A stretch of DNA of 64,000 nucleotides from Opitutales bacterium (GTDB lineage: Bacteria > Verrucomicrobiota > Verrucomicrobiia > Opitutales > Oceanipulchritudinaceae): contig JAFIGH010000011.1 of assembly GCA_020831525.1 (NCBI GenBank), positions 1-64,000 of the forward strand. Reading direction: 5' to 3'. The translations under genes and the position numbers were made by a program. Positions within the stretch are counted from its first letter, which is position 1; each line of letters opens with the position of its first letter. This document shows positions 1 to 64,000 of this stretch, piece by piece. The notes below the pieces were generated by a model, which saw nothing but the letters and a program-made list of their open reading frames with translations, ran no database searches and was not told where the DNA came from.

Positions 1-60
1 CCCCCCCCCCCGCGCGCCGGGCGCGGGGGCGCCGCCCCCCGGGGCGGGGGGGGGGGGGGG
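1..60. repeat. C/G homopolymer-rich window edge
   Basis: The first 60 bases are almost only C and G, starting with a C run and ending with a long G run. No coding or structural signal is visible. This looks like a contig-edge assembly artefact or an unresolved low-complexity tract, not a functional site. Confidence 0.6.
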
Positions 61-76
61 TATGCGTAAATGGGTC

Positions 77-280
77 TCAGGCTCGCGAGGATGGCACAGG
101 CGCGGCGTTCTCCTTCCGGCGCGGGTCAAGTATCCAGCCAGCCTCGACGGCGTGCGCAACCAGCCTTCGGCATTCGTCCGCGTAATCCTCGCCGAAGACT
201 TCGGCGATGCCGGGTTTCGGGGGCCGGTGCTTCTCCATGACGGCGAGACAGGCGCGGGCGCGGTCGGCGGCGTCGCTCAT
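77..280 (-). CDS. small hypothetical protein of the integrative element
   Basis: A 67-residue soluble protein starting MSDAADRARACL. I recognise no domain. The ATG at 278-280 is preferred over an upstream in-frame ATG because it overlaps the stop of the preceding small gene in an ATGA arrangement (277-280), which suggests translational coupling. It is the last gene I can see in the leftward run that starts at the integrase, so it was probably acquired with the element. Function unknown. Confidence 0.5.
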   Translation of the reverse strand: MSDAADRARACLAVMEKHRPPKPGIAEVFGEDYADECRRLVAHAVEAGWILDPRRKENAAPVPSSRA

Positions 281-444
281 GCGTTGGCCGTCCTTTCGGC
301 GTTGCGGATAGCACGACGGAGGCGGTTCAACTGCCAGCGGCGGCGGGTTACGTCGCAAAGGCTACGGTCGTCGCGTGCGTCCATGCAAAGGACGGCTTCG
401 CGCCGGCGTAGGTCGTCGACGCGGCGGCGGGTGTCGGTGGTCAT
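277..444 (-). CDS. 55-residue arginine-rich hypothetical protein
   Basis: A short reading frame of 55 residues, starting MTTDTRRRVDDL and rich in arginine (many RRR runs). Its TGA overlaps the ATG of the next small gene by ATGA. It lies about 150 bases beyond the primase/helicase gene, after the repeat cluster at 471-596. The charge and size would suit a small nucleic-acid-binding element protein, but no family is recognised. Support is the coupling overlap and the position in the operon. Confidence 0.4.
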   Translation of the reverse strand: MTTDTRRRVDDLRRREAVLCMDARDDRSLCDVTRRRWQLNRLRRAIRNAERTANA

Positions 445-470
445 GGTGCTGTGTGTGGTGGGTTATTCGG

Positions 471-596
471 TTGCAGGTGTTCCGGCGGTTTGGAACACGT
501 CTACGTGCGCCCCTTACAGGGGTCGCACATAGGTGTTCCAAACGGAACAGGTAGGTGTTCCGGCGGTGTTCCAAAGCTGTTCCGGTAGGTGTTCCG
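471..596. repeat. iteron-like AGGTGTTCC repeats
   Basis: AGGTGTTCC occurs as a direct repeat at 475-483, 531-539, 553-561 and 587-595, with a near copy CGGTGTTCC at 564-572. Inverted half copies (GGAACA core) lie near 492-498 and 543-550. The cluster directly follows the stop of the RepA-like gene. Clustered short direct repeats next to a replication gene resemble iterons, but binding by the neighbouring protein is only inferred. Confidence 0.5.
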
Positions 597-2738
597 CTAT
601 TCACGTCCTGCCCTCCATTTTCTGACGGCGCGATCCGTGCAACCAACCTCGGCAGCAATGGCGGAATCGGTGGCTTCCGGCAGCCGCGAAGCCGCCTCGG
701 CGATCCGGGTGCCAACGTCGGTGTCAGGCGCGGGCGCGGTGCCGTAGAGGGCCACGCCGCGCGGACCTTTTGACGTGAACACCTTCCCCTCGGTGAACAG
801 CAGGTCCAAGCGACCGCGTAGTTTCGCCGTCGAGAATTTCAGTCCGGCGGTGTCAATCCTCGCTGCGATCACCTCCCGCGATTCGTGGTTGGCCCGGAGG
901 AACGAGAGCAGCTTGTCGTCGTCGATCCGGTCGGATGCGTTGGGAGTCTTCGCCCCCGCCAGCCGCGCGGGGTCCGCCCCTTCGGCGATCTCCCAGAGAT
1001 TCGCGGGTGTGCGGTGAAGGACGGCGGGCGGCGGTTGCGCGAAGGACCGGGTGACGGCCTCCATGACGATTTGCCCATCCTCCTCGTGCTCCCGCAGGAA
1101 CACATGGGTGTCGGCGGCCCTCGAAATCGCCCCGGCCCCGCTCCCGCCGTCCGTGACGGCCTTGCCAGCTTGGTTCCCTTTGCTGGAATGGTGAACCACG
1201 ATCACGGCGGCCCCGGCGGCCTCGGCGATTTCGTCACTGATATTGAAAACCTGTGTGACCGCAGCGTTGTCATTCTCGCTTTGATGCTCTCCCCAGAAAC
1301 GATACAAGGCATCGATGACGATCAGCTTTGCCCCGGCGCGCTTTGCCCCGGCGATGATGTTGTGAGCCAGACACACGAGCGGCGCGGCCTTCCCCCGCAT
1401 CGGTTTGACGATCACCCCGCCGCGCGGCAGGACAATGTTCAGGGCGCGGGTAACGGACTTCAACCGCTGTGCGAGGGTTTCGCCGTGCAACTCTGCGTCG
1501 ACCATCAAGACGGGCGCGGAACACGTCTCACGGCCCAGCCAAGCGCGCCCGGTGGCCACGCTCAGGGCCATGTCGAGGACAAGCCACGACTTGCCGGTCT
1601 TCGGGGCGGCGATGATGTTGCACACCTCGCCCTCGCGGATGAGACCGGCGACAACCTCGGGGCGGTAGTCGGGATACGTCTCGATCAAGTCGAGGGCGTC
1701 GACGCCCCAATGTCCCGCATCTTCCGCCCCGTCCTCGGTGTCCGGCTCGCTCGCGGTGAAAGTGTAGGTGCCCGCCTGCGTCGAGTCCGTCCAACCGATT
1801 GCGCGATCCTCGCCGCGCGGCCCCGGCGTCCAGCCGTGCGCCTTGGCGATTTCCACGAGGGTTCCGACGGTGACCCTTTCAAGCGGGTGCCGTAGTTTCT
1901 CCCTGTATTCGCCCTCGACCTCCTCAGGTCGCCATGCACAAAGAAGGCGTTCGGCGGTGTCCGGCCCCACGGCATGGGAGACGGCCGCAATTATCCGGAT
2001 CCATTCGTCATAGCCGGGGCGGCCCCGGACGTACGAAAGCATTTCTGCCACGTCTTCGGGTGTGCGTGCGTAGGTCTTTTCCCGATGCTCGGGCGGTGAC
2101 GGCGCATCATCCGGCGGTGCGCGCCGGTCGGGCGGCGCGGTGGCCCCGGCGTTCTCCACCATGTCCGGGTCATGGCTCACGAAACACAAGCGCGCCGGGT
2201 CTTTGCCGCTGGGATCGGCCTGCAACCCGTAGTTGCTCCACAAGTATTCCTCTGCAACGGCGAACGCTTCGCGGTAGGGGCGGTCCCCCGTCGGCAGCAA
2301 GGCTTTCACGCCGTTGCCGGACGGACTCACGAACGCCGCGCGCACGCACGGGTCCGCTCCCATCCGGTCGCGGACGCCGGGCGCGTCGTCGAGGTCGTCG
2401 AAGTCGAGAACGAGGAAACCGCTTGGCGTTTCGAGCGCGTCGTTGCGCCGGACGCTGAATGTCCCGGCGAAGAGCACGGCGGGCAGGCGCCGTTTCAGCT
2501 CCCGACGCCGCGCCGGATCGGATTCGGCCCGGATCGCAGCGACGGCGGCGGCATGGGTGCCGTCCTTGATCTCGTCGAGCACCTCGGCGAGCGGGCGGTG
2601 TGTTGTCGCGGTGTCCCTCGCGCTGGATACGGTTGACACGCGCGGCAATTCGGTAGACGGTTCTTGTGTGACGGTGGTTTTGGCGTCCGGCCCGTGGAGG
2701 GGTCCGGGCGCTTCTTCATTTCCGGGCGGCGCGCTCAC
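597..2738 (-). CDS. RepA-like primase/helicase of a mobile element
   Basis: A 713-residue protein with three recognisable parts. Residues about 35-205 resemble the BT4734/VirE N-terminal domain, with a LVLDFDDLD motif and a SPSGNGVK motif typical of primase-like folds. Residues about 225-305 resemble a primase C-terminal PriCT-2 domain. From about 365 there is an AAA_25 RepA-type ATPase with Walker A APKTGKS and Walker B LIVIDALY, followed by C-terminal helix-turn-helix-like segments. It probably primes or unwinds DNA for element replication or maintenance. Its start overlaps the stop of the upstream gene by four bases, and iteron-like repeats follow its stop. Confidence 0.8.
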   Translation of the reverse strand: MSAPPGNEEAPGPLHGPDAKTTVTQEPSTELPRVSTVSSARDTATTHRPLAEVLDEIKDGTHAAAVAAIRAESDPARRRELKRRLPAVLFAGTFSVRRNDALETPSGFLVLDFDDLDDAPGVRDRMGADPCVRAAFVSPSGNGVKALLPTGDRPYREAFAVAEEYLWSNYGLQADPSGKDPARLCFVSHDPDMVENAGATAPPDRRAPPDDAPSPPEHREKTYARTPEDVAEMLSYVRGRPGYDEWIRIIAAVSHAVGPDTAERLLCAWRPEEVEGEYREKLRHPLERVTVGTLVEIAKAHGWTPGPRGEDRAIGWTDSTQAGTYTFTASEPDTEDGAEDAGHWGVDALDLIETYPDYRPEVVAGLIREGEVCNIIAAPKTGKSWLVLDMALSVATGRAWLGRETCSAPVLMVDAELHGETLAQRLKSVTRALNIVLPRGGVIVKPMRGKAAPLVCLAHNIIAGAKRAGAKLIVIDALYRFWGEHQSENDNAAVTQVFNISDEIAEAAGAAVIVVHHSSKGNQAGKAVTDGGSGAGAISRAADTHVFLREHEEDGQIVMEAVTRSFAQPPPAVLHRTPANLWEIAEGADPARLAGAKTPNASDRIDDDKLLSFLRANHESREVIAARIDTAGLKFSTAKLRGRLDLLFTEGKVFTSKGPRGVALYGTAPAPDTDVGTRIAEAASRLPEATDSAIAAEVGCTDRAVRKWRAGRE

Positions 2739-3736
2739 TTGCTACCTCCCCCGGCGGCGACGGCCTCACCGAAGAGGTTGTAGGCATGCGCGGCAGCAAA
2801 CAAGAAAAGCGGTTTGTGGTTCTTGTCCATCGGTTGAATGCCCGCCGCGTCCCGTGCTACCTCGATGGCGAGGTAGTAGCACGCCGCATACGTCCCTCGG
2901 CAAAATTCACCGCTCAGAAGCAGGTCGTCAAGGTAGCCCGCCTGCGGTGCGACAACCGATTGCGCCGCCCCTTGCAGACGGGCCAGCGCCCGCGCGGTCA
3001 CCTCCGGGTCAAGGTCTTCGCGGATGATTTCACGTTCGCATCGCGCGCATCCTTCCACGCGCCACCGGTGAAGAATCACATCGGCCTCGCGGCAAACCGC
3101 TTCGTGCCACACGGCAAGCGATTTGTCGTCCACCCGCCCTATTCCCCATCTGTGCGGTTTCGGGGATATAACGGCGGTAACCTCATCGACGCCTAGACCG
3201 GTATCCTCGGCAATCTGCGCAAAGCTCCTGCCCAGCGCCCACCGCGCCCACACGATGGCGTCGCGTCGGTCCGGCCAGAGTTCGCAGGCTTTCTTGCCCG
3301 CCTCAGTGAGCGGCGGCAGTTCGGTGGGCTTGTTTTCGGCGGTGCCTTGCCACGCCTCGCGGATGGCGGCGGCGGTGAGCCTGCCCCCGGAGGCCTCTGT
3401 CGCCCGCTCCACAACCTCGGCGCGGCGCTCCTCGGGTATTTTCGCCAACTCCCTTGCCTGCGATTCCGCAGTGATTTTGTCTCCAATTGGAGACGCCACC
3501 TCAGCGGCGGTAATCATGCGGTAGGCATGCGCCCGCTTCATGTTCCACCTCTCGCGGCAATACTCCTCAAATGTGGTGTGACTTTCCCGATACAAGCGCC
3601 CGTCGCGGATGCGGGCCAGCGCCTCGCCCACTTTCTTGAACGTGTCGATTCCCTTGGCGATGATGCCCTCGTTATATTGCAGGTCGGTGCGTTCGACGCC
3701 GTCGAGCGCGAGTCTGGTTTCTGCGGCGGCGCTCAT
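2735..3736 (-). CDS. element protein with a plasmid/phage-type helical domain
   Basis: A 333-residue soluble protein. Residues about 25-75 (KVGEALARIRDGRLYR, then FEEYCRERWNMKR) match a segment that recurs in plasmid and phage proteins, often beside replication or partition genes. A later part has two cysteine pairs (CARCE region) that could bind metal. It overlaps both neighbours by ATGA four-base overlaps, so it is translated within the same operon. A DNA-binding or regulatory role is likely from context, but no precise function can be given. Confidence 0.6.
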   Translation of the reverse strand: MSAAAETRLALDGVERTDLQYNEGIIAKGIDTFKKVGEALARIRDGRLYRESHTTFEEYCRERWNMKRAHAYRMITAAEVASPIGDKITAESQARELAKIPEERRAEVVERATEASGGRLTAAAIREAWQGTAENKPTELPPLTEAGKKACELWPDRRDAIVWARWALGRSFAQIAEDTGLGVDEVTAVISPKPHRWGIGRVDDKSLAVWHEAVCREADVILHRWRVEGCARCEREIIREDLDPEVTARALARLQGAAQSVVAPQAGYLDDLLLSGEFCRGTYAACYYLAIEVARDAAGIQPMDKNHKPLFLFAAAHAYNLFGEAVAAGGGSK

Positions 3737-4056
3737 GACTCACCTCCCCCCGGCTTCGAGCGCTGTCCGTCCCCGCTCGGCAGATGTGCAATTTCCGCCT
3801 CGGTCAGTTCGGCACACGTGGCTTCCGCTTCTCCCTGCAAGAAGGCGTTGAGCGAAGGCCAATAGACAAGCCAACGGCCCTTACGCTTTCCCGGTTCGCG
3901 CAAGTTCGCGGCGCGGATGCGGTCCGGGTGCTTCCTGATTAGGTTCTGAAGGTGCGACCGTTTCAGCCCGCTATACGGGCAGGCTTTCGCGGTAGGTGGG
4001 AGCGGAAGCCAGCGGGCCTCGGCGGTCGTTTCGGTGGGCATGGGTTTGTTTTCCAT
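3733..4056 (-). CDS. excisionase/helix-turn-helix-like small protein
   Basis: A 107-residue protein starting MENKPMPTETTAEA. The middle part (YSGLKRSHLQNLIRKHP, then RWLVYWPSLNAFL) looks like the compact winged-helix layout of excisionase/AlpA-type DNA-binding proteins. The ATG at 4054-4056 is preferred because an upstream in-frame ATG lies inside a palindrome that looks like an operator. It overlaps the next gene by four bases. A role in excision or in controlling the element operon is inferred. Confidence 0.55.
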   Translation of the reverse strand: MENKPMPTETTAEARWLPLPPTAKACPYSGLKRSHLQNLIRKHPDRIRAANLREPGKRKGRWLVYWPSLNAFLQGEAEATCAELTEAEIAHLPSGDGQRSKPGGGES

Positions 4057-4096
4057 GCTGGCGATAATAGCGAAATAGCCATCGCACGTCCATTTT

Positions 4097-4116
4097 CTCA
4101 AATCCGGCAATTTGAG
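4097..4116. promoter_or_regulatory. palindromic operator candidate of the element
   Basis: CTCAAAT at 4097-4103 and ATTTGAG at 4110-4116 form 7-base inverted arms with a 6-base spacer, in the 111-base gap before the excisionase-like gene. Read leftward, TTGAGA overlaps one arm and CTATTT follows about 17 bases later, giving a possible internal promoter whose -35 lies in the palindrome. Autoregulation by the downstream small DNA-binding protein is an inference. Confidence 0.4.
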
Positions 4117-4167
4117 TTTTTTCTCAGCCCGCTTTCCATGCGGCTTCGCGGGCGGTTGCTCCGAAGG

Positions 4168-4842
4168 CTATTTCTCTTTTTTCGATGCGAGAATGCGGGC
4201 GCGGCGGGCGTCGACCATGTTATTCACAGCGGCGAACCATCCAAGACGGTCAACCTTGTCGCGAACGTCCGCAGCGGTGTCCTTCCTTCCCCAAAATTGG
4301 AATTCGGTCCCGGCCAACGGTCGCCAGTATTCAGCCCCCTGCACCGCGCCGCGGTGCAGGCGGTAAAGGGCGATCCAGCGCAGGCGGTCGGTAAGGACGG
4401 ATTCACGCACGCCCTTGCGTGCCTTTCCGGTGCCGATGCCGTTTTCTTCCAACCATCGTCCGAAGGCCTTCAGCAAGTCCCCGCGCGGCGCGTCCGGGTC
4501 GATCATAAATTGCGCCGCAAGCAGGTCGGAGGGTTCGGCCTGCCAGCCGTCGAACGCAAGAACATGCGCTCGGTATCGGTGCCTCACGTTCGGCGGGTCG
4601 CCCTCGCCGCGCGGAATCCGGCCCGTTTCGGGGTCCGGTTCGAGGTCCGGCCACAGCCCCGGCCCGGATTCGTCCGTGCGCTTTTCCGGCGGTAGGGAAA
4701 GCCACGGCGGCGGCGGGCGAAGAGTTTGAATGTCTTGGCGGTGCCGCTCGCGGTCAATTTCGTGCGCAAGCGCGGCGCGGCGTTCGGCGTTCGGTATTCG
4801 CCAAAGCTGCCATTCGTCCGGGTGCAGGTCGGGCGCATTCAT
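4168..4842 (-). CDS. hypothetical integrative-element protein
   Basis: A 224-residue soluble protein, acidic and proline-rich in the first half, with WLEENGIG and FWGRKDTAADVR segments later. No domain is recognised. Its ATG overlaps the integrase stop by four bases, so it is the second gene of the operon. A gap of about 111 bases with an operator-like palindrome follows before the next gene. Function unknown. Confidence 0.55.
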   Translation of the reverse strand: MNAPDLHPDEWQLWRIPNAERRAALAHEIDRERHRQDIQTLRPPPPWLSLPPEKRTDESGPGLWPDLEPDPETGRIPRGEGDPPNVRHRYRAHVLAFDGWQAEPSDLLAAQFMIDPDAPRGDLLKAFGRWLEENGIGTGKARKGVRESVLTDRLRWIALYRLHRGAVQGAEYWRPLAGTEFQFWGRKDTAADVRDKVDRLGWFAAVNNMVDARRARILASKKEK

Positions 4843-6035
4843 GCCAGTTTTGCCAAAGCGGCGCGGATGGTTTCGGGGTCAAGGTGCGAATACTTGCCAT
4901 GCGTGCGCAGGTCCGAATGTCCGGTGACGGCCATCCGGATTTCCGGCGGGATTCCCGCGTTCGCAAGGTCGCTCGCAAGCGAATGTCTCAGCGCGTGGAA
5001 CGATTTCTTCGAGACGGCGCGGCCCCCGGTCTTCACGGCGTGGGAGCGCTCTTGCGGGTTGTCCACCCCTGCACGGCGAAGCAGGCGGGCGAAAGCTTTT
5101 GAGAGCTTCGGGCGTTCCCCGGCAGGCGTCTTCAGATCGGGCGTCAACGGCTCTTCCGGGTTGTCGGACGCGGTAAGCGAAAGCAGGTGCCGTTCGAGCG
5201 CGGGCGCGAAGGGAATAATCACCTTGCGGCCCATGCGGCGGGTCTTCTCAGGCGTGAAGACAAGGGCGCGGCACTGGAAGTCCACGGCCCCCCACGAAAG
5301 CCCGGTGGCGTCCCCGATCCGCAGCGCGGCATAATAGCCAAGGTGAACCGCCGTGCGCCATTGCTCGCCGTTTTCGAAGCCGTCGCAGGCGGTGAGAAGC
5401 GCGCGGATTTCGTTTTTCGTGAACGTGCCCCTTTCGACACCGAGGGACGATTCCACCTTCACGGCGGCGGCGGGGTTGGTCGTCAGGCTTCCGAGGCGGT
5501 GCCCCAGCGTGAAGGGAATGCGGAGGATTTTCAGCGTGTTTTGCAGGCTCTTCGGCGCGAGTCCCTTGGCGCGAAGGGCGATTACATAGCCTTGCACGTC
5601 TTCCGGCGTGATATGTTCGGCGGGCGCGTCGGCCTTGTCGCCTAGATGGGCAAGGAATTCCCGCTTCACTTGGCGGTAACGCTTCAGCGTCGTTTCCGTC
5701 TTCCCGGCGGTTTCGGCGTCTTCCACCCATGCCGTCAAGAATTCGTCGGCGGTCTTCACCTTCAGGCGCGGCCCCCCGGCCAGTTCGACAAGGGAAAGCA
5801 GGGTTTCGCGGATAGCGGTTTCCCGCTTCAGTTCGCCACGGGAAGCGCGCTCAAATGAATCGGCGACGCCCTTTGCTTTCCGGCGGGCTTCCCCGGCAAG
5901 GCGGGCGCGTTCTTTCGGATCCTCGTGGACGGGGAAGGCTTCGATTCGCGTTGAGCGTGTGTGTTGGCGTCCGGCGGAGTCGCGGAAGCAGGCGATGAAG
6001 TATTTCGTCGATTTGCGGGTATGGATGCTGGCCAT
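4839..6035 (-). CDS. int: tyrosine recombinase (integrase)
   Basis: A 398-residue site-specific recombinase. The N-terminal arm-binding region is basic. A SAM-like core-binding domain lies around residues 95-180 (FLTAWVEDAETAGKT). The catalytic domain has its first arginine in YAALRIGDATGLSW, the HALRHSLASDL box (H-x-x-R), a later GHSDLRTHG histidine and the tyrosine nucleophile in KYSHLD. It is the first gene of the leftward operon and sits about 150 bases from a tRNA 3' end, the usual arrangement for an integrase and its attachment site. Direct repeats of TGTTAG lie just upstream near 6080-6100. Confidence 0.93.
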   Translation of the reverse strand: MASIHTRKSTKYFIACFRDSAGRQHTRSTRIEAFPVHEDPKERARLAGEARRKAKGVADSFERASRGELKRETAIRETLLSLVELAGGPRLKVKTADEFLTAWVEDAETAGKTETTLKRYRQVKREFLAHLGDKADAPAEHITPEDVQGYVIALRAKGLAPKSLQNTLKILRIPFTLGHRLGSLTTNPAAAVKVESSLGVERGTFTKNEIRALLTACDGFENGEQWRTAVHLGYYAALRIGDATGLSWGAVDFQCRALVFTPEKTRRMGRKVIIPFAPALERHLLSLTASDNPEEPLTPDLKTPAGERPKLSKAFARLLRRAGVDNPQERSHAVKTGGRAVSKKSFHALRHSLASDLANAGIPPEIRMAVTGHSDLRTHGKYSHLDPETIRAALAKLA

Positions 6036-6188
6036 GTTTGCGGCGGGCGGGTTGATGGTTTGAAGTTCGGCCTATACTAACAGACTGCTAACACCCCCAT
6101 GGCAAGACATTATTGCCACTATTACCACAGTTCAGCATTTATGCGGGTTCCAGAGACACAAATCAGTAATTGATAACCACGGATTGAA

Positions 6189-6218
6189 CCGCGGGTTCAA
6201 GTCCCGTCTATCCCGCCA
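6189..6218 (+). other. tRNA-Ser-like 3' end, candidate attachment site
   Basis: The stretch has a T-arm (GCGGG, TTCAAGT loop, CCCGT) followed by CTATCCC, a G discriminator base and CCA. That is the 3' portion of a tRNA with a serine-type G discriminator. No matching 5' half is visible upstream. The integrase gene lies immediately left, so this is best read as the duplicated tRNA 3' end left at one end of the integrated element. The intact tRNA would then lie beyond the left window edge. Confidence 0.6.
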
Positions 6219-6227
6219 CCTTTCCGG

Positions 6228-6260
6228 AACCCGCAACCTCTTGAGGTTGCGGGTTTTTTT
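6228..6260 (+). terminator. intrinsic terminator downstream of the tRNA-like 3' end
   Basis: AACCCGCAACCTC at 6228-6240 pairs with GAGGTTGCGGGTT at 6243-6255, followed by a run of T to 6260. It starts ten bases after the CCA end, as expected for the native terminator of the disrupted tRNA gene. Confidence 0.85.
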
Positions 6261-6350
6261 GTGGACTGTGGAATGAATCGACGCTGCCACGCTTGGCCGC
6301 CTCCCCGGGACAGTACGGGCTGCAACAAGCTGCCTGCGGCGTGCGCTTTT

Positions 6351-7583
6351 CTAGAGGCGTTCGCGGAGAACAGCGCGCAGCGTATCAGGAGGCAGGTCGG
6401 CGGGATTGTTGCGGTTGGATATTCTCGGGAGGAGTTCGTCCACAATGGCTTCATCCACACCGTAGCGCCGCAGCGGAGGAAACTCCATGCGCTCCGTCCA
6501 GTCAGCGAGGGTCTCCACTAGGTACCGGCGGCTCTCCCCGTCCTTGGCCGGCTCCGGAGGCTTTCGCATCCCCGGCGGTGCCGCGCCCGCGAAGATGCGC
6601 CCCGCACAGGCAAGCTTGCGGAGCGAGGCGGCGTCGCAACCGTCCGCCTCCAACCATGCCACGCTCTCACGCAGGCATGGTGCGAGCAATGTCCCGCAGA
6701 CGACACCGTGCGGCACCGACACACGGGCACCAAGAGGACCGGCAAACCCGTGCACGGTGCCGAGGTTTGAATGGGCCAATCCTGCGCCGGAAAGGAAGGC
6801 GGCCATTGCGAGGTCGTGGCGGCACTCGATTTCCGGCCGCACCCCCGTTCCCGCCGCGACGGTCGGCAGGGAACGGAAAGCCAGTTCGAGCCCCCACTCC
6901 AGCCAGCGGTCGAGAAGCGGTGGGCTCACGGGCGAGAGGTAGGATTCGAGCAACTGGGTGAGCGCGTCCATGCCGCAGGCGGCCGAGGTCAACCGCGGGC
7001 AGCCGACGGCCAGTTCGCCGTCGAGAATCACCGCGCGCGCCTTGAAGGCAGGGTGACGGAGCGACTTTTTGAACCCGTTTTTCCCGGCCCGCCCGAGGAC
7101 GGCGTTGTGCGTGGCCTCGCTTCCGGTGCCCGCCGTGGTGGGCAACGCGATCCACGGTAGGCAGCTGCCGGAAGGCGCGAGGTGCCCCACCCCCTCCAGA
7201 AAAGCGAGCGTCGGCCCGTCCTCCGTGACCATGGCAGCGAGGGCTTTGCCGGCGTCGAGGACGCTCCCGCCGCCCGCCGCGACAACGAGGAACGGCGCCG
7301 GCCCGCCCCGCAGTGATTCACGTGCGGCGTCCACCCATTCGTCGGACGGTTCGGCCGCCACGCGGAACACTTCCACAGGCGCACCCGTAGCGCGTAGCGC
7401 GTCCAGCAGAGGTCCTTCGAAACCACGGCGGCGTAACGAGTCGCTTCCGGTCACGAACACCACAGGGCCGCTCCCGCTGCGGCGGAACCCCGCCGCCCAC
7501 CCCCGCAGGAGCGACCGCGCACCCGGAGCATGCGCGAGGCGTGGAATGTATCCAAGGTCAGTCGTCAGCGCGGGACGATCCAT
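6351..7583 (-). CDS. iron-containing alcohol dehydrogenase family protein
   Basis: A 410-residue group III (Fe-ADH) dehydrogenase. The nucleotide-binding motif GGGSVLDAGKA and the TTAGTGSEAT motif are present. Metal ligands are suggested by the aspartate in ACGMDALTQ and by the histidines in TVHGFAGPLG and SVPHGVV. It probably oxidises an alcohol or reduces an aldehyde with NAD(P); the substrate cannot be told. The start at 7581-7583 (MDRPALTTDLGY) is chosen because the longer upstream extension is low-complexity and lies within the PAS gene. It overlaps that gene by 19 bases, implying co-transcription. Confidence 0.85.
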   Translation of the reverse strand: MDRPALTTDLGYIPRLAHAPGARSLLRGWAAGFRRSGSGPVVFVTGSDSLRRRGFEGPLLDALRATGAPVEVFRVAAEPSDEWVDAARESLRGGPAPFLVVAAGGGSVLDAGKALAAMVTEDGPTLAFLEGVGHLAPSGSCLPWIALPTTAGTGSEATHNAVLGRAGKNGFKKSLRHPAFKARAVILDGELAVGCPRLTSAACGMDALTQLLESYLSPVSPPLLDRWLEWGLELAFRSLPTVAAGTGVRPEIECRHDLAMAAFLSGAGLAHSNLGTVHGFAGPLGARVSVPHGVVCGTLLAPCLRESVAWLEADGCDAASLRKLACAGRIFAGAAPPGMRKPPEPAKDGESRRYLVETLADWTERMEFPPLRRYGVDEAIVDELLPRISNRNNPADLPPDTLRAVLRERL

Positions 7584-8362
7584 TCGAGAATGTTCACGGC
7601 CCCGCTTCGGCCCGTCAAGGGACGCGTTTCGAGAAAGAGATCGACAACTCCGCCGTTTTGCCGGACCCGGCGCAGGTGGCGGCGCCCCTCGCCGAGAGCG
7701 GCCCCGCGGATGACCGCGGCCCACTCCGCTGCCTCCGCCTCGTCGGCGGCGATATCTTCCGGGAGACTCCGCCGCAGTCGGGGCAGGCGTTCCCCCGCCG
7801 CCGCACTTGCGAGGCAGACCACGCCGGAAGCGTCCCGTAGCCAGAATGCCACCGGCAATGACTCGCACAGGCCTTTTAGCAGTTCGTCCGCCTCACCGAA
7901 AAGGCGCGCGAGAAAATGGTCGTCGTGCACTTGGCGCGTGATACCCACCACGCGCCCTGGCTCGCCCGTCTCCAAGCGGTCGCGCACTTCACCGAACTCC
8001 TCCACCCAGATCCATTTTCCGTCACGGGCGCGGAAGCGGTGCTCCACCCGCCATTGGGCCGTCTTGCCCTCCATGTGCTCCCGCAGCGAAGCCATCACAC
8101 GAGGAGCGTCCTCCGGGTGAATGCGCTCCGCCCAGTAGTCTCGGTGGCAAACGCCGTCAAACAAGTCGTAGCCGAGGACACACGGGCCCGCGCTCTCAAG
8201 GACCATGCGCCCGCTCTCGGGATACCACTCCCACCAAACGTGGTCGGAAGCACGCATGGAAAGGTCGAGGCGAAGATCACTCTCGGGGACAGTCGCCATT
8301 TCGGCTATGGTTTCACCTTTTTCGGCAATTCGTTGAAAGAGCGGACTGCGGAGCCATCGCAT
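7565..8362 (-). CDS. PAS-domain sensor protein without a visible output domain
   Basis: About 265 residues. The first half carries a PAS_3-type fold (HVWWEWYPESGRM, then IHPEDAPRVMASL and WIWVEEFGEVRD with a PAC-like end). The second half (LCESLPVAFWLRDASG) looks like a second degenerate PAS domain. No kinase, GGDEF or response-regulator domain follows, so it would act through a partner. A later in-frame ATG at 8299 is also possible as the start. It overlaps the alcohol dehydrogenase gene, suggesting a shared transcript. Confidence 0.65.
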   Translation of the reverse strand: MRWLRSPLFQRIAEKGETIAEMATVPESDLRLDLSMRASDHVWWEWYPESGRMVLESAGPCVLGYDLFDGVCHRDYWAERIHPEDAPRVMASLREHMEGKTAQWRVEHRFRARDGKWIWVEEFGEVRDRLETGEPGRVVGITRQVHDDHFLARLFGEADELLKGLCESLPVAFWLRDASGVVCLASAAAGERLPRLRRSLPEDIAADEAEAAEWAAVIRGAALGEGRRHLRRVRQNGGVVDLFLETRPLTGRSGAVNILEWIVPR

Positions 8363-8545
8363 GGCTGCGCGACTCCGGCAAAGTTGGAATGCTCGTGAAC
8401 AAGCCCCGGCCTGACAAGGAAAAAACCCTTCGCGGCAACGCGCCGCTTTTTCTCTCGACCTCGCTCAGAGGCGGCAATAAAAAAACCGCGAAAAAATCCG
8501 GTATTCCCCGGACTCCTTTCCCGCTTTTCCGACTCATCTCCATTC

Positions 8546-9655
8546 ATGACGGCGTCCACCACCATCGCCCTGCCCAAGCATCCGTTTTTCGCCAATATCG
8601 AGCAGGCACGGCTCCGGCCACTCCTTGAATCCGCGCGCACTGCCCAACTCACCAACGGCAGCGTCGTCTTTGACGAAGGCTCCGCCTCCGACGCCATCTA
8701 CCTTATCCTTGCAGGACGGGTTGCCTTCCGCAAGCGGCTGGCCAATGGCGATTACCTGACCGTCAGCTACAGCGGCAAGGGCGATCATTTCGGCGAAGTG
8801 GGCGTGCTCACCGGCGAACGGCGGTCCCTGCGCGCGGAAGTCGACGGCGACGCCACCATCGCAAAAGTGAGCGGAAGCGCCCTGCGCGATTTCCTGCACA
8901 CGCTCCCCGGCCCCGTCGACACCCTCTTGCAGAGCATCATCAAGCACCTGCACGAGACAACGCGCCACTACGTCGAAGACATCCTTCACCGCGAAAAAAT
9001 GGCCGTTGTCGGCGCCATGGTGAATTCCATCATCCACGATTTCAAAAATCCCTTCTGCCTCATCAGTATGAGCGCGCAGATTCTGCGCCAGCGCGCGCCC
9101 TCGCCGGACGCCGCGCGCCTGTGCGATAACATCGAGCACCAAGTCGAACGCATGGTGGAAATGGCGCGGGAGCTGGCCGAGTTCTCCCGCGGGGAGACAC
9201 ACCTCAACAAAGTCCGTCTCAATTTGCGCGAGGTCCTGGCCGACTTCAAGAGTCTCAACCACCCTTACTTCGACAGCGACAAGATCCGGATCCACACGGA
9301 TGTCCCCGCCGCCGAGTTCTTGGGCGAGCGCGGCAAGATGCTCCGCGTCTTCCAGAACCTCGTCAGCAACGCCATCGACGCCTTCGGCGAGGACGGCGGA
9401 AAAATCGAGATCACAGGCGAGGTCATGCCAAAAGAGCGAATCGTCGAAGTCCGTGTGCGCGACAACGGCAAGGGTATCCCCGAGGAGATCCGCGACCGAT
9501 TCTTCGATCCGTTCGTAACCTTCGGCAAGCGCGAAGGCACCGGCCTCGGCAGCGCCATCGTCAAATCCATCGTCGAATCCCACGGCGGCCGCATCGCTTT
9601 CAAGACCGAAACCAACGTCGGCACCATCTTCTTCATCCGCCTCCCTCTCGCCTAA
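8546..9655 (+). CDS. histidine kinase with N-terminal cyclic-nucleotide-binding domain
   Basis: A 369-residue protein. Residues about 12-125 form a CAP-type cyclic-nucleotide-binding fold (GSVVFDEGSASDAIYLIL, HFGEVGVLTGERR). A dimerisation helix bears the phospho-acceptor histidine H164 in SIIHDFKNPF. The HATPase_c part has the N box (FQNLVSNAID), G1 box (DNGKGIPEE) and G2 box (GTGLGSAIV). There are no membrane segments, so it is cytoplasmic and would phosphorylate an unlinked response regulator. It is not obviously in an operon. Confidence 0.9.
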   Translation: MTASTTIALPKHPFFANIEQARLRPLLESARTAQLTNGSVVFDEGSASDAIYLILAGRVAFRKRLANGDYLTVSYSGKGDHFGEVGVLTGERRSLRAEVDGDATIAKVSGSALRDFLHTLPGPVDTLLQSIIKHLHETTRHYVEDILHREKMAVVGAMVNSIIHDFKNPFCLISMSAQILRQRAPSPDAARLCDNIEHQVERMVEMARELAEFSRGETHLNKVRLNLREVLADFKSLNHPYFDSDKIRIHTDVPAAEFLGERGKMLRVFQNLVSNAIDAFGEDGGKIEITGEVMPKERIVEVRVRDNGKGIPEEIRDRFFDPFVTFGKREGTGLGSAIVKSIVESHGGRIAFKTETNVGTIFFIRLPLA

Positions 9656-10045
9656 GGCCGCGCCGCGGCACAATCGGGCACACTTACCCCAAAGCCGCTC
9701 CGGAACCGGGTGCCGACGCAATTGAACCGGACCGCCCACCCGGAGGAGAGCCGGTCATCCGCTCCTCACGCCTGTTTTGCCCCGCAGACGGAGGCGCACG
9801 CCTGCGGGAAAGCCGCAAACAACCAGGAATGGGACTGAACCCGGAGTGATATAGGGTAAATCCGCACACCAGCGGAAGGACAGAGCCGCAAACCGCATAA
9901 ATACTAGACCCTACATGGGTATAAGTGTTTTCCGAACGCCCGGCCTGCGTGTTTTTTCGAGTTTTTCCGGAATCTTACTTGACTCCGCCTGCGGAATCAC
10001 GCAGGGTCGCCTCGTTTTAAATACTTAAACACTGGTCGCAAAAAC
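9656..10045 (+). promoter_or_regulatory. 390-base leader region before the WecA-like gene
   Basis: No gene is seen here. CCCGCAG at 9781-9787 pairs with CTGCGGG at 9802-9808, and TCCGC at 9861-9865 pairs with GCGGA at 9872-9876. Each hairpin is followed within a few bases by the same AGCCGCAAAC motif. ACCC-TACAT-GGGT forms a further small hairpin. This looks like a structured 5' leader, possibly a paired RNA element, but it fits no riboswitch consensus that I can confirm by eye. Confidence 0.35.
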
Positions 10046-11191
10046 ATGTCCACTATCGCAATTTCTACTCAAATCTTCATTGTAGCTTCCGGTATAGCCG
10101 TCGGGGCGGGGGTGACGGCAATCTTAACCACCTTCGTTAAGTCGCTCGCTATCAAGTATCAAATCACCGATTCCCCCAATCAGCGCAGCATGCATACCCA
10201 GCCCATGCCGCGGGTCGGAGGGATCGCCATCGCCGGAGGTTTTCTTGCGGGAATCCTTTACTTCCTCGGATTGGGCTACATCGCTCCGGAAACCTTCGGT
10301 GCCGTCCCGATGCCGTCGCCGTGGCTCCTCACCGCCGCGCTCTTCATGTTTGCTGTCGGGCTCTGCGACGATCTCCGCAACCTCAAACCGCGCACCAAGC
10401 TCGCGATGCAATGCACCGCGGCACTCTTCATCATCGCAGGTGGTTTCCGCTTCAACCTTGGCTTTCTCCCGCTCGAAGACATGGGGACGCTCGGTGCCTT
10501 CATCTCCGTTGCCTTCACTTTCCTCTGGATCATCGGCATCGTCAACGCGCTGAATCTCCTCGACGGCCTCGACGGCCTCGCCGCCGGAGTGACCCTCATT
10601 TCGATGGTATCGATCTCCGCCGCGATGATGCTATCGGGCGGTCTTGTCGATCTCGTCCTCGTCACCTGCCTCGTCGGAGCGCTTATCGGATTCCTGATGC
10701 ACAACAAGCATCCGGCTAGCATCTTCATGGGAGACTCAGGCAGCCTCTTCCTCGGCTTCATTCTCGCCACCTTCGCCCTGCCCGTAACGGCCCAGCCGAC
10801 CCTCAATCTCACTTTTCTCGTACCGATCTTCGCCCTCGGCCTGCCCATCACCGATACGCTTGTCGCCATCGCACGCCGCGCCGCGGAACGTCGCGGAATC
10901 TTTTCGCCCGACCGTGACCACATCCACCACCGTATCGCCCGGCACCTCGGATATTCCCACAAAGATACCGTGCACCTCCTCTACGGTATCAGCCTCATTT
11001 TCGGTCTCACCGCCATTCTCATCAGCGCGGCTTCGAGTCCCGCCGCTATCGCGCTTGGACTTAGCCTGACGGCATCCTTTGTCTTCTTCTTCCTTCTCAA
11101 ACTCGGTTACATCCGCCCGGCAGTGGCGCGGAGCAGCCAACCCTCCGCGGCTCCCCACTCTTCCGCACAGGCCGTGGAACCGGGCAAATGA
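10046..11191 (+). CDS. wecA: undecaprenyl-phosphate sugar-1-phosphate transferase (WecA/TagO type)
   Basis: A 381-residue polytopic membrane protein of the MraY/WecA family with about ten hydrophobic segments. It moves a HexNAc-1-phosphate (commonly GlcNAc) from a UDP-sugar to undecaprenyl phosphate, the first step of O-antigen or exopolysaccharide assembly. Family motifs seen: DSPNQRSMHTQPMPRVGG near residue 40, LNLLDGLDGLAAG, FMGDSGSLFLGF and the cytoplasmic DRDHIHHRI loop. It lies far from the glycan cluster at 41-52 kb but would feed it. It is preceded by an unusual structured leader. Confidence 0.88.
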   Translation: MSTIAISTQIFIVASGIAVGAGVTAILTTFVKSLAIKYQITDSPNQRSMHTQPMPRVGGIAIAGGFLAGILYFLGLGYIAPETFGAVPMPSPWLLTAALFMFAVGLCDDLRNLKPRTKLAMQCTAALFIIAGGFRFNLGFLPLEDMGTLGAFISVAFTFLWIIGIVNALNLLDGLDGLAAGVTLISMVSISAAMMLSGGLVDLVLVTCLVGALIGFLMHNKHPASIFMGDSGSLFLGFILATFALPVTAQPTLNLTFLVPIFALGLPITDTLVAIARRAAERRGIFSPDRDHIHHRIARHLGYSHKDTVHLLYGISLIFGLTAILISAASSPAAIALGLSLTASFVFFFLLKLGYIRPAVARSSQPSAAPHSSAQAVEPGK

Positions 11192-11341
11192 ACAGGGGCG
11201 CTTGCGCGGGAAAATCCCCGCGGTGTCTCTCGGCACCACGGAGGAAGCATACCGACAGACGCAAATGAATCCACCCCCTTGCGGTCGCAGCTTGCGCGGT
11301 CGCGGAACGAACTAAGCTCAAATCCGCCTCTTTTCACCAAC

Positions 11342-12967
11342 ATGTTCAACACTCCCGCATTAGCAGAGAGAGAGCAAGGCACTCAGTCCGCGGAAAACAG
11401 CGGGTTCGCCGGTGGGTTCGAACGTGAGAGCCGGAACTACCACTACAACACGCTCCTCAAATCGCTCCTCGCGGGCTACTGGGAATGGGATCTCGCAAGC
11501 AATCATTTCTTCGCCAGTCCCTCCCTCAAGTCTCTACTCGGCATGGCCCCCCGCGGTGCCGTCTCCGTCCACGGACGCTGCCCCGAATTTATTAGTGAAA
11601 ACGATACCCGCCGCTGGCGGCAGGCGGTAACCCGCCTTATCACCGACCGGCGTTCTGAGGGCGTGGAGGAAGATGCGATCGCGTGCGTCGATGCAGACGG
11701 CAACGAACGCCCCACCCACTTGCGCATGTGCGTGATCGACCGCGACAACGGCGGAGTTCCGGTGCGTATCGGCGGTTGTTTCCTCGATCTCGGCACACTC
11801 CTGCCGGAAAAGGAGAAAACGGCTGAACACGACGACACCGCGGCGGGACCCATCAAGTTTATCTCCGCAGTCTCACACGAAATCCGCACGCCGCTCATGT
11901 CCATTCTCGGCACGACGCAGCTTCTGCGCGAAGAGAATCCGCGTGATGATCAGGTAGAGAACCTTGAGGCGCTGCGCTTCGCCGGTTCAGCGCTCCTCTC
12001 ACTTGTCAATGACATCCTCGACCTGAGCAAAGTCGAGATCGGAAATCTGGTTTTGGAGGAGAACGAGTTCAGTGTCGAATCCATTTCCAGCAGTGTTCTC
12101 GACGCCTTCAGCTTCCAAAAGCGGCGCAAGGCTATCGAACTCACCCTCGAAATTGAGGAGGGCCTCCCGGCGACGGTGCGCGGCGATGCCAACCGCCTCA
12201 GCCAAATGCTCTTCAACCTTGTCGGCAATGCCGTGAAGTTTACGGAAGACGGCGAGGTCCGGGTGCGTATTTCTCCGGTGTCAACGGCCGGCGGCAAGAC
12301 CACCCTCCGGTTTGAGATCGCCGACACCGGCATAGGCATCGATCAGGAACACATGCACGACCTGTTCGAACCCTTCGGCAAAGCTTCGTCCTCCACGGGC
12401 CGCGTTTATGGCGGCACCGGCCTCGGGCTCGCCATCACCAAACGCCTCGCCGAAATGCAGGGCGGCACAATCTCCTGCAAAAGCACCCGCGGAAAAGGGA
12501 CCGCCTTCTCTCTGGAGATTCCATACAAAGGCGTGGAACGGAAGAACACTTCCCACCAGTGGCAGAATCCGTTCCGCTTCCGTCCACTGCGCGGGCGCGT
12601 TCTCCTCGTCGAAGACAACCCCGTCATTGCCAAAATCACACGTAAGTTTCTCGAAAAATGGTGTGTCGAGGTGCATCACGCTGCCTCGGGAGAAAACGGC
12701 CTCGCGGCTTTTGAAGAGCAGAGCTTCAATCTCATCCTCATGGACCTGCAGCTTCCGGGCATGAGCGGATGGGAGACCGCCCGCCGCATCCATGAGACCA
12801 ACATAGACACCAACGGACGTGTGCCCGTCATCACAATGACCGCCTCGGTCCCTGAAAACAGCCGCGCGCGCCTTTGTGAATATGGTATCGACGATCTTCT
12901 CCTCAAACCCGTCCATCCCCAGCGCCTCTACCAGATCGTCGCCCAGCATCTTCCGGTGCGGGCGTAA
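11342..12967 (+). CDS. hybrid histidine kinase (PAS, HisKA, HATPase, receiver)
   Basis: A 541-residue cytoplasmic hybrid kinase. The N-terminal part (LAGYWEWDLASNHFFAS) is PAS-like. HisKA carries the phospho-histidine in SHEIRTPL (about residue 179). HATPase_c shows NLVGNAVKFT, DTGIGI and GTGLGLAI. A C-terminal receiver starts near 419 (VLLVEDNPV) with its acceptor aspartate near 468 in ILMDLQLPG. The ATG at 11342 is preferred over one 63 bases upstream because the extension is basic and featureless. It follows the WecA-like gene by 150 bases without a clear terminator. Its partner is unknown. Confidence 0.9.
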   Translation: MFNTPALAEREQGTQSAENSGFAGGFERESRNYHYNTLLKSLLAGYWEWDLASNHFFASPSLKSLLGMAPRGAVSVHGRCPEFISENDTRRWRQAVTRLITDRRSEGVEEDAIACVDADGNERPTHLRMCVIDRDNGGVPVRIGGCFLDLGTLLPEKEKTAEHDDTAAGPIKFISAVSHEIRTPLMSILGTTQLLREENPRDDQVENLEALRFAGSALLSLVNDILDLSKVEIGNLVLEENEFSVESISSSVLDAFSFQKRRKAIELTLEIEEGLPATVRGDANRLSQMLFNLVGNAVKFTEDGEVRVRISPVSTAGGKTTLRFEIADTGIGIDQEHMHDLFEPFGKASSSTGRVYGGTGLGLAITKRLAEMQGGTISCKSTRGKGTAFSLEIPYKGVERKNTSHQWQNPFRFRPLRGRVLLVEDNPVIAKITRKFLEKWCVEVHHAASGENGLAAFEEQSFNLILMDLQLPGMSGWETARRIHETNIDTNGRVPVITMTASVPENSRARLCEYGIDDLLLKPVHPQRLYQIVAQHLPVRA

Positions 12968-13015
12968 CTACCCACACGGGACCTGCGGGCGGGCGGGATT
13001 ACGTGGTAGACCGTT

Positions 13016-14749
13016 TCATCCGCATCCGTTTGCCACGGCATCGGCCGCCGCCTCAAGAATGGCCCGCCGCTCCTTCGCCGAGGCCTTTCGGTCGGTCCGG
13101 ATCTCGAAGAGGTGGACGCCACGCGCCGGGAAGCACGACAGCATCTCCATCAGTTGTCCGGCGTCCAGGGCAAGCCTGTAGCCCACGCCGAACGCCTTGG
13201 CCATAGCCTCGAAGTCCGCGTCCTGCGGTGTTGCAAAGGCCTTCTCGAAAGGCGGCTCCCATGCGGCGACAGGCAGGTGCTCGAAGATACCCCCTCCTCC
13301 GTTGTTGATAACGACTGCGACGAGCGTGCCGCGTACGCTCCCCGCGTTGAGCCATCCCGGAGCATCGTGCAGGGCGGCGAGATCGCCGCAAAAAAGGCAG
13401 ACACGCCCGCTCTCCGCCGCGACACCCATAGCTGTGGACACCGTTCCGTCGATTCCGTTCGCCCCGCGGTTGAAAAAAACGCGCCGCCGCACCGGGGAGG
13501 CGGGCCAGAACCACTCCGCGTCGCGCACAGCGAGGCTGCTCGCAAAAACCAGATCGACATCGCCGGGCAGCGCCTCCGCCGCGAGGGCATGGACACATCC
13601 CTCAAAGGCGGGCGCCGCTCCCGCGATCCCCTCCATCAGGTGGTCCGCCGCCGTGTTCTCGAGATTCCGCCAAAAGGCCGCGTGTTCGGCGGATGCCGGC
13701 TCCGTCGGCCACGCGTCAACCATGCCCGGAAGGTCGGCGCGCAGGTGCAAAGCCCGCCCCTGCGTGGCGTCGCGGAAGCCGCCGCGCGGACACACCACAT
13801 AGCGCGGTATGTCGAGTCCGGCAAGCCAGCTACGAAGGATCTTGCTCGTCGGCAGCTCGCCCAGAACCACGACCCATTCCGGAAGATGATTACTCACAAC
13901 AGAACGTCGGCGCAGAATAGTGTCGTAATGCGCGACCCGCGCGACCGGCTCACCGCAGTCCCCGTGCCGCATGGGGCTGAGGACATCGGCGAAAACAGGG
14001 GCACCCGTCTTCGCCGCCAGTGTAGAAACCGCGGCGCGGTACACCACCGGATCGGCCGGTTGGTCCGGGCCCGCGACAATGAGCCCCCGCCCGCGCAGCA
14101 CGGGCAGTTCCGCCGGACGGATAGTGAACGCGGGCGGCGGCGTCACCCGAACGAGTTCCGCAAAGGGCACGGCGGCGGTGAGCGCACCGCCGTCCGTCGG
14201 AGCGAGCGGTTCGCGGAACGGACAGTTGATGTGGACCGGTCGAGAGGCTTCCCGCGCCGCCCCGGCGGCCTGCGCGAGGAGGCGGCGCCACGCGAGAAGG
14301 ACGCCGCGTTCGTTTTCCGGAACCGGTGCCTCGGCATGAAACGCGGTATAACCACCGAATAGCTTCAGCTGGTCGATTGTCTGGCCAGCGCGGCAATGCC
14401 GCAACTCCGGCGGACGGTCAGCCGTGAGCACAAGGAGCGGCCAACCGCTCTCGGACGCCTCGATGACGGCGGGCAGGTAATTGGCTGCCGCCGTGCCCGA
14501 AGTGCAGAGCAAAGCCACCACCCCGCCCGTGCGCTGCGCGAGACCGAGCGCGAAAAAACCCGCCGAACGCTCGTCCAGAACCGGCGTCACTCTCAGGCCG
14601 GAATGGACTGAGAACGCATACGCAAGCGGAGCGGACCGAGAGCCCGGCGATAGCACAACGTGCCGGATGCCCAGACGGTGCAGCAGTTCGGCGGCAACCG
14701 CCCCCCAGAGGCCGTTGATAGTCGAAAGTTGTTCCGGACGCGGTTTCAT
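13016..14749 (-). CDS. menD: MenD, SEPHCHC synthase
   Basis: A 577-residue thiamine-diphosphate enzyme that joins isochorismate and 2-oxoglutarate to make SEPHCHC in menaquinone synthesis. The N-terminal ThDP-binding region is clear (VVLSPGSRSAPLAYAF, LLCTSGTAAANYLPAV), and the C-terminal half has the MenD signature NRGANGIDGT and the GDLAALHD motif. The ATG at 14747-14749 is chosen; it lies ten bases after the menF stop. Third gene of a metG-menF-menD leftward operon. Confidence 0.95.
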   Translation of the reverse strand: MKPRPEQLSTINGLWGAVAAELLHRLGIRHVVLSPGSRSAPLAYAFSVHSGLRVTPVLDERSAGFFALGLAQRTGGVVALLCTSGTAAANYLPAVIEASESGWPLLVLTADRPPELRHCRAGQTIDQLKLFGGYTAFHAEAPVPENERGVLLAWRRLLAQAAGAAREASRPVHINCPFREPLAPTDGGALTAAVPFAELVRVTPPPAFTIRPAELPVLRGRGLIVAGPDQPADPVVYRAAVSTLAAKTGAPVFADVLSPMRHGDCGEPVARVAHYDTILRRRSVVSNHLPEWVVVLGELPTSKILRSWLAGLDIPRYVVCPRGGFRDATQGRALHLRADLPGMVDAWPTEPASAEHAAFWRNLENTAADHLMEGIAGAAPAFEGCVHALAAEALPGDVDLVFASSLAVRDAEWFWPASPVRRRVFFNRGANGIDGTVSTAMGVAAESGRVCLFCGDLAALHDAPGWLNAGSVRGTLVAVVINNGGGGIFEHLPVAAWEPPFEKAFATPQDADFEAMAKAFGVGYRLALDAGQLMEMLSCFPARGVHLFEIRTDRKASAKERRAILEAAADAVANGCG

Positions 14750-14759
14750 GACAAAGCAA

Positions 14760-16208
14760 CTACACGGAATTCTCTTCCGTGATGGCATCCAGCAAGGCGC
14801 GCATCTTCACCTCGGTCTCGGCAAACTCACGGTCCGGATCGGAGCCGCGCACGATACCCGCGCCCGCAAAGAGCCGCGCCCCCGACCCTTCGACGAGAGC
14901 CGAACGAATGGCCACGACCCATTCGCCCGCCCTGCGGTGGTTGAACCAACCGACCAGCCCGGCGTAGAGGCCGCGCGGAAACGGCTCAAGGTCCACGATG
15001 TCGGCCACGGCGCGGTCGCGCGGCGTGCCGCCGACCGCCGAGGTCGGGTGCAGCGCGGCCGCCACGGAGAGGAGGTCGACGGTCTCCGGCAGGTCCACCT
15101 CGATCGGCGTGTGAAGGTGCCGCACGTTGGGCAGATCGAGAAGACGGGGCTCCGCCCCGGCACCGTCCCAGCGCAAACCGACCTGCGCGAGGCGGCGGCG
15201 GATGGAGGCAACCACGTGCTCGTGTTCACGCCGGTCCTTTTCACTGTGCAGGAGTCTGCCGGCAAGCCGGGCGTCTTCCATTGCCCCGCTTCCGCGCGCG
15301 GCCGATCCCGCAATCGCCTCCGTGCGCAGACGGCGGCCGTCCGTCTCGGCGAGCCGCTCCGGCGTGGCCCCGATGAGGCTCTGGCCGCAGCCGTTGGCAT
15401 ACGAGAAAATATGGCAACTGGGAAAACGGTTGCGCAGACAGTCAGCTGTCTCCAACGGACGCAACGGCGCGGAAAAACGCAGGTCGAGCGCGCGGGCGAG
15501 GACGATCTTTTCATATTCTCCAGCCTCGATGCGCTGAAGAGCCTCCTCCACCCGCTCGCGGAAGCCGCAGACGCCGCGGCGACAGGACACCACTTCCTTG
15601 CGCTCCAGACAGACGGTGCCCGCCGCCCTCAAAACCGGAATGTCGTAGGCGAACGACGAGAAACGCCCGTGCGCCGCCCAGATTCGGTCGACAACGGCTT
15701 CAATGTCGCTTCCGGCGTCGATGCGACAGTTGGCCACCGCCACGTAGGCACCACCGGACTGCGCCACCTGCCAGCGCGGCAGAAAGACCGTCGCTCCCGG
15801 AAACGGGCTGTCCGCACCCGGATCGTCGAGAAAGGTGAATGCACCGAGAAAGTGCGGCCCGCCCATCGGCTCACCCACATCGCCGACAGCCACCGTGTGC
15901 TCCAGCACTTCATCGGCAAAGGCCCGCGCCCGCTCAAATCGGTCGCCGCCCGTCCATTCCCCGAGAACGACGGCATCGGCCCCCGCGATAGCACGGCCTG
16001 CCGACGGGCTCTCCAAATACGCATGGTGCTCCCCCGGTTCGTAGATCGTCTCGAGAACGGCAAGCGGATCGATATGCCGCACGCGCAGCGAGATACTCGC
16101 GACTTTCCAGTGGCCGTCTTCCGCCGCGGCATCGCGGCACGCACCGAGAAAGCGCAGGAGATCCGAGCGCTCCGGGCGGTGGTGCCGCGTTGTCTCGATG
16201 ACCTCCAT
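14760..16208 (-). CDS. menF: isochorismate synthase MenF
   Basis: A 482-residue chorismate-utilising enzyme converting chorismate to isochorismate, the entry step to menaquinone. The C-terminal chorismate-binding domain is intact, with KIVLARALDL, LIGATPERL, the TSAVGGTPRDRAV signature and PRGLYAGLVGW. The N-terminal third is family-typical but variable. It starts nine bases after the metG stop and is followed by menD, so coupling to the menaquinone pathway decides MenF over EntC or salicylate synthases. Confidence 0.93.
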   Translation of the reverse strand: MEVIETTRHHRPERSDLLRFLGACRDAAAEDGHWKVASISLRVRHIDPLAVLETIYEPGEHHAYLESPSAGRAIAGADAVVLGEWTGGDRFERARAFADEVLEHTVAVGDVGEPMGGPHFLGAFTFLDDPGADSPFPGATVFLPRWQVAQSGGAYVAVANCRIDAGSDIEAVVDRIWAAHGRFSSFAYDIPVLRAAGTVCLERKEVVSCRRGVCGFRERVEEALQRIEAGEYEKIVLARALDLRFSAPLRPLETADCLRNRFPSCHIFSYANGCGQSLIGATPERLAETDGRRLRTEAIAGSAARGSGAMEDARLAGRLLHSEKDRREHEHVVASIRRRLAQVGLRWDGAGAEPRLLDLPNVRHLHTPIEVDLPETVDLLSVAAALHPTSAVGGTPRDRAVADIVDLEPFPRGLYAGLVGWFNHRRAGEWVVAIRSALVEGSGARLFAGAGIVRGSDPDREFAETEVKMRALLDAITEENSV

Positions 16209-16217
16209 GGCGGTGCC

Positions 16218-17744
16218 TCAGCCCGGTCGCGGAAAGAGGATGGCGCGCTCGCCGAGTGTGCGCCCTTCGAGGCGGTTGCCCCAATCGAGCTGACCTTCCC
16301 ATGTCGGCGGCACGGCTTCACGCAGGAGCCCGAGGACGCGCTCCGCCACGCCCGGCATAACGGGAATGACCGACACGGTGGCGAGACGCACGCCTTCCGC
16401 GATGACGGCCAGCGATGTTTCGAGAACGGCGCGGTCGTCCGGGTCCTCCGACTTTGCCAGCTTCCACGGCGCGCGGATTTCCGCGTAGCGGTTGAGCGCT
16501 GTAATGAAATGAAAAATACGCTCAAGCGCCGTATGGAACTGAAAGCCCTCGTAGAGCCGCAGAATATCTTCGCGTGTCTTCTCCCACAGCGCGCGCACTT
16601 CCTGCTCCGGTCCGCCGTCGACTGTCGCCGCCGTTAGCCCGTCCTTGAGGTACCGGCCCGAGAGGTTGAGAAGCCGGTTGACGAGGTTGCCGTAATTGTT
16701 GGCAAGGTCGGCGTTGTAGCGGGAAAGGAACAGCTCGATGGTGAAATCGCTGTCCTGCCCCACGTTCATCTCGCGGGTGAGGAAAAAGCGCAAAGCGTCC
16801 GGCCCGAAGGTTTCCGAAATCTCGAACGGATCGATACTCACGCCGCTGCTCTTCGAGAGCTTGGCCCCGCCCGTGTGCCACCATCCGTGCACGAGGAGCG
16901 ACTTCGGCAGGGGCACGCCGATCGCCTTGAGCATGATCGGCCAGTAGACGGCGTGCGCGGGCACGAGGATGTCTTTGCCGATGACATGGTAGTCGCACGG
17001 CCAATACTCGCCGAACCGCTCCGTGCCGTAGCCCACGGCGGATATGTAGTTGATGAGCGCGTCGAACCACACGTAGGTGACAAAGTCCTCGTCGAAGGGC
17101 AGCCGGATGCCCCATGACAGCCGCTCCACCGGGCGCGAAATGCACAGGTCATTGACGGGCTCTTTGAGAAACTCGGTCACCTGCTTCTGCCGGAAGAGCG
17201 GGAAAACGAACTCGTTTTCCTTAAGGAACGAAACGAGCCAGTCCTGGTATTTGCCGAGACGGAAGAAATAGTTCTCTTCCTCAATCTCCACCACTTCGCC
17301 GTAGATTTCCGGCCACTTGCCATCGACCTTTTCCTTTTCGAGGACAAATTGTTCCTGCCGCACCGAGTAATAGCCGCTGTAGCGCGCTTTGTAGATGTCG
17401 CCCCGGTCATGGAGATCCTGCAGGATGGAGCGTACGATTTCCTGGTGCCGCACCTCGCTTGTGCGGATGAAGTCGTCGTTCGAGATGAGGAGCGTCTTGC
17501 AGAGGTCCACGAAAAGGGGTGCGACCTCGTCGGTCAGCTCCTCCGGGCTCTTGCCCAGCGCCTTCGCCGTCTGTGTGACTTTCTGCCCGTGCTCGTCAAT
17601 GCCCGTGAGGAAATGCACCTCGTCCCCCTTCATCCGCCGGTAGCGTGCGACCACGTCGGTCAGCACCTTTTCGTAGGCGTGCCCCAGATGGGGCCGCCCG
17701 TTGGCGTAGTCAATGGCGGTGGTGATGAAGAACTTCTTTTTCAT
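16218..17744 (-). CDS. metG: methionyl-tRNA synthetase
   Basis: A 508-residue class I synthetase charging tRNA-Met. The HIGH box reads HLGHAYEK and the KMSKS box reads KLSKS. The connective-peptide knuckle lacks the four-cysteine zinc set, and there is no C-terminal EMAP-like tRNA-binding extension, so this is the short MetRS form. The anticodon-binding helical domain (NADLANNYGNLVNRLLNL) is present. It heads the metG-menF-menD run, an unusual pairing of translation and menaquinone genes. Confidence 0.95.
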   Translation of the reverse strand: MKKKFFITTAIDYANGRPHLGHAYEKVLTDVVARYRRMKGDEVHFLTGIDEHGQKVTQTAKALGKSPEELTDEVAPLFVDLCKTLLISNDDFIRTSEVRHQEIVRSILQDLHDRGDIYKARYSGYYSVRQEQFVLEKEKVDGKWPEIYGEVVEIEEENYFFRLGKYQDWLVSFLKENEFVFPLFRQKQVTEFLKEPVNDLCISRPVERLSWGIRLPFDEDFVTYVWFDALINYISAVGYGTERFGEYWPCDYHVIGKDILVPAHAVYWPIMLKAIGVPLPKSLLVHGWWHTGGAKLSKSSGVSIDPFEISETFGPDALRFFLTREMNVGQDSDFTIELFLSRYNADLANNYGNLVNRLLNLSGRYLKDGLTAATVDGGPEQEVRALWEKTREDILRLYEGFQFHTALERIFHFITALNRYAEIRAPWKLAKSEDPDDRAVLETSLAVIAEGVRLATVSVIPVMPGVAERVLGLLREAVPPTWEGQLDWGNRLEGRTLGERAILFPRPG

Positions 17745-17839
17745 AAACTCCCTACCTTCCGCCCAAATTCGCCGCCTGACAAGCCTCGCCTCGGTGCCGC
17801 CTCCTCAACCCCATATAAGTGGCGCCGGCACAAAGCGCC

Positions 17840-18304
17840 CTACGCGTCCGTCTGCCCGCACCTGGCGCAGACGCCGTGGAGTTCGAGCGTGTGGGTGACA
17901 TCGCTGTAGCCCTGCTCGCGGGCGAGGCGCTCGAAGCGGTCGCCGTCGCAGTCCTCGATCACCTTGGCCTCGTGGCAGACCCGGCAGATAACAAGGTGGT
18001 AGTGCCGGTGGTGCGGGGAAAGGTGGAAGAGCGCCTTGCCGTTCTCGGCATGGGCACGCAGGACAAGCCCCGCCCGCTCAAAGGCATCGAGGTTGCGGTA
18101 GACGGTAACGAGGTCCTCGCCCTCGCCGATGCCTTCGCGCAGTTCCTCGGCGGAACGCGGCGTCGCGGTGTCGAGGAGCGCGTCGAGCAGGACGCGGCGC
18201 GGGCGCGTGATCCGCATCCCGCGTGCTTTCAGGGCCTCAAGGGCCTGCGAGAGCCGTTCCTTCCGCGGGACCGGTTCGCTCCGATGGTGTTCACAAGTGT
18301 CCAC
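17840..18304 (-). CDS. Fur-family metal-responsive regulator
   Basis: A 154-residue Fur/Zur/PerR-type repressor. The winged helix is at residues about 15-85 (RGMRITRPRRVLLDAL, EDLVTVYRNLDAFERAGLV). The dimerisation domain has a histidine-rich HHRHYHLVICRVCH segment and a second CxxC in CARCGQ, giving the paired CxxC structural zinc site. The start is GTG at 18302-18304, because the only later methionine would cut the winged helix. Which metal it senses cannot be read directly; the neighbouring choice-of-anchor M genes make zinc or manganese plausible. Confidence 0.85.
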   Translation of the reverse strand: MDTCEHHRSEPVPRKERLSQALEALKARGMRITRPRRVLLDALLDTATPRSAEELREGIGEGEDLVTVYRNLDAFERAGLVLRAHAENGKALFHLSPHHRHYHLVICRVCHEAKVIEDCDGDRFERLAREQGYSDVTHTLELHGVCARCGQTDA

Positions 18305-18366
18305 AATACTTCCGGACTTCCATCCACGTCCACGCGCCGGATGGTGTCAACCCAAGCGCATGCTCT

Positions 18367-19527
18367 TCAGTCCTCTTCCTGGCCGACCGTCAGGCGCAGG
18401 AACAAGCGCGGCGCCGCCGGCACCGATACTGTGACCATGCGGACTCCGGATGAAGAGGCGGACTCCGCCACGGTCACCTCCCCGTCTGCGACGGTCCACG
18501 CCTCCGTGCCCGTCACGCGCGCAATCTCCTCCCACCCGCCGAAATCGGCGGAGCGCTCCACACGAAGGACACTCCCACCCAAATCACCGCGGCGCGCAAA
18601 GTCGGACTGCACCTGCCCGTCCACAATGTGGAGGGCGGGAGTCACCGACGCCGGAGACGCACCCGGCTCTTCTCCGGCGGCAAAGGCAAGGAGGTTGGCC
18701 ACGCCCGATCCGAAGGGATCGGCGCCGGGTTCCGCCCGGCCCGCCGCACGGTCCTCCGGCGGGAAGCGCAGGGCCGCCCACTCACGGTAGCGGGAGGGAT
18801 CCGGCGCCGTGCCAACAACGAAGACAAGCGTCGCGACCTCGCTCTCACTCGTTGATCCGTCGTCAAGAACGGTCGACGCTCGCACATCCAGCTCATAGAC
18901 ACCCGGCGCACTGAAGCCCCACGCCATGTGATTGTGCGAACCCGCCGACATGAGGTATCGGTTGCCCGCCGGATGCGGCTGCGCCGTGGACCAAAAGACC
19001 ACTGGCGGACCGCCGAAGGAATCCAGCACCCACATGGCAACATGCCCCGTGCCTTCGCCCGTGAAGCGCATGTCCACCAGATCAACCGCGATCCAGCGCA
19101 CCGGCTGCGACGTGCGCCGGGGATCCCCGGCGTCCCACGGCGCGAGCGCTGCGGACTCCGTGTGTTCCGCCGCGAAGCCCGGCCACAGAATCCCCGTCCG
19201 TTCACTCGACGGCAGAAACCAGAACAGCTCGCCTGCCTCCACCCCGAGAAAGGACCACGTTTCGTCCTCCGGCCGTACAAGCCGCGACCCCTCCTCCGGG
19301 AACACTCCGTCGCGGACAAAGAGCAGCCCTTCGTCAAGCGGACGGTCGCCCTTGCCCTCGTGCCGGTGGCGCAGCGTCCAGCCCGCCTCCGCCGTGTAGT
19401 CAAAGTCGATGTCGAGATGGCCCTGCCCCATCACCAACCGGCCCGCCGCCTCACCCTCCGCCGCTACCGCGGACACAGCGGGAATCCACAGACAAACGAA
19501 AATCGATTTCCAAGATTTCATAATCAT
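18367..19527 (-). CDS. secreted choice-of-anchor M-like protein
   Basis: A 386-residue exported protein with a signal peptide (residues about 1-22). Residues about 30-235 match the layout of the choice-of-anchor M domain, notably SAGSHNHMAWGFSAPG, where two close histidines precede the GVYELDVRAS strand. The C-terminal part (VLRVERSADFGGWEEIARV, ending FLRLTV) resembles a C-terminal domain common in verrucomicrobial secreted proteins. The ATG has a good GGAAGGAG ribosome site. It follows the SpeE-like gene by 21 bases, so they are co-transcribed. In Actinobacteria this domain family associates with metal-type ABC transporters; a metal-related surface role here is inferred. Confidence 0.7.
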   Translation of the reverse strand: MIMKSWKSIFVCLWIPAVSAVAAEGEAAGRLVMGQGHLDIDFDYTAEAGWTLRHRHEGKGDRPLDEGLLFVRDGVFPEEGSRLVRPEDETWSFLGVEAGELFWFLPSSERTGILWPGFAAEHTESAALAPWDAGDPRRTSQPVRWIAVDLVDMRFTGEGTGHVAMWVLDSFGGPPVVFWSTAQPHPAGNRYLMSAGSHNHMAWGFSAPGVYELDVRASTVLDDGSTSESEVATLVFVVGTAPDPSRYREWAALRFPPEDRAAGRAEPGADPFGSGVANLLAFAAGEEPGASPASVTPALHIVDGQVQSDFARRGDLGGSVLRVERSADFGGWEEIARVTGTEAWTVADGEVTVAESASSSGVRMVTVSVPAAPRLFLRLTVGQEED

Positions 19528-19548
19528 CGTCGCTCCTTCCTAAAATCT

Positions 19549-22035
19549 TCAATGATAGCGCGGGTCCGGACCGGGCCAGCGCCGCCAGTCCGCGCCGGAA
19601 TCAAGCAGAAGCGCCTCGGGCAGCCACTCGCGCATGGAGCGCCCGCCGCCCGTCCCCGTTCGCACCCGCAGGGAGGCGCGCGCAATCCGTTCGGCGGCAT
19701 TGGGAAGACCGCCGCCGTCCCGCGGTTGCGCCGCGGAAGCCGCCAGTTCACCGCGCAGTTCCAGCCACTCCGTGCCCGCGAGGTACGGCGCGCCGCCACC
19801 GACGCGCCGCCGCGCGGCTTCCAGCTCAAGGCGCATGTTGTTGAGGGTGTTCGGCACCACATCCGGCTTTGTCTCCGGGCGACCGAGGTAGAGCAGGGCC
19901 AGCCCCTCTGCGTGCCGCAGCACGGGGTCGGCGAGCGACGCACGGGCTCCGGCGGTGCGCGCGCGCACCACTTCCCAGTCCAGTCCGCCGCCATTCCAGC
20001 CAACGAGCGCCAGCAGCGGCGTGTGCGGCTCGAAACCCGCCGTGAACACATCGTGCTCCCCGAAGACCTCTGCAAAGGCCGCCCGTATGGCGGCGAAATG
20101 ACCGCGCGTGAGCTGATGCATGGGCAGCCATTGCACGAAAACCCCGCCCGGCCGCAGCGCCGCCCGACAGTGGGCGAAGTGCTCCACCGCGTAAAGGCGT
20201 CCCTCCCCCGGCCCCCACGGCAGAAAAAGATCACCCGTCAGAACGTCAAAAGTCCCGCTGTGCGCGGCGGCGAAAACCCGACCGTCCTCCAGCCACAGGC
20301 GCACGCGCGGATCGGCGTGCAGCCCGCCGTTGAACTCCGCGAACCAGTCTTCCGCCGCCCGCGCCACACTCCGCGACAGTTCCGCCACTTCGATCCGCTC
20401 CACCCCTTCGTGCCGCAGTGCGGCGGAGGGTGTGATGCCCGTGGCCATGCCGATATATCCCACGCGCCGCGGCGCGGGGTGCAGGAGGAGCGGCAGGTGG
20501 CCGAGACGCTCCTGCTCGTAGCGCGCCGCCGTGCTCCCGAGCATGTATTGGTTTTGCAGGAGCATCGCACGGCCCATCGCCGGACTCTCGATAACGGCAA
20601 GGCTTCCCTCCCGACCCGCTTCGGCATGCAGCACGCGCACAGGCATACTGGGATTCACCGAGGGCAGACCGGAAACCGGTGCAAAGGCCAGAAGCGCCGC
20701 CGCCGCGGACGCCAGCGCAAACCCCGCCCCGGCCCGCGAGCGCACCCGCGCCGCCGCCGCGAGCGCGAGCACGGCGTAGACTGCGGCACAAGCAGCGACC
20801 GTGCCGTAAATACCCGCGGCGGGCATCAAAAACCGGTAGGCGAACTCGGCCCCGAGGAAGCCGCCGAGACCGTTCGCCGCGAGGATCCAGCCCCACCCAT
20901 GCCCGCGTTCGTCCGCCGCGCCTTCACCGTGCGCCGCGAAAACGGCGGGCAGAACGACCCCGGAAAAGAGAAACACCGGACCGAGCACAAGGAGCGAAAC
21001 CCCGGCGAGGGCGGCGAAGAACGCGGGCACGCCGCCGGCTTCAAAGAGGTTGAGTCCAAAGCGGGCCAAAACATGAAAGACCGCCGGTGCCAGCAGGGTC
21101 GCCAGCGCCGAAGCACCGAGCGCGAAGGGCAGCAACGGGGCCGGTCCGCCTGCGGCGCGGAGGAGGCGCGGTGTCGCAAGGGCGGAAAGTCCGAGACAGA
21201 GGATCACGGTCATGAGCATCCCCGCCGCCGCATAGAGCGACAGCGGTGCAGCAAGCAGGAGCATCTGCAGAAACGCCAGCTCCGAAGCGAGGACAAGAAA
21301 CCCCGAGGCAAAAGCAAGGAGCGCCACCCATGCCGAGATCAAGCGCCGCTCGGGAACCGGCGTGGGCACCTCCGCTCCGGGTCCCGCCCCGAAACGCGCG
21401 TGCGCCGCAAAACATCCCCCCGCCACCGCCGCGTTGATCGCAAGTATGGCCCACATCGCACCCATCGCTCCTAGCGCGGGCTGCGCCCACAGCAGGACCG
21501 CCGCCATGCCCGCAACGCCGCCGAGCGTGTTGAGCGCATAGAGCCAAAGGCCGTCGCGCCCGAGCCGGCGACGCTCCCCGAACACAGCCCGGCCCGCCAA
21601 AGGCAGGAACACCCCCATGAGAACCGCCGGCGGCGTCAGGGTGAGGAGCGAGAGCCCGAGTTTCACCCACGCCACCCGCCCGCTCTCCAATGCCTCCGGC
21701 CCAAGCGCCGTCCACAGGCCCGATGTCCAGAACGGCAGAAACACCACCGGAAGGCAAAGCGCGGCCACCCCCGCCTCCGCCAAGCCGAGCGTCAGCCACG
21801 GACGCCGCACCCGCCGCGCCAGCCACGCACCAAGGCCCGAGCCCAGCGCAAGGCCGAGAAAGAAACACGCGAACACCCGCGCCGCCGACTCCGTCCCCGC
21901 CCCGAGAAGATCGACCGTGCGCCGCGTCCAAAGCAACTGGTGGCCGAGCGCCGCCGCCCCGCTGCCCGCCCCGAGCGCGCACGCCCACGCGAACGCTCCG
22001 CCCGCCGCCGTCGGTTGTCCTTCATCCCCGTCCAT
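19549..22035 (-). CDS. membrane-fused spermidine-synthase-like protein
   Basis: An 828-residue protein. The N-terminal 400 or so residues form many hydrophobic segments like a fused MFS/SpeE membrane part. The C-terminal half is a Rossmann methyltransferase-like spermine/spermidine synthase fold (RRVGYIGMATGITPSAAL, RIEVAELSRSVARAA, FDVLTGDLFLPW). The enzymatic product is unknown; such fusions are widespread and their substrate is rarely shown. The ATG at 22033-22035 starts the frame. Its ribosome site is better placed for a 7-codon overlapping mini-frame. It is followed by the choice-of-anchor M gene. Confidence 0.75.
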   Translation of the reverse strand: MDGDEGQPTAAGGAFAWACALGAGSGAAALGHQLLWTRRTVDLLGAGTESAARVFACFFLGLALGSGLGAWLARRVRRPWLTLGLAEAGVAALCLPVVFLPFWTSGLWTALGPEALESGRVAWVKLGLSLLTLTPPAVLMGVFLPLAGRAVFGERRRLGRDGLWLYALNTLGGVAGMAAVLLWAQPALGAMGAMWAILAINAAVAGGCFAAHARFGAGPGAEVPTPVPERRLISAWVALLAFASGFLVLASELAFLQMLLLAAPLSLYAAAGMLMTVILCLGLSALATPRLLRAAGGPAPLLPFALGASALATLLAPAVFHVLARFGLNLFEAGGVPAFFAALAGVSLLVLGPVFLFSGVVLPAVFAAHGEGAADERGHGWGWILAANGLGGFLGAEFAYRFLMPAAGIYGTVAACAAVYAVLALAAAARVRSRAGAGFALASAAAALLAFAPVSGLPSVNPSMPVRVLHAEAGREGSLAVIESPAMGRAMLLQNQYMLGSTAARYEQERLGHLPLLLHPAPRRVGYIGMATGITPSAALRHEGVERIEVAELSRSVARAAEDWFAEFNGGLHADPRVRLWLEDGRVFAAAHSGTFDVLTGDLFLPWGPGEGRLYAVEHFAHCRAALRPGGVFVQWLPMHQLTRGHFAAIRAAFAEVFGEHDVFTAGFEPHTPLLALVGWNGGGLDWEVVRARTAGARASLADPVLRHAEGLALLYLGRPETKPDVVPNTLNNMRLELEAARRRVGGGAPYLAGTEWLELRGELAASAAQPRDGGGLPNAAERIARASLRVRTGTGGGRSMREWLPEALLLDSGADWRRWPGPDPRYH

Positions 22036-22064
22036 CGCCGCGCATCCGACTATCCTCCTTAATC

Positions 22065-22118
22065 AATTGCAAGAAACTTGCAATTAGAGTTTGACCCATA
22101 ACGCAAACCACTTGCAAT
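22065..22118. promoter_or_regulatory. palindromic operator candidate in a divergent promoter region
   Basis: AATTGCAAG at 22065-22073 and CTTGCAATT at 22077-22085 form perfect 9-base inverted arms around AAA. A third half-site, CTTGCAAT, lies at 22111-22118. Between them TTGACC at 22091-22096 could be a rightward -35, which would place the third half-site over the -10. The site sits between the leftward SpeE-like gene and the rightward PEP-CTERM gene. Its length suits a Fur-family dimer, but the binding protein is not known. Confidence 0.55.
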
Positions 22119-22192
22119 AACGAACCCGAATTCGGGCACCGGCACCGCCGGACACCCGCACAAACGACAAATCACCAAACTCGAAAAATAAC

Positions 22193-22996
22193 ATGCACAA
22201 AGCTATCCTACGCCACACCGCAGCGCTTCCAGCCGTCATCAGTCTGGGCGCCGCCGCCCTCGCCGCACCGGTCGCGGCGCAGTCCATCGCCTTCTCTGAA
22301 GGCGCCGCCGACATCACGTTCTTTTATAGCAGCGCCAACAACTCATGGGATGTTGTCTTCCGCGAAAAGGGAAACACCGTCGCCACCGGGCTCACCACGC
22401 CCTACGGCACGCCTCCCGGCGGCGTCGGCGGATCCACCGGCGACCACAACTTCACAGAACTCAACGTGCTGGTGAGCGATGCTCCCGCGATTTCGGTCAA
22501 CGGCATCAGCTACTTCGTCACACCGGCCGCGGACACGACCTACAACACCGACACCCAGCCCGACCTCGGATTCCGCACCCGCCTCAAAGAGGTCGACAAC
22601 GGCAATGAGGTCGACCAGTTCGACAACCTCCGCGCGACACTCAACCCAACGGAGTCGACCATGCCGACGGACGCGGAATTCATCCTCTTCCGGGCGGGCA
22701 ATCCGCTCGAAGGCGAACCGGAGACGATCATCCTCTACGAGACCAATGCCGGCGATTTGGTCCACGACTGGCCCGCGTGGGGACACACCCACTGGCACTG
22801 GGGCTTCTCCGAGCAGGGTGAATACTCCCTCCTCTTCGATTTCCAAGGTATCGGCGGCCTCCACGGACCGTCTTCCACCGACAGCGTGCGGGTGAACTTC
22901 TCCGTCATCCCCGAGCCAGGCACTTTCGCCGCCGCCTTCGGCCTCGTCGCCCTCGGCATTGTCTTCTTCCGCCGCCGTCGCGGACAAGAATCCTGA
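22193..22996 (+). CDS. PEP-CTERM protein with choice-of-anchor M-like domain
   Basis: A 267-residue exported protein. A signal peptide spans about residues 1-30. The middle domain parallels the protein encoded at 18367-19527 and carries the histidine-rich WGHTHWHWGFSEQGEYSL segment, an HxHxH-type pattern that could bind metal. The C-terminus is a PEP-CTERM sorting tail (VIPEPG, a hydrophobic helix, then RRRR), so it should be processed by the exosortase encoded at 54195-55862. Divergent from the SpeE-like gene across the palindrome and followed by a terminator. Confidence 0.82.
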   Translation: MHKAILRHTAALPAVISLGAAALAAPVAAQSIAFSEGAADITFFYSSANNSWDVVFREKGNTVATGLTTPYGTPPGGVGGSTGDHNFTELNVLVSDAPAISVNGISYFVTPAADTTYNTDTQPDLGFRTRLKEVDNGNEVDQFDNLRATLNPTESTMPTDAEFILFRAGNPLEGEPETIILYETNAGDLVHDWPAWGHTHWHWGFSEQGEYSLLFDFQGIGGLHGPSSTDSVRVNFSVIPEPGTFAAAFGLVALGIVFFRRRRGQES

Positions 22997-23027
22997 GTTT
23001 TCCGCCGAAACGTCGCTGTTCTTGGCC

Positions 23028-23059
23028 ACAGGCCGCTCCCCGCCGGGAGCGGCCTTTTT
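23028..23059 (+). terminator. intrinsic terminator after the PEP-CTERM gene
   Basis: GGCCGCTCCC at 23031-23040 pairs with GGGAGCGGCC at 23045-23054 around a CGCC loop, followed by five T. It lies about 35 bases after the stop codon. Confidence 0.9.
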
Positions 23060-23085
23060 GCGTCCGCCTCGCTCTCCATTATCTC

Positions 23086-23290
23086 CTTCGTCAATAATTT
23101 TATTTATGGGATATTTATATCCAATATTTTGTCTCGTGGATAAGATTATATATGCCGTCCCGCCGCAGAGACGCGGCCAAGCGCAACCGCCTCGTCAATT
23201 AATTTAATTAAGAATTAAATAAAAATAACTTTCTCATGGTTAAATTATTTGACGGAATTTCATATCCCGTAAATGTATTACTTGACGGCT
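23086..23290. repeat. AT-rich TTGACG repeat island 1
   Basis: This AT-rich stretch contrasts with the GC-rich surroundings. It holds two copies of CGTCAA (23089, 23193) pointing one way and two copies of TTGACG (23249, 23282) pointing the other. Around the outer copies, ATATCCC(A/G)TAAAT precedes the TTGACG end, so the island is bounded by imperfect inverted repeats. Related copies occur at 33715-33800 and 39690-39770. No gene is seen. It fills most of the gap before glnS. Confidence 0.6.
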
Positions 23291-23335
23291 AGCGACTGGC
23301 TGACGTCGGTCGATGGACAGGCGGCGGAAGCGTTC

Positions 23336-25009
23336 TCAGGCTCCGCTCTTTGCCTGCTTGGCCCAAGAGTCACGCAGGGTGACACTGCGGTGGAAAACCG
23401 GACGTTCCACCGTGCTGTCCACATCAAGAACGAAGTAGCCCTTGCGCTCGAACTGCACGGGCTCGCCGGGCCGCGCGTCGCGCAAAGCGGGCTCGCCATA
23501 AGCGGTTATGGTGCGGAGGGAATCCGGATTGAGGTTGTCGAGAAAGGATCCGTCATCCGTCACATCATCGGGGTCTTCGGTCGTGAAGAGAGTTTCGTAG
23601 AGGCGCGCCTCGAACGGCACGTTCTCCGTCGCACTCACCCAGTGGATTGTGCCCTTGACCTTACGGTTGTCCGGCGTGGACCCACCGCGGGATTCCGGGT
23701 CAAAGGTCGCGCGCAATTCGGCGATACGTCCGTCGGCGTCCTTCACCACGTCCGTGCAGGTAATATAGCACGCGTAGCGCAGACGCACCTCACGGCCCGG
23801 CGCGAGCCGGAAGAACTTTTTCGGCGGCTCCTCCATAAAGTCTTCGCGCTCGATGTAGATTTCGCGCGTGAGCGGCACTTTGCGGTCGCCCATGGCCGGA
23901 TCGGCGGGGTGATTGGGACCTTTGTAGGTCTCGGCTGCGTCCGGAAAGTTAGTGATGAGGACCTTGAGTGGATCGAGCACGGCCATGCGCCGCGGCGCGC
24001 AGCCCTCGAGGTCCTGCCGCAGACAAAACTCGAGGAGGGCGAGGCTGATGGTGTTGTTGCGCTTCGCCACGCCCACGCGTTCGCAGAACTCGCGGATGGC
24101 TTCCGGGGTGTAGCCGCGCCGCCGGAGGCCGCTTATGGTGGGCATGCGCGGGTCGTCCCAGCCGTCCACATGCCCCTCGTTGACGAGCCGGAGGAGCTTG
24201 CGCTTGGACATGACCGTATGGGTGAGGTTGAGCCGCGCGAATTCGATCTGCCGCGGCCGGTGCGGCACGGGCAGATTTTCGATGAACCAGTCGTAAAGCG
24301 GGCGGTGGTCTTCGAACTCGAGGGTGCAGATACTGTGCGTGATGCCCTCGATTGCGTCGCTCTGCCCATGTGCGAAATCATACATCGGATAGATGCACCA
24401 TGCATCGCCGGTGCGGTGGTGTTTGGCGTGAAGGATGCGGTAGAGCACGGGATCGCGCATGTTCAGGTTGGGGTGCGCCATGTCGATGCGGGCACGCAGG
24501 ACCTTTTCGCCGTTACCGAACTCTCCGGCACGCATGCGCCGGAAGAGATCAAGATTTTCCTCTACTGTGCGGTCGCGAAACGGGCTTTCCCGCCCGGGGG
24601 TCGTGAGCGTGCCGCGGTGGGCCCGGATCTCGTCGCCCGAAAGATCACAGACGAACGCCCTGCCCTCCCGGATCAGATGCACAGCCCAGTCGTGGAGTTG
24701 CTCGAAGTAATCGCTCGCGAAGAACAGATTGTCCCCCCAGTCCGCGCCGAGCCAGCGCAGGTCTTCCTGGATCGAGTCGACGTAACGCGTCTCTTCCTTC
24801 GACGGATTGGTGTCGTCAAAACGCAGGTGAAAGCGCCCGTTGTAGGCGGCGGCGATGCCGTGGTTAAGACAGATCGACTTCGCGTGCCCGATATGCAGGT
24901 AGCCGTTCGGTTCCGGCGGAAAACGGGTCACCACGGTTGAGTGGCGCCCCGCCGCAAGGTCCGCGTCGATCTGTTCGTAGATGAAGTTTTTTGCCCGTGG
25001 TTCGGCCAT
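23336..25009 (-). CDS. glnS: glutaminyl-tRNA synthetase
   Basis: A 557-residue class I synthetase charging tRNA-Gln. [14 protein letters not shown] is the HIGH box and VMSKRKL is the KMSKS equivalent. The catalytic core is followed by the two beta-barrel anticodon-binding domains ([15 protein letters not shown]). The ATG at 25007-25009 ([10 protein letters not shown]) is preferred over an upstream in-frame start. Length is typical of bacterial GlnRS. Its presence indicates direct glutaminylation in this organism. Confidence 0.96.
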
Positions 25010-25090
25010 GATGCGGGTACTGTGTAGTCCCCGGCACGAAGAGCGCAACTGTTCTAATGGCAGGCGGCCAATCCCCGCGCGGTTCTACGA

Positions 25091-25465
25091 TCAACCCCGC
25101 ACCGCGGGTGCTTCAGGCACAAAGTCCACGCGCCGCGCGTCTTTCCAAAGCCCTTCCAAATTGAAGTAGCGCCGCGTATCTTTCGTGAACACATGCACAA
25201 GGAGGTCGTACGCGTCGATCACCATCCATCCCGAGCGCAGCCCGCTTCGGGCCGAAACATACTCCATACCCTGCTTGTCGAGGCAGGCCTCCACCGACTT
25301 CACGAGCGCCCGCAGGTGGGGTTCGCTCGTGCCGGTGGCGACGATAAAGTCGTCGGCTACCGGTCCGCCGGGACCGAAATGGAGGACCGTGATGTCTTCG
25401 GCCTTTTTCTCGTCGAGCGCCTCACAACAGGCGCGTAGGTGTTCGGGAAGTTCGTCAGGAGACAC
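25091..25465 (-). CDS. rsfS: ribosomal silencing factor RsfS
   Basis: About 124 residues, RsfS/Iojap family. It binds uL14 of the large subunit and blocks subunit joining under starvation. Family features are DEKKAEDITVLHFG, FIVATGTSEPHLRALV and WMVIDAYDLLVHVFT. No ATG precedes the conserved part outside nadD. I chose the GTG at 25463-25465; a TTG two codons earlier is also possible. It lies 16 bases after the nadD stop, the common nadD-rsfS pairing. Confidence 0.88.
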   Translation of the reverse strand: MSPDELPEHLRACCEALDEKKAEDITVLHFGPGGPVADDFIVATGTSEPHLRALVKSVEACLDKQGMEYVSARSGLRSGWMVIDAYDLLVHVFTKDTRRYFNLEGLWKDARRVDFVPEAPAVRG

Positions 25466-25481
25466 AATCAATTGTTCAAGA

Positions 25482-26093
25482 TCAGGCGGTTGCGTACAGG
25501 CTGCGTTTGTCAATGACCTCAATAACAGCGGAAGGAACGAAAAAGTCAACCGACTTACCCGCGGCAATCCGCTGACGGATTTCTGTCGAACTCAGTTCCA
25601 TGAGACGGGTGTCCATGACGCGCAGGCGCAGGCTGGGCCGCTCCGGCAGGCCGGTGTCCGGCCCCGGACGCCGGAGCACAATAAACTCAACCTCGGCGGC
25701 AAGGTCGTCGATCCGGTGCCACCGGTGAAGGCCGGACAACTGGTCACGCCCGATAATCCATGCAAAACACGCGTCCGGCCACTCCCGTCGAAGGGCCGCC
25801 ACCGTCTCCAGCGCGAAACTCGGGGGCGGGCGGTCGATGTCTACTGTCGAGACCGAAAACCCGTCGGACCCGCGCAGGGCGGCGCGCAGCATATCCGCGC
25901 GGTCCTTCCCGGAAGCGAGAGGGCCGTCTGTTTTCAGTGGATTTCGCGCCGCGGGGAGGAAAACGATGTGATCCAGTCCGGCACGCTCTAGAATGTCCCG
26001 AGCCAAAATGAGGTGGCCCGTGTGCACCGGGTCGAAGGTACCGCCGAAAATCCCGAGACGCTTCACACCGGGACGGATTGCCGGACTGCTCAT
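25482..26093 (-). CDS. nadD: nicotinate-nucleotide adenylyltransferase
   Basis: A 203-residue NadD converting nicotinate mononucleotide to deamido-NAD. The nucleotidyl-transferase motif GGTFDPVHTGH lies near the N-terminus, with the ISSTEIR-like motif present as LSSTEIRQRI near the C-terminus. The ATG at 26091-26093 places the motif at the usual distance from the start. It is followed by rsfS, a conserved neighbour in many bacteria. Confidence 0.93.
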   Translation of the reverse strand: MSSPAIRPGVKRLGIFGGTFDPVHTGHLILARDILERAGLDHIVFLPAARNPLKTDGPLASGKDRADMLRAALRGSDGFSVSTVDIDRPPPSFALETVAALRREWPDACFAWIIGRDQLSGLHRWHRIDDLAAEVEFIVLRRPGPDTGLPERPSLRLRVMDTRLMELSSTEIRQRIAAGKSVDFFVPSAVIEVIDKRSLYATA

Positions 26094-26225
26094 CCCACAA
26101 GCGATACAGATACGGAGGCCCCTGACAAGACCGGCGAAACGGACATTGTGCGCAGCAGACAAAGCGCGGACGCTCTCGTCACCCCGGCCCTTGATTTTCC
26201 ACCGTTACTGTCATAGATTCTCATT

Positions 26226-26657
26226 ATGTTCATACCCCACGCCAATGCCCGCCAATGGACGGCGGCGGTTCTTATGGTCCTTCTTCTCGCCGGTTGCCAG
26301 TCGACGCCGTCACAAAGGGCCGAGGCCGAAAACGCGCTCTTCGCCTCCTACCCGCCAGAGGTGCAGGAAAAGCTCCTCGCAGGACGGGTCGAAGTCGGCT
26401 ACGACAAAGACATGGTGCGATTCGCCTTGGGTGATCCCGACCGGACGCGCACCCGCGTGACAGGCCAAGCCGAGGAAACCGTCTGGATCTACACCCGTTC
26501 GCGGCCCCGCCTCTCGCTGGGATTGGGCGGAGCGCGCGGCAGCGGGCGCACCACCGTCGGCACGGGCGTCGGCGTCTCCACCGGCGGAGGAACCACGGAG
26601 CAAGCCCGCGTCATCTTTCGCGACGGCGAGGTTCACTCCGTGGAAGAGTCCCTGTAG
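26226..26657 (+). CDS. lipoprotein, SmpA/OmlA-like
   Basis: A 143-residue lipoprotein with a type II signal peptide and lipobox LLAGC (cysteine near residue 24). The body has GYDKDMVRFALGDPDR and a C-terminal strand set (ARVIFRDGEVHSV), the repeated beta layout of SmpA/BamE-like small lipoproteins, plus a glycine-rich stretch. It is adjacent to a paralogue in the same direction. An envelope role is likely; its partner is unknown. Confidence 0.65.
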   Translation: MFIPHANARQWTAAVLMVLLLAGCQSTPSQRAEAENALFASYPPEVQEKLLAGRVEVGYDKDMVRFALGDPDRTRTRVTGQAEETVWIYTRSRPRLSLGLGGARGSGRTTVGTGVGVSTGGGTTEQARVIFRDGEVHSVEESL

Positions 26658-26708
26658 CGTTGAAAACATGAATCCACATCGCCTCCGCCCTTCGTATCTC
26701 CGTCTACC

Positions 26709-27179
26709 ATGAAATGCACTCCCCGTTGGACGCCTCTCCTCGCCATCGCTGCCGCGCTTCTCCTCGCCGGCTGCGCCTCCACGCCGGAAAGAAGGGCGGA
26801 GGCGTCCCCGGGCGTTCTCGACGGCATCGACAGCGCTGAGCACGAGCGCGTTATGGACGGGCGCATCGCGGTGGGCGACACCCCGGAAATCGTGCGCATC
26901 GCGTGGGGCAATCCCGACCGCAAGACGCGTGTCGTGCGCGAGAGCGGCGAAGCCGAACGCTGGGTCTACCATGGATATGAGCGGGAATTCGTCGACACCT
27001 TCCCGCGCTACCACTTCCGTCCCCGCTACTACTATCACCCCGGTCTCGGTCGCTACATCATGACCCGGCACCACTACTTCGCCCACCCGCAAACATTCGT
27101 CGTGCGGCGGCCCTACGCACGGCAGGTTGTGGAATTCCGCGACGGACTCGTCGCCGCGTTTGAAACGGACGAACGCTGA
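26709..27179 (+). CDS. lipoprotein paralogue, tyrosine/histidine-rich
   Basis: A 156-residue lipoprotein with lipobox LLAGC. It shares with its upstream neighbour the pattern of GRIAVGDTPEIVRIAWGNP and a final VEFRDGLVAAF strand, so the two are tandem paralogues. The second half is rich in tyrosine and histidine (YHFRPRYYYHPG). The 51-base gap suggests a shared transcript. Function unknown. Confidence 0.65.
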   Translation: MKCTPRWTPLLAIAAALLLAGCASTPERRAEASPGVLDGIDSAEHERVMDGRIAVGDTPEIVRIAWGNPDRKTRVVRESGEAERWVYHGYEREFVDTFPRYHFRPRYYYHPGLGRYIMTRHHYFAHPQTFVVRRPYARQVVEFRDGLVAAFETDER

Positions 27180-27221
27180 GGTATCCAGTGCTGTCCGGTC
27201 AGTTGCCGGACGGACAATCGC

Positions 27222-29528
27222 TCAACGGCCGACTCCCGGATAGATGAGCAGCCGGTCGTGGATGAGAAGAGCGATATCGGGGCGACCATCACCGGTGAAG
27301 TCGCCCACCCTCGCCTCGCGCGGTTGGAAACCGCCCGCGCCCCGACGCGGTCCCATGTTCACATTGCGGTCGAAGAGCGTAAAGTGCAGGTAGCTGCGCC
27401 AGCCCTCCCCTCCCTGCGGCAGTCCGAGGATCTCCATAATGTGGTTCTGCGCGTCGATGGCGACAAGGTCGGGCCGGCCGTCACCCGTGAAATCTCCGGC
27501 GTCGAAGCCCATGTAACGCAGATCCTCAAGGTCGGTCTCGTGCGGTTCGAAGACATCGGCAAACTCCAGTCGCGGGCGGTCCAGCGGAAGCACCATAAAA
27601 CGTTCCTCACCGAAGATCACGAGCGCGCGGTCACCTTCGTCGCTCAAGTCAATGAACCGGCCCGCAAGCGGCGTCACGGGCGGCACCGCTACGGCATCGG
27701 CAAAGCGCATTACGCCCGTGCGGTCCGGGCGGTGTATGTGCAATTCGTTGCTGTCGGCGTCGAAGACAAGAAACTCTCCGTCATGCCTCAGGGGCAGGCG
27801 CGGGCGGCTGCTGCCGGAGCGGGCATTGAACTGGTCTTCGATGCGGAAGTCGCCGTCCTCGTAACGCAGCACACGCACAAATCCGCTCCCCGCCAAGAGC
27901 CAGAGGGGAGGTTCGCCGTCCCCGTCCTGAACGAGTGTGAGGCGGTTCGGCTCCACGTCGCCGAGCAAACTGCGCCGCAAGTCGCTCTCCACCGCCGTCT
28001 CATGGAGCCCGCTCTCATTCACGCGGAAGATGCGGACGGTCTCGCGTTGTCCGACGACCACGAGGTGCGGTTCGCGCCCGTCGACGTCGGCAAGAAACAT
28101 CGCGCGCGGATCGCGGCTTTGCCCTTCCAGCGGAAATGAACGGGTCTCCCATTGGAAAGGCTCCGCCCCCTCCAATTGCGCGGTCGTGAGAAAAAAGTCG
28201 CGCCCGCGCTTTTCGAGGATGAGAATCGCGGGGTCGCCCCCCGCTTCGAGCGGGCCCGCGCACACCAAGAGCGGACGGCCCTCCACCGCGATGAGCGAGG
28301 GAAAGGTAAAGCGGCCCGCTTCCGTGAGCCGGGAAACACCGACCAGTCCCTCGTCGCCGCTCGCCACGACCAGTGCGTCGGCGGCGAGGCGCGGGTGGCG
28401 GAAGGCATGGAGGGCGGAAATGGAAGAGAACGACGGAAACGCCGCCGCCTCCGCAAAATCTCCCTCCTTGTTCTGCGCAAAATAAAGCACCTCCGCCCCG
28501 CCCGGATTGGCCGCGACAACGGCGCGGCGTCCGCTACCGTTGAAATCGCCGGTGGCGTAGAGCCCGGCGTCGCGCAACCGCGAGGGCAGCGCGTAACTGC
28601 GCGCCTGCAAGCCCGACAGTGAACCGTCTTCCACGTCCGCAAGGGCGAGGCGCGCAGTTCGGACGATTCCCGTACGCTGCTCAGCGTACACAAGCAGCGG
28701 CCGCTCCTGCCCGTCGTCGAAGAAGAGGTGGCTGGAATGGGCGACATCCATGGGGAAGAGATACTCCGGCCCGAAGCCGCCGCCCGGATACTGGAAGCGC
28801 ACGGCGAGGTGGCGCTGCGTTCCCTCCCCGGACAAGTAGGCGATATCGGGTACGCCGTCGCCGTCGATATCAGCAATCCGCAGGCCCGCGCTGCTCGACG
28901 ACGCCAGGCGGTAGCGCACCGGTTCGTCCAGCCCGCCTTCCTCGTTCTGATAAAACAGGAGGATGTCCTCGCTCGCGATGACGACGAGATCCGTGCGTCC
29001 GTTGTTGTTGAGATCAACCGCACGGATCGAGCCCGGCCATTGCCGCGGCTCGAACACACGGGTCTCCCACCGCTCCGTGAACTCACCTTCCTCGTCCTGA
29101 TACAGGATCGTGAGCGGAACACGGTTCCCCGTGAAGGCGAGGTCGAGGCGCCCGCTTCCGTTGAAGTCGCCCGTCTCCAAGGCGTGGGCGACCTGCCCCG
29201 TCACTACGGTGCGCCGGTCGTAGGCCGCGCTGTCGACCACCGGCTCCCATCGGTTGCGCCGCACACGGCGTGTGAGCGCGGCGGGAGGTTCACCCTCCGC
29301 CCGGCGGAAAAGCATCTCAACCGATCCCCGGTCGTTGTTGATCAACGCGAAATCAAGCCGGCCGTTGTTGTTGAGATCCCCGTAGCTAAGCGACCGCGTG
29401 TTCCAGTCGAGCTTGAGAACTTCCGGTCCCTCGAGAATCACCGGGATATCCGCGGCCGCTCCACCCCGCGCAACCGCGACCGCGGCAAGCAGGCACACGC
29501 CCGCCAGACAGGTTCTGCGATCAATCAT
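27222..29528 (-). CDS. secreted FG-GAP/VCBS repeat protein
   Basis: A 768-residue exported protein with a signal peptide. At least seven calcium-binding-like repeats are seen (DLNNNGRLDFA, DFNGSGRLDLAF, DLNNNGRTDLVV, DIDGDGVPDIAY, DFNGSGRRAVV, DFTGDGRPDLVA, DFTGDGRPDIAL), typical of an integrin-alpha-like beta propeller. It probably mediates extracellular binding. It starts nine bases after the preceding gene and ends the four-gene operon that begins with the amidase. Confidence 0.85.
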   Translation of the reverse strand: MIDRRTCLAGVCLLAAVAVARGGAAADIPVILEGPEVLKLDWNTRSLSYGDLNNNGRLDFALINNDRGSVEMLFRRAEGEPPAALTRRVRRNRWEPVVDSAAYDRRTVVTGQVAHALETGDFNGSGRLDLAFTGNRVPLTILYQDEEGEFTERWETRVFEPRQWPGSIRAVDLNNNGRTDLVVIASEDILLFYQNEEGGLDEPVRYRLASSSSAGLRIADIDGDGVPDIAYLSGEGTQRHLAVRFQYPGGGFGPEYLFPMDVAHSSHLFFDDGQERPLLVYAEQRTGIVRTARLALADVEDGSLSGLQARSYALPSRLRDAGLYATGDFNGSGRRAVVAANPGGAEVLYFAQNKEGDFAEAAAFPSFSSISALHAFRHPRLAADALVVASGDEGLVGVSRLTEAGRFTFPSLIAVEGRPLLVCAGPLEAGGDPAILILEKRGRDFFLTTAQLEGAEPFQWETRSFPLEGQSRDPRAMFLADVDGREPHLVVVGQRETVRIFRVNESGLHETAVESDLRRSLLGDVEPNRLTLVQDGDGEPPLWLLAGSGFVRVLRYEDGDFRIEDQFNARSGSSRPRLPLRHDGEFLVFDADSNELHIHRPDRTGVMRFADAVAVPPVTPLAGRFIDLSDEGDRALVIFGEERFMVLPLDRPRLEFADVFEPHETDLEDLRYMGFDAGDFTGDGRPDLVAIDAQNHIMEILGLPQGGEGWRSYLHFTLFDRNVNMGPRRGAGGFQPREARVGDFTGDGRPDIALLIHDRLLIYPGVGR

Positions 29529-29537
29529 AACCGGCGC

Positions 29538-31367
29538 TCAGTCGTCTTTGGATTTCACGACACCCTCCTGCCGTAGGCCGTAGGGAGTCTTCACCGTGCG
29601 GGACAGGAAAACCTTGTCCAACCCGGAGAAATCCGGCACCGGAGGCACCTCATCCTCACCGGTGAGCGACATCAGTGCGCGCGCGCTGATCGCGCTGCCC
29701 TCCAGCATCCGCCGAACGTCCACAAAACCAAAACCCGCGGCGTCGTCACCCGACCTGCCGAGGTAGTCGCGCACCGCGGCAGTCTGCGCCAAGCCGCCCT
29801 CCGGCGACGCCATGAGCGCGAGGACATCGCGCAGCTTCGAAAGATTGCCCTGCGAGAAGACAAGCCGGTCATCGGTGACGGCGATGCCCTGCTGAGCCGC
29901 TGTTCCCTGCTGCATCATCATCGGCACGGTGTAGAGAGTGGCACCGAGATATTCGTCCTTTTGCAGCATACCGTCCATGCCGAAGGCCGCGAGCAATCGG
30001 TCCACACCTTCAACGATCCGGTTTCCGTCGTGCAAACTGAATACAAAAACATTCGTCGACATCTGCATCTGCTCGATCAACGGCACGCCTGCGGCCTCCT
30101 CCGTCGTCGGTTCAAAACTGAGTATAACGACTTCGTCCGTGAAGTTGCGGAAGAGCATTTGGTCGAGGTCGACTCCGCTTTGCGAGGCGAGCTGCCCCTT
30201 GTATGCCTGGTACATATTACCATAGAGCGGAGTAACCTGAGGCACAAGCCGGTCGACGGCGCGCAGCACGGCACCGACGTCGTAGCGTGCCACGGTCACG
30301 CTCGTGACATCCGCCGGCACAAAGTCGAAATCCGGCAGTCCGCCGTCGGTGTAGGCAAACAGGCTATTCACGAGACCACCGCGCGCCTCGGTCTCAAGGC
30401 CGGAAACAAAGCGGACCACGTCCTTGTCGACCTTCGCCGTGTAGTAGAGGCCCCGCAGGGCGTCGATGCGGACGAGGTCGAGGAGGCGGTCGGGCGCGGC
30501 GACCATGCCGCCCTCAATCATCTGCGCCGCGTCTTTCATCAGCGCGGGCACGGCCTCGCGCAGAACTTCATCGAGGAAGTCGAGCCGCGCAAACACCCGC
30601 ACATCGGCATCGGCCAGCGCATCCTCGCCGATCTGGAAAATGGAACGGTCGGCAAACGCGCTCGTCAGCCCCCCCTCGACTTCGCCGATGACCGTGGAGA
30701 CATCGGCGGAGCCCATCGAGAAGACCATAAGGGAGTCATTGTAGAGCAAATATCCGCGTTCGTGCTCCTTGCCCGCTTCTTTCGGTTCGTAGACGGTGAA
30801 TCCGTCAACCTTCCGCACCTCAAAGGGATCGTCCTCGCCGTCGTCGCCGTGCTCCTCCCGCAAGTGCGCGAATGCCTTCTCGAAAAGCTCTTGTTTGCCA
30901 TCGTGGGTAAGGACAATGCGGATACCGGGGCGGACGCGGCCCAACACGGCGTCTTCGTCGGCGTCGTCATCCATAAACCCCGCAAGAGCCGCCGGATTGG
31001 CGGCGGAAACACCGACTGCCAGCCGACCGGCGAACAATTCACGCGCCTCCTCCTCGGTCAGGCCGAGCTTCTCACCGGCCCAGGGAATCGCCTTGCGGAT
31101 ATCCAGTTCGAGATCTTCCGGAAGCGGCACGCCGAGCGAGGTGAGCATGCTCCGAACAAAGCGCATATAGTCTTCGTTTTGGACAAAGTCCCAACCGTCG
31201 TTTTCAGACCAGCGTTCAATCATGCCCGCGAGCGGCAGGGTCTCGGCAAAGAAAATGGTTTCATCGCCGAAGAGAACGGCGGGCGATTTGTCCGCAAAGG
31301 ACAACGTGGGGCCGAGAAGAAGCGCGGAGAGCGCTGCGGCCAAGCGGATAGGTATGTATTTATTCAT
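29538..31367 (-). CDS. uncharacterised secreted protein of the amidase operon
   Basis: A 609-residue exported protein with a signal peptide (MNKYIPIRLAAALSALL). The mature part is acidic and alternates predicted helices and strands, with no domain I can name with confidence. The ATG at 31365-31367 overlaps the end of the protease gene by eight bases, so they are coupled. It may be a client or regulator of the upstream trypsin-like protease; that is inferred only from coupling. Confidence 0.6.
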   Translation of the reverse strand: MNKYIPIRLAAALSALLLGPTLSFADKSPAVLFGDETIFFAETLPLAGMIERWSENDGWDFVQNEDYMRFVRSMLTSLGVPLPEDLELDIRKAIPWAGEKLGLTEEEARELFAGRLAVGVSAANPAALAGFMDDDADEDAVLGRVRPGIRIVLTHDGKQELFEKAFAHLREEHGDDGEDDPFEVRKVDGFTVYEPKEAGKEHERGYLLYNDSLMVFSMGSADVSTVIGEVEGGLTSAFADRSIFQIGEDALADADVRVFARLDFLDEVLREAVPALMKDAAQMIEGGMVAAPDRLLDLVRIDALRGLYYTAKVDKDVVRFVSGLETEARGGLVNSLFAYTDGGLPDFDFVPADVTSVTVARYDVGAVLRAVDRLVPQVTPLYGNMYQAYKGQLASQSGVDLDQMLFRNFTDEVVILSFEPTTEEAAGVPLIEQMQMSTNVFVFSLHDGNRIVEGVDRLLAAFGMDGMLQKDEYLGATLYTVPMMMQQGTAAQQGIAVTDDRLVFSQGNLSKLRDVLALMASPEGGLAQTAAVRDYLGRSGDDAAGFGFVDVRRMLEGSAISARALMSLTGEDEVPPVPDFSGLDKVFLSRTVKTPYGLRQEGVVKSKDD

Positions 31368-32298
31368 TTGTGGTAGAACTGGTCGGCGGTGCGTTGTAGC
31401 GGAACCCGCTGTTGGGATTGCGCGGGTCGAAGGCAAAAGCGTCGCGGTTACGCAGGAAACGTTTCAGCACTTCCGCGGGAATGGCAAACCCCAGACCCTC
31501 CGTGCCAAAGCCCACGACTTTCATGTTGTTCACGCCCACCACCTCGCCGCGCAGGTTGAAAAGCGGTCCCCCGCTGTTGCCGGGGTTGATCTCGGCGGTT
31601 GTCTGGATAAAGAGGTTACCGTTGATCACGCGGTTGCGCAGGCTCACGATGCCCTCCGACACCGTGCGCTCAAGGCCGAGCGGATTGCCGATGGCGAACA
31701 CCGTCTGTCCTTGCCGGAGGGACTCCGAAGAGCCGAGCGGCACTGTCTCGAACCGCCGCGGGTCGTCCGTGTGCACGCGCAGCAGCGCGAGGTCCCACTC
31801 CGGGCTCGTCGCGACGATCTGCACATTCTCGAACACACGACGCTCCAACCCGCGTCCGTCGCGGTCGGGATCCTCGAAGACGGTCACCCGCAGGTCGTGC
31901 TCGCCCGCGATCACGTGGTCGTTGGTGATCACCCAGCCGTCCGTGTGGATCACAAACCCCGAGCCGAGCCCCGTCGGCGTCTGCACCAGCACCACCGCCG
32001 GTCCGACACGGCCGACAAGGTCCTGCACATTCATAAAGGCCCCGCCCGACTCCTCCCGGTAGAGAAACTCCGTCGCAACGCTTGCACGGTCCTCAATCGA
32101 CAGATCCGAAATCTGCAAAATAGCGTCGCGCGGGATCGAGACCACGGTGAAGCCGAGGTCGACATACACGCGGTCGGGTTTTTCCGCGAGGAGACGCGCC
32201 GAGACCGAAGTGCCGTCGACCAAGTCAAAAACCATGACTTGGGCGGACGCGCACGCCGCCGCAAAGACGGAAAGAAAAACACGAAACATAAACCGCAT
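31360..32298 (-). CDS. exported trypsin-like serine protease (HtrA-like, no PDZ)
   Basis: A 312-residue exported protease with a signal peptide. After about 90 residues of a variable N-terminal domain comes an S1C-type catalytic domain with H128 (ITNDHVI), D169 (EWDLALLRV) and S242 (NPGNSGGPLF). There is no PDZ domain, unlike DegP/DegS. It probably performs periplasmic protein quality control or processing. Its ATG and the amidase stop share one base (TAATG), and its own end overlaps the next gene. Confidence 0.85.
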   Translation of the reverse strand: MRFMFRVFLSVFAAACASAQVMVFDLVDGTSVSARLLAEKPDRVYVDLGFTVVSIPRDAILQISDLSIEDRASVATEFLYREESGGAFMNVQDLVGRVGPAVVLVQTPTGLGSGFVIHTDGWVITNDHVIAGEHDLRVTVFEDPDRDGRGLERRVFENVQIVATSPEWDLALLRVHTDDPRRFETVPLGSSESLRQGQTVFAIGNPLGLERTVSEGIVSLRNRVINGNLFIQTTAEINPGNSGGPLFNLRGEVVGVNNMKVVGFGTEGLGFAIPAEVLKRFLRNRDAFAFDPRNPNSGFRYNAPPTSSTTNE

Positions 32299-33626
32299 TA
32301 TCTCCCGCGTGTCTCCGGATTCAAGCCCGCTTCAGGAAAAAGTCTGTCAAAAGGCGGCGGCCCCGCCCGGCGCGCAAATCGCTCCAGCCCCGCCGCCACC
32401 GCGTCGGCATATTCCCGGAAAATCGACGGGCGCTCTTCCCCCCCGATTATCCGCAGCCCGTCATAGTCGCCCGCCTGCAAGCGCGCATAGGTCACCTTGC
32501 TGTTCGCCACATACGGCTCCAGAAAAACTGTCGGTGCCGGGAAGAGCCGGTTCGCGGCAAGGTTACGCGCCCACACGTAAGGGTTGTCCGAGACCCGTCG
32601 CGCGTTCGGCCCCCGGTAGCGGAAAGGCGGCAGCCCGCTCGCCTCCGCCAGCGCCTTCGCCAGCGATTCCGCCAAGGGGATCTCCACCCGGTCAAATCCG
32701 CGCAGCAGCCGCTCCAGCATCAGCACCCGCTGCTCCGCCTCGGCCAATTCCGCCGAACTGTAGGCACCGTTGACGATGACGTGCGAATGATCGCGCTCGA
32801 CCAGCGTAGGCTCATCCGGATCCGGCCATGGCACGGCATCGATGTGCAGACAAAGAACAAGGTCCGCCCCCCGCTCCCGGATACGCTCCGCCCGTGCCCG
32901 GTTCTCCGCCGACACGTAGAACATTCGGTTGGCAAGCCGTTCCACCGCCTCGCGCTCCGGCGGTTCCCCCGCGTCGACCGCCAGCCGCGCTTCCGCTTCC
33001 GCCAGAAAATCCTCCGGCCTCAATCGAGTCACGGGCGTATCGTCCTCACGCGCAAGGAAGACCTCCGCTCCCAGACGCTCCAGCCGCTCCCGCACCATAA
33101 ACGCGATCTTTAGCACAAGATCGCCCTCCACCACCGGCGGGTCGTCGCCGATACGGAAATGCCGGTGCTCCATGCGGCTCCACGCTCCGCCGAGGTGTCC
33201 GGGGTCCAGCGCAATCCGCCAACCCGCCAGTGGGTTTTCCGTCTCCGACCGGACCGCCTGCCCGCTCCCCTCGTGTAACTTTCCGTTTTCCGGGTGCGGC
33301 GAGGGCGACAGAAGCTCCGGCACCACTTCGGCACCCGCCTCCGCTGTCTCCCCTTCCGGTCCGGCCACCGGATCCACCGCGAAAGCCAGACGGTAATACA
33401 GGGGCTCCTCCACAGCACCCTGCCGCACATAAAGCGCCGATTCCGAAAAATCGATGAGGCTTCGGTCCATTTGTCGCGAAACATAAACCCCGAACAACCG
33501 CTCCACGAGATCGTCCCGCGCCGCCGTCCCCTGAAACGCGTCCAACCGCCCAAAGTGCACCCCCGCCGAAACTCCGCCGCCCCACAAAAGCGCTGCAAGG
33601 AGCGCCAATACCGCCGTCACCTTCAT
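32298..33626 (-). CDS. N-acetylmuramoyl-L-alanine amidase-like protein
   Basis: About 442 residues with a signal peptide starting MKVTAVLALLAALL. The second half matches the zinc Amidase_3 fold (RIALDPGHLGG at the first ligand region, then ENRARAERIRERGADLVLCLHID), so it likely cleaves the peptide from murein glycan strands. The N-terminal 180 residues are unusual for the family and not recognised. It heads a leftward operon with a protease, an unknown secreted protein and an FG-GAP protein. The ATG at 33624-33626 fits the signal peptide. Confidence 0.75.
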   Translation of the reverse strand: MKVTAVLALLAALLWGGGVSAGVHFGRLDAFQGTAARDDLVERLFGVYVSRQMDRSLIDFSESALYVRQGAVEEPLYYRLAFAVDPVAGPEGETAEAGAEVVPELLSPSPHPENGKLHEGSGQAVRSETENPLAGWRIALDPGHLGGAWSRMEHRHFRIGDDPPVVEGDLVLKIAFMVRERLERLGAEVFLAREDDTPVTRLRPEDFLAEAEARLAVDAGEPPEREAVERLANRMFYVSAENRARAERIRERGADLVLCLHIDAVPWPDPDEPTLVERDHSHVIVNGAYSSAELAEAEQRVLMLERLLRGFDRVEIPLAESLAKALAEASGLPPFRYRGPNARRVSDNPYVWARNLAANRLFPAPTVFLEPYVANSKVTYARLQAGDYDGLRIIGGEERPSIFREYADAVAAGLERFARRAGPPPFDRLFPEAGLNPETRGR

Positions 33627-33714
33627 TCGTGCAATCCTTCCCCGCCCCGCTTCGACCGTCAAGCGCGCCCCGCCTCCCGACACCAGCCGCCCAATCGGCC
33701 CGGCAGTTTTCTGA

Positions 33715-33800
33715 TCCTTAGTTAATTTACTTGACGGATTTATCTGTCTCATAGTCATAAATACTTGACATTTCTTAACTCATAGTAAAAGTAATTGACG
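33715..33800. repeat. AT-rich TTGACG repeat island 2
   Basis: Three TTGAC copies lie at 33731, 33765 and 33795. The units between them (34 and 30 bases) share CTCATAGT followed by an A/T run, so they are imperfect direct repeats. The sequence is AT-rich within a GC-rich region and holds no gene. It separates the amidase operon from a methyltransferase gene fragment. Confidence 0.6.
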
Positions 33801-33923
33801 AGATCTCTCGTTTGGCGAGACGGACGGTCTGTGCCGACAGCAACCTGGACGGCAGGCCTTACGCGGGCGGTGCGGCGTGTGTTTCCGCACCGGCAGACAC
33901 CCCGGGTTCGCAGCTCCACGGCT

Positions 33924-34046
33924 GCGGGCGAAGGCCAGTTGCTCTGCGGAAATGTTCACTCCCGTGACGCGGCACCCGTAGTGCTCCGCCGCGAACTTCG
34001 CCAGCCCGCCCCAGCCGCAGCCGATGTCGAGGAGGTGGTCGCCTAC
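33924..34046 (-). pseudogene. fragment of a cyclopropane-fatty-acid synthase-like gene
   Basis: Read leftward from 34046, about 41 codons give VGDHLLDIGCGWGGLAKF then AAEHYGCRVTGVNISAEQ, which is the SAM-binding motif I region of cyclopropane-fatty-acyl-phospholipid synthases and related methyltransferases. Neither the N-terminal domain nor the rest of the methyltransferase fold is present: similarity ends near 33924 and the upstream side runs straight into the mpl 3' end in another frame. It is therefore a decayed or recombined remnant. Confidence 0.7.
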
Positions 34047-35476
34047 TCGGAACCTTTCTTTACCGTTGCTCCTTTCCGCACCTGCGCCACGGAGCGCGCA
34101 ATGACGCCGTCGAACGATCCGTTGGAAAAGAAGCAGACAACGCGCGCCCCGCCGGAGTCCAGCTCCGCACCGAGGCGTTCACCGAGTCGCTCGTTGCAGC
34201 CGTGGGCTACGGCACGCGGGCCGATCTTCGCGGCCATGGCGGAAAAGTCGATGCGCTCCGCGTCGCTGTAACGCTCGGGACGGAAAACCCCGCCGAAATG
34301 GATGCGGTCGGCCATGGCGAAAGCGTCGGCAAAGGCGGCCTCATGCACCTTGCGGCATGCCGTGTTGGAGCGTGCCTCAAAGCACGCCACGACCTCGCGT
34401 CCGGGGAAACGCGCGCGCAGGCCCTTCAGCGTTCCCGCGACGGCCGTGGGATGGTGGGCAAAGTCGGAGACAAGGGCGAGTGTCCCGTCCTCAAAGAGCA
34501 ACTCCTGCCTGCGCTTCACCCCCCCAAACGCGGCAAGGGCAGAAACATCAAAGGCCGCGGGATCGGCGCATCCCGCCGCGCGGGCCGCCGCAAGGGCCGC
34601 CATGGCCGCGTTGCGCGCGTTGAAGAGTCCCCACTGCGGCCAGCGCACCTCCGCCCAGCACCGCCCCCGCCACTCCAGCGTGAAAGCTGCCCCGGCGGCG
34701 TCTTCCGCGTAGCCCGCTATACGGAGATCGTTGTTTTCGCCCGTCCCCACGCGCAGGACTTCCGTCCACGGCACATCGAGGAGCGGAGCGAGCGCGGGAT
34801 CGTCGCCGTTGGCAAGGATGCACCCGCTCCGCGGCACCAACCGCGTGACATGGCTAAAACTGCGCGCGATATCAGCGAGATCCCGGAAGATATCCGCGTG
34901 GTCGAACTCAAGGTTGTTGAGGACAAGGATGTCGGGTGTGTAATGCACAAACTTGCTGCGCTTGTCGAAAAAGGCGCTGTCATATTCATCGCCCTCGATG
35001 ACAAACGGTCCGCCGTCCCGGCCCGCCGCGGCCCCGCCCGGCAACCCACGGGGCACGCCGCCGATAAACCAGCCCGGCCCGCGTCCCGCCGCCTCCAAAA
35101 GGTGCGCGCAGAGCGCCGTGGTCGTCGTCTTTCCGTGCGTGCCGCACACCACCACATTGCGGCGCTTGCGCAGCACCTCCGTGCGCAGCAGCTCCGGGAG
35201 CGACACCATGGGCACCGCGCGCGTCTCCAGAAGCCACTCCACCTCCGGATTGCCCCGCGAGTTCACGTTGCCCACCACCACGACATCCGGCGCCAGCCGC
35301 TCCAGCCGCTCCGCGTCGTAGCCCGGCAGCGGCTCGATCCCCGCCGCCGCGAGCGCCTCGCTCATGGGCGGATAAACCGCTTGGTCCGCGCCCGTCACCT
35401 CGTGCCCCAGCGACCGCATGAGAATGGCCGCGTTGCCCATCCCCGTCCCGCCCACACTCATGAAATACATCCGCAT
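34043..35476 (-). CDS. mpl: UDP-N-acetylmuramate:tripeptide ligase Mpl
   Basis: A 477-residue Mur-ligase family protein. The N-terminal Rossmann part reads SVGGTGMGNAAILMRSLG, the ATP loop reads GTHGKTTTT, and FAHHPTAVAGTL marks the C-terminal domain. These features and the length fit Mpl, which attaches the recovered tripeptide to UDP-MurNAc in peptidoglycan recycling, better than MurC. The start MRMYFMSVGG at 35474-35476 is favoured. Divergent from the following PEP-CTERM gene. Confidence 0.85.
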   Translation of the reverse strand: MRMYFMSVGGTGMGNAAILMRSLGHEVTGADQAVYPPMSEALAAAGIEPLPGYDAERLERLAPDVVVVGNVNSRGNPEVEWLLETRAVPMVSLPELLRTEVLRKRRNVVVCGTHGKTTTTALCAHLLEAAGRGPGWFIGGVPRGLPGGAAAGRDGGPFVIEGDEYDSAFFDKRSKFVHYTPDILVLNNLEFDHADIFRDLADIARSFSHVTRLVPRSGCILANGDDPALAPLLDVPWTEVLRVGTGENNDLRIAGYAEDAAGAAFTLEWRGRCWAEVRWPQWGLFNARNAAMAALAAARAAGCADPAAFDVSALAAFGGVKRRQELLFEDGTLALVSDFAHHPTAVAGTLKGLRARFPGREVVACFEARSNTACRKVHEAAFADAFAMADRIHFGGVFRPERYSDAERIDFSAMAAKIGPRAVAHGCNERLGERLGAELDSGGARVVCFFSNGSFDGVIARSVAQVRKGATVKKGSE

Positions 35477-35599
35477 CCGCACAAAGCGACCAAACCCCGC
35501 GCCCGCGCGCAAGCGCGATGTGGGGATATCGGTCCCCTGAAACCGAGGAATCCAAAAACCGGAGAATAACGTAAGTAATTCATGAAAAGAACCTTGCAC

Positions 35600-35628
35600 T
35601 TGACATGCGGATGCTTCGGTCAAGAATA
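35600..35628 (+). promoter_or_regulatory. candidate promoter of the PEP-CTERM protease gene
   Basis: TTGACA at 35600-35605 is followed after 17 bases by AGAATA at 35623-35628. The expected start of transcription would fall within a few bases of the ATG at 35638, so the mRNA may be leaderless; no ribosome site is visible before that ATG. The prediction is by consensus only. Confidence 0.4.
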
Positions 35629-35637
35629 AACCGCACC

Positions 35638-36567
35638 ATGCGAACGGCCAAACTATCCCTCGGAACTACGCTGATTCTCTCCATTCTCGTCCATGCGGCA
35701 GGCCACGCCGCAATTATCGACGGTTTCGAAACCGCATTCAACGACCGCTTTGCCAATGACGAAAGCTTCATCGCGGCGGAGTTCGACCTTTCGGGCGTGG
35801 CGATCAACAGCCAAAACGTTCTCGCTGGGAGGTGGGTAACAATGATCAGCGCGAACGTATTCTTAAGCTCGGAACACTTCGCGCCAACGACTGGCAGCGT
35901 GACTTTTTTCCAAACCAACGATTCGGAAGGACCCAGCCTTACGCGGGGATTCAGCAACACTGCTCAACAGATCGGCGAAACCGACCTGTGGATTGGTACA
36001 CTCGATACCCCCCTGACCGAGGACTACAATTTCTTTGAGTTCTCGACCACTGCTCTCTCAAACCAAGGTCAGTTCAACAATTGGGCGTTCAACAGCGCGA
36101 ACGCTTACTTTCTCGGAAAGATCTCCAACGAACCCGGCGCGGCTTCACCGGCAACCCTCAACATGGCCGTCGGACGGAACCAAATTGACGGCTTCCAATC
36201 CTCATTCAGTGCGGCTGGCAACACCGGAACCGCGATCGAAGCCACCTACAACGACTCTTCAAGTGCCAACTGGGTCGAGTTTGAAACAGTCCTCCAGCGC
36301 GGCGACTCCGGCGCACCGCTGTTTGTGGAGAGCGAGGGGAATCTAGTCCTCGCGGGTATCGCATGGTATGTCCTTGGTTTGGACGAAACCGATGACAGTG
36401 TGCCGGGAGATGCCACAGGCTTTACCTACCTCGGCAACTACACCTCCGAAATCAATGCTTTCCTTGACGAGCACTCCCTTCCGGCCATTCCCGAGCCCGC
36501 CCACTTCACTGTTCTGCTGGCCGTTTGCGCGGCACTCCTGACGATTCGCCACCGCCGCAGTAGGTAA
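35638..36567 (+). CDS. PEP-CTERM-sorted trypsin-like protein
   Basis: A 309-residue exported protein with a signal peptide. A trypsin-like fold is suggested by RGDSGAPLF (S224), a possible catalytic D116 in ETDLWIGTLD and H80 in LSSEHFAPTTG. The usual TAAHC histidine box is altered to SSEHF. The C-terminus is a PEP-CTERM tail (AIPEPAHF, hydrophobic helix, RHRRSR). It is probably surface-anchored by the exosortase. The start MRTAKLSLG is chosen; longer starts overlap the candidate promoter. Confidence 0.75.
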   Translation: MRTAKLSLGTTLILSILVHAAGHAAIIDGFETAFNDRFANDESFIAAEFDLSGVAINSQNVLAGRWVTMISANVFLSSEHFAPTTGSVTFFQTNDSEGPSLTRGFSNTAQQIGETDLWIGTLDTPLTEDYNFFEFSTTALSNQGQFNNWAFNSANAYFLGKISNEPGAASPATLNMAVGRNQIDGFQSSFSAAGNTGTAIEATYNDSSSANWVEFETVLQRGDSGAPLFVESEGNLVLAGIAWYVLGLDETDDSVPGDATGFTYLGNYTSEINAFLDEHSLPAIPEPAHFTVLLAVCAALLTIRHRRSR

Positions 36568-36672
36568 TCGGGCTTTCAGGCACTTACCCCCATCACCCCC
36601 GTCGCAAAACGTCGCACACACTCCGCAGCATGGTAGAGACGCGGGGGCGCGCGGTGGGTAAACTGTGACGCC

Positions 36673-38718
36673 ATGACCCGTGAAAGCGCACCCGCCTCCC
36701 GCCCCTCTCCGCTCGACGAACCGATCCTGATCGGGGCGAGCTGGTACCCCGAAATGTGGGAACCGGCCGAGTGGCCCAAGGACACCGCGCGCATGCGCGA
36801 CCTCGGCTTCCGCATTGTGCGGCTCTTCGAGTTTGCGTGGAAGCGTTTCGAGCCGAAGGAAGGTGTCTTTGACTTCGACTGGGCGCGCGAGGTGCTCGAC
36901 CTCTGCCACGGCGCGGGCATCGCCGTGATGATCGGCACGCCGACAGCGGCGCCGCCCGCATGGCTCACGGAAAAGTATCCGGAGGTCCTGCTCACCGGCC
37001 CGGACGGGCGGCGCGCGGTCCACGGCAAGCGCAAGCACTACAACCACCACAGCCGCGTCTACCGGCGGCACTGCGCGCGCATCGTGCGCGCCATGGCAGA
37101 GAACCTCGGCACGCACCCCGCCGTCCACTCATGGCAGATCGATAACGAAATGTCGGGTTCGGACTACGGCGAAGAGACCCGCGCGCTCTTCCACGCATGG
37201 CTGGAAAAGCGCTTCGGCACGGTGGAAGCGCTCAACGAGGCATGGGGCCTTCATTTCTGGAGCCAAGCCTATGATCATTTCGGGCAGATCCCGATGGTGG
37301 AGAGCCGGGTGGGCAGCATCGAGGTGCCGGAGCGGCACCACCCCTCGCTTCTTATCGCGCAGGCGCGCTTCCAGAACGACGGATGGACGGAGTTCATCGA
37401 CGCGCAGTGCCGGATCATCCGCGAACACAGCGACCGTCCGATCACCTCCAACATGACGGAGAACCCGGGCATGCACTGGTACCAGCACAACCGTGTCCTC
37501 GACGCCGTTGGAACGAGTTGCTACAAGGACCTCGCCCACTACACGTGGACGCTCTTCACCTTTGACCGCATGCGCGCGGAAAAAGCGCGGCCGTATTGGC
37601 TGCTGGAGACGGCGCCAAGCTGGAGCGCGGGCGGACGAATCTGGAACATCCACATGCACGGCGACGGCATCCGCGCCTTCAGTTGGCTTTCGCTGCTCAT
37701 GGGAGGGTCGATGATCCTCTACTGGCAGTGGCGGCAGCACTGGGCGGGGCAGGAAATGCTCCACGGCACCCTCGTCACCGCGACGGGCGCATGGCGTCCG
37801 GGCGTCGACGCGCACCGCCGCCTCACCGGCGAGGTGGCGGAGCACGAAGAATGGCTGCGCGCCAATCCGCCCGCGCCTGCGGCGGTCGCCCTGCTCTACA
37901 GCAACGAAACGGCATGGGCCCTGAGCATCGATCCGCACGACGACGGCGTCGTCTACAACAAACTGTGGCGCGACGACTTCCACCTGCCCCTCGTGGAAAA
38001 CCACATCCACCGCGACGTCATTGCGGAGGACGCCGACCTCTCACCCTACCGCGTGCTCATCGTCCCCCTCCTCCATTTCATGAAGGCGGGCACGACGGAC
38101 AAGCTGCGGCGCTGGGTTGAGGGCGGCGGGCGCCTCTTCCTCGGCCCCATGGTGCACACCCGCACCGAAGAGTACACCCTCTGGAAGGACCGTGCCTACG
38201 GCGGCCTCGAAGACCTCATGGGGGCCGAAAGCCTGCACGGCTTTCCCCACAAATGGATGGAGGAGCGCACGACCGTAGAGGGACCGGACCTTCCCGCCGC
38301 ACAACCCAAAATCTGGGGCGAAGCTTTCAAGCCGCACGACGCCGAGGTCCTCGCCCGCTACAAGGGCGGTTACGGCGACGGGCAACCCGCCGTCATCGAC
38401 CACCGGTTCGGCAAAGGGCGCGTCATCTCCTGCGGCACCTTCACCGGCCGCGACACCTATATGCGCCTTGTCGGCAGACTCATGGAAGACGCCGGGGTGC
38501 GGGCCGACGCCGACGGCGACCCGTCCGTCATCGTCGTCCCCCGCGCGGCGCGGGACGGAGCGCACACAGGATACGGTGTCGTCAACATAAGCGAGGCACC
38601 CGCCGCCGTCGCACTCGCGCAGGCAGGCACCGACCGCCTCTCGGGGAAACGCTTTGACGGTCCCGTGACTCTCGATCCTTTGCAGGTTGCGCTTGTCGAG
38701 TGCGGTCCGCGCGCCTAA
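36673..38718 (+). CDS. GH42 beta-galactosidase
   Basis: A 681-residue glycoside hydrolase family 42 enzyme removing terminal beta-galactosyl units. The catalytic TIM barrel shows the acid/base E159 in WQIDNEMSGS and the nucleophile E312 in YWLLETAPS. The trimerisation domain (RVLIVPLLHFM) and a C-terminal small domain follow. There is no signal peptide, so it acts in the cytoplasm on imported oligosaccharides. Length is normal. The epimerase gene follows after 26 bases, suggesting an operon for galactoside use. Confidence 0.9.
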   Translation: MTRESAPASRPSPLDEPILIGASWYPEMWEPAEWPKDTARMRDLGFRIVRLFEFAWKRFEPKEGVFDFDWAREVLDLCHGAGIAVMIGTPTAAPPAWLTEKYPEVLLTGPDGRRAVHGKRKHYNHHSRVYRRHCARIVRAMAENLGTHPAVHSWQIDNEMSGSDYGEETRALFHAWLEKRFGTVEALNEAWGLHFWSQAYDHFGQIPMVESRVGSIEVPERHHPSLLIAQARFQNDGWTEFIDAQCRIIREHSDRPITSNMTENPGMHWYQHNRVLDAVGTSCYKDLAHYTWTLFTFDRMRAEKARPYWLLETAPSWSAGGRIWNIHMHGDGIRAFSWLSLLMGGSMILYWQWRQHWAGQEMLHGTLVTATGAWRPGVDAHRRLTGEVAEHEEWLRANPPAPAAVALLYSNETAWALSIDPHDDGVVYNKLWRDDFHLPLVENHIHRDVIAEDADLSPYRVLIVPLLHFMKAGTTDKLRRWVEGGGRLFLGPMVHTRTEEYTLWKDRAYGGLEDLMGAESLHGFPHKWMEERTTVEGPDLPAAQPKIWGEAFKPHDAEVLARYKGGYGDGQPAVIDHRFGKGRVISCGTFTGRDTYMRLVGRLMEDAGVRADADGDPSVIVVPRAARDGAHTGYGVVNISEAPAAVALAQAGTDRLSGKRFDGPVTLDPLQVALVECGPRA

Positions 38719-38744
38719 CCATCCTCGCCATCAGCAATCCCCCC

Positions 38745-39605
38745 ATGAAAATTCTCGTCACCGGCGCGGCGGGACGGCTCGGGAGCGTCGTCTGCCGCCG
38801 TTTGCACGACGCGGGCCACGAAGTCCGCGCCACCGACCGCACCCGCGATCCGTCGCTGCCCGTGCCCGTCATCGTTGCCGACCTCACTATGCGGGAAGTC
38901 GCCTACCCACTCGTCGAAGGCATGGAAGGCATCATTCACCTCGGAAATATCCCCGACGCGCACCGCACCGACGCGCAAACGACCTACACCGTCAACACGG
39001 CCGCCAATATCCACCTATTCCAAGCCGCCGCGGAGTCGGGCGTCCGACGGATCGTTTTCGCCAGTTCGGTGCAGGCCGTCTCGGGCACACGCACCCTCGC
39101 CGACGACGTCCCCAGCGTCCTCCCCCACCTGCCGCTCGACGGCGCCATCCCGGCCTGCCCCGGCAACACCTACGGTCTCAGCAAGCAGGCGGGCGAAGAT
39201 GCCCTCGCCTTTTATGCGCGCACACACCAACTCCATGCGGTTGCCCTCCGCTTTCCATGGCTCATCTCGCGGGCACGAATCGAACACATCTTCCAACGCG
39301 GCAACGGCACATCGGTGGACCCGGACAAAGCCGCCTACAGCCGTCCCGACGAAGGCCTTTCCTTCCTTGCCTTCGACGACGCCGCCGCCCTCGCCGAGGC
39401 CGCCCTGCTGCGCGCCCCGGCCGGATACCGCTGCTTCATGCCCGCCCATCCACGCGGCCGCCTCCACGGCCTCCGGCCCGGCGAAATCGCCCGCCGCTAC
39501 TTCCCCGGAGTCCCGCACAAACGCGACCTCGACGCCCTCGGCAGCCTCTTCCACCTCGATGAAATCGAGCAAGTCCTCGGCTGGCGCCCCGGAAACCCGG
39601 AGTAG
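38745..39605 (+). CDS. NAD-dependent epimerase/dehydratase
   Basis: A 286-residue short-chain extended dehydrogenase. MKILVTGAAGRLGS carries the NAD-binding GxxGxxG, and YGLSKQ is the YxxxK catalytic pair. The substrate cannot be read. Sequence and context (downstream of GH42, upstream of a glycan cluster) suggest a nucleotide-sugar or sugar-acid dehydrogenase. The ATG at 38745 fits the fold start. Confidence 0.8.
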   Translation: MKILVTGAAGRLGSVVCRRLHDAGHEVRATDRTRDPSLPVPVIVADLTMREVAYPLVEGMEGIIHLGNIPDAHRTDAQTTYTVNTAANIHLFQAAAESGVRRIVFASSVQAVSGTRTLADDVPSVLPHLPLDGAIPACPGNTYGLSKQAGEDALAFYARTHQLHAVALRFPWLISRARIEHIFQRGNGTSVDPDKAAYSRPDEGLSFLAFDDAAALAEAALLRAPAGYRCFMPAHPRGRLHGLRPGEIARRYFPGVPHKRDLDALGSLFHLDEIEQVLGWRPGNPE

Positions 39606-39689
39606 CAACGGAGCCAAGCCTCCGTCGACCCCCACTGCCAACGCAAACGACCGGGCAATCCCCGCCCCCCCCGTTAAAATCCAGAGCAG

Positions 39690-39770
39690 AACTAAATTTG
39701 TTGTCATAGATAATCCATAGCTAAATGATTTGCATGTATTGACCCGGAATTAAAATTATTGACAGCGGCG
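39690..39770. repeat. AT-rich TTGAC repeat island 3
   Basis: Two TTGAC copies (in TGTATTGACC and AAATTATTGACAG) and the related CATAG and TAAAT motifs occur here in an AT-rich stretch between the epimerase gene and a long non-coding region. The copies match those at 23086-23290 and 33715-33800 but are more diverged. Confidence 0.45.
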
Positions 39771-39975
39771 CGGGAGCCCGGGGGCCGCGCGCTTATTCAG
39801 CCGCGGGATGCGGTTGCCCGGCACGACGAAAGCACGCCGGAGCGCCCGGACCAGCGCGGCGGTTCCGGGGCTGACCGCGTCTAAAGAACGCGGCTCCTGT
39901 AAAGCGGCTCCGGCGGGAACTTCGCAGGCCGACAAATGGTCGTGCAGGAGCCGCGCGCTCCAACCCATCCGCCAT

Positions 39976-40331
39976 CAGGACCGTCGGACCGTCGGACCGC
40001 CCGCCGCCGAAAGGACCGTCGGCTTCAGCCGATGCCTGTGGTTGCATGCGCTGCCCCGGATCCGCAAGCGACGGCTGAAGCCAAAACCACCCCCACCATG
40101 AGAGAGCCCTCGCTTACTGGCACGACCAATCCTCTCCGGAAATCGCCTTTTGCCGGGTGACGGTGCCTCGCTGAAGCTTCAGCCTACGAACCCGCACACG
40201 GCCCCAGGATGGGGCCGCGCTACGGTTGCTCCACCGCAATTTTGAACCACGGATTCCACAAGCAACACGGATACCTTTACGCCGGATTCGCCAAGCACCA
40301 TATCCGTGATAATTCGTGGAATCCGTGGTTC
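39976..40331. repeat. minor octamer copies and inverted repeats
   Basis: From 39976 a few GGACCGTC octamers echo the large array at 40888-41047. GTCGGCTTCAGCCG and CGGCTGAAGCC, near 40020-40080, form inverted copies. GAACCACGGATTCCAC at 40244-40259 and GTGGAATCCGTGGTTC at 40316-40331 are perfect 16-base inverted arms, with CACGGATA (40266-40273) and TATCCGTG (40301-40308) inside. I see no coding potential. Confidence 0.6.
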
Positions 40332-40424
40332 CTTAAATCCAGTTGGCGAGCCTCTGTGCTCTCTGCGCCCTCCGTGGTAAAAAAAACCGCTGGAAAGCCG
40401 TCCATCCGCATATTCCCACCGCCC

Positions 40425-40640
40425 GCCAGCTCCGCAGGCTCAAGGACGCGAAGCGGATCTGCGGTAATCAGCGCACCGCCCTTCAATTCTGCCGCAAACC
40501 TCCCCACAAGATGGTCGAAGACAGAAGATATCATCAACACCCGAAATCCGGACAGCCGAATCAATAACATTGTGCCCCGCATCCGAGAGCAGTTGCAAGG
40601 CACCGCCCCAAACACAGGTGTCCAACAAAATCCGCGCCAT
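40425..40640 (-). pseudogene. decayed DUF5615 PIN-like toxin gene
   Basis: The frame starts MARILLDTCVWGGALQLL and SDAGHNV, the N-terminal end of DUF5615 PIN-like proteins. In a different frame the C-terminal end follows closely (RFAAELKGGALITADPL, RVLEP). About 60 central residues, including the usual LDKDFG motif, are missing, so an internal deletion and frame change have inactivated it. It follows the DUF433 remnant, the normal gene order of this toxin-antitoxin pair. Confidence 0.65.
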
Positions 40641-40661
40641 TGCATCGATGGAAGCAACCGT

Positions 40662-40880
40662 TCAGGACATTGCGAGCAACTCCACCCGTTCATGCCGTGC
40701 CAGCTTTGACGCATAAACCAGGCAAGCGCGGATGTCTTCGGGCTCTAAAAACGGGTATCCCGAAAGTATCGTTGCCGGGTCATCTCCGGCTGCGAGCAGA
40801 TCAAGGATGTGCTCAACGGCAACTCGCCGACCCCGTAAAATCGGCTTCCCCCCGTAGAGGTTCGGATCACAAGTGATCCG
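40662..40880 (-). pseudogene. DUF433 antitoxin-like gene without a start codon
   Basis: Read leftward, about 72 codons give RITCDPNLYGGKPILRGRR, then VAVEHILDLLAAG and ILSGYPFLEPEDIRAC, a complete DUF433 core ending at a TGA at 40662-40664. The expected ATG a few codons before RIT is absent: the sequence there runs into the octamer array, which offers no ATG, GTG or TTG in this frame. It is probably a pseudogene truncated at its 5' end. Confidence 0.65.
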
Positions 40881-40887
40881 ACCACCT

Positions 40888-41047
40888 CGGACTGCCGGAC
40901 TGCCGGACTGTCGGACCGTCGGACCGTCGGACTGTCGGACTGTCGGACCGTCGGACTGCCGGACTGCCGGACCGTCAAACCGTCGGACCGTCGGACTGTC
41001 GGACCGTCGGACTGTCGGACCGTCGGACCGTCGGACCGTCGGACTGT
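40888..41047. repeat. 20-unit octamer tandem array (CGGACYGY)
   Basis: Exactly twenty 8-base units of CGGACYGY lie head to tail, mostly CGGACCGT, CGGACTGT and CGGACTGC, with one diverged unit (CAAACCGT). The 8-base period is not a multiple of three, yet all three leftward frames stay mostly open. It abuts the start-less DUF433 remnant on the left and the glycosyltransferase gene promoter region on the right. Confidence 0.95.
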
Positions 41048-41121
41048 CCTCCGCCCTCCGCCCTCCCCAACCACCATTCCTCTTTACCTCGCCGCGGCTG
41101 CCGCGCTAGCTTCTCTTCATC

Positions 41122-42081
41122 GTGCAAGACCGTCCGCTCGTCAGCATCCTCATTCCTTGCTACAACGCCCGCCAGTGGGTGGGCGTGGCCATTGAGAGCG
41201 CCCTCGCGCAGACCTACCCGCACACCGAGGTTATCGTTGTCGACGACGGCTCGACGGACGGCAGCGTCGAGGTCCTCCGCGGGTTCGACGGCCGCATCCG
41301 CTGGGAGACCGGACCCAACCGCGGGGGCAATCCCACGCGCAACCGCCTCCTCGAACTCGCGCAGGGCGAATGGCTGCAATACCTCGACGCCGACGACTGG
41401 CTCAAGCCGGACAAAATCGAGCGCCAAGTCGCCGACCTCGAAAAGGACGACGCCGTCGATGTTCTCTACAGCCCGGTGATCATGGCGTGGCACGAAGCAG
41501 GAGGCGTCCGCGAAGAGCCCGACCCCATACCCCCGCCCCACGATCCCGCCATCCTCCTCGCGGCTTGGGACCTGCCGCAGACCGGCGGCCCCCTCTGGCG
41601 CAAATCGGCCCTCCTTGACGTCGGGGGATGGAAGGACGACCAGCCCTGCTGCCAGGAACACGAACTCTACCTGCGTCTCCTCACGGCCGGGAAACGTTTC
41701 CGCCACTGCCCCGAAACCGGGGCCGTCTACCGCCAGTGGAGCGACGGCACCGTGTGCAAGCGCAACGTCCCGCTTGTCCACGAAAAGCGACTCGAAATCG
41801 AAGACGCCCTCGAAAACCACCTGCGCGAAACCGGCGCCCTCACCCCGGAGCGCCTGCGCGCCGTCAACCAAGCCCGCTTTGAAATCGCCCGCGGCATGTG
41901 GCGCTACAACCGCCCCGCCGCCCGCGTCCTCATGCAAAGAGTCCGAGCCGCCGACCCCGCCTTCGTTCCCTCCGGCCATGCCGCTCCCCCCGCCTACCAA
42001 AAAACCTACCGCCTCCTCGGCTTCGCCGCCGCCGAACGCGTCGCCGACGTTTCGCGACGAATTCAAGGGCAGGCTCCTTGA
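41122..42081 (+). CDS. family 2 glycosyltransferase
   Basis: A 319-residue GT-A fold glycosyltransferase. It starts at GTG 41122 (LVSILIPCYNARQWV), then VIVVDDGSTDGSVEVL and LQYLDADDWLKPDK with the DxD-type metal site. There is no membrane segment. It adds a sugar from a nucleotide donor to a glycan or lipid-linked acceptor; the sugar is unknown. It opens the exopolysaccharide-type cluster and is followed by a dehydrogenase gene after about 75 bases. Confidence 0.85.
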   Translation: MQDRPLVSILIPCYNARQWVGVAIESALAQTYPHTEVIVVDDGSTDGSVEVLRGFDGRIRWETGPNRGGNPTRNRLLELAQGEWLQYLDADDWLKPDKIERQVADLEKDDAVDVLYSPVIMAWHEAGGVREEPDPIPPPHDPAILLAAWDLPQTGGPLWRKSALLDVGGWKDDQPCCQEHELYLRLLTAGKRFRHCPETGAVYRQWSDGTVCKRNVPLVHEKRLEIEDALENHLRETGALTPERLRAVNQARFEIARGMWRYNRPAARVLMQRVRAADPAFVPSGHAAPPAYQKTYRLLGFAAAERVADVSRRIQGQAP

Positions 42082-42155
42082 TTGGATCTTCAATCTCATC
42101 GAATCGAACACCACTCCGATCACGAGCTGAGTCCACCAATAGGAAACACCATAAT

Positions 42156-43361
42156 ATGAAAGTTGCCTTCGCCGGGACGGGGTATGTATCTGATGCATAC
42201 GCCCGCGACCTACAGTATCACTCCGACCTTGAGCTGGTGGGCGCGTATGACTGCGACCCAGGCCGCCTGGAAGCATTCACTCGCTTTGCCACCAAATTGA
42301 GGCCGGAGTCGCCCCCTCGGCAATATTCCAGCCTCAATGAGTTACTGGCCGACGAGGCTGTAGAGACGGTCGTAAATCTGACGAATCCCCGCTCCCATGC
42401 GGCAGTGACGCGCCAAAGCCTTGAAGCGGGGAAACACGTCTATTCGGAAAAGCCGCTGGGCATGAACCTTGAAGAAGCCCGTTCCCTTGCCTTTCTTGCC
42501 AAAGAGCGAAACCTTCGGCTCTCGTCCGCGCCCTGCAGCTTCTTGAGTCCCGCCGCCCAAACCCTCGCAAAGGCGGTCCGTGACGGTACCATCGGAACCG
42601 TCCGCGTCGTCTATGCAAATTTCGACGACGGCATGATCGCCCCAAAAATGACACCGTGGGGCTGGCTCAACGAATTTGGCATACCATGGCCAGCCAAGGA
42701 CGAGTTCGAAGTCGGATGCACGGTCGAACACGCTGGCTACTTTCTGACATGGCTTGCGGGAATCTTCGGTCCTGCTCGGGAAGTCACCGCTTTCGCCTCA
42801 TGCTGCATCCCCGACAAGGGTATCGAAGTCGAAGGCATGGCTCCTGATTTCACCGCAGCATGCCTTCGTTATGACGAGAACGTCGTGGTGCGTGCGACAT
42901 GCGGGCTTGTCGCGCCGCTGGACAAGTCACTCACAATCGTCGGAGATAAGGGTGTCTTGTTTGTGAAGAACCTGCGGGACGACTATGGCGGAATCTATTT
43001 GCGGCACCTTCCCGCGACGGGATGGCAGGCACGTATCGAACCCCGGGTAAACCGGCTACGCCGCCGCCTCGAACGACTACTTCCATTCACCTTGTGGTCG
43101 TCACATGAGTGGGCGCTTTACCGAAAGATCCCGCAAGCGATCAAAGAACAGTCGCGCAACACGGCGAGTCACAAACCTGTCGATTTTTGCCGGGGGCTCG
43201 CTGAAATGGCGGAGGCGATTCAGCAAGGCCGGACGCACCGCCTCTCCGCGGATTTAGGATTTCACATTGTGGAGTTGATCAACGCCCTGCAGAACCCGGC
43301 CCCCGAGACCGCAAAACAAAAGATATCGTCTTCGTTCGATCCAATCGAACCCCTCGCTTGA
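42156..43361 (+). CDS. Gfo/Idh/MocA family oxidoreductase
   Basis: A 401-residue NAD(P)-dependent dehydrogenase starting MKVAFAGTGYVSDAYARD (Rossmann start) with the EKPLGM motif in HVYSEKPLGMNLEEA. Such enzymes oxidise or rearrange sugars. The ATG at 42156 starts the fold cleanly. It is convergent with a second Gfo/Idh/MocA gene. A nucleotide-sugar modification role is inferred from the surrounding glycan genes. Confidence 0.82.
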   Translation: MKVAFAGTGYVSDAYARDLQYHSDLELVGAYDCDPGRLEAFTRFATKLRPESPPRQYSSLNELLADEAVETVVNLTNPRSHAAVTRQSLEAGKHVYSEKPLGMNLEEARSLAFLAKERNLRLSSAPCSFLSPAAQTLAKAVRDGTIGTVRVVYANFDDGMIAPKMTPWGWLNEFGIPWPAKDEFEVGCTVEHAGYFLTWLAGIFGPAREVTAFASCCIPDKGIEVEGMAPDFTAACLRYDENVVVRATCGLVAPLDKSLTIVGDKGVLFVKNLRDDYGGIYLRHLPATGWQARIEPRVNRLRRRLERLLPFTLWSSHEWALYRKIPQAIKEQSRNTASHKPVDFCRGLAEMAEAIQQGRTHRLSADLGFHIVELINALQNPAPETAKQKISSSFDPIEPLA

Positions 43362-43385
43362 TATCACCCCGCTGCCGCCAATCCG

Positions 43386-44471
43386 CTAAACTCGCGCAGA
43401 ACCGCGGATTGCATCAATCATATCCAGAATTTCGATGCTCGCTTCAAGCGGCATGACGTCGCTCTGCGTCCTGCCGTCCGAAACACACTCCATCAGCTCA
43501 AGCGCTTCGCCGCGCAAGCCGGCGTCAGCCTCGGCGCAAAGCGCATTGGCGGGCGGAAATCGCGCGGGCATTAATCTCGCCAAAGCTTGCCGAACCATCC
43601 GGTGCACCCTGCCCCTTGCGGGAGATCGCCAATGAGGAGAGAAAACCCGCATTTGCGACGGCCCGATAAACGGCGAGTCCACAACAATAAAACCGTCTTC
43701 GCCAACAATCGTGGCTTCATTCGATAGTGTGGCCGTCTGGTGGGCTGATACAACGGCCAGGCAATTCTGACCATACCGAAGCGAAGCCGAAAATGCGTCC
43801 TCTCCCGCGTCGTCCGAGATTCGAAGTACCGCGCCGCTGATTGCGTCGGGCTTTCCAAGAATATAGTGCGCGAGCGATATGGCATAGACACCGAATGCTA
43901 AAAGTGCGCCCCGTCCCTCACCCGGTTTTCTCTCTCGGTCCAGCATTTCTCCCTGCTTGGCATAGCCTGCCTCCGCCCGCAGGAAATGGACCTCGCCAAG
44001 CGATCCGGCCTCAACCATGCGTTTCGCCTCCTGAATGAGGGGACTGAACCGCATCCACATCGCCTCCATGCAAAACCGGTTCGCCGCCTGCGCCGCCGCG
44101 GCGATTTCTCTGGCTTCCGCTCCCGAGGCAGCTAAGGGCTTTTCGCACAGAACGGCCTTACCCCCTTCCAGTGCAGCGATACAATGATCCTTGTGCAACT
44201 TCGTCGGTGAAGCAATATATACGGCATCGATTCCCGAACTCGAACAAAGCTCGTCCAAAGTGCTATAGACCACACACTCGGCTCCATCCACGCTCCGCAA
44301 GAAAGCTTGCCCCTTTTCCCGCGAGCGGGAACAAATTCCCGCAAGCTTTGCGCCGGGAACTCGCATGAGAGCACGCACAAAATTCTGCGCGATCCTGTGC
44401 GTTCCGACCACGCCCCATCGGCACTGAACTGATTTGGTCTCGCGGTGCTCCGTTCGCGGGATACTGTCCAT
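43386..44471 (-). CDS. Gfo/Idh/MocA family oxidoreductase
   Basis: A 361-residue dehydrogenase. The Rossmann start WGVVGTHRIAQNFVRAL is preceded by about 18 residues, and VLCEKPLAASGAEA carries the EKP motif. Substrate unknown. It is more divergent from the 42156-43361 gene than recent duplicates would be. Its upstream region overlaps the 5' side of the divergent sulfotransferase gene. Confidence 0.82.
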   Translation of the reverse strand: MDSIPRTEHRETKSVQCRWGVVGTHRIAQNFVRALMRVPGAKLAGICSRSREKGQAFLRSVDGAECVVYSTLDELCSSSGIDAVYIASPTKLHKDHCIAALEGGKAVLCEKPLAASGAEAREIAAAAQAANRFCMEAMWMRFSPLIQEAKRMVEAGSLGEVHFLRAEAGYAKQGEMLDRERKPGEGRGALLAFGVYAISLAHYILGKPDAISGAVLRISDDAGEDAFSASLRYGQNCLAVVSAHQTATLSNEATIVGEDGFIVVDSPFIGPSQMRVFSPHWRSPARGRVHRMVRQALARLMPARFPPANALCAEADAGLRGEALELMECVSDGRTQSDVMPLEASIEILDMIDAIRGSARV

Positions 44472-44637
44472 TCCTCAAAAAATGAATCCATTGCCGGAGG
44501 CACAAGAAATTTATTCCAGATCGGATAGAAGCCGGGACCGGCAAGAATCATCTCAATACTCGAAAGACAGAATAGAGGTTGCGTCAACAAGCCCGCCGCA
44601 TACAAATTCCAAATTTCCCATTCACGCTTACGATTCC

Positions 44638-45459
44638 ATGCTCGAACCTTCAAGCTCTCCACAGTCTACCGGACACCTGTGCAAAGTCATGCTCGGCGGC
44701 CTTCGGATTCAATCCGCCGTTTATCGGGACAGCATCCTAAAGTGGCCGAGGGTATGTAGCGATGTTCAAGGATTCTTTATATTCGGACAAGGCCGAAGCG
44801 GCAGCACTCTTTTGGGCACCCTGCTCGGCGCCCACAGCAAGATTGATTTCCGCGACGAGATATTGTTCCACCGCAAACTTTTTCCAATGGCGCACGTGAA
44901 TGGTTGTGCGAGCCGAAGCACCGCACCTTTTTTCGGCTTCCACGTTAAGATCTACCAACTAACCGAGGATCAACGTATAAAGCGGCCTGAACTTTTCATC
45001 GACCGCCTTCTCTCGAAAGGCTGGAAAATGATATACCTTCGTCGACTAAATGTCCTGCGGCTCGCAGTATCCCCCCTCCTCGCCCGTGATCGTAAGTTGT
45101 GGCACATACGGAGTGACTCGGAAGGCAAATCCAAGGCCGCTGTGAGACTGGATCCGCGCGAAGTCGAAACGTGTGTTCGGAATCGGCTTCGGTTCTTCAA
45201 AATGGAGTCCGCCATCCTTCAGAACTGTGCCTATCTGGAGGTCATCTATGAACGGGATCTTCTGGATGCCGGACGACACGGTGATACCGTTGGCAAAGTA
45301 ACGGACTTTCTCGGACTCGAAAGAGAAGGAACCAAATCCCATCTCCAAAAGACGACGTCCCCGAATCTCTCCGACGACATCAGCAACCTCGAGGAAATCC
45401 ACGAGCATCTGCGGCACAAAGGGCTGGACGATGAAATCGCCGCAGCTTCCAAAGATTGA
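44638..45459 (+). CDS. sulfotransferase family protein
   Basis: A 273-residue cytoplasmic protein with the PAPS-binding 5' loop FGQGRSGSTLLGTLLGAH. A later VIYERDLL segment may form the 3' phosphate site. It likely transfers sulfate to a carbohydrate of the glycan made by this cluster. The start at 44638 is tentative: the frame is open further upstream, and a later ATG is also possible. It faces the acyltransferase gene and shares a hairpin with it. Confidence 0.7.
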   Translation: MLEPSSSPQSTGHLCKVMLGGLRIQSAVYRDSILKWPRVCSDVQGFFIFGQGRSGSTLLGTLLGAHSKIDFRDEILFHRKLFPMAHVNGCASRSTAPFFGFHVKIYQLTEDQRIKRPELFIDRLLSKGWKMIYLRRLNVLRLAVSPLLARDRKLWHIRSDSEGKSKAAVRLDPREVETCVRNRLRFFKMESAILQNCAYLEVIYERDLLDAGRHGDTVGKVTDFLGLEREGTKSHLQKTTSPNLSDDISNLEEIHEHLRHKGLDDEIAAASKD

Positions 45460-45484
45460 CCCAGTCCGGTCATACCGGACTGGG
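45460..45484. terminator. bidirectional hairpin between convergent genes
   Basis: CCCAGTCCGGT at 45460-45470 and ACCGGACTGGG at 45474-45484 form 11-base perfect arms around CAT. It starts just after the sulfotransferase stop and contains the acyltransferase stop codon. Only short T runs follow, so it is a probable shared terminator but not a textbook one. Confidence 0.6.
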
Positions 45485-46588
45485 AGATTTATCCTTAAAA
45501 TACCGGTGCCTTCGAAGAAAACGGTAGAGCGGCATTTCAAAATAATAGTGCACGAGTGCAGACAAACCGACCAACCCGGTCAGGGCAATCGCAAGCACGG
45601 CGTTTGAATTGATACCAATCGACTCAAGCTCCCGGATGGCGATCCATCCGATGGCGAGGTGCAGAAGAAAGAGTGAATAGCTGATATTTGCGAAGAAACG
45701 GACAATACGCCATTTTGCATAAAACGGCGTCCAGAATATGTGCGCGGCAACGATAGCTCCCGTGACTGCAAACAGCAATACGCCGTTTCGCGGAATCACA
45801 ACCTCATGAAAAATGGTAAGCAAAATCATAAGGTAGACCGACGGCGTGAGCCGCTTTCGGTGAAGGCAGTAGATAAAGATTCCAACAGCAAAAAACCTTA
45901 GGTACGGAAGCTGAAACAAGGTTAGGAAATTATTAATCAGGATCTTGGATATTTGCGGTAGATCGTATACCACCAAATGAAGACCGAATCCGTATAGCAC
46001 CATTGCGTAGACCAGCAAAATGTTCACCACAATCACAAGATAGTCCCGTAGCCTCATCAGAGCGCACAGGCACAAAAAGAGAAGAAAGCACATTTGCGCT
46101 TGGAGGCTCCAATACTGCCCATCCAGAAATTCGACGCCCACCATCTTGGGAAGCATCGTCAGATTCACGATCCAGGTGAAAATCGATGGAGTCGGGTACC
46201 GTTCGGGAAAGGGGAAAAGCAGGAGCGTTGCGACTGTGAGAAGGCTGCACACGAACAAAGCGGGAAGCAGCCTCACGTATCGTTTCTCGATGATCGCGGG
46301 AGGCGTCGACCGCGCAAATGCCGGAGGAATGAGGTATCCGGTCAAAACAAAGAAGAGAGGTATACCGATTGAGGCATGGACTTGAAAGTAGACAGTATCC
46401 TTGAAACCAAATGAAGTCCCGTAGACTCCCGTAAGATGAAACAGGGTCACATTCACTGCGGCAAAAGCACGGATGAAATCCAAACCCTCGATTTTACGAA
46501 CGGCCGGAGGGGAGTGACGAACCAAGTCAGCCGCTTCGCTCACAACGCCCGGCTCAGGCTCGCGGTGCAATGGCCAATAACGCGTCAT
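45470..46588 (-). CDS. acyltransferase 3 family membrane protein
   Basis: A 372-residue polytopic protein of the OatA/NolL-like acyltransferase 3 family. The signature GLDFIRAFAAVNVTLFHL carries the catalytic-region histidine, and GIPLFFVLTGYLI follows. About ten membrane segments are seen. It likely O-acylates (for example acetylates) the glycan. The ATG at 46586-46588 is chosen. It lies 34 bases after the glycosyltransferase stop in a leftward operon. Confidence 0.85.
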   Translation of the reverse strand: MTRYWPLHREPEPGVVSEAADLVRHSPPAVRKIEGLDFIRAFAAVNVTLFHLTGVYGTSFGFKDTVYFQVHASIGIPLFFVLTGYLIPPAFARSTPPAIIEKRYVRLLPALFVCSLLTVATLLLFPFPERYPTPSIFTWIVNLTMLPKMVGVEFLDGQYWSLQAQMCFLLFLCLCALMRLRDYLVIVVNILLVYAMVLYGFGLHLVVYDLPQISKILINNFLTLFQLPYLRFFAVGIFIYCLHRKRLTPSVYLMILLTIFHEVVIPRNGVLLFAVTGAIVAAHIFWTPFYAKWRIVRFFANISYSLFLLHLAIGWIAIRELESIGINSNAVLAIALTGLVGLSALVHYYFEMPLYRFLRRHRYFKDKSPSPV

Positions 46589-46622
46589 GGGAGGGATTTC
46601 CTGGGACAGAGGTGAACTTTCT

Positions 46623-47750
46623 TCAGGAATGCCGAAGAGCGGCGCAGGCCGCAGCTTCGCGATAGGTGGCCAAGGTCTTGCGCGCAATGTGGTCCCATGA
46701 AAAATTCTCGAGCTTTTCCAATGTACGTGCGCGCAACCGGGCAAGATCGCTAGAGTCCGCAGCGGCTTTCAGTGCAGCAAGAAGGCCACCACGAAGGGAG
46801 GGATCGTAGGTCAGCGGGTTGTCCGGACCAAGCAACTCATCGACAAGCGCAATCCGTGGCGCCACAACCGGAGTACCATAGCCCATCGCGAGAAGGAGGC
46901 TGCCAGACGTCAGGATCCGCTGAAATGGAAGAACTGCGATGTCCGCAGCGCCAAAATAAGTGGGGATCTTTTCGTCGGGAACAAATCCAACTCTCAGCTG
47001 AACCCGTTCCACGCCTTCGGCACATCGCCGAAGTTGGTCGGCATATTGCGGATCCGGGGCCTTTCCGGCTATAATCAAATGACACCCGACCGCCCCGGGT
47101 TGAACAGAAAAAGTCTTCCACGCCTCCAGCAAAGCCTCCAATCCCTTGTACGGGCGCAGGAGTCCGAAAAACAAGAATACTCTCCGGGCCGATGTCAGGT
47201 TCAGTTCCCGCCGTGCGTACTCCCGGTTTGCGGCGGGTGCGTAGAGGGATCGATAGTGGCCATGCGGGATGACCCGAATCGAATCGGGGTCAAGGGCGTA
47301 AAACCCAGCCACTTCGTCCCGGGCGCTGTCCGAGTGCAGGACAACCCGGTCGACCCTGCGGGCGACCCGCTTTTGCAAGCTCCGCTCCAAAAAAGGATGG
47401 CGGGCTTCATGGGCAACCGCGTTGTGGATCGTCCAGACCAAACCCACGCCCTCACGGCGCAAGAGGCCCAGGTCAAATACCAACTTCTGTCCGTACAGCC
47501 ATTTCCGAGTTCGATCCTCGAAGCGGATATAATTTGAAAGCCAGTGCAGGTGAAGGACATCGGGCCGCGGACTGCAGGCACGATAGTCGCGCCACAACGG
47601 AAATCCCCGCCGGTATTCGGAAGCAAACGAAACCCTTCCGCCGACGAGCTCCACGTTCTCTGCCAAGAGTTGCTGATAGGGATTTATACCCCTCCAATCC
47701 GGAGCGATTCGCACACGCAAAATACCGCTGTCGCTATGCACGTTACTCAT
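46623..47750 (-). CDS. GT4-like glycosyltransferase
   Basis: A 375-residue GT-B fold glycosyltransferase. The N-terminal half has HLHWLSNYIRF and WTIHNAVAHE. The C-terminal half has FFGLLRPYKGLEALLEAW, LIIAGKA and the ADIAVLPFQRILTSGSLLLAMGYGTP region split around the E/P-type nucleotide-sugar site. The ATG at 47748-47750 is preferred; a TTG overlapping the ABC gene stop is an alternative. Part of the leftward glycan operon. Confidence 0.83.
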   Translation of the reverse strand: MSNVHSDSGILRVRIAPDWRGINPYQQLLAENVELVGGRVSFASEYRRGFPLWRDYRACSPRPDVLHLHWLSNYIRFEDRTRKWLYGQKLVFDLGLLRREGVGLVWTIHNAVAHEARHPFLERSLQKRVARRVDRVVLHSDSARDEVAGFYALDPDSIRVIPHGHYRSLYAPAANREYARRELNLTSARRVFLFFGLLRPYKGLEALLEAWKTFSVQPGAVGCHLIIAGKAPDPQYADQLRRCAEGVERVQLRVGFVPDEKIPTYFGAADIAVLPFQRILTSGSLLLAMGYGTPVVAPRIALVDELLGPDNPLTYDPSLRGGLLAALKAAADSSDLARLRARTLEKLENFSWDHIARKTLATYREAAACAALRHS

Positions 47751-47776
47751 GGCTCTTCGAATCGCACTCCATACCC

Positions 47777-49594
47777 TCAATGATCCCGCACGAGTTCCTG
47801 AAAACGCTCGTCTGTGGCAACAAGCGTGTCGTAAGGACCCCGTGCCCGAATTACACCACGTTCGAGGAATATGATCTCGTCACAACGTCGAACCGTCGAA
47901 AGGCGGTGGGCCACCATTATCTTCGTTACCTGCCCGCCTATGGACTCAACAGACCGCATCAACGCGGCCTCCGTCTCGTTGTCGAGAGCGCTGGTCGCCT
48001 CGTCGAGGACGAGTACCTCCGGACGGAGGTAGAGCGCACGCGCGAGCCCGATGCGCTGGCGCTGGCCGCCGCTTAAGCGTACCCCGCGGTCGCCCACGGT
48101 AGTCTCAAAACCCGCCGGAAGTTCGTTTTCGATAAAGCCGAGGATCTGCGCCGACTGCGCGGCTTCCCGCAACCGCGTGGTGTCAACCGCCTCTACCGGA
48201 ATACCGAAGGCGATATTCGCCGCAATGGTCTCGTCGAGAAGGAAAATATCCTGCGGGACGTAGCCGATAATCCGCCGCCAACTTCTGATGTCCGCGGGAC
48301 CAAGGACTTTGCCGTCGAGAAGCATGCGCCCGTTTGTAGGCCAATGCAATCCCATAATCAAATCGATAAGGGTAGACTTCCCTGATCCGGTGCTTCCCAC
48401 GACACCGAGCGATTTCCCCTTTTCCAGTTTGAACGAGACTCCGTCGAGGACCGGCGGCCCGCCCTTTTCGTAAGTGAACCGCACGTTGTTCAGCTCAAGT
48501 GCGTGTCGGAAGTGAAGCGGTTCGACTTTGCGCGGAAGCGGCGCGGGCTCCGGTCCGGAAAGCTCGTCATAAACCTCCTCCATGGTATGTTTTTGTGTCA
48601 TGATACCAGTGAGGCCGCCGTAGAGAAACTGTAGTGCGGGCAGAAGCCGGTAACCGGCGAAGGCCATCACACCGAGCACCGGAATCAGTTCCTGCATATC
48701 GCGTCCTTGCAGGGAGAGGACCATGACAACAATAACGAGCCCGCCGAAGGCAACGGGTTCAATGAGGTAACGCGGCAGGTTGGAGATTACGGGAATAATC
48801 GTGGCAATTTTTGCCGTGCGTTTTGTGATCCGGTCGTAAGCTCCGATGAAATATTCGCTTTGGTCGTGAATCGTCACGACCTTAATACCGGAAAGGAACT
48901 GGTACAGTGCCTTGCTCGCGCCGCGGTGCAATCCTTTCAGTTCGGTGCTGATCCGTCGCGTTGTCGCTTTTAATAGAACCAACAAGCTGAGATAGAAGCT
49001 GCCGAACACCACGATGGCACCGACGGCGATAACCGGATCCACGGCAAGCAGCAGAAGAAGGAGCAGGGAAATACAGATGATCCTCACAAAAACATCAAGG
49101 AGCGGCAGAAAGACTCCGGAGATAAATCCGCTCACATCGCCGCCGACCTTCTTCATGAGGATACTCGGATTCGTCTGTAGAAAATAGGCGTAATTCCGCC
49201 GGGAGACGCGAATCATAAGACGGACGCGAAGCCACTGCCCGAGACTGAGGGAGTATCGAGTGCGCCCGAACTCGCTCGCCATATTTATGGCGTTCGACAA
49301 AAGAAGAACGGCGACCGCCCCGATCCCCGCGACGAGAAGCAATCCACGCGCATCAAGATTCGGGAGGACGACGCGGATGATCTCGGCCACACGATGGTCC
49401 GTCATCCGTTCGGGATTCGACGCCAGCGCGAGAAATGGAAAAATCGAGGCAACCCCGATGACTTGGAATACCCCCTGCGCCAAAATCAGCGAAAAGACCA
49501 ATGCCATGCGCTTCCGGCCAAACGGAACGGCAAGTCCGAGGGCCCGGCTCACAAGAAAGAGGAAATTCCGAATAAAGTAATAAGGTTTTAACAT
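47777..49594 (-). CDS. ABC transporter (fused permease-ATPase), glycan flippase type
   Basis: About 605 residues with six membrane segments in the first 330. The ATPase has Walker A GSTGSGKST, signature RLSGGQRQRIGLARAL and Walker B VLVLDEATSALD. The half-transporter architecture resembles MsbA/PglK exporters that flip lipid-linked sugars. The ATG at 49592-49594 follows a possible GTG four codons upstream. Position among glycosyltransferase genes favours flipping of the lipid-linked oligosaccharide. Confidence 0.88.
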   Translation of the reverse strand: MLKPYYFIRNFLFLVSRALGLAVPFGRKRMALVFSLILAQGVFQVIGVASIFPFLALASNPERMTDHRVAEIIRVVLPNLDARGLLLVAGIGAVAVLLLSNAINMASEFGRTRYSLSLGQWLRVRLMIRVSRRNYAYFLQTNPSILMKKVGGDVSGFISGVFLPLLDVFVRIICISLLLLLLLAVDPVIAVGAIVVFGSFYLSLLVLLKATTRRISTELKGLHRGASKALYQFLSGIKVVTIHDQSEYFIGAYDRITKRTAKIATIIPVISNLPRYLIEPVAFGGLVIVVMVLSLQGRDMQELIPVLGVMAFAGYRLLPALQFLYGGLTGIMTQKHTMEEVYDELSGPEPAPLPRKVEPLHFRHALELNNVRFTYEKGGPPVLDGVSFKLEKGKSLGVVGSTGSGKSTLIDLIMGLHWPTNGRMLLDGKVLGPADIRSWRRIIGYVPQDIFLLDETIAANIAFGIPVEAVDTTRLREAAQSAQILGFIENELPAGFETTVGDRGVRLSGGQRQRIGLARALYLRPEVLVLDEATSALDNETEAALMRSVESIGGQVTKIMVAHRLSTVRRCDEIIFLERGVIRARGPYDTLVATDERFQELVRDH

Positions 49595-49632
49595 ATAGCT
49601 ATGCACTGGGTTTCAGTCATCGCGGGCGGCCC

Positions 49633-50541
49633 TCATTGCAGCAGGTCGCGCCGAAGCCTCCGGATACCTTCCGAGTAAATCAACTGCCGCACACGGCCGA
49701 CGTAGTGGCGTGCAACGGAATCCGGTCGCATCGCCGGGTTGAGTGTGAGTTCGTATGTCTTCGGCAGCAGTCGACCGTCCGCGTTACGGCTCGCACAAAG
49801 GGCGAAGAGCGTCTGCTCGAATGTCCACCGCGTCGTCTGCAGCAGTTCCGTTTCCGCGAGGCAGCGCTCCGTGAAATCAAGGTCGATCAAGCTCTTCGGC
49901 AAAAAACACATCCCGCTGTTGACACACTCCATCAAGTCCATGCCGAGTGTCCGCCGCACGGTTTCCTTGTCGAGCGCGGAAGCGTCGGCAACATCATGCA
50001 TGAACATAAAGCCGCCGGACCGGCCGTCCACCCAGTCCAAAAGCAAGGAGGGCCTTTGGAAAAAGAGAACGTCGCTGTCGAGGATGATCAGCCGGTCGTG
50101 CGGCGCATAGTGCCGGGTATCGAAAAACTTTAGCGAGGGATTATAGAAATGACGGCCCTTGATACAGAGTGGACGCCCCTCCAACGCGGCGTCGACCTCC
50201 GCGTCGGACCGTGCGCGGGTGATAACGGTTGCCTCCGGCAGTATCGTTGCGTAGAGAAAGACCGCCTCGGGAGGCAGGCTTCCGTCGTCATGGATGAAAA
50301 CTGGCCAGTTGCGCTCCGTGAAGTGAAACCAGCTGGCCAGCATCCACGCTGCGTAGCGCCAATCGTACTCGCCCGTCAGGACATGGACTGAGACCTTCTC
50401 CGGAGGTTTGTCCGCCGCGGCCGGGCGCCAGCGCAGTACTTTCCGGGCCGTCCAATAGTCATGGTAAACCGCCCTCCAGCCACGGGTCCAGTCCCTGCGC
50501 GCGAGAAGTACAAGACGGCCTAGTGTCAATTTGTGAGGCAT
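49633..50541 (-). CDS. glycosyltransferase-like protein with DxD motif
   Basis: A 302-residue soluble protein. VSVHVLTGEYDWRYAAWML begins a nucleotide-sugar-transferase-like fold, and LIILDSDVLFF provides a DxD motif. NPSLKFFDTRHYAPHD and CVNSGMCFLP resemble GT8-type enzymes. The family is assigned only loosely. It lies 38 bases upstream of the ABC transporter start and is probably co-transcribed. Confidence 0.7.
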   Translation of the reverse strand: MPHKLTLGRLVLLARRDWTRGWRAVYHDYWTARKVLRWRPAAADKPPEKVSVHVLTGEYDWRYAAWMLASWFHFTERNWPVFIHDDGSLPPEAVFLYATILPEATVITRARSDAEVDAALEGRPLCIKGRHFYNPSLKFFDTRHYAPHDRLIILDSDVLFFQRPSLLLDWVDGRSGGFMFMHDVADASALDKETVRRTLGMDLMECVNSGMCFLPKSLIDLDFTERCLAETELLQTTRWTFEQTLFALCASRNADGRLLPKTYELTLNPAMRPDSVARHYVGRVRQLIYSEGIRRLRRDLLQ

Positions 50542-50885
50542 GGGATCAATCGATGAAGGCTCAGCTTCGAACGCTCAGCCGAAAATCCAACGATGGTCGA
50601 CTGTCCGGCTTGCTTGCGGAGCATCGTCGGCTCCTGCTGCACGCGGAAGACGGAACCATTCACCGGATTGCAAGGATGGTCAGGACCAAGTGTGAAGACC
50701 GCCCTCCCCACGGCAATGGCAACCGTAAACGTGTCCATTAAAATGCCGGTTCCGTCGTCCTTCTCCCCAGTATCCAAACCGGTCTTCAGGGCTGGTTCGC
50801 CAACCTCGGATTCAACGGGAGAGTTCGTCGGCAAGCCGTATAGACGACTGAAATTCCGCGCCAGCAAGCGTGCTCGTATGCTCAT
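50526..50885 (-). CDS. possible small hypothetical protein
   Basis: A 119-codon frame starting MSIRARLLARNFSRLYG fills most of the 400-base gap between the sulfotransferase and glycosyltransferase genes, and overlaps the latter by 16 bases. No family is recognised. Amino-acid use is not clearly coding. It could be real, a decayed gene piece or a chance frame. Confidence 0.25.
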   Translation of the reverse strand: MSIRARLLARNFSRLYGLPTNSPVESEVGEPALKTGLDTGEKDDGTGILMDTFTVAIAVGRAVFTLGPDHPCNPVNGSVFRVQQEPTMLRKQAGQSTIVGFSAERSKLSLHRLIPCLTN

Positions 50886-50947
50886 GCGGACAAGTTTTTC
50901 GGGGATTCCCTTTCGTCCGGCAATAACGAATTTCCAGCGCTCCGTGC

Positions 50948-51850
50948 CTACTTTCCGCCGCCGTCCGCGCCCGCATAGCAACGCAATGCCTCTTCATAGA
51001 CACGGTATTCGCAGGCGCAAAGCGCATTGACCCGCGCACGCACCGTGTCGTCAAAGGCGCTGTAGTAATCGGCCCGGGCATCCTTTTTCCGTATCCAGTC
51101 AGCCGTTGTATTGCGCGACTCCATCGCAATAGACACCCCGAAGGTCTCCGCGAAGCGTCTCTCGAACGCCTTCATATCATGCGTAAATCCAATCAGCGAG
51201 AATTTCTCCAGGTTGGCGACCGCTCGTTGCGCGGCATCCTCCGGCTCGAATCCGCCGCAGTCGTCGAGTCCGGCGAGCATGAGCACCTGTTCGAGAGCCA
51301 TCCACCGGGCCTCCGGCGTTTCAAGAAAGCACTCCAGTTCAGCGCGGGGGTTCGCCTTCCCCGTAGGCAGAACATCCGGAATCCGCTCTCCGGGACCGGT
51401 CTTATCGTAGACGTAGTTGGAGATAAATCGCTCAACGGGGTCGCGCAGCACCGTGAAAAAGCGGTATCCGGCACCATGGGCGTCCAATGTGCGTGCGGAA
51501 ACGGGCATATGACCGTACACGAACGGAACTTTCTCCGAGAGCCACGCATAGAAGAGTGCTTGCCGATGGCCGATCCACTGAAGCATCCACGCGTCGGTCT
51601 CCCATTCAGACCGCTGCGCCCGCAGAGCACGGAAGGTGCGCCGGTGGTCCATGGAGCGGCAGGCAACGCCGCCAAGACCCGCCTTGAGCGCGGCGATCAA
51701 CGCCGTGCCCGCGCATTTGGGGATGTGCACGAAGGCCAACGCCGGAGCATCCCGCCCGCCCGCACCTAGGCACTCTGCGGCAACAGAGCGTCGCCGCACG
51801 ATTTGATCGGCGGCACGCCGTAGCTTTCGAAAATTCGACTTCAATGACAT
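50948..51850 (-). CDS. sulfotransferase family 2-like protein
   Basis: A 300-residue protein. FVHIPKCAGTALIAALK is the PAPS 5' phosphosulfate loop, and VLRDPVERFISNYVYD is the 3' phosphate-binding region of carbohydrate sulfotransferases. No membrane segment is seen. The ATG at 51848-51850 is preferred over a TTG four codons earlier. It is the first gene of the leftward glycan operon and would sulfate the polysaccharide or its lipid-linked precursor. Confidence 0.82.
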   Translation of the reverse strand: MSLKSNFRKLRRAADQIVRRRSVAAECLGAGGRDAPALAFVHIPKCAGTALIAALKAGLGGVACRSMDHRRTFRALRAQRSEWETDAWMLQWIGHRQALFYAWLSEKVPFVYGHMPVSARTLDAHGAGYRFFTVLRDPVERFISNYVYDKTGPGERIPDVLPTGKANPRAELECFLETPEARWMALEQVLMLAGLDDCGGFEPEDAAQRAVANLEKFSLIGFTHDMKAFERRFAETFGVSIAMESRNTTADWIRKKDARADYYSAFDDTVRARVNALCACEYRVYEEALRCYAGADGGGK

Positions 51851-52108
51851 AGTCAACCCCAATGTTCACAATCCATTGCCAGCGTGACAACGCGGAAGGG
51901 AAATTCAACCCTTGAACGCGGCCCCATACCGAATTAGTAAATACCTCGCTTCCGCACCTACGGCAAAACCAGAAGGACAGTCTCCGGATCCCTTCCTCCC
52001 GTATTGTCCGCAGTGCGCAACGGGGGCCTGAATTTAGTTTACATCAATCCTGAGTTTCCGTGATGATTCACGGGAAATAGGCTCACTCTGTTTAGATCCA
52101 TAAGATTC

Positions 52109-54208
52109 ATGAAGAAACCATACCTCTTCTTCCCCGTCGGGGCGGTGGTGCTGCTCGTCGGTGCCGCGGTGCTCTACCTCATTATCCAAAGGGAGGATGG
52201 GGACAACCTCCGGACGATCACAAGACATGCGGCGGACGGTGAAACAGAGCGGGCGGTCCGCGAACTGGAGGCGCTCCTCGCGCGCGGCGGCGGAGATTTT
52301 GCCACCACCGTGGGAGCGGCGAAACTCGCGCTGGGTGTCTCGCCGACTCATTTTGACGAATTCTTCCGCCTCGCCTTGCGGCGCGACGACCGCGAGAGCG
52401 ACGGTCTGCTTGACTTAACGGAAGCGGCGGTCGAAGCAGGCGAAACCGAGGCGGCCCGCCGTTTGCTTGAAGAATCGCTGCGCCTCGATGCGGGAGATCC
52501 CCGGGCATTCCTCCTCGCGGGACGGTTCAACCACGCGACCGGCAACCACGCCGAAGCGATTATGTTCTATGAAAACGCCTTCCTTCGGACCACTCCCGAT
52601 CCAGTCGACGAGGTGCGTTTCGCGCGGTCGCTCTCGTTCACGGGCGATCCGGCAAAAATCGTGCGTGCGAAGGACATCCTCCACCGCGTCAGCGAAGGGT
52701 CGGACGCGGCGGCGATGGACGCCCTCATTTCCATCGGTGCCCTCAATCATATTCCGCTGCCCGAAGCGGAGATCGCACCCTATCTCGAGCGATTCCGCAA
52801 CCACCCGGATTTCCCCGACGCACTGGAAGGACGAATCGAGGTGATCCGTCGCTTGATCGGTCGCTTCGAACGATTCGACGTAAGCTTCGCACTTGACTTG
52901 GGCCGAGTTCTGATGCGCGGCGAGGACCTCACCGTCCGGGACCGCCTCTCCTTCGCCTTCATGGCCCTGAAGGAAGGTGCAACCGACGCAGCCGAGCGGG
53001 CTCTCGCCCATTTTGAGGGACTGGACCGCGAAGGCGCTGAGTACCAGGCGCTGTCCGCCTACCTTGCGATGCTCCAAGGCCGGACAGCGGATGGCCTCGA
53101 ACGCCTCGCCTCCCTGCAGCGCTCCCATCCCTCCGACCCCGCGCTCGTCCTCATCACGGAAGCCGCACTTTTCTACAACCGCCCGGACCTTGTCCACTCC
53201 GAAACCAGTGAGCTTGCGCGCCTCCTTCTCGATCATCCTCTCGCTTCGCCCGCTTTGCAACTGCGCGGCTACTCACTCCTCATAGACCTGCGTCCGGTTC
53301 AGGCGGACCGCGTTCTCGGCGAAGCCGTCGAGCGGTACAAGGAGAATGCCCTCGGGACGCTCGTCCTGTGGCTGCGGGAGCGGGGCGAGTCCCGCATCAT
53401 CGAGCGGATCACACGTGATGTCGAGGACGCCCCGGACCGTCGGATCATCCTCGGCATCCGGCTCGACGCGCTCCTCGACCTCGGAGAAACCGAGCAACTG
53501 CGCACCGAACTGGAGCGTCACGGCGATGAGGTCGCAAGAGGCACACGGCACATCCTCGAGGCCGAACTGGCGTTCCGCGGTGAATCACCCGACGCGGCAT
53601 GGCGCCACTGGGAGATCGCCTATGAGCATGCCCTTGCGAGAGGCCAGTTTTTCGCCCTTCGACGACTCGCCGCCATCGGCGGCCGCGAAGGCGATCTCAA
53701 TCGTTCCCACCGCGCCTACCGCCGGATCTTTCTCGACGGCGGCGGACTTTCCATTGAAGAGCACCGTGCTTTTCTCGCCCTTTCGCTCCAGCGGGACGAA
53801 ATCGGCGATTCCATTCGTGTCGCCCGCGCTCTCGCGGAACGAAGCGGTGCCTCGGCTCCGGATATCAACAATGCGGCTTACCTGAGTTTCCTCATTGATG
53901 ACGCATCGGAGGATTGGGTCGACCGGATGCGCGGTCTTGTCCGGGACAATCCCGACGAGGCGACGTTCCGGCTCACCTACGCACTTGGATTGCTGCGGAC
54001 CGGTCGGGAGCGGGAAGCGCTCGGCATCGCTGAGGACACACGAATCGACATGACTGCGGAAGGTTCACAGAGCCAGGCGATTTACGCCAAGATTCTCGCG
54101 GCAAACAACCGCAACGCGCTCGCCTCAAGTATTGTGGCGAACATCGACAAAACACGCCTTCTACCGGCTGAACAAGGGCTGATCGCCGATCTGGATGGCC
54201 GACGGTAA
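52109..54208 (+). CDS. membrane-anchored helical-repeat (TPR-like) protein
   Basis: A 699-residue protein with one N-terminal membrane segment (residues about 5-26) and the rest a long alpha-helical solenoid with TPR-like pairs (ARRLLEESLRLDAGDPRAFL, NHAEAIMFYENAFLR). It overlaps the exosortase gene by 14 bases, so it is likely co-translated and may act with sorting or export. No enzyme motif seen. An inverted repeat near 52055-52080 precedes it. Confidence 0.7.
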   Translation: MKKPYLFFPVGAVVLLVGAAVLYLIIQREDGDNLRTITRHAADGETERAVRELEALLARGGGDFATTVGAAKLALGVSPTHFDEFFRLALRRDDRESDGLLDLTEAAVEAGETEAARRLLEESLRLDAGDPRAFLLAGRFNHATGNHAEAIMFYENAFLRTTPDPVDEVRFARSLSFTGDPAKIVRAKDILHRVSEGSDAAAMDALISIGALNHIPLPEAEIAPYLERFRNHPDFPDALEGRIEVIRRLIGRFERFDVSFALDLGRVLMRGEDLTVRDRLSFAFMALKEGATDAAERALAHFEGLDREGAEYQALSAYLAMLQGRTADGLERLASLQRSHPSDPALVLITEAALFYNRPDLVHSETSELARLLLDHPLASPALQLRGYSLLIDLRPVQADRVLGEAVERYKENALGTLVLWLRERGESRIIERITRDVEDAPDRRIILGIRLDALLDLGETEQLRTELERHGDEVARGTRHILEAELAFRGESPDAAWRHWEIAYEHALARGQFFALRRLAAIGGREGDLNRSHRAYRRIFLDGGGLSIEEHRAFLALSLQRDEIGDSIRVARALAERSGASAPDINNAAYLSFLIDDASEDWVDRMRGLVRDNPDEATFRLTYALGLLRTGREREALGIAEDTRIDMTAEGSQSQAIYAKILAANNRNALASSIVANIDKTRLLPAEQGLIADLDGRR

Positions 54209-55862
54209 GCCAACACTCGATGCCGCGGGCTCGATCCAAGGAGATCTGCCCGCAAACCTCCTTTCCCCGGTGCGGTTTCTTGTCGGAGCGACCGTCCTCG
54301 CGGCGCTGGTCGTCCTATCGCAGGTGCGTCTGCACTGGGGCGGTGAATCCTATTACAATTACGGTTGGTTCGTGCCCTTCCTCGCCGCCTACCTGTTTGT
54401 CCGGCGCATGGCCGACCAACCCGCGCCCGCTCCCCCGCCCCGGCGCATTCAGGGATGTATCGTCGCAGCCGGAGCCCTCCTGATCGTCGCCCTGCTGCCG
54501 TTCCAACTGCTCAACGAGGTGAATCCCTTTTGGCGCGCACCGTTGATCCTGCAGGCGGGCCTCGTATTGCTCTTGGGCATGGCCACGCTCTACATGATCG
54601 GAGGTCTTCGCACACTCCGCCACTTTGCGTTTCCGGCCGTCTTTTGCCTGACCATGATCCCCATACCGTGGCGCATCGAGACGGAGATCATTCAACTGCT
54701 CACCCGCCAAGTCGTGGAAGCGACCGTCTTTCTGCTCCAGGCGTCCGGGTACACGGCCGAGGTCCGCGGAAACCTTGTCGTCGTGAATGGCAGCAGCGTC
54801 GGGGTCGACGACGCCTGCAGCGGCATCCGCTCACTCCAGGTGCTGGGGATGATTACGCTCTTTCTGAGCGACTATTTCCGCATGCCGTGGACACGGCGCC
54901 CGCTGCTCTTCGCGGCGGCCTTCGTCGCCATTATGTTTTTCAACACCACCCGCTCGATCACCCTCACCCTCGTCGTCGTGCACGGGGGCACGGCATGGTA
55001 CGACCGGTTGCACGATTGGATCGGCATCCTGACTTTCGGAGGCTGCATCGCTTTGTTGTACGGTCTTTGCGAGTGGATTCGTCCCCGCGGCGCGGGCCCG
55101 CCCGAAGGGGCTTCCGCCGGGAAGGAGTCGGTGGGTCCGGCCCCGGAATCACCTGCGCATGCGCGCGTGTGGTACGTCGGCGCAGCGGTCTGGGCACTGA
55201 CGGCAGCAACCGTTTTCGCGGGGAAAGAGGCATGGTTCCTTTATCACGAAGAACGGGAGCGCCCGCAATACACGTGGACGGTGCAGTGGCCGGAGCGGGA
55301 CCGACTGAACTACCGCTTTGCCGACATCTCCGATCAGATCAAGGAAATCCTCACCTTCGACTACGGAGAACGCATCCACGGGATTCTTCCCCGGGGTGAG
55401 TACATCGACCTCTATTTTTACGGCTACACCGGCGAGAACCGCATGCGCGCCGTCACCTCGTATGGACACCAGCCGACCGTTTGCATGACAGCGATCGGCG
55501 CCCGCCTCGTCGCCGAACACGAGCCCGTGCGCTTCGAGCGTAACGGACTCCAGCTCACGATGAATCACTTTAAGTTTCTCCTCCCTGATCCGGGTACCGG
55601 TACACGCGAAGAAATGGATGTCTTCTGGACCGTCTGGGAGCGCCGCAACATGGGCCTCGATCCGCTCCGAATGGAGACCATTACATGGGCCAACCAAACC
55701 GACCTCGCCCTGCGCGGGCGGCGCGACTATTACCGCAAGATCCTCCTCGTCGGCATGACCAACGCGGACTCCAAGGCCAGCGCCCGCCGCTCCCTCGTTT
55801 CTCTCCTTGAGGAAATCGTAAAGGTGCAACCGCTTGACGACAACAGCGGTCGCGCAGACTAG
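54195..55862 (+). CDS. xrt: exosortase with fused EpsI-like C-terminal domain
   Basis: A 555-residue membrane protease-transpeptidase. The N-terminal 300 residues have about eight hydrophobic segments and the exosortase triad: C208 in DDACSGIRSLQ, R253 in FNTTRSITL and H273 in DRLHDWIG. The C-terminal 200 residues form a soluble EpsI-like domain (YIDLYFYGYTGENRM). It cuts PEP-CTERM tails and links proteins to a surface glycan or lipid. At least five PEP-CTERM proteins are encoded in this window. It overlaps the upstream helical-repeat gene. Confidence 0.9.
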   Translation: MADGKPTLDAAGSIQGDLPANLLSPVRFLVGATVLAALVVLSQVRLHWGGESYYNYGWFVPFLAAYLFVRRMADQPAPAPPPRRIQGCIVAAGALLIVALLPFQLLNEVNPFWRAPLILQAGLVLLLGMATLYMIGGLRTLRHFAFPAVFCLTMIPIPWRIETEIIQLLTRQVVEATVFLLQASGYTAEVRGNLVVVNGSSVGVDDACSGIRSLQVLGMITLFLSDYFRMPWTRRPLLFAAAFVAIMFFNTTRSITLTLVVVHGGTAWYDRLHDWIGILTFGGCIALLYGLCEWIRPRGAGPPEGASAGKESVGPAPESPAHARVWYVGAAVWALTAATVFAGKEAWFLYHEERERPQYTWTVQWPERDRLNYRFADISDQIKEILTFDYGERIHGILPRGEYIDLYFYGYTGENRMRAVTSYGHQPTVCMTAIGARLVAEHEPVRFERNGLQLTMNHFKFLLPDPGTGTREEMDVFWTVWERRNMGLDPLRMETITWANQTDLALRGRRDYYRKILLVGMTNADSKASARRSLVSLLEEIVKVQPLDDNSGRAD

Positions 55863-55879
55863 GCAAAAGATCGCAGGAC

Positions 55880-57595
55880 TTACATCGCCCGGCGTGCCAT
55901 CTCTAGCAACTGCCTTTCCTTCGGCAGCAGATTCGCCTGGAGCAGACGCTCCTCCTCGCGCTCCCACGAAATACCGCCCTCGCCGCCGCTTGGGGCAGCA
56001 GAGCGGAGGACAAAGCGCGCCATGCGGACATACCGTGGCAGCTCGTAATCGAGGACCGGCATTTCCTCGACCAGCGCGCGCGCAAATTCCTCGTACCCAC
56101 CCATCCTGTAGGCAAGCGCGAGCAAGTACCGAAACTCGATGACGGTCCCGTAATCACCGACAAGAGACTCAAGGACCCGCCGACCCGCCGCCGCGTCGAC
56201 ATCGTGAAGAATGCGGAGATAACTGACAAAACCGAGGACTGTAGGAGAGTCACGTTCGGGATTCACAGTTACCTCCCTCAAAACCCGCATGAGATCCGCT
56301 TCCTCACCCAATTCGTAGTAAGCGGTGAGGAGGCGGCGCTGCCCCATGGCCTCGGTGCGTCCCGACTCGAGCAAGCGGTTGTACATCCGCTTCAGCGGTT
56401 CCCACTCCCGCATGCCGAGCAAGTAGCGTTCAATAGGTTCGAAATCGGCGAGATCGGCGGCATCAATCGCCCGCATTACCGTTGATCGTGCCTCGTCTAT
56501 CCGGTCGAGAGCCGCCTGCGCGCGCGCGCGCTGAAGAAATACCTCGTGGGGAGGCAGGGGAAGGGCGTCCATCGGCCGAAAAGTAAATTCTTCCACCTGC
56601 CGGAGGTCCGCCGGTTCTCCGTCCAGCATCGCTTCAAGGACAAGGCTCAGTCCGTCACCGTCCTCCATGAAATCCTCCGGAACAAACCGGTCGCGCACGA
56701 CATGTTCGAGGCCCATACCGTTGAGCCACGCCATAAACTCATGCTTGTCGAGTCGCTCGTCCATGTCGAACTCCGCGATCACGTCCGCCTCCATCGCCTT
56801 CCACTCGACCCAGCCGTGCCGCAATTGCACGGCGCGGGCGAGTAGCCGGTCGCGCCGGTCGTTCTCCGGTGCCTCCAGCAGCCGCCGCGCCACCTCCCGG
56901 CGATACTCCGCTTCGATTTCCGAGGCGAGGACAATCCGGCGCATAGCCGCCCGCCCCGTCCCGCCCTCGCGCTCGACGAGCTGGCGGAGACGTTCCGCAC
57001 CGGCCCTCCGATCCTCCGGCTCACGGGAAGAGAGCAAAAGCGAAACATACTCAAACTCCAGCTCCGGGGTGGCGGTCTCCGCGGCAATAAACCGCTCGGC
57101 AATCCTCCGCGCCTCGTCAATCCGGCGATAGTGCCGCAACAATTGCACCCGCAGCAACGCAACCTCCGGGTTGTCCGGTTCCTGTGCTGTCATCCGCTCG
57201 ACAAAGCGCTGCGCATCCGCATAGGCCCGCCCGTCGATCAATCCGCGTGTGAATCGAAGCGTCGAATCCACATCAACCTCACGCAGCGTGAGGACCCGCC
57301 CCCACCACTGCGGCGTCGACACATGACCGTAATCCAGAGCGGCGCGCGACGCCTGCCGGATGATCGCCGGGTCGTCCGGCCGCAGGCCGTCCGCTGCCAC
57401 CGCCTTTTCAAAGGCCTCTCGGTAGTCACCCGCCTCGTGCGCCTCGACAGACGCCGCATAAAGCGTGTCGGCGCGGTGGTTCCTCACCATCGAAACCACC
57501 GGCTCCGCCAAGAACCATGCGGCCAAGACCGCCACGAGAACCATGCCGACCGCCGCAATGATCAGTTTCCTGCGCCGAACTCTTCGGGATTTCAT
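55880..57595 (-). CDS. second membrane-anchored helical-repeat protein
   Basis: A 571-residue protein with a basic N-terminus, one membrane segment (LIIAAVGMVLVAVLAAW) and a helical solenoid (AGDYREAFEKAVAADGLRPD, DEARRIAERFIAAETA). It is similar in layout to the protein at 52109-54208 and convergent with the exosortase gene at an 18-base gap. A role in the same sorting system is inferred from architecture and position. The ATG at 57593-57595 is chosen. Confidence 0.7.
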   Translation of the reverse strand: MKSRRVRRRKLIIAAVGMVLVAVLAAWFLAEPVVSMVRNHRADTLYAASVEAHEAGDYREAFEKAVAADGLRPDDPAIIRQASRAALDYGHVSTPQWWGRVLTLREVDVDSTLRFTRGLIDGRAYADAQRFVERMTAQEPDNPEVALLRVQLLRHYRRIDEARRIAERFIAAETATPELEFEYVSLLLSSREPEDRRAGAERLRQLVEREGGTGRAAMRRIVLASEIEAEYRREVARRLLEAPENDRRDRLLARAVQLRHGWVEWKAMEADVIAEFDMDERLDKHEFMAWLNGMGLEHVVRDRFVPEDFMEDGDGLSLVLEAMLDGEPADLRQVEEFTFRPMDALPLPPHEVFLQRARAQAALDRIDEARSTVMRAIDAADLADFEPIERYLLGMREWEPLKRMYNRLLESGRTEAMGQRRLLTAYYELGEEADLMRVLREVTVNPERDSPTVLGFVSYLRILHDVDAAAGRRVLESLVGDYGTVIEFRYLLALAYRMGGYEEFARALVEEMPVLDYELPRYVRMARFVLRSAAPSGGEGGISWEREEERLLQANLLPKERQLLEMARRAM

Positions 57596-57855
57596 GGCGC
57601 GAGCATGCACGGCCCGCTTCTCCTTTGCCAAGCACATTCAAGCGCCTCGGTTGCCCCGGTTGCGATTCGCCCAAACTGAAAACGCTTGCCTTCCGCGAGG
57701 CGCGCGTAAACCTCCACGGCCATCCATAGGTAATATTGCCTACAGAAAAAATACGCTTATTCGGCATTTTTCGCTTGCAAAACACTTTGGGCTCCCGAAT
57801 ATTGTCCACCGTAATTCGGTTACTAGACCGCAGTTCCATCTCAAAAAACAATATC

Positions 57856-58725
57856 ATGAAAAAACAAATCGCTGCCTTCACAGCCTTCGCGCTCAGCACC
57901 GGAGGACTGTTCGCTCAAGTCAACTTCGCCGACGACATTTCCGGGGATTCCAGCAATATCTTCTCGGTGTTTGTCGACGGATTGACCAAATCCGCTGGAT
58001 CACTGGAAGTCCCTCAAAATGACATCGGCTCCGACCCGAACGCCGCCTACACCCAATTCACATTCGGGTATGACGGCAGCCTCGCGGGCGGAAGCTTCCT
58101 CGATGCCGCCAACGTGCAAATTAACACCGGCTTCATCGGCGACAACACGAACACCGGTAAAGCGACCAACCTCACCTTCCAAGCGGTAACCAATTTCCCC
58201 GCCTTTGTGAGCGCAATCGAGTCTTTCAACTTCGGCTTCTTCGGATTTGAGGCGGCGGCGTTCAACACCACGGGATTGGCCGACTACGATCCGGACACGA
58301 TGACCTTCGGCAACCTGACGGTCTCGTTCGAATGGACTGACACCTCGCCGGAGGGGGATCCCGGGGGCGCTTACGATGATAAGCCCCCGATCTCCCACGC
58401 TTACACCGTCGGTGCCAACCCGAACGCGTTCGGCGTTTATGCTGAGGTGGACCACCCTCAAGCTCCCGCCGACCAACCGCTGTTTCAAGGTGATCCGCGC
58501 TACTGGCGCATCTTCGAACTGACCGATGGCGACTTCGGCGGTCAGAACGTCTACATCCTCGCGCTGGACGACCTCTATCCCCGCCTGAAGGACTGGGATG
58601 ACGGGTTCTTCGTCCTCGCGGGCCAAATCTCGCCGGTTCCGGAACCATCCCTCATCGGCTTGGCCGGTGTCGGCGCACTCCTCGGCTTCATTGCCTACCG
58701 CCGCCGCAAGAACGCTGCAAAATAA
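57856..58725 (+). CDS. PEP-CTERM protein, family A, copy 1
   Basis: A 289-residue exported protein with a signal peptide (MKKQIAAFTAFALSTGGLF). The body is acidic and strand-rich, with FSVFVDGLTKSAGSLEVP, TQFTFGYDGSLAGGSFLDA and GDPRYWRIFELTDGDFGG. It ends with a PEP-CTERM tail (VPEPSLIG, hydrophobic helix, YRRRKNAAK). It is a close paralogue of the proteins at 58911 and 62727. Its mature function is not recognised. A strong terminator follows. Confidence 0.85.
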   Translation: MKKQIAAFTAFALSTGGLFAQVNFADDISGDSSNIFSVFVDGLTKSAGSLEVPQNDIGSDPNAAYTQFTFGYDGSLAGGSFLDAANVQINTGFIGDNTNTGKATNLTFQAVTNFPAFVSAIESFNFGFFGFEAAAFNTTGLADYDPDTMTFGNLTVSFEWTDTSPEGDPGGAYDDKPPISHAYTVGANPNAFGVYAEVDHPQAPADQPLFQGDPRYWRIFELTDGDFGGQNVYILALDDLYPRLKDWDDGFFVLAGQISPVPEPSLIGLAGVGALLGFIAYRRRKNAAK

Positions 58726-58761
58726 GCAGGCCGAAACCGGCACAACCAGCTGTTAGCTTTC

Positions 58762-58791
58762 AAGACCGCCCCAAGGGCGGTCTTTTTTTTT
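58762..58791 (+). terminator. intrinsic terminator of the first PEP-CTERM gene
   Basis: AAGACCGCCC at 58762-58771 pairs with GGGCGGTCTT at 58775-58784 around CAA, with a run of T to 58791. Confidence 0.92.
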
Positions 58792-58910
58792 GCCCTACTT
58801 ATACGTATTTCCCGCATTCAGTGTTGCAAAGTCACGCAGAAGCACCAAGAACAAGGGCAGATTCCGTTGCTGCGCAGACGGCTCTGCCGCAGTGCGGTGT
58901 GTTCATACAA

Positions 58911-59783
58911 ATGAAACCGACTTCCCTTGCTCTGGCTGTGATAGTGGCGGCAGCGGTGCCCGGAAGTGCACAGTTGCAATTGCTTGAAGACATTTCTGGA
59001 GTTCCCGACAATATTTTCACGGTCTTTGTCGATGCGCTCAGCAAAGCGGTGGCACCGTTTCTCTCGCCGGAGAATCCGTCTTTCGGACCGGCGGCGACAC
59101 AGTTCAGCTTTGGTTATGCGGAAAGCCTTGCCGGTGGTACCTTTCTTGACGGCACGGACGTCGAACTCCGGACCGGCGCGACCGGCGAGGAAACGCTCAC
59201 TGGAATGCCGTTCAACCTCACATTCAAAGCCGTGCGGGGTTTTCCGGCCTTTTTACCGGACGCAGGACTCAGCTCCTTCCACTTTGGGCTTGCCGGGTTT
59301 ACCGGCTCACTGCCTGTGACGGTCGGACTTACCGGTTTTGATTCCGGCATTTCGCCGGTCGGAACGAACGGACTGTCCGCATTCAATATCGGCACGGCTG
59401 CCTTTGACAGCGCCCCTGCTTCGAAGGTCTTCGGTCCCGGTGATTCCGGCGGGCCGTTTGCCGTCTATGCGCAGACGGAGCATGCGCCCGGCGGCCCGGA
59501 AGCTATATACCAAGGAAATCCGGACCACTGGCGAATCTTTGAGTTGGTTGACGACAGCTTCGGCGGACAGGGTGTTTACGTTCTGTCGCTCCGTTACGAT
59601 CCCGCAAACAACGATGGAATCTCCGCGTTATTCGTCCTCTCCGCCCAAACCATTTCACCGGTTCCTGAACCCGCCGCCGTCGGTTTTATTGGTGTAGCCG
59701 TGTTACTTCTGCTTGCCGCCGCGCGCGGTCGCCACCTCTTCGGCAAGCGGACCAGCCTCAGTCATCAAGGCCGGATCCAATGA
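58911..59783 (+). CDS. PEP-CTERM protein, family A, diverged copy
   Basis: A 290-residue exported paralogue: signal peptide, then NIFTVFVDALSKAVAPFL and HWRIFELVDDSFGGQGVYVL in the same order as its neighbours. The PEP-CTERM tail (VPEPAAVGFIG, helix, AAARGRH) is followed by about 15 extra residues, unlike typical tails. A GDSGGP string occurs but without a matching protease fold. Convergent with the subtilase gene; no terminator separates them. Confidence 0.8.
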   Translation: MKPTSLALAVIVAAAVPGSAQLQLLEDISGVPDNIFTVFVDALSKAVAPFLSPENPSFGPAATQFSFGYAESLAGGTFLDGTDVELRTGATGEETLTGMPFNLTFKAVRGFPAFLPDAGLSSFHFGLAGFTGSLPVTVGLTGFDSGISPVGTNGLSAFNIGTAAFDSAPASKVFGPGDSGGPFAVYAQTEHAPGGPEAIYQGNPDHWRIFELVDDSFGGQGVYVLSLRYDPANNDGISALFVLSAQTISPVPEPAAVGFIGVAVLLLLAAARGRHLFGKRTSLSHQGRIQ

Positions 59784-59847
59784 CGCCGACTGTACGGACT
59801 TGGATGAGAGACCTTCGAAAAGTCCCCGGTCGAGAAATACACTTTTT

Positions 59848-62379
59848 CTACTCTTCCAGAACGGCGTTGACTCGAAAAAACCGGACCTCGTCGCCTACCG
59901 AAAAACTCCAGAAAATCCGCTCCAGTCCGTTTCCACGGTCTTCGATGCGCAGAGATCCGTGATCCGGCGCCGGCACTCCACGCCCAAATTCGGCCAGCGC
60001 CGTCCAGTCACGCAGGTTCGTGCTGCCTTCGAGGCGAAGGATTACGCCGGGCGCCGAGCTGTTCCGCCAGAAGACGTACTCCAATCCATCTTGGAACACC
60101 GAGGCATTGATTTCCGGTAAACGCGGTTTCCCGTCGCCGACCGATGACGCCGTCGCAGCAAAGGCACTGTCCCTTTCGGTGTCCTGCCCAGAATTGAGCC
60201 CGAACGCATAGACCAGTCCAAGGGGAATCCCGTTCCAACGCGGGGAGCGCGTGCGCGGATCGGTGTCGGCCGGGTATCCTTCGCTTACAAGCCAGTCGCG
60301 CAGGTCGCCGTTGGTATCCGCACGAAAGACAAACGCCAGTTCAGACAGCTGAATGACATCGCCGCTGCGGTTTCGGGCGATCATGCGCCAGCGCCGTCCC
60401 TCGAGTGCCGTTCCGACATCGACCTTCATGGTCTGCCGCCGGTCGGTGAATTCGGGAACGTCCACACTGACACTTGCCAATGTTTTGTGCGAGATGAACT
60501 CCAGCCGCGCGGGATCGCGCTGCGGATGATCGTTGCCACTGGTAAGGACAACGGCAACAGGGACTCTGCCTTCCTTGAACTCTAACTCAAATACAGCCTC
60601 GGACGAATAGGAGAGCCATTTGGAAGTTGTGCTTCCGTCGGCGAGCTGGGCGAGGCCTTCGCCGCGCGAAGCGTTCTCTCCGTCAACACCAATCGCGAAA
60701 TCGGCCGTCTCGATCCAGCGGACTATATCCACGAGCCCGAGGCCGTCGTCTTCAACGGCGTTGGGCCCGGGTTCAGGCGCGGGAGTGTAACCGTCGCTGT
60801 CGACGCCGAGGCCAAGCGCCACCGAATTGGACACGTTGAGGCGGCCGCCGGTCACACACCGGTCGGCCAGGGCGGGGGACGGGTCGACCCCAGCGAGAAG
60901 CAATTCTTTCACCTCCTGCCAAGTCATGTCGTCGCGCAGGGCAAAGAGCAGGGCGGCTGACGACGACACCAGAGGGGTGCTCCACGACGTCGCACTGCCC
61001 GGGGCGAAGAGATCCACGTGGGTCTTGCTGAAGTTTGAAGAGTTCGTTTTTCTATCCGAGAACGTGGAGGCACCCACCGAGATAATGTTCGGCTCGGACG
61101 ACTGCGCCGGGTAAAAGCCGCCGTGCCCGGCAATATCCCGGTTGCTGTTCCCCGCCGCTGCGACGATAAGGGCGTTATTCTGTGCCGCCACGCGTGCGAC
61201 ATCGTCCCAGAGAGCTCCGCCGCCGCCGACAAACGAGCAGTTGATCACGTGGGCACCGTTGCGGAAAGCATACGCCACCGAGTTGAGCGCCGCAAAGATT
61301 TCGCCCGCTCCGTCATTCGCGTAGACCACCGCCATCACCGCCGCGTTGCCCGCAGGACTCGCGCCCCCGATCCCGTTGTCGGTGATCGCACCGGCGATGC
61401 GGGCAACCCGCGTTCCGTGCGACGACTTGCTGTTCACAAAATTGGAATGCGATGCCCAGTTCCAGCCCCACAGATCGTCGACCCGTCCGTTTCCGTCCGT
61501 GTCGGTCCCGTCCAACACTTCGCCCGGGTTGGTCCATACATTCAAATCCGGATTGTCGATATCCTGCCCGTTGTCCACCACGGCAAGGACGATGCGGCGG
61601 CCCGAGGGCGTCAGCGCGCCGTCCGGCATGAGCGACCATGCACGCTCGGGGTCCACTTTCTGCAGATGGCTTTGGCCGGGATAGTTTGGATCGTTCGGAT
61701 GTCCCGCGGGAAACACGAGGTCGTGCATCCGCGCCGCACGCACCCCTGCGGCAACGGAAAATCCGGCGACCATTCCGTCGGTCTCTTCGATGGCAATGGA
61801 CGGCAGAGCGACGCGCGCGAGTTCAATCTCCTCGAGGTAGCCGAGCACCTCATAACCGGCGGTCGCCGCGGCAAGGTCCTCCGGAGGTGCCTGAACGAGG
61901 GCCTCTCCCGCATTAAAAGCACCCTGCCAGCTTATATAGGTATCACCCGAGGCCACTCGCGTCACTCTCGTTGCCATGCGAACCGGCATGGCGTAACCCG
62001 CCGTTTCGAAAACAACGTCCACCGCATAGGTGCTCCGGCCTTCGCGCACAACACGATGATCGAGAATCCTCGTCACCTCAGCGCTCCGCATGGGCGACTG
62101 GCGGATACCCTCGGCCAAAATCTCTTCAAGGCCGGGGTCGGCAAGAAGCTCGCCCGCCGCGTGTTCCGGTGCCGCGGCGGCGGATGACTCCGGCGGAGCG
62201 GGTGCCGCCCCCCCGGGAGGGACCGGCGGGAAGACCGGAAAGTCCGAGGCTGCGGAGGGCACGTCGGCCCGCGGCGATTCGGTTGGCGTGCTGTCCGGTC
62301 GGAAAAGGAACAGTCCAAGGCCAAGAAGGCCGAGGACCGCAAAAGACCGGCAGAAGATGGTTCGGGTGTGATTTTCCAA
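59848..62379 (-). CDS. secreted subtilase (S8) with a verrucomicrobial C-terminal domain
   Basis: An 843-residue protein with an N-terminal membrane or signal segment (residues about 10-26) and a proline/alanine-rich spacer to about 75. The S8 catalytic residues are D269 (VVDNGQDI), H321 (SHGTRVARIAG) and S465 in an atypical TSWSTPL box. N411 in AAGNSN is the oxyanion residue. The C-terminal 80 residues (VILRLEGSTNLRDWTALAE, ending VRFFRVNAVL) form a domain repeated at 63700. No PEP-CTERM tail is present. Confidence 0.88.
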   Translation of the reverse strand: MENHTRTIFCRSFAVLGLLGLGLFLFRPDSTPTESPRADVPSAASDFPVFPPVPPGGAAPAPPESSAAAAPEHAAGELLADPGLEEILAEGIRQSPMRSAEVTRILDHRVVREGRSTYAVDVVFETAGYAMPVRMATRVTRVASGDTYISWQGAFNAGEALVQAPPEDLAAATAGYEVLGYLEEIELARVALPSIAIEETDGMVAGFSVAAGVRAARMHDLVFPAGHPNDPNYPGQSHLQKVDPERAWSLMPDGALTPSGRRIVLAVVDNGQDIDNPDLNVWTNPGEVLDGTDTDGNGRVDDLWGWNWASHSNFVNSKSSHGTRVARIAGAITDNGIGGASPAGNAAVMAVVYANDGAGEIFAALNSVAYAFRNGAHVINCSFVGGGGALWDDVARVAAQNNALIVAAAGNSNRDIAGHGGFYPAQSSEPNIISVGASTFSDRKTNSSNFSKTHVDLFAPGSATSWSTPLVSSSAALLFALRDDMTWQEVKELLLAGVDPSPALADRCVTGGRLNVSNSVALGLGVDSDGYTPAPEPGPNAVEDDGLGLVDIVRWIETADFAIGVDGENASRGEGLAQLADGSTTSKWLSYSSEAVFELEFKEGRVPVAVVLTSGNDHPQRDPARLEFISHKTLASVSVDVPEFTDRRQTMKVDVGTALEGRRWRMIARNRSGDVIQLSELAFVFRADTNGDLRDWLVSEGYPADTDPRTRSPRWNGIPLGLVYAFGLNSGQDTERDSAFAATASSVGDGKPRLPEINASVFQDGLEYVFWRNSSAPGVILRLEGSTNLRDWTALAEFGRGVPAPDHGSLRIEDRGNGLERIFWSFSVGDEVRFFRVNAVLEE

Positions 62380-62674
62380 GTTATAAGATGCTTTGAATTC
62401 AGTCTACTTCGGCCCAACGCAATGGGAGTAAAGGCACCCAAACCAAACATCAATATGCCGACGGTTTCACTTTCATATTTTTTTTACAACCCTGCAACCC
62501 GACGAGCAGGACCGCGCCTTCAACATCGAAGAAAGTCCGCGATACGAGCACTGGCCGAGGAGGTTTCCGAGGAAAATGAACTGCTCTACAATAAGCATTA
62601 AACCCCACTAAAATCATTCGCTAATCACGTAGATTTCTCTTGTATTTCACGTGGTTTCTGCGAGGATTTCCTTC

Positions 62675-62701
62675 GTATAGCTGGAATTTTTCCAGCTATA
62701 C
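62675..62701. promoter_or_regulatory. perfect palindrome before a PEP-CTERM gene
   Basis: GTATAGCTGGAA at 62675-62686 and TTCCAGCTATAC at 62690-62701 are perfect 12-base arms with a TTT spacer. It ends 25 bases before the ATG at 62727, and lies in the divergent region between the subtilase and the PEP-CTERM gene. It could be an operator or a 5' untranslated hairpin. No equivalent is seen before the gene at 57856. Confidence 0.55.
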
Positions 62702-62726
62702 CAAGCAACAAAAGGCAATCCACAGT

Positions 62727-63584
62727 ATGAAAACAACAATCGCCGCCCTCACGGCCCTCGCGGCAGGCTCGGGTGGGCTCTTCGCACAAGTATCCTTCAA
62801 TTCCGACATCACGGCGGACAATACAAACGTATTCTCTGTCTTCGTCGACGGTCTCAACAAAGCCGTTGCACCGCTTGTCGTGCCCGGCGCGGACATCGGC
62901 TTCGACCCGAATGTGAAATACACACAGTTCAGCTTCGGCTACGACGGCAACCTCGCCGGCGGAAGCTTCTTCGACGCGGGTGATGTATCGATCAAGACCG
63001 GGTTTATCGGGGGTAATACGAACACCGCAAAGGCCAATAACCTCACATTCCAGGTCGTGGACAACTTCCCGGCCTTCGTCAGCACGGCCCCGACCGTCAA
63101 CTTCGGCTTCTTCGGTTTTGAAGCCGCGGCAAAGAACACCGTCGGGCTTGAAGACTATGACACGGCAATCCCGGGTTTCACAGGCAACAAGACGGTCGCT
63201 GTCCAGTTCACAAACAACCTCACAGCACCCTACGACGACAATCCGCCCGTGGCCAAGGCCTTCAATGTCGGGGTTGATCCCAACGCGTTCGGCGTTTATG
63301 CGGAAGTTATCCACCAAAACGCGCCTGCAGTCCAGCCCCTGTATCAGGGAGACCCGCGCTACTGGCGGATCTTCGAGCTGGTAGAAGGCGACTTCGGGGG
63401 GCAGAGCGTCTATATCCTCGCTCTCGACGATCTGTATCCCCGCCTGAAGGACTGGGACGACGGTTTCTTCATCCTCAGCGGGCAGATATCACCTGTTCCC
63501 GAGCCGGCGTTGATCGGACTCCTCGGCGTGGGCGCACTTCTCGGCCTCATCGCCTACCGGCGGCGCAGGTCCGCGGCGAAGTAA
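62727..63584 (+). CDS. PEP-CTERM protein, family A, copy 2
   Basis: A 285-residue exported protein, the closest paralogue of the 57856-58725 product: FSVFVDGLNKAVAPLVVP, TQFSFGYDGNLAGGSFFDA, GDPRYWRIFELVEGDFGG and a PEP-CTERM tail (VPEPALIG, helix, YRRRRSAAK). The start MKTTIAALTALAAGSGG gives a clean signal peptide. It is convergent with a partial subtilase-type gene and ends at a terminator. Confidence 0.85.
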   Translation: MKTTIAALTALAAGSGGLFAQVSFNSDITADNTNVFSVFVDGLNKAVAPLVVPGADIGFDPNVKYTQFSFGYDGNLAGGSFFDAGDVSIKTGFIGGNTNTAKANNLTFQVVDNFPAFVSTAPTVNFGFFGFEAAAKNTVGLEDYDTAIPGFTGNKTVAVQFTNNLTAPYDDNPPVAKAFNVGVDPNAFGVYAEVIHQNAPAVQPLYQGDPRYWRIFELVEGDFGGQSVYILALDDLYPRLKDWDDGFFILSGQISPVPEPALIGLLGVGALLGLIAYRRRRSAAK

Positions 63585-63621
63585 AGCATATTGCTCCCGT
63601 ACAGCATCTGAAGTTACAGCA

Positions 63622-63656
63622 AAGGCCGCCCCGTACAGGGCGGCCTTTCTTTTTTT
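63622..63656 (+). terminator. intrinsic terminator of the PEP-CTERM copy 2 gene
   Basis: AAGGCCGCCC at 63622-63631 pairs with GGGCGGCCTT at 63638-63647 around CGTACA, followed by a T-rich tract. Confidence 0.92.
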
Positions 63657-63699
63657 CACGCTGCGCACAACCCAAGTGCGCCGCCTCCAAATCAATGGA

Positions 63700-64000
63700 C
63701 TACTCCACCAGAACGGCGTTGACACGGAAGAACCGCACGTTGCCGTCGTGGGCGGAAAAAGTCCACGAAATCCGCTCCAACCCGTTGCCACGGTCTTCAA
63801 TGCGCAGCGATTCGTGATCCGGCGTCGGCAACCCGCCCCCGATTTCGGCGAGCGTCGTCCAGTCACTCAAGTTCGTGCTGCCTTCGAGGCGGAGGATCAC
63901 CCCGGGCGCCATGCGGTTCCGCCAGAAGACGTATTCGTTCTCCGCCCCGGACGCAGTGGCTTCGATACCCGGTAGACGCGCTTTTCCACTGCCGCCCGAC
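63700..64000 (-). CDS. C-terminal end of a second secreted protein (runs off the window)
   Basis: Reading continues from the right edge: the visible 100 codons include EYVFWRN, VILRLEGSTNLSDWTTLAE and VRFFRVNAVLVE, which nearly duplicate the end of the 59848-62379 subtilase. The catalytic part, if any, lies outside the window. It faces the PEP-CTERM copy 2 gene, matching the convergent layout seen at 58911-62379. Confidence 0.8.
   Translation of the reverse strand, partial: SGGSGKARLPGIEATASGAENEYVFWRNRMAPGVILRLEGSTNLSDWTTLAEIGGGLPTPDHESLRIEDRGNGLERISWTFSAHDGNVRFFRVNAVLVE

Follow-up and report, generated by a model that had tools for sequence, protein, structure and literature searches.

A putative zinc-starvation locus encoding choice-of-anchor M surface proteins in an Opitutales bacterium

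Analysis of a 64,000-nucleotide stretch of DNA from an Opitutales bacterium (hereafter the window) revealed a four-gene locus that, judging from its sequence, is highly likely to be a zinc-starvation locus under a Zur-like repressor of the Fur family, with exported proteins predicted to capture zinc at the cell envelope. The first-pass annotation had placed a Fur-family regulator, two choice-of-anchor M (CAM)-like exported proteins and a membrane SpeE-like protein together in a surface metal-handling locus of an exosortase organism. All four genes were confirmed at their positions, and the surface metal-handling reading gained support, with the metal now named as zinc through the operator and the zinc genes linked to it. 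The genes, their shared operator box, the content of the regulon and the conserved residues are supported computationally. The features are as follows.

17840–18304, minus strand: P0001, Fur-family regulator (154 aa), last gene of the minus-strand operon (PF01475, 66 bits)
18367–19527, minus strand: P0002, exported CAM protein (386 aa) with a signal peptide, an HxD/HxH site and a C-terminal Ig-like domain
18928–18936, minus strand: HxH half of the putative zinc site of P0002 (H198-N-H200), invariant in the alignment
19411–19419, minus strand: HxD half of the putative zinc site of P0002 (H37-L-D39), invariant in the alignment
19549–22035, minus strand: P0003, membrane protein fused to a spermidine-synthase-like domain (828 aa), first gene downstream of the box
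22065–22085, no strand assigned: operator copy 1, perfect palindrome AATTGCAAG-AAA-CTTGCAATT
22098–22120, no strand assigned: operator copy 2, ATAACGCAAACCACTTGCAATAA, 34 bp from copy 1
22193–22996, plus strand: P0004, divergent CAM-like protein with a PEP-CTERM signal (267 aa) and an altered site
22784–22798, plus strand: HTHWH histidine cluster of P0004 (H198-T-H200-W-H202)
23030–23055, plus strand: hairpin resembling an intrinsic terminator after P0004 (11 pairs, T tail)
54195–55862, plus strand: exosortase gene (PF09721, 138.5 bits at 54288–55076), candidate processor of the PEP-CTERM protein P0004

The minus-strand genes follow each other in the order P0003-P0002-P0001, with intergenic gaps of 21 and 62 bases, and are separated from P0004 by a divergent promoter region of 157 bp (22036–22192). 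Seven terminator-like hairpins were found, versus 6.5 in shuffles, that at 23030–23055 being the sole one with 11 pairs. The host genome (5.3 Mb, 184 contigs) carries four exosortase genes, one of them in the window.

The strongest evidence for the zinc-locus reading is the palindromic operator. Its box, with the consensus TTATTGCAA-N5-TTGCAATAA, is present in two copies in the divergent promoter; with a position weight matrix (PWM) trained without the host genome, these scored 28.1 (copy 1) and 28.0 (copy 2), versus at most 8.7 in mononucleotide shuffles of the window (n=20). Exact TTGCAA-N5-TTGCAA sequences occur at four places in the 5.3-Mb genome, two being CAM promoters. The sites C12:5033 and C105:5135 represent one common sequence among unrelated genes and were rejected as regulon members (the C12 copy has a PWM score of 9.8 versus 28–30 at the CAM sites). 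When the extended box was searched throughout the genome with up to three mismatches, three sites were found, each separating a CAM gene from its divergent partner (two CAM loci), while the reversed-pattern control gave none. The box at C116:27455 precedes the probable ATG start of the third host CAM gene (encoding CAM_C) by about 30 bases; the divergent partner of this gene encodes a TonB-dependent receptor. Inspection of one-mismatch sites at C57, C63 and C91 placed none of them at a CAM or zinc-uptake promoter; that at C91 falls inside a metal-type ABC ATPase gene.

The core pattern, defined from the window, was then tested in 41 CAM loci of other families. Promoter zones of the CAM-locus genes contained 31 box sites, distributed over 22 of the 41 loci, at a density 21-fold that of the remaining sequence. 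In the same loci, 23 control palindromes of equal composition gave 0–8 sites, the value of 8 belonging to the near-variant ATGCAT.

Genes behind the box indicate the metal. The receptor encoded beside CAM_C has the zinc receptor ZnuD (4rdr) as its best solved relative (130.6 bits; next match, 24.8). Away from CAM genes, the box precedes znuABC in three relatives (L149, L162 and L166), a ZigA gene whose product exceeds the equivalog cut-off (L150) and a ZIP gene (L154), and it lies by merC, fur and a ZnuD-like receptor gene in L159. The order was also scanned at up to two mismatches, and 20 boxes from genomes showing no CAM gene were picked before their surroundings were viewed, in a selection that favoured sites with fewer mismatches. 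In ten cases the box adjoined a ZnuD-like receptor gene directly or with a single small gene in between, and a COG0523 gene and merC accounted for one case each; for most of the remainder, no obvious zinc gene was seen at the box. Because the operator is shared and ZnuD-like receptor, ZigA, ZnuABC and ZIP genes bear it, the metal of the locus is very probably zinc.

The regulator P0001 contains two CxxC pairs (C107/C110 and C146/C149), the structural zinc pairs expected of a Zur within the Fur family, plus C119. Its best solved relative is FurB/Zur of Mycobacterium tuberculosis (2o03), nearly tied with the Fur structure 2w57, and its match to NF006999 (Fur) is higher than that to NF008646 (Zur), both being below cut-off. 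The C-terminus, GYSDVTHTLELHGVCARC, matches FurB/Zur, while Ser96 aligns with the sensory cysteine of FurB, a residue characteristic of Zur proteins, not definitional for them. Since these residue-level signals were mixed, the metal was assigned through the content of the regulon; in relatives, the operator stands before zinc-uptake genes (znuABC, zigA, ZIP, znuD-like, merC). P0001 thus appears to be Zur-like in function, not a canonical Zur. From its place in the operon we infer that P0001 itself binds the box. In a phylogenetic tree P0001 clusters with the CAM-linked Furs from other families, and the remaining four Furs of the host fall outside this cluster (support 97/99); branching inside the CAM-linked set is mostly unresolved and includes several long branches. 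A cysteine in the C119 region is present in CAM-linked Furs and absent there from the other Furs of the host; it may replace the usual sensory cysteine of Zur.

Three CAM or CAM-like proteins are encoded by the host. P0002 and CAM_C exceed the cut-off of 55 of the model NF038134 (90.9 and 59.4 bits, respectively), and P0002 also matches TIGR03769 (51 bits) and, below cut-off, TIGR03772. With 28 bits to NF038134, P0004 was not counted as a full CAM member; it is termed CAM-like on account of its aligning H198/H200 and the GFS/GxY motif after them. An assignment of the two exported proteins of the window to unrelated families was therefore not borne out; they belong to one domain family, P0004 weakly. 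The close histidines that had been noticed at the same place in both do correspond (H198/H200), and in P0002 this pair partners an N-terminal HxD (H37/D39). In an alignment of 25 CAM proteins, sharing 19–33% identity with P0002 except for two close relatives (~70%), seven columns are invariant, and four of these are H37, D39, H198 and H200 (P0002 numbering). P0002 thereby shows the HxD/HxH arrangement of the Corynebacterium diphtheriae ZnuE/F/G type, with about 150 residues between the two halves. The first histidine, that of HxD, is missing from P0004 and its 13 orthologues. They keep D40, invariant H198/H200 and a nearly invariant H202, so the putative site seems to be changed, not lost.

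P0004 has the C-terminal features of an exosortase substrate, i.e. a PEP motif (PF07589, 21.3 bits, cut-off 20.7; NCBIfam PEP_CTERM 12.9, below the cut-off of 16), a helix (243–266) and a basic RRRR tail, in a genome with exosortase. The structural models have a pLDDT of about 90 or more across most of residues 31–240 of P0002, and of 85.7 for P0004. Foldseek searches with the CAM models returned generic beta-sandwich/Ig-like matches (best TM ≤0.19 to the query). Structure comparison gave no informative fold match for P0004 (Z ≤5.9), and the matches of P0002 were confined almost entirely to its C-terminal Ig-like domain. Searching the sequences of solved structures with the CAM profile yielded no significant match.

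CAM genes were detected in 37 of the 223 genomes searched in the order. Among 51 CAM loci sampled within it, the neighbourhood included Fur in 10, a TonB receptor in 12, a P0003-type protein in 9, MerC in 7, COG0523 in 3, ZnuA in 2 and a prepilin-like protein in about 30. The recurrent linkage of CAM and Fur genes predicted at the outset was seen across families: 0.75 Mb of CAM loci outside the genus of the window contain eight Fur genes versus 0.7 expected (Poisson 8e-7), the loci being partly non-independent, with two from one genus sharing a locus. The same partners recur in 14 CAM loci from other orders, with a TonB receptor in 4, COG0523 in 6, a P0003-type protein in 4 and a pilin in about 10. 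No metal ABC transporter adjoins the CAM genes in the window, and ZnuABC adjoins CAM in few relatives only (L081, L086 and L189).

The closest described counterparts are found in C. diphtheriae, whose HxD/HxH proteins ZnuE/F/G and CmrA/CmrA2 are zinc-regulated (PMC12445094, PMC6711530). ZnuE is required for growth in low zinc, and both ZnuE and ZnuF bind zinc, as seen from melting shifts with zinc (PMC12445094). A His-to-Ala change abolished complementation by ZnuE in growth assays, and His-to-Ala mutants still responded to or bound zinc in vitro; when znuF and znuG were deleted, a znuABC mutant regained growth, a modulating effect of an unusual kind (PMC12445094). As in the present locus, the proteins of this cluster are exported or anchored, with HxD and HxH about 150–160 residues apart, and there they are under zinc/Zur regulation. 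The C. diphtheriae ZnuA-type protein is annotated as “anchored repeat ABC transporter, substrate-binding” (TIGR03772), the model that P0002 matches below cut-off. C. diphtheriae, however, is Gram-positive, with some members sortase anchored and clustered with ZnuABC, whereas the system described here has exosortase/PEP-CTERM sorting, an outer-membrane ZnuD-like receptor, a spermidine-synthase-like membrane partner and a regulator inside the operon.

Among Gram-negative systems, neisserial ZnuD under Zur (PMC4557270, PMC2895646) is likewise a TonB-dependent receptor, and ZnuD is the clear best match of the CAM-linked receptor of the host; the latter, however, shares a divergent promoter with a CAM gene and scores far below the cut-off of the ZnuD model. 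The Zur regulon of Caulobacter crescentus, with TonB-dependent receptors (PMC4176598), also includes outer-membrane zinc uptake. The present loci are marked by CAM proteins and a TTGCAA-type box, and were set beside Caulobacter through one control genome, Caulobacter vibrioides, in which no CAM match was found. The actinobacterial anchored-repeat ABC transporters (TIGR03769/03772/03773) involve the same domain family; in Gardnerella, CAM genes are induced ~90–115 fold together with the transporter (PMC11979175). Unlike these, the window has no adjacent metal ABC transporter.

In the mechanism that we propose, P0001, probably in the form of a dimer loaded with zinc, would bind both boxes at 22065–22120 under zinc-replete conditions and shut off P0004 as well as the P0003-P0002-P0001 operon, which would thus be autoregulated. 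Zinc scarcity would release both transcription units. P0002 would be exported and bind zinc through its HxD/HxH site, and P0004 would be exported, sorted by exosortase and use the related site of D plus HxHxH; together they would scavenge zinc, or buffer it, on the outer surface or within the periplasm. Zinc would then be taken up by the ZnuD-like TonB receptor, encoded elsewhere beside the third CAM gene behind the same box. Zinc as co-repressor and zinc binding by P0002 and P0004 are thus predictions from sequence. The shared promoters prompt us to propose transfer from CAM proteins to the receptor, direct hand-over being a guess.

Several observations weigh against the favoured reading: Ser96 of P0001 in the place of the sensory cysteine, the lack of the box at both ZnuA genes of the host, the low CAM score and missing first histidine of P0004, the uninformative fold comparisons, and the position of several boxes of CAM-less genomes near genes without an evident connection to zinc. 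The zinc-capture role is made less certain by the zinc binding of C. diphtheriae His mutants in vitro and by the finding that ZnuF/ZnuG could restrain growth (PMC12445094). Instead of feeding uptake, the CAM proteins might retain zinc at the surface or in the periplasm, as buffers or modulators. This is possible, if less than probable: the regained growth of the znuABC mutant upon znuF/znuG deletion fits it, while the need for znuE, a gene of the same type, in low zinc and the promoter region shared by a host CAM gene and the ZnuD-like importer speak for capture.

A different metal would be implied if P0001 were a Fur or Mur-like protein and the CAM proteins bound iron or manganese. Fur-family subtypes are hard to read, and for P0001 the higher Fur score, the near tie with 2w57 and the missing Zur sensory cysteine all leave room for this. 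Mur boxes of alphaproteobacteria, moreover, resemble TGCAA half-sites. Yet the box-linked genes are zinc genes (ZnuD-like, ZigA equivalog, ZIP, MerC, ZnuABC), none of the boxes examined lay at a siderophore or Mn-specific gene, and the C-terminus of P0001 sides with FurB/Zur; we therefore regard an iron or manganese locus as quite improbable. More improbable still is an incidental grouping in which CAM proteins would be surface proteins of a generic kind, unconnected with metals. The family name refers to anchoring only and the matches of P0004 are weak, but linkage and box recur across families, the linkage even beyond the order, and the histidines and aspartate are invariant among CAM proteins of low identity.

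Under the favoured zinc-starvation reading, the part played by P0003 is less obvious. It matches NF037959 (44.4 bits, cut-off 40) and PF01564. Neither the GGGDG nor the DxxDP motif of SpeE (polyamine aminopropyltransferase) is present in P0003 and 10 linked relatives, which carry GxxTGI-type and DLFLPW sequences instead; the second catalytic Asp is lost and DLFLPW is invariant. P0003 is thus probably not a classical spermidine synthase, though of the same fold family. Proteins of this type are encoded in CAM loci from several families, also beyond the order. P0003 might make and export a small zinc-binding molecule (zincophore), the altered synthase-like domain performing an aminopropyl or aminocarboxypropyl transfer and the membrane part acting as exporter, with the CAM proteins and ZnuD-like receptor recapturing the zinc complex. 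We consider this unlikely, and found no link between spermidine synthase and Zur in the papers searched; if true, it would be a new route to metallophore-type zinc uptake.

The locus had been called undescribed, which applies in part: the zinc role of the domain was already published for C. diphtheriae (PMC12445094, 2025), while the searched literature gave no account of the Gram-negative version or its operator. Nor did the open-licence papers searched contain a Zur regulon of Verrucomicrobiota, or CAM proteins in one. What this analysis adds is the operator, the connection to ZnuD, sorting by exosortase, and P0003 and the pseudopilin as recurrent partners. For a surface-domain family so far annotated without explanation, zinc is thereby indicated as the likely function and TTATTGCAA-N5-TTGCAATAA as the regulatory signature, and HxD/HxH zinc proteins are extended from Actinobacteria to Gram-negative, exosortase-bearing bacteria. 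The box makes a Zur regulon of Verrucomicrobiota predictable, and links CAM proteins, the spermidine-synthase-like membrane enzyme and, by neighbourhood, the pseudopilin to zinc acquisition.

The prepilin-like protein (N_methyl) is the commonest CAM neighbour (e.g. L088:10170-10877, L094:10267-10986 and L109:13475-14293), also in most loci outside the order, and is missing from all loci in the family to which the window belongs; zinc regulation of a pseudopilin would be unusual. Sharing of the box by the host's own ZnuA genes was considered and failed: neither of the two ZnuA-type genes (L051 on C42 and L052 on C132) carries it; znuABC of relatives sits behind it. In L216 and L221, from genomes showing no CAM gene, a small gene (118–127 aa, His/Cys-bearing) separates the box from the ZnuD-like receptor gene. 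Most of the named relatives from the P0004-family search are metagenome genomes of Opitutales/Opitutia; several carry the label of a sediment isolate, and some, to judge from record labels, come from soda lakes. On host contig C91, the gene at L055:1404-2819 joins a metal-type ABC permease to a DtxR-type metal-binding domain, possibly as a manganese system, and adjoins the gene of a sulfate permease family protein. Two genomes of family f21 have an arginine decarboxylase gene directly beside the Fur gene (L105:14093-16045 and L116:6400-8382). In the same family (L109:3893-5152, L151, L156, L160 and L163), box-like sites lie near the starts of genes for a LysM-amidase and a conserved small membrane protein (~160–200 aa), which are possibly cell-wall members of the regulon.
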